Positions 1 to 13,616 of a DNA stretch of 13,616 nt are shown one piece after another. Below the pieces are notes generated by a model. The model did no database searches. It was not told where the DNA came from and saw nothing but the letters and a program-made list of their open reading frames with translations. Source of the stretch: Candidatus Altimarinota bacterium (lineage in GTDB: Bacteria > Patescibacteriota > Gracilibacteria > BD1-5 > UBA2023). Location: positions 301 to 13,916 of the forward strand of contig DNKW01000047.1 of the NCBI GenBank assembly GCA_003488655.1, in the 5' to 3' direction. A program made the position numbers and the translations under genes. Within the stretch, counting starts at the first letter, position 1. Every line of letters starts with the position of its first letter.

Positions 1-108
1 GCAGCTCTTTTTGACGAGAGTGCTGAACTGAATCTCGTTCTCGAATCGAAACTCGGAAAGAATGAAGCGAAACGGATTGCGGAGAAATTTGGGAGAAAGA
101 AGAGATAA
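1..108 (+). CDS. 3' end of an unidentified gene (partial)
   Basis: An open frame enters from the left edge and ends at TAA (106-108), giving 35 residues ending in EAKRIAEKFGRKKR. The peptide is rich in Leu, Glu and Lys with a very basic tail, which looks like a soluble helical C-terminus. The other two plus frames give less protein-like sequence and contain UGA codons. It is too short to name a family. Its stop lies two bases from the stop of the convergent fibre gene, with no terminator between them. The N-terminal part is outside the window, so the function is unknown. Confidence 0.5.
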   Translation, partial: AALFDESAELNLVLESKLGKNEAKRIAEKFGRKKR

Positions 109-110
109 TC

Positions 111-1001
111 TTATTCGATGGGATAACTTCCCATTATAGATACATATGTATATGGAGCGTTACTACAGATATTGATATTTCCATTGGTAAATATCATAAC
201 CGTACACGGAGTGAGATTGCTGCCACTTGTCCAACAGGTAGCAGGAAGATAATTCATATCCAATGATGGTCTACCTGCAGATGGAAGGGTTGCAACAGTG
301 GAACACCAGTTATTCTGTGAAGTTCCCGTCATAGCTCCTTTGAATTGCAAGAAACTTCCGATTCGGCGATAAGACAAATCATTATTAGGCGTACCGGTTG
401 GTTGAGTCCAACCCACCCCTGCAGTTACATAACCCCAAGCGGTTGAGGTAGTGAATTTGGTAGCAGTTATTCCACCACTGACAGTGAGAGTATCAGAGAG
501 TGTTGATGTTCCAATCCCCACATTACTATTACCATCAATAAACAATGCTGTATTTAAGCTAATTTGATTATCTGCAGAATCTGCATTACGTATTTTAATT
601 GCAAATGAATTATATCCTGTATCTCCAGAACTTATAAGTTCCGTGCTATTATTACCTCTAAAAATTTGAAAATATCTATTATTATAACTATTAAACCAAC
701 CATACATTTTTAAGAAATTATCTTGCACTGAGGTTGTTGCACGGAGTGTTAATTTCTTATCTGGAACTGTCCCAATCCCCACATTCCCTCCAGAGAATGA
801 AAGATTCGAAAGATTTGTATCCAATACTCCAAGGGCTACAACCATTTTATTCCATTCATTCGCAGTTAATCCTGAACCACTTCCTACAATTGTCGGTAAG
901 CTCGAGATATAGTTCGAATATCCAATAGTCAGTGCTGTAACTGTTCCGAAGAAGATAAGAGCCGAATAAAAGGATTTCTTCCAGAAAGAAAGAGTTTTCA
1001 T
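111..1001 (-). CDS. Membrane-anchored fibre/adhesin-like surface protein
   Basis: The product has 296 residues. A basic start (MKTLSFWKK) is followed by a hydrophobic segment at about residues 12-28, either a signal anchor or an uncleaved signal peptide. Then come LTANEWN (45-51) and two copies of a GNVGIGT-type motif (72-78 and 159-165), each followed by a K/T-LTV-like strand. This motif is common in phage tail-fibre and trimeric adhesin-like beta-structured shafts. The C-terminal part from about residue 188 (GWTQPTGTPNNDLSYRRIG, then FLQFKG) resembles a fibre tip or receptor-binding head. It has four cysteines (233, 256, 266, 279) that could form disulfides outside the cell. I infer a surface-displayed adhesin; a phage origin of the domains is possible. 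The gene contains no UGA and ends at TAA. It has its own promoter downstream of the gyrA terminator and no clear Shine-Dalgarno site. Confidence 0.75.
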   Translation of the reverse strand: MKTLSFWKKSFYSALIFFGTVTALTIGYSNYISSLPTIVGSGSGLTANEWNKMVVALGVLDTNLSNLSFSGGNVGIGTVPDKKLTLRATTSVQDNFLKMYGWFNSYNNRYFQIFRGNNSTELISSGDTGYNSFAIKIRNADSADNQISLNTALFIDGNSNVGIGTSTLSDTLTVSGGITATKFTTSTAWGYVTAGVGWTQPTGTPNNDLSYRRIGSFLQFKGAMTGTSQNNWCSTVATLPSAGRPSLDMNYLPATCWTSGSNLTPCTVMIFTNGNINICSNAPYTYVSIMGSYPIE

Positions 1002-1034
1002 GCAAAAGAAACATAAGAAATTTAAACTGAGGCT

Positions 1035-1062
1035 ATTATCGCACTTCTTTTGAGTAAATCAA
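1035..1062 (-). promoter_or_regulatory. Promoter of the fibre gene
   Basis: On the minus strand there is TTGATT (1062-1057), a 16-base spacer, then GATAAT (1040-1035), 33 bases before the ATG. It lies between the gyrA terminator and the gene. It forms most of a 33-bp element that recurs in front of the pilin-FecR gene at 12664. Confidence 0.65.
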
Positions 1063-1067
1063 GTTTC
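1035..1067 (-). repeat. 33-bp promoter box, copy 1
   Basis: Read on the minus strand from 1067, this begins GAAACTTGATTTAC, has two variable bases, then AAAAGAAGTG, and ends in GATAAT. It matches positions 12664-12696 on the plus strand at 28 of 33 bases. The conserved spacer is not needed for sigma factor contact, so a regulator site or recent duplication of the promoter is likely. Confidence 0.7.
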
Positions 1068-1071
1068 GTTT

Positions 1072-1111
1072 AAAAATCCCCCAAAAGAACTTGTGCTCAC
1101 GGGGGATTTTT
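1072..1111 (-). terminator. Intrinsic terminator of gyrA
   Basis: An 11-bp inverted repeat pairs AAAAATCCCCC (1072-1082) with GGGGGATTTTT (1101-1111) around an 18-base loop. On the minus transcript the stem is GC-rich and followed by a U tract, directly after the gyrA stop at 1113. The symmetric A/T flanks would also let it act on the plus strand. Confidence 0.8.
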
Positions 1112-1112
1112 T

Positions 1113-3740
1113 TTATTCTTCTGTACTTTCCTCTCCTTCTTCCACAATAACTTCCTCTTCCTCTTCACCTTTCTTCATAACCGTTGCGGTCGTGAAGGAG
1201 TCTTTCTTGTCCTTGAGTTTGGCAAGTATGACTCCTTGAGTGACTCGGGAAGTCGTTCGGACTCCATTGAGGGGGACTCGAACGGTTTGTCCGGTCTTGG
1301 AGATGAGCATGACTTCACCGTCCTTTCGGGATTCTTCACTCAGAAGGCTTACTCCGATGACGTCCCCGGTCTTTTCGGTCATAGCTCCGACCTTGACTCC
1401 GGATCCTCCTCGTCCCTGTTCTCGGTATTCCTCTATATTCGTAATCTTCCCCATTCCGTTCTCGGTTACGGTGAAGACATATTTATCGTTTTCACTGACA
1501 ACGTCCGCTTCAACCACTGAATCATTTTCCGCGATGCGCATTCCACGGACTCCGGCAGCCCCACGTCCCATGACTCGAATGTCTTCTTCCTTAAATTGGA
1601 TAGCTTTTCCATGCTTGGAAACCATGAGTATATTGTCTTCTCCGTTGGTTACACGTACCCAACCAAGTTCATCACCTTCACGCGGCTTCATGACGATGAG
1701 ACCGGAAGTCCGGATATTCTTCACATCTTCCATATCGACTCGCTTGATGACAGCCTTCTTGGAGATAAGCGCGAAGTGCTTTCCAGTAACGGCCGCAAGG
1801 TCAAGGATGGCGGTGATGTCCTCATCCTTCTGAAGGGAGAGGAGATTGATGATCGGTTGACCCTTGGCAGTTCTCTGAGTTTCTGGAATCTCGTACGCGG
1901 GGAGTGAGAATACTCGACCGGTGTTTGTAAAGAACAAGAGATCTGAATGATTGCTCGTGGAGAGAATGATTTTCACCTCATCCTCATCTTTTACCGCAAC
2001 GTTTACTCCTTTCCCTCCGCGTCGTTGGGTGCGGAAAGAAGAGGATTTTATACGTTTCACATAGGAATTCTTGGAGAGGGTGATCACTACTTCTTCGTTT
2101 GGAATCGTATCTTTTGGATTCCATTCTCCGATGGCACCGATCTGAACCTCGGTTCGTCGGGCATCTCCGTATTTATCTTTGATTTCGGTAAATTCATCTC
2201 CCATAATAGTGTTCACTCGTTCCGGATTTGCAAGGATATCTTTGAGATCGGCGATGAGAAGAAGTTTTTCTGCGAGTTCGTCTTCGATTTTCTTGCGTTC
2301 GAGTCCGGAGAGACGTTGGAGTTGCATCTCAAGAATGGCCTGAGATTGCTTGTCCGAAAGTCCGAATCGAGTCATGAGGTTATCATGCGCCTCTTCTTTG
2401 CTGTTGGATTCCTTAATGGTTTTGATAACTGCATCGATATTGTCGAGAGCGATTTTGAGACCTTCAAGGATATGGGCACGAGCCTCGGCAATCATAAGCT
2501 CGTAGCGGGTTCGACGTTCGATGACCTCTCTTCGGTGCACGATGAATTCTTCGAGCATCTCGAGGAGGTTGAAGAGTTTCGGCTGGATTCCTCGATCATG
2601 AAGCGCGATCATATTGAACGCGAAACTCGTCTGAAGTTGGGTGAGTTTGTAGAGTTGGTTCAATATCTTCTTCGGGAAGGCATCTTTTTTTATTTCGATG
2701 ACGATTCGTACATCTCCAAGCCCTTTCGATTCATCTCGGATATCCGAGATTCCGATGATGATTTTCTCCTGGATAAGTTCCACCATTTTGTCGATGAAGG
2801 ATTTTTTGTTGAGTTGGTACGGAACTTCGGTGATGATGATGGCTCTTTTCCCGCTCTTGAGTTCGTCGATACTCGCGCGTCCCCGCATAGTCACCGATCC
2901 ACGACCGGTTGCATAGGCGTTGAGGATATCTTTTTTATTGTAAATGATACCTCCGGTCGGAAAATCGGGACCTTTGATAAAATCGAGAAGATTTTCGATG
3001 GTGATGGTTTCTGAAGCAGGATGATGGAGAATGAAATTGAGCGCATCGATAATCTCCCCGAGATTATGCGGTGGGATATTGGTTGCCATACCTACGGCGA
3101 TACCTACCGAACCATTGAGAAGCAGATTCGGGATGCGAGTCGGGAGAACGGTCGGTTCCTGTGTCGATGCGTCGTAGTTGTCTCTCCAGTCGACGGTACC
3201 CTTATCAATATCGGCGAGCATAAGCTCTCCGAGTTTTGCCATCTTTACTTCGGTATAACGCATGGCAGCGGCATTATCTCCGTCCATGGAACCGAAATTT
3301 CCCTGTCCGTCGACGAGGGTATATCGCATACTGAAATCCTGCGCCATACGAACCATCGCCTCGTACACGGACGAATCTCCGTGCGGGTGGTATTTACCGA
3401 GAACATCTCCGACGACACGAGCGGATTTGCGGTGTTTTCCGGTTGCTCGCACTCCTCCATCGTACATCGCATAGAGGATACGTCTATGTACCGGCTTCAT
3501 CCCGTCTCGGATATCGGGAAGGGCACGCATACAGATAACCGACATCGCATAATCGAGATAACAAGTCTCCATTTCCTCGACGATGGAACGACTCGCATCT
3601 CCGTCGTAATTGATGGAAGTTGTTGAAAACGGTGGCGGAAGCTCGTCGGAATCCTCTGAAGTTTCGTCCCGTATCACGGTCGTTTCTTCTTCGTTTGTTT
3701 CCGTATTTTCGAGTTCTTCCGAAGAGGTATTTTCTGACAT
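1113..3740 (-). CDS. gyrA: DNA gyrase subunit A
   Basis: Gyrase A is the DNA-breaking and rejoining subunit that, with GyrB, introduces negative supercoils using ATP. The 875-residue product has the breakage-reunion core from about residue 52 ([27 protein letters not shown]), the active-site tyrosine Tyr162 in [10 protein letters not shown], and a beta-pinwheel C-terminal domain from about 545. The GyrA box QRRGGKG (572-578) separates it from ParC. The quinolone-site segment is GDSSVYE (121-127), with Ser and Glu at the positions equivalent to E. coli Ser83 and Asp87, so there is no classic resistance change. Two oddities are an acidic N-terminal extension of about 50 residues and an acidic C-terminal tail (EEEEE, EEGEE). 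The gene has roughly 66 Gly codons and no UGA, and it ends at TAA. The ATG start is followed directly by the extension, and no Shine-Dalgarno site is visible. Confidence 0.97.
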
Positions 3741-3775
3741 AAAAAAATATTCAAAAAAAGTAAAATTTCCCGACT

Positions 3776-3803
3776 AATATACGAAAAAATACCTCTTTTG
3801 CAA
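3776..3803 (-). promoter_or_regulatory. Promoter of gyrA
   Basis: Minus strand: TTGCAA (3803-3798), a 16-base spacer, then TATATT (3781-3776), 35 bases before the gyrA ATG. The leader is very A/T rich. It is divergent from the ACP promoter in the same 236-bp gap. Confidence 0.5.
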
Positions 3804-3857
3804 ATGATTTTTTCTCTTCGTGCGCACTGGAAAAACAGACCGTTTTCAAAACAAAAA

Positions 3858-3885
3858 TTGACAAATGGAAGATAATCGATATCGT
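3858..3885 (+). promoter_or_regulatory. Possible promoter of the ACP gene
   Basis: TTGACA (3858-3863) is a perfect -35 box. With 16 bases of spacing the -10 would be TATCGT (3880-3885), which is weak. The leader would be about 85 bases and contains a small palindrome, TTTAGA-T-TCTAAA (3910-3922), of unknown role. Confidence 0.4.
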
Positions 3886-3964
3886 ACACAGCAACAAGGA
3901 CGAAAAATCTTTAGATTCTAAACGGTTATTCGCTTTGGGGAAACGATCTTCAACCACACATACA

Positions 3965-3969
3965 GGGAG
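3965..3969 (+). promoter_or_regulatory. Shine-Dalgarno-like site of the ACP gene
   Basis: GGGAG lies seven bases before the ATG at 3977. It fixes the start there and not at the upstream in-frame TTG (3935), which would add 14 residues not seen in ACPs. The other starts in this window lack such a site. Confidence 0.6.
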
Positions 3970-3976
3970 TACGATC

Positions 3977-4228
3977 ATGAAAAAAGGCAATATAGCAGAG
4001 GCGGGAACTCGCATCAGGGAGGTTATCGCCGAAGAGCTCGATATCGAGCTCGAAAATGTGAAAAACGAGTCGTCCTTCAAAGGCGATCTCAAGGTCGATT
4101 CGCTCGATATGGTTGAGCTCCTCATGACTCTGGAGGAGGAGTTCGAAATCAGCATACCCGAAGAAGAAGCGGACAAAATCCTGACCGTCCAACAGGCAAT
4201 CGACGCGATAACTGCAAAGCTGCAGTGA
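3977..4228 (+). CDS. acpP: Acyl carrier protein
   Basis: ACP carries acyl chains as thioesters on a 4'-phosphopantetheine arm for fatty acid or other acyl-transfer pathways. The 83-residue acidic product has the arm-attachment motif DSLDMVEL (41-48), with Ser42 the modified residue. It shows the usual four-helix pattern and typical length, ending AIDAITAKLQ. The gene starts at ATG 3977 behind GGGAG and stops at TGA (4226-4228), exactly where ACPs normally end. This conflicts with the UGA = Gly code that the giant gene and the prepilin gene need. Read as Gly, the frame would add about 21 residues and end at TAA 4289, past the terminator hairpin. No fatty-acid gene is nearby. Recent acquisition from a standard-code bacterium, a tolerated extension, or a misassembly are all open. 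Confidence 0.93.
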   Translation: MKKGNIAEAGTRIREVIAEELDIELENVKNESSFKGDLKVDSLDMVELLMTLEEEFEISIPEEEADKILTVQQAIDAITAKLQ

Positions 4229-4250
4229 TCTGCCTCGGTTCTAACAACAA

Positions 4251-4278
4251 AAATGCCCCGATCGGGGCATTTTTTTTC
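4251..4278. terminator. Bidirectional intrinsic terminator between acpP and the FemAB-like gene
   Basis: The perfect palindrome ATGCCCCGATCGGGGCAT (4253-4270) has an A run on the left and a run of seven T on the right (4271-4277). It can form a stem of at least seven pairs with a four-base loop on either strand. It closes acpP on plus and the giant-gene/FemAB operon on minus. Confidence 0.9.
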
Positions 4279-4285
4279 TGAACGA

Positions 4286-5137
4286 TTATAAAAAGCGAAA
4301 GTAGGAGTCCTTGAAATAGCACTCGTTTTCTATGAAATTGAGCTTGAAATCGGTATATCCTTGCTGATTTTTCTCCATGGAAGAATCACGGAGATGATCG
4401 AAGTTTATGTATTCTATACCCCGATCAAGACTATCGAAAAACCAACGATCGATGAGTCCGGTTCCTGCCTGAAAGGGCTTGGATTTTTTTCCGGTAAAAG
4501 CCACCAAATGCACGCTTGCATTTCCCGAGTAATCATGCACTGCCAGTCCTGCAATAGGAGTATCTCCCTGATAACATACATAACTCCGAATAGTGCTCGG
4601 ATCTATTCCTGCCATGGCTCGATAGTACTTGATATAGTCGGACTTGAAGAGATGTTTGACCTTAACTCCTTGAAAGGCTCGGGAAAAAGTTTCCCTATCC
4701 ACGAGTTCGATATGAATTTCCGGAGAAGTGAATGAAAGGAACTTCTTTCGAGCACGCCTCGCACGTTCATTCCATTTTTTATAGTATTCACCATTTTCTA
4801 TCCGCACAAATCCTGTTCTCGTGAAGTGGGTTCCAACCGCAAGCTTCCTCCATCCCGGCGGGATATCAGTTCGTCGAAACGGAATCCATATGGCAAATCC
4901 GCGCACGAAACCATGGGATTTTAGGAGCTCCTTCGTAGGTTCCGTATCCACACGTTCAAACTTCACGAGTTGCATATATTTTCCAAAGATCCGCTTCATC
5001 CATCCGAAACGAGTACCGTTTTCGAGCGGGATGGTATGTATGTGGCAATGATCTCGAAGATACTTGTTGTAGACGGGAGAGGTTGTCCTATAATAGGTAT
5101 GGTCTTCTGGAAATTCTCTGCGTTCTATTATGGACAT
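4286..5137 (-). CDS. FemAB/GNAT-like acyl or aminoacyl transferase
   Basis: The 283-residue soluble protein looks like the FemAB / Acetyltransf_6 branch of the GNAT fold. It has a basic helix YYKKWNERARRARKKF (118-133) before the C-terminal GNAT half, where FemAB-like proteins place a similar Lys/Arg-rich segment. It also has a core strand IAGLAVHDYSGNASVHLVAF (195-214), a helix after GTGLID (225-230), and a C-terminal GYTDFKLNF (260-268), matching the G-x-x-x-F-K ending of the family. Known members add amino acids from aminoacyl-tRNA to peptidoglycan stem peptides; others are N-acyltransferases. The substrate cannot be read from the sequence. The ATG lies two bases after the TAG of the giant surface protein gene, so the two are almost certainly one operon with coupled translation. 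It might modify cell wall or surface protein. It contains no UGA codon and ends at TAA. Confidence 0.7.
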   Translation of the reverse strand: MSIIERREFPEDHTYYRTTSPVYNKYLRDHCHIHTIPLENGTRFGWMKRIFGKYMQLVKFERVDTEPTKELLKSHGFVRGFAIWIPFRRTDIPPGWRKLAVGTHFTRTGFVRIENGEYYKKWNERARRARKKFLSFTSPEIHIELVDRETFSRAFQGVKVKHLFKSDYIKYYRAMAGIDPSTIRSYVCYQGDTPIAGLAVHDYSGNASVHLVAFTGKKSKPFQAGTGLIDRWFFDSLDRGIEYINFDHLRDSSMEKNQQGYTDFKLNFIENECYFKDSYFRFL

Positions 5138-5139
5138 GG

Positions 5140-8100
5140 CTAATAAGATATTTCTAAGTTATAACTATTTGAAATCGTATAAATTCAGGCCGATTGCATT
5201 GAATTAATCAATGCTCCGTATTTTATATCGTACGTATAGGCTTTCAGTGCCCCGCTTGATTGCAATTCTCCCGTTTGAGTCGCTATATTTTTTGATTTGA
5301 AGTTTTCCAGTATCGTACAGCTATTTCCCACACAGGCACCATATCATCCAGCTCCGGTCCAATCGGCCATACTGGATCCGGTATAGGTATGATTGAGACT
5401 GAATCAAGCTCCTATGGTATTGACGGTTACGGTGATATCGGTGTTTGCTAATTTTTGTACATCAGGCTCGAGGGTTCATAAATCTATACTTCCGGTACTG
5501 ATTGAAAAACTAAAATTATCAACGTAAAATATCTCTTGGGTGGAGATGGCATTTCAAGAAGTGTCGGATATACTGAAAGTTGCCTTGTACTTTCAGAGTG
5601 TAAGTCAAGACAGTGTATAGTTTGCCTGAGAAACACTGACGCTTCCGGTACTGAAGGAAGAATTGGCAACAAAGTTTGATCCGTTCCATTTCTCCAATGC
5701 AAAACTGATACTTCCGGTATTTATTCAGATGGTATCGTTATAATCATAACTCAGATCATAGTATCACAGTGGCAAAATCGTATCATTCGCCATATTTGAG
5801 TTCAGAGTTGGGTTCGTAGCATCGAGGACATTTGCAGTTTTTGGCGTTCCTTTGTAGGAACCGTTCACAAATCCATTGGAAGCAACCGCACCATACCAGC
5901 AAGCGCTCGACAGACCATTTCAACATCCGGCGGTTCTTTCCAGAGAAGTATTATTCACTCAAGCTTGGTACAGGGCGCTATCAACCGATATCGTTCCATT
6001 TTTTAATATGAGATCGGTGGTGATAGACAAAGCTGCCGTTTGGTTGGAGATTACTCAGGAATAAGACAGATCGTTCGTGGAGATGAGATAATATCCGTTT
6101 GCTGAAACCTGCGGACTCGCCGGAATCGTATAGTGTACGCCATTTCACAAAGCATTTTCGATAACCCATCCGGAGATATCCACATTTGCCGAAGAGATGT
6201 TTTTCAATTCGATATAGACAACATCTCACACCGACATTACTTCATTTAGAATTACGGAAGCCGATATCTTTGCAAAAGAAGCGAGTGTCTGTTTATTTCC
6301 GAGAGAGTCTCCGGCAGCACTGGAAGCAAAGGATATCTCAGAAGTTCCGTAGGTGATTCCGGTTCCGGTCAGATTGATGACGGCAGTGTTGTTTCAGGAA
6401 ACGAAAGTTGTGGAAGATATGGTCGAGGTTGCTCAGGAGAGGGTAAACGACGCATTATTGAGACTTCATGAAACGGTCTCTGAAAATACTATGTGCAAGT
6501 CCTGAGTTCATTCATCGAATCTTGCGGACAAGATAACCGGTCAAACCGAATCCGAAGCCGTGTTTGATTGAGAAGCCAATATGATATTTCATCAAACATC
6601 GGTGAGAGCGGAGTTGGAATTGATAGTCACTATCGGTGTTGAATCCGTGTCGAATATCGGCTTTTCGTTCAATTTCACGATAACTTGCGTACTTCCGCTC
6701 ATGGCATACGTTCAAACCATATTTAAACCATAGGAAGAGGCTCAGATATTGATATCGGAAAGATTCGAGTTCAGTCATTCGCTAAAATTCAGCAAAACAG
6801 AATCGATTTTTCCGTTTCCATTCGAATCAAGGGTATGGGAAGAAAGGAATCTCGGCGGTATTTTTTCAGCAAGCGCTGAGTTTGTGAGAGATGCCACGCT
6901 GTTTGCACTGCCATCGCTCAAATCTCAAGCATAACTCACGGTAACAACCGGAACTGTTCCGGAAATCCCGGATACTCACAATACTATCTTGTTTCCTCCT
7001 ATCAGGCTTGTAGAACCAATACTTCCGGTGCTTATACTGAAGCCCGAGAGAGTTCCGGTCAGACTTTCGGAGAAAGTCAACTCGACCGTATCGGCAATAT
7101 AATCGCCATTCGAATCTTTTATAAGAGAGGAGAGGAGAACCGGAACGGCTTTGTCGGATAGATTTATGGCAGTTCCTAGACTTCCGGCTTGATTATTCGA
7201 GCCGTCTTTCCAGTTGGAATTGGAAGTAAAATCGAGAGTATAGCCCGTGCTGTCGGTATGAACGCTTCATAGATTGAGATTCAAAGTCGCTTTAGTTCCG
7301 GATGTTGAAACCGAAGAAAGAGTCAATCCATTATTGAGCGTAAATGCCGTTACATCGGTGGTTGAGGAGATATTTTCCGAGAAAGTCACTTCTATTCTAT
7401 TAAATATCCCGGAAGCATTTGCGAAAATATCGGCAGAAGAGATTCTTGGTTCTGCGGTGTCGGTGGATGGAGAAGGCGAAACATTTTCCAGAAATTTTCC
7501 GGCAAGATCTACCAAGGCTCCTTTTGTATACGTGAGAGTTGGAATGGTTGCCGTGGTTCCGGTATTGGAAAACCTCAAGAGAAAGACACTATCGTTTGCA
7601 CTGTTTCCCGTCTCCCAAGAAGTAGGAACTCAGATGGAAGATATGCTAAAATTTCCCAAAACTATACTGGAATCCAGTATGCTTTCGCTCATAGTGAGCT
7701 TCAAGGCATCAATCTGTCCATCGGCTGACATATCCAGAGTTTCGATGCTTTGGATCTGCGGTGGAGTGGAATCGATCAGTATCTGACTGGATGCAATGGA
7801 ATTTGAAGCGTTTCAAATACCATCCATTGCTGAAATAAGTATCGTAATGCTATCGTCTATTGCGGGGAGATTGAAACTATGACTTCCATCATTCAAAGTA
7901 CTGCCCGTAATGACGGTAATAACCCCGTTGTTGTTGTATTCTAACCGCAAGTGAGAAAAAGATGCTCCGGAAGCTGTTATCTTTGCGGGATTCCAGGTTA
8001 TGTCAAAACTGCTTCAACCGGCATAAAATCATGCCGGAACAAAGGTGAACACATCATTTTCAATAACGGGTCAGGTCTCGTCCAAGACGATATTGATAGA

Positions 8101-11100
8101 TTGTGAAGCCGTATTGTTTGTTTTGTACGATTTATCATAGGCATGCACTATGACCCCGTAAGCTTGTCCATCAAGATCCGCCCCTGGTGCCGTGAAATTA
8201 TAATTCCAGTTCGCATAGCTGTTCGTTGTCGTTGCAAGAAGGAGTTGTTCGTTACCGACCCAGTTTGATCCATTCCACCACTCGGCTCATTTCTTGATCT
8301 CGAGATTCACGGAGCTTATCGTGGAACCGGTATCGGACGATGTTCCCGCTAAGAGCAGAGATCCGCTGAAATAGGTTCCGCTCGCTGTCGTGACCGCAAG
8401 AGTTGGGTTTATCGTATCTCCGATAAAGGTGACTTGAGAAGTGGAGAAAGTATTTCCAGTAATATCATCCGCCCGGAATTTGAGTTTGTAATAATCACCG
8501 TTGGTGATGCTGGAAGTGATGGTGGAAGATAGATTATAGGAACTTCCCGTGGACGTTCCGAGCAGATTCCAAACTTCCGTGCTTCCGGTATAGGTTGTTC
8601 CGCTGAAATAGACATTGGCTGTCTGATTGAAGAGAGAATAATAGATATTCCCTCCGGACAAATTATTGTCGCTTACGGTCGCCGAAACATCGAATCAGGA
8701 GTTATTGATATAGGAGTTCGTCTGAGGAGTGGATCATCCGATTCCGGCATAACTTATGTTTATGACAGGAAGGGTAGAGTCGATCTCGAAGGTATTGTCG
8801 CTCGTATCGAAAGAAATATTTTGAATATTGTCCGTTGCTGTTATCTTGATCTTCATGGTGGCAATATTGAGGACAGGAACCAACCACGCATAGGTTCCGT
8901 CGTTCGCCTCGCTTGTGGCTATCTGAGTATAATTGGTTCCAGAGTCCGTAGAATAATAGAGTGTTATGGGATTGACGGCGAGTCATCCGGCATCGGTGAT
9001 ACTTCCGGCATTCCAGGTGATGTTCACGCTCGTTCATCATTTGAGCTTTATTCAGGCGACACTTGGGTACGTCAGGGCATTAGCAGGAACCGTCGGAGCT
9101 ATTTTGTCCACAGAAAAAATACCGGATGTAACCGATCAGGTATTGTCGGCCATATCATAGGCGGTGATTTTGATCTGATAATCTCCAGAATCTATGCTCG
9201 TCAAGTTCCATATGTAGGGAGAAATATTTGCTCCCGTTCCAATAGGATTCCAAACAGCCCCCGACAAATATTCGAATTTCAAATAACGTATACCGATGTT
9301 ATCGCTCGCTCCGGCAAAAGTGATGGACATACCGCTTCAGCCATAGACGGAGGAGGTAACCGGAACGATCAAGCTTGGAGGAGTCGGAGCGGTATTATCC
9401 AGAGTGATGGAAGTGAGAGTCGTTCCTGTATTGATTCCGGCTATGTTGGTCGCAGTGAATTGCACCTGCTTTGTGGCACTGGACAATGACCCCAAAGCCC
9501 CGGTAGCGAAGGTGAAAGTGGCGATGTTTGACGCAAAATTACAAGTCACTCCTGAAACCGGTGTCGCACAGGAGATATTCGCATAGGAACTATCGTTTAT
9601 GCTGCTCGCATTCAACCATATGTGTCAGGAGTCCGTATTGGTGATGGTGGAACGTATGATGAGAGTGTTTCCTCCTTTCGTGTATGATGTGCTATTTAAG
9701 ACCGTATCCGTTATAGAGGACGCAGAGAAGCTCGGAACGTCCGTATTTATATAGAAATTATCACAACTGCTGATCGTTCCGACATTTTCCATATTGTCAT
9801 ATGCATAAGCCCCCCAGGCATAGTTATAGAGATTCGAGAGAGTTATACTCTTCGACAAAGAGCCGAGATCGGCATGAGTATATTCCACATATGCTCCGGT
9901 ACAGGTTTTCCAGCTCGTATAGGTCGTCGATCCCGTATATACCCGCAGTTTATATCACTTAACTCCGGATCAGTTCCCACTATCGTCCGTCGTGCTGAAC
10001 CATGTAAAAGTCGGAGCAAGGAGACCGAAGACTTTGTTCGGTCAAAATGGGTTCAGAGACACGATGCTTGGCCCGACATTATCGAACTTGATGGTGATGG
10101 GAGCGGAAGTGGTCGTATTTCAGGAGAGATCTTTGGCTATCAAACTTGCCTCATAATACGTACCGGAGACAAGCCCGAGAGAAGAGAGATTTACCGTTTC
10201 GCTGTGTGCTCAAGAAGTGAGCTTCGCAGAATCGGAGATATAATAGACTTTTGAAGTATCGGCATTTCATCATACTCGGGTAAACAGTATCTGTGTATTT
10301 CCCGCTCAGAGAAGATTCTCGCTTACGGTATAATTGAAAACCAAGCTTCCGGAATAGAAATCGGTATAATATGAGACGGTTCCCGTAGAATAACCGGTTA
10401 TGCCCGGATTTATGGCGTCTCATACGGCGATTCATCAAGAACCGTAATTGTATGATCCATCAACCGGCACTCACCAAGCCGCTCCTGTAGCGACGGTCAA
10501 AATCCCCGTTGCGGAAGTGCTTCCCACATCGGGTATGAGGACATTAATAATATCGTCGGAGATGGACGATATGCTCGTTCCGGTATAAGTGACAGCTCCT
10601 ACTTGGTAGACGAATCCGGTGGCAAAATGACTTCCAGTGTCGGTTTTAAGAGCGGTGTCAAACTTCACTCGGAGATTTCCGGTCGAGGTAAAGGAGGCCG
10701 ACAGTACGGACGGATGAGGTACTATATCTGCCACCAGCGTTCCGGTTGCCGAAGCGGCACCTCACAAATTACCGGATGTTCCCATGATGGCAATGTAAGC
10801 TACATAATTTCATGAGGCAAGGCTATTTCATAAACTGTCATTGAGTATGTTGCTCGATCCGGTCCAAGTAGTCGCTCCGGAATTGGAGACGAGCCCTATA
10901 TAGGTTCCGGTGAAGGCAGTATTTTCCGGAAGTATGTAGAGTCGATAGGATTCAAATCCGACGTAAGAGGTAGCTACGGCACTGTCCCATGTGATTTTGA
11001 TATCCCTTCCATCCACTCAATCCCATCAGATGTCATTGTCCGTTACGGTGAGCCCGGAAGAGGTCATGGCGGGAGTTGGTGCCACTTTCGATACGGAAGT

Positions 11101-12534
11101 AGTGGCAGTGGATTCATTTCAGGCTGCGTCCTTACAATAAGTCGTTATGGTATTAGCTCAGACATTGATATTGGCATTGGGTAGGGTAACCGTATACGGG
11201 GTATTTGCCGTGGCGGTGAGATATCAGGTGTCAAAAGCGTTCATAACCGCTTTGTATTGTCCGTTTTCACTACACTGAAAAGAGAGCGAAGAATTGTTGG
11301 TGATGACGCTTGCCGGAGTAACGGTGATGCTCGAAATCGTCGGAGCGGCGGTATCTTTTGTGATGACGGTATTGGCACTTCCTATATCGCCCACGTCATT
11401 TTTGATACAGGTATATACGGTGTTTGCTCCGTCAGACAGCGATCAAGCGGACACGATGGAATCGACAGTCGCTCCAGTAGCATACGCGCTCCAGTCGGTA
11501 ACAATGATTCATGCCGAACAAGATCCGTTACCGTTTATAACCACTTTATAGGTACCGGACTTGTCCCCGGAGAAAGATACGGTGGAATTTTGGCTCGAAA
11601 CTATGGAAGGATTGGTACCCGATATCGTTACAACGGGAGCGACCGGATTGGCAACCGTCAGAACAGAGTCGGTTTTTTTATCCTCATCGTCAAATGTCGT
11701 ATTGGGATCGGTTGGACTCGTAAGGTTATTGTTTTCGTCTTTCGCGGTAAAGTCCGTGTAGGCAAAAGTCTTGTCTCATACGGCGGAGAGAGTCGTAATA
11801 CCTATTTTTTTGAAGACGGCAGTTTTCCCGTCCGCCTCGCAAGAATCGTAGGTGAGACTCTCTGAGGAGGAGAGTCACAGGGCGCTGAGATTCGCTGTCA
11901 CTACCCCCGCATCCACATTGGAACAACCGTTATAGTCCTTTACTTTCATAGTCAGGTCCACACTGTCGGCCCCGTTTCCCACTACGGATGATTTGGAGAA
12001 GCTATAGTCCGTAATATGGGGTTTTACATTCGCATAAATGACCAACTGAGAAATCCCAGAGTTGGCCTGATCGGATGTAAATTTTCAATAAATATAATTC
12101 TCGTAAGAAGAAATGGTAGAACTTATGGAGAAATTATTAGTTCCGCTATTCAGAAAAATCTTCGGTTCTCCGTTAACGGCCAAACTGGAAGTCACCAAAG
12201 AGCTCAATCAACTGGTACTGTTGTACTCGGTGGTCGCGATATCTCGCTGTTTCGTCCATCCTATATACGCTCCGTTATTTCCGATGAAGGAAAAATTGGC
12301 ATTATCGGAAAAGTAGATATATCCGTAGATATTCGTCAGTATATCGGTTCCATTGTTTTGTCCGTCGATTTGAACCTTAAAAGAATCCCCGGGATTTTTA
12401 TAGATAGTGGAAGAAGCTCCATTGATGAGCAATTGAACGACCCGTAAAGAAGCGGCAGCAAAAGCTTGGTCTATGCCAAGCGATGAGATGATTATAGAAA
12501 CTATAACCAAAAAAGAAACAATTTTTTTGAACAT
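5140..12534 (-). CDS. Giant secreted multi-Ig-like surface protein with a lamin-tail domain (genetic code 25)
   Basis: With UGA read as Gly this is one uninterrupted frame of 2464 residues ending at TAG; I checked every line for in-frame TAA or TAG. The signal peptide runs from MFKKIVSFLVIV to a cleavage site near QAFA/A (26/27). A DUF11-like N-terminal part follows (about 27-145). Many Ig- or FN3-like modules follow, with phrases such as DAAGNES, DLSGNTT and DGIGNAS. Five repeats of about 100 residues (about 1599-2092) carry TFSE-type strands. A lamin-tail domain covers about 2093-2232 and more beta-rich sequence ends at ISY. I see no LPXTG, C-terminal membrane segment or autotransporter barrel, so the mode of anchoring is unclear. 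About 68 UGA codons are used. Paired cysteines occur mainly in the N-terminal third (for example FQCSENGQYK and TTYCKDAAG). I infer an extracellular adhesin or a structural surface fibre. It has its own promoter and lies upstream of the FemAB-like gene. Confidence 0.93.
5839..6258 (-). other. Lamin-tail domain (LTD) within the giant protein
   Basis: Residues about 2093-2232 read SVILNEVM, VYIELKN, VDISGWVIENAL, GYYLISTND, LILKNGTISVDSALYQAG, TSLERTAGCGNG and GSYKGTPKTAN. The order (ILNE opening, E-L-x-N strand, DISGW, a late S-x-E-R, then G-x-P beginning the last turn) is that of bacterial LTDs, a beta-sandwich found in secreted and surface proteins. Four glycines in this domain are encoded by UGA (in VGDVV, NALGNG, YSGVIS and YQAGVN), plus one in AGCGNG. 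Confidence 0.75.
6259..7740 (-). repeat. Five tandem Ig-like protein repeats of about 100 residues
   Basis: Repeats begin near residues 1599, 1698, 1799, 1899 and 1999, a very even spacing. Each opens with a short D-rich segment and then a strand ending in the signature SE: LTMSES, VTFSEN, LTFSES, LNFSEG, VFSETV. This is the pattern of SbsA-type bacterial Ig-like domains. Three openings look like calcium loops: DMSADGQID, DSNGDYIAD and DSNGNGKID. The sequences are diverged, so these are old duplications. Confidence 0.65.
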
Positions 12535-12551
12535 GCGATAATAAAATTCAA

Positions 12552-12564
12552 GTTACTTAGTAAC
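12552..12564. promoter_or_regulatory. Palindrome at the expected transcription start of the giant gene
   Basis: GTTACT-T-AGTAAC is a perfect 6-bp inverted repeat with a one-base centre, just downstream of the -10 box. It could be an operator or a 5' mRNA hairpin. It is short enough to be chance. Confidence 0.3.
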
Positions 12565-12566
12565 GG

Positions 12567-12594
12567 ATTGTATATAAACATTCCAAAGAGTCAA
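12567..12594 (-). promoter_or_regulatory. Promoter of the giant surface protein operon
   Basis: Minus strand: TTGACT (12594-12589), a 16-base spacer, then TACAAT (12572-12567), 32 bases before the ATG at 12534. It is close to the housekeeping consensus and unlike the 33-bp box of the fibre and pilin genes. No Shine-Dalgarno site is seen before the ATG. Confidence 0.65.
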
Positions 12595-12663
12595 ATAATT
12601 AAAGGAAATGGCAGATGGTAATTAGAGTGTACGCGGAGACGGGGATTATCCATTCAATTTTAT

Positions 12664-12696
12664 GAAACTTGATTTACGAAAAAGAAGTGATACAAT
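12664..12696 (+). repeat. 33-bp promoter box, copy 2
   Basis: It begins GAAACTTGATTTAC, then GA, then AAAAGAAGTG, and ends in TACAAT. It matches the minus-strand element at 1067-1035 at 28 of 33 bases with no gap. The flanking sequences and leaders are not clearly related. Confidence 0.7.
12669..12696 (+). promoter_or_regulatory. Promoter of the pilin-FecR gene
   Basis: TTGATT (12669-12674), a 16-base spacer and TACAAT (12691-12696) lie 42 bases before the ATG. It lies inside the 33-bp shared box and faces away from the giant-gene promoter, about 75 bp apart. Confidence 0.65.
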
Positions 12697-12738
12697 GCTG
12701 TTTTACACCCCTCTTTTATTCTATAATATTTTTCCTCT

Positions 12739-13616
12739 ATGAGTGCAAATAATATGGATACAAGTAAAAAATTCCGAGCCTTTACCCTCATAGAGCTCCT
12801 CGTTTCCATCTCCATCCTTGCGACTATCTCTATCGTCGCGTATACATCCTACTCGGGGCATATGAAGATTGTTAGCAATGCCACTCGTATAGCAACCATC
12901 GATTCTCTCCACCTGAGTCTCAGAGATTATTATCAGATGAAGAAAGTTCTTCCAGAACCAAATTCCAACTATATTTCCTACGACGAACGTGGAACCTATA
13001 TGCACTCGCTCTCCTGAGCGTATGGGGTATCCGGTCATGTAACCTATGATTTCTTGCCTGCTGGATACGTGAATTTTCAAGCCACCGATCCCGAGAGCAA
13101 CCAGTTCTACGGATACGGAAAGACACTCGGTTCCACGACGGAAGACGGTAACGATGAAAATGACGCAAAGTTCGATGTCGCAGCCGTGCTCTACGATGAG
13201 AAAACCGGAGGATACAAAACCTATATAAGGGGAACATACGAGAAACAACGTCTTTCTTCTCTCATCCGAGCGTATTCTTCTTCGAACTTCGTATCTCAGG
13301 ACTCGACGGAAGATCTTCCGTATAATCCCTATGAACGGAAGATTACCGCCTCTGTTTCAAGCTATTCAGGAACCGTCAAACTCGAAAATGACAAGGGAGA
13401 ATCACTTTCTCTCACGGGAGAATTGAATTCTTGAGACATAGTAAGAGTTGCAACAGGTGCCAATGCTCTCCTCCATATCTCTGATGGTTCCGAACTTTCT
13501 CTCGGAAGCGCCACGGCCGAAACGGTACTTAAACTCACTTCGCTTGCCTACAACGATGATAATAATCTCGCCTCCAAAGTAGCTCTCTGGCTCAAATCCG
13601 GGGAAGTCTGGACAGA
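12739..13616 (+). CDS. Type IV prepilin-like protein with C-terminal FecR-like domain (partial, code 25)
   Basis: The frame runs from ATG 12739 off the right edge (292 codons visible) when UGA at 13015 and 13432 is read as Gly. The N-terminus is a type IV prepilin signal: a short basic leader ending KKFRA, then FTLIELLVSISILATISIVAYTS with Glu at +5. The residue before cleavage is Ala and not the usual Gly. An ATG at 12754 would also work, with a 9-residue leader. The middle part (about residues 95-225) is polar. From about 231 the sequence (GDIVRVATGANALLHISDG, SELSLGS, VALWLKSGEVWT) matches the FecR beta-domain pattern: G-x-V, D-G-S, then L-x-x-G-x-V-W. In classic FecR this domain senses outer-membrane transport. 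Here, on a pilin stem, I infer an extracytoplasmic surface-exposed module. The UGA at 13015 gives LSGAYGVSG in good pilin-like context. Confidence 0.85.

Follow-up and report, generated by a model that had tools for sequence, protein, structure and literature searches.

The reading of UGA as glycine and giant CPR surface proteins are both already known. The code has been reported for the group to which the DNA studied here belongs (PMC4032931, PMC11452946, PMC8629427), and a cell-contact lifestyle has been described for the wider group in the sections consulted of two reports (PMC8080830, PMC11452946). Vampirococcus lugosii, a predator of the Absconditabacteria that also reads UGA as glycine, has very large predicted surface proteins of up to 4163 amino acids, to which the giant protein described here is likened by description only (PMC8080830). 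Fibrillar adhesins share with it a signal peptide and a long, stalk-type chain of beta-sandwich domains (PMC8286594), but no adhesive domain and no known anchor was recognised in the giant protein by a Pfam and NCBIfam scan; nearly half of the proteins in the same fibrillar-adhesin study had no known anchor either (PMC8286594). The S-layer proteins SbsB and SbsC resemble it as chains of Ig-like domains by fold, whereas the giant protein has no SLH domain and the fold alignments show 9-13% identity. The closest named sequences are two proteins of Ca. Gracilibacteria listed at NCBI as 'lamin tail domain-containing protein' (P0009 and P0017), which are collinear with the giant protein over 100% of the query at 48% and 43% identity and carry the lamin tail domain near the same place. 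They come from other species and, beyond that domain, have no family or function name in the libraries used. No paper naming Gracilibacteria and the lamin tail domain together was found in the literature searched.

The reading frame of the giant gene and its code

The window, i.e., the whole stretch of 13,616 nucleotides that was analysed, carries on its minus strand a single frame of 2464 codons, from an ATG at 12534 to a TAG stop at 5142-5140 (giant gene, 5140..12534). The frame holds 68 TGA codons, no TAA and one TAG, the terminal one, whereas about 53 TAA, 39 TAG and 39 TGA would be expected per frame from the base composition, and the other five frames over the same interval contain 10-44 TAA and 6-42 TAG. 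These counts agree with the first-pass annotation, which had described one minus-strand frame with about 68 UGA, no internal TAA or TAG and a TAG end. Under table 11 the frame is split into 65 pieces, the longest of 135 codons, and 8 of the 65 contain a start codon and reach 60 amino acids or more, so that the earlier estimate of about ten short ORFs under the standard code was near the mark. The statement that the protein is visible only with UGA as glycine was not strictly right, because the frame is open under any code taking UGA as sense, including code 4. Collection entry P0008 is the letter-for-letter table-4 (UGA = Trp) translation of the giant protein, and Trp-rich, code-4-like translations make up 16 of the 19 rows of the family (P0008-P0026, the window's own P0008 included). 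Default annotation cuts up or mistranslates large surface proteins of uncultured UGA-recoding bacteria.

On the frame and the orthologue codons, the giant gene almost certainly encodes one protein in which UGA is read as glycine. In a codon alignment with the orthologue of L001 (68% identity), the 68 UGA codons of the window face 31 UGA, 28 GGN and 9 other codons, i.e., glycine at 59 of 68 sites and non-glycine at 9; against L003 they face 40 GGN, 3 UGA, 24 other codons and one gap. The strongest comparison is with G034 and G012, relatives that keep release factor 2 (RF2) and whose giant-family genes, of 2377 and 2070 aa, respectively, lack TGA altogether: the UGA sites of the window face Gly at 33 of 60 aligned positions in G034, where one position could not be read, and at 21 of 47 in G012. 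The background rate of Gly in G034 is 6.9%, and 33 of 60 has a binomial probability of 6e-23. RF2 was found above the family cut-off in none of 11 genomes in one set of relatives and in three of ten (G034, G012 and G018) in a second set, the other seven of which read UGA (0/7), while the controls of the search were positive in 10 of 14. A tRNA with a UCA anticodon, labelled SeC by ARAGORN, is present in the relative G001, where 30 of 36 tRNA matches were scanned. UGA as glycine in the giant gene, as first proposed from the sequence, is therefore borne out and well supported by the orthologue codons and the RF2 pattern of the relatives.

Decoding of UGA as tryptophan under code 4, as in the collection's copy, also leaves the frame open and matches the majority of the family rows as they were deposited. 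However, none of the 68 UGA codons faces Trp in L001, L003, G034 or G012, and TGG, where aligned and conserved, mostly faces Trp (24 of 26 in L001, 10 of 20 in G034); we rejected this decoding on the orthologue codons and give it practically no chance. A decayed gene full of stops, to which the 68 standard-code stop codons could point, is just as remote and was rejected on the lack of TAA and internal TAG, of which the composition would predict about 92 together, and on the conservation from end to end of ten UGA-reading and two UGA-free genes.

CGG is possibly read as Trp in some Gracilibacteria (PMC8629427). Three CGG codons of gyrA face Arg in all eight alignment cells that bear a residue, four more cells being gaps, so CGG seems to be kept as Arg. 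The four CGG codons of the giant gene have no Arg opposite in G034 or G012, and Trp once in G012, and are uninformative.

Domain architecture and probable function

The giant protein is very probably a secreted surface protein. Its features all lie on the minus strand and start with a putative Sec-type signal peptide at residues 1-26 (12457..12534), recognised by eye from a K-rich start, a hydrophobic core and AFA before the presumed cut; hydropathy over 19 residues peaks at residues 1-23, and the best value past residue 40 is 1.58. A beta-rich N-terminal head follows at residues 29-294 (11653..12450), with a predicted fold resembling Gram-positive pilin and adhesin domains. Models and fold matches place three Ig/FnIII-like beta-sandwich domains at residues 298-605 (10720..11643), where Cys 339, 376, 421 and 467 may be paired. 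Residues ~1589-1994 (6553..7770) presumably form four Big/SbsA-type Ig domains, a name that we give from their motifs: FSE-type motifs occur in the four domains and DxNxNG-like loops, putative Ca2+ sites, in three. The lamin tail domain (PF00932) at residues 2091-2186 (5977..6264) scored 38.3 bits in Pfam (cut-off 34.3) and is followed by a C-terminal Ig domain at residues 2241-2340 (5515..5814) and by a terminal-tyrosine tail module at residues 2341-2464 (5143..5514), a candidate envelope-sorting or anchor domain. The repeated stalk domains were recognised by fold and motif, and the Pfam cut-off was exceeded only in the relative P0017, by Big_13. This secreted multi-domain architecture, i.e., signal peptide, beta-sandwich chain, lamin tail domain and Ig domains, upholds the initial view that the modules make a surface-type protein.

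The predicted models of the giant protein are all-beta, with pTM of 0.50 and 0.35, too low to read the arrangement of the domains in space from them. Much of residues 1-160 (about 60-160 in the head) and of residues 825-998 was badly modelled, and the alignments behind the models included code-4-like rows with Trp at UGA sites (7 of 13 and 7 of 12), which add noise. Where the models are confident, the predicted domain folds are established. Judged by its length and boundary motifs, the protein may contain about 20 beta-sandwich domains. The family profile, code-4 rows included, was also run against PDB sequences and gave nothing at E <= 0.01, and Rfam gave no match above threshold over the window.

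We consider that the giant protein is a surface fibre for cell contact, with a probability of roughly 0.6. The adhesin or fibre role is the most likely one by analogy, on the basis of the architecture, the fold resemblance and the lifestyle of the relatives, and is supported by the signal peptide, the lamin tail domain, Big_13 in P0017, the all-beta models and the fold neighbours, which are SbsB and SbsC as well as BcpA and SpaP. A gracilibacterium reading UGA as glycine would make one secreted protein of 2464 residues, which the signal peptide would route through Sec; the beta-sandwich domains would form a long rod, some of them perhaps stiffened by Ca2+; the terminal-tyrosine module would sort or hold the protein at the envelope, and the N-terminal head would point outward and bind a partner or prey cell.

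The protein could also be an S-layer-like lattice or coat component and not an adhesin, with its Ig chain packed side by side on the envelope. We lean towards a contact fibre rather than a coat, which we hold to be unlikely. An extending hook or predation fibre working like GhpA of Aureispira, a host of another phylum, is still less probable. Foldseek matched the N-terminal model to GhpA fragment 6 (9flw_A) with E 5.9e-10 and TM of 0.42 by target length and 0.27 by query, but at 14% identity and at rank 44 among many generic Ig/FnIII chains; GhpA is absent among the best 50 matches listed by VIA, and, according to its entry title, extends past residue 4078. The predatory Vampirococcus of the related Absconditabacteria would fit such a predation fibre (PMC8080830). 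A phage origin was rejected, the viral fold library having returned only low-TM, low-identity rows among the best 50 matches listed.

The terminal-tyrosine module

In loci L176-L205, picked for earlier matches, a profile of the tail made from the last ~135 residues of 13 sequences matched 29 ORFs (E <= 1e-3). Six of these ORFs belong to the giant family; the remaining 23 encode other proteins, of which two (from G011 and G008) had helped to build the profile. Tyrosine is the C-terminal residue in 25 of the 29 and the penultimate one in three, and one ORF has neither; the giant gene of G007 ends two residues past its Tyr. When the module of a 1421-aa protein from G011 was used as a database query, 33 proteins were found, 32 of them with a C-terminal Tyr. 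The 33rd comes from a record labelled as partial, and P0048, one of the 32, has an end unlike the others. The source was named for seven of the 33, all seven being Ca. Gracilibacteria. Judged from these sequences, the tail module is usually Tyr-terminated and also ends other large proteins of Gracilibacteria. No Pfam family covers it among the best matches listed, within the E limits of the scans, for the giant protein and six proteins scanned. In G001 a second tail-bearing ORF was absent in the stretches read and a whole-genome search with the C-terminal 231 residues found one match, which means that not every genome carries several copies of the module.

The giant protein has no LPxTG-like motif, no C-terminal membrane segment and no SLH domain, as searched by motif, hydropathy and Pfam, although sortase genes and SLH domains were present in all ten genomes of relatives carrying the giant family; thus the tail may be a candidate third display route beside sortase and SLH. 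Omp85/BamA was found in none of these ten relatives, which are MAGs of unstated completeness, and in 7 of 14 controls, so the terminal aromatic residue is unlikely to be an outer-membrane barrel signal. The NCBIfam library includes models of the C-terminal domain of the type IX secretion system (T9SS), and none of them matched the giant protein at E <= 1. The search for SprA was uninformative, with no hit in the ten relatives and none in the controls. It is possible, but on balance doubtful, that the tail represents a novel signal for C-terminal sorting or anchoring, to date seen only in Gracilibacteria and RF2-keeping kin, which displays a whole class of large surface proteins including the giant one, in bacteria with no detected Omp85 system, and which predates UGA recoding in this lineage. 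Neither the code nor this general type of protein is new; what most deserves follow-up is the module.

The giant-protein family, its UGA codons and the locus

The family is collinear, with about 2070-2600 amino acids, on both sides of the code boundary. Ten UGA-reading genes, including that of the window, are open end to end; the relatives' genes, with lengths taken stop to stop, have 2507-2598 amino acids. Of the 192 genomes sampled from the class, at least 94 match some part of the family profile, in many cases only the lamin tail domain, the C-terminal module or an Ig stretch, and at least nine have an end-to-end match (G001, G197, G006, G122, G070, G082, G034, G012 and G045). The gene of G045 lies in two adjacent, slightly overlapping pieces in two frames, hence a frame break or an assembly fault, and that of G018 is in pieces across two contigs; both were left out of the codon comparison, which comprises 12 genes. 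The alignments exclude P0014, P0026 and the weaker partial matches P0027-P0031. G012 and G034 adjoin a group of 17 UGA-reading rows in the GyrA tree (support 94, unstarred), and the UGA-reading G082 sits apart from this group with a very long branch; the tree therefore does not demonstrate that the code arose once. A tree of the 12 giant proteins, made by a quick method from sequences of uneven composition, places G034 and G012 on one side of a fully supported branch. This fits a giant protein older than UGA recoding, though later transfer is possible. The position of G197, which grouped with the window for the giant protein but not for GyrA, suggests that replacement between lineages does occur. 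With UGA read correctly, a conserved family becomes visible, together with a common C-terminal module by which these cells may display contact proteins, and the orthologues of sister lineages with and without recoding offer a codon-by-codon record of a reassigned stop spreading in a gene.

The higher the GC of the gene in the ten UGA-reading orthologues, the smaller the share of UGA among its Gly codons: 0.66-0.82 at 27-30% GC, 0.12-0.29 at 37-45% and 0.03-0.05 at 51-60% (Spearman -0.84, p 0.002, rows not independent). With G006 as outgroup, 25 UGA sites are private to the window and 3 to L001, from which we infer that UGA has spread in the window's own lineage. GC (45% vs 43%) does not account for this difference; the branch of the window in the giant-protein tree is longer than that of L001 (0.32 vs 0.13). 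Within the window, UGA makes up none of the 66 Gly codons of gyrA against 68 of 234 in the giant gene (Fisher 6e-9). A survey of G001 covered 780,788 of ~1.1 million bases, with 605 ORFs picked greedily by length, and gave a UGA share of 12.7% overall. The share was 10.7% in 95 secreted-like ORFs, chosen by crude hydropathy, vs 14.2% in 356 without a signal or membrane segment, and we dropped the notion of a special link between UGA and surface proteins as unsupported. Two long soluble ORFs of G001 (1336 and 1177 aa), which we take to be RNA polymerase subunits from their place and ends, use UGA for 1 of 97 and 0 of 99 Gly codons, but other long soluble ORFs use it for 18% and 33%, so avoidance of UGA by housekeeping genes is no more than a lead to explain why gyrA and the giant gene differ.

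On the minus strand, a GNAT/FemAB-like acetyltransferase gene (PF13480, 23.2 bits, cut-off 22; 4286..5137; no UGA) starts 2 nt past the stop of the giant gene, and gyrA (1113..3740, 875 aa) served as the lineage marker. A prepilin-like gene with an N-methylation motif and two UGA (12739..13614, plus strand) is divergent from the giant gene and runs off the window. Window GyrA is 90-93% identical to that of six Candidatus Gracilibacteria MAGs (L001-L004, L014, L023), with which it falls in supported sets in a quick tree of 25 rows. The giant gene adjoins the same acetyltransferase and gyrA in L001 and L003, while in L004 the prepilin-like gene and the acetyltransferase are 122 bases apart with no giant gene between. 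Three of six close relatives, MAGs of unstated completeness, have a match to the giant protein, and the neighbourhood of L004 is intact, so the gene is not essential to the lineage. Between the window and L003, identity is 93% for GyrA, 79.5% for the acetyltransferase and ~40% for the giant protein. The latter appears to evolve fast, and close relatives seem to have gained, lost or replaced it, a pattern that would be expected for a contact protein. A 296-aa protein with an N-terminal hydrophobic segment and no UGA (111..1001, minus strand) had no Pfam or NCBIfam match at E <= 1. The plus-strand ORF at 3977..4228, named from its sequence as presumably acyl carrier protein-like, has TGA in the window and TAA in L001.

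Neighbouring genes of the giant gene

The acyl carrier protein-like ORF of the window (3977-4228, plus strand) is closed by a TGA, and L001, a locus of a close Ca. Gracilibacteria relative that carries the giant gene, has TAA at exactly the same place. Translation of UGA as Gly would add 21 residues and extend the ORF to 3977-4291, where the next stop is a TAA (4289-4291), and this extension would cross a terminator-like hairpin. Possible explanations for the TGA are that the stop was lost recently, that the base is a sequencing error, or that UGA retains some residual stop function. The acetyltransferase gene of L001 (L001:8379-9401) has 340 codons counted from its ATG, compared with 283 in the window. 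About 171 bases are inserted in frame near 8990-9164, and this insert is perhaps a small mobile element.

The prepilin-like gene (window 12739-13614, plus strand) has its counterpart at L004:5331-6188 (minus strand), in a relative's locus from which the giant gene is absent and where the acetyltransferase directly adjoins the prepilin-like gene (L004:5331-6311). By sequence reading, the two UGA sites of the window gene correspond to one GGA and one TGA in L004. The C-terminal part of the L004 protein showed a weak likeness to FecR, with a score of 16 bits that does not reach the cut-off of 24.

UGA-reading relatives

In genome G001, UGA made up 81% and 56% of the Gly codons in two long ORFs (C1:35869-38619 and C1:282407-285310), as compared to 12.7% in all called ORFs; these UGA-rich ORFs are perhaps acquired DNA. 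The gyrA matches of G122 and G070 (L219 and L221) contain one and two internal TAA codons, respectively, perhaps owing to alignment ends or assembly faults. The gyrA match of G082 (L227) has an identity of only 40%, and in the GyrA tree its branch is very long and lies apart from the remaining UGA-reading rows; it may represent a different topoisomerase subunit or a fast-evolving line.
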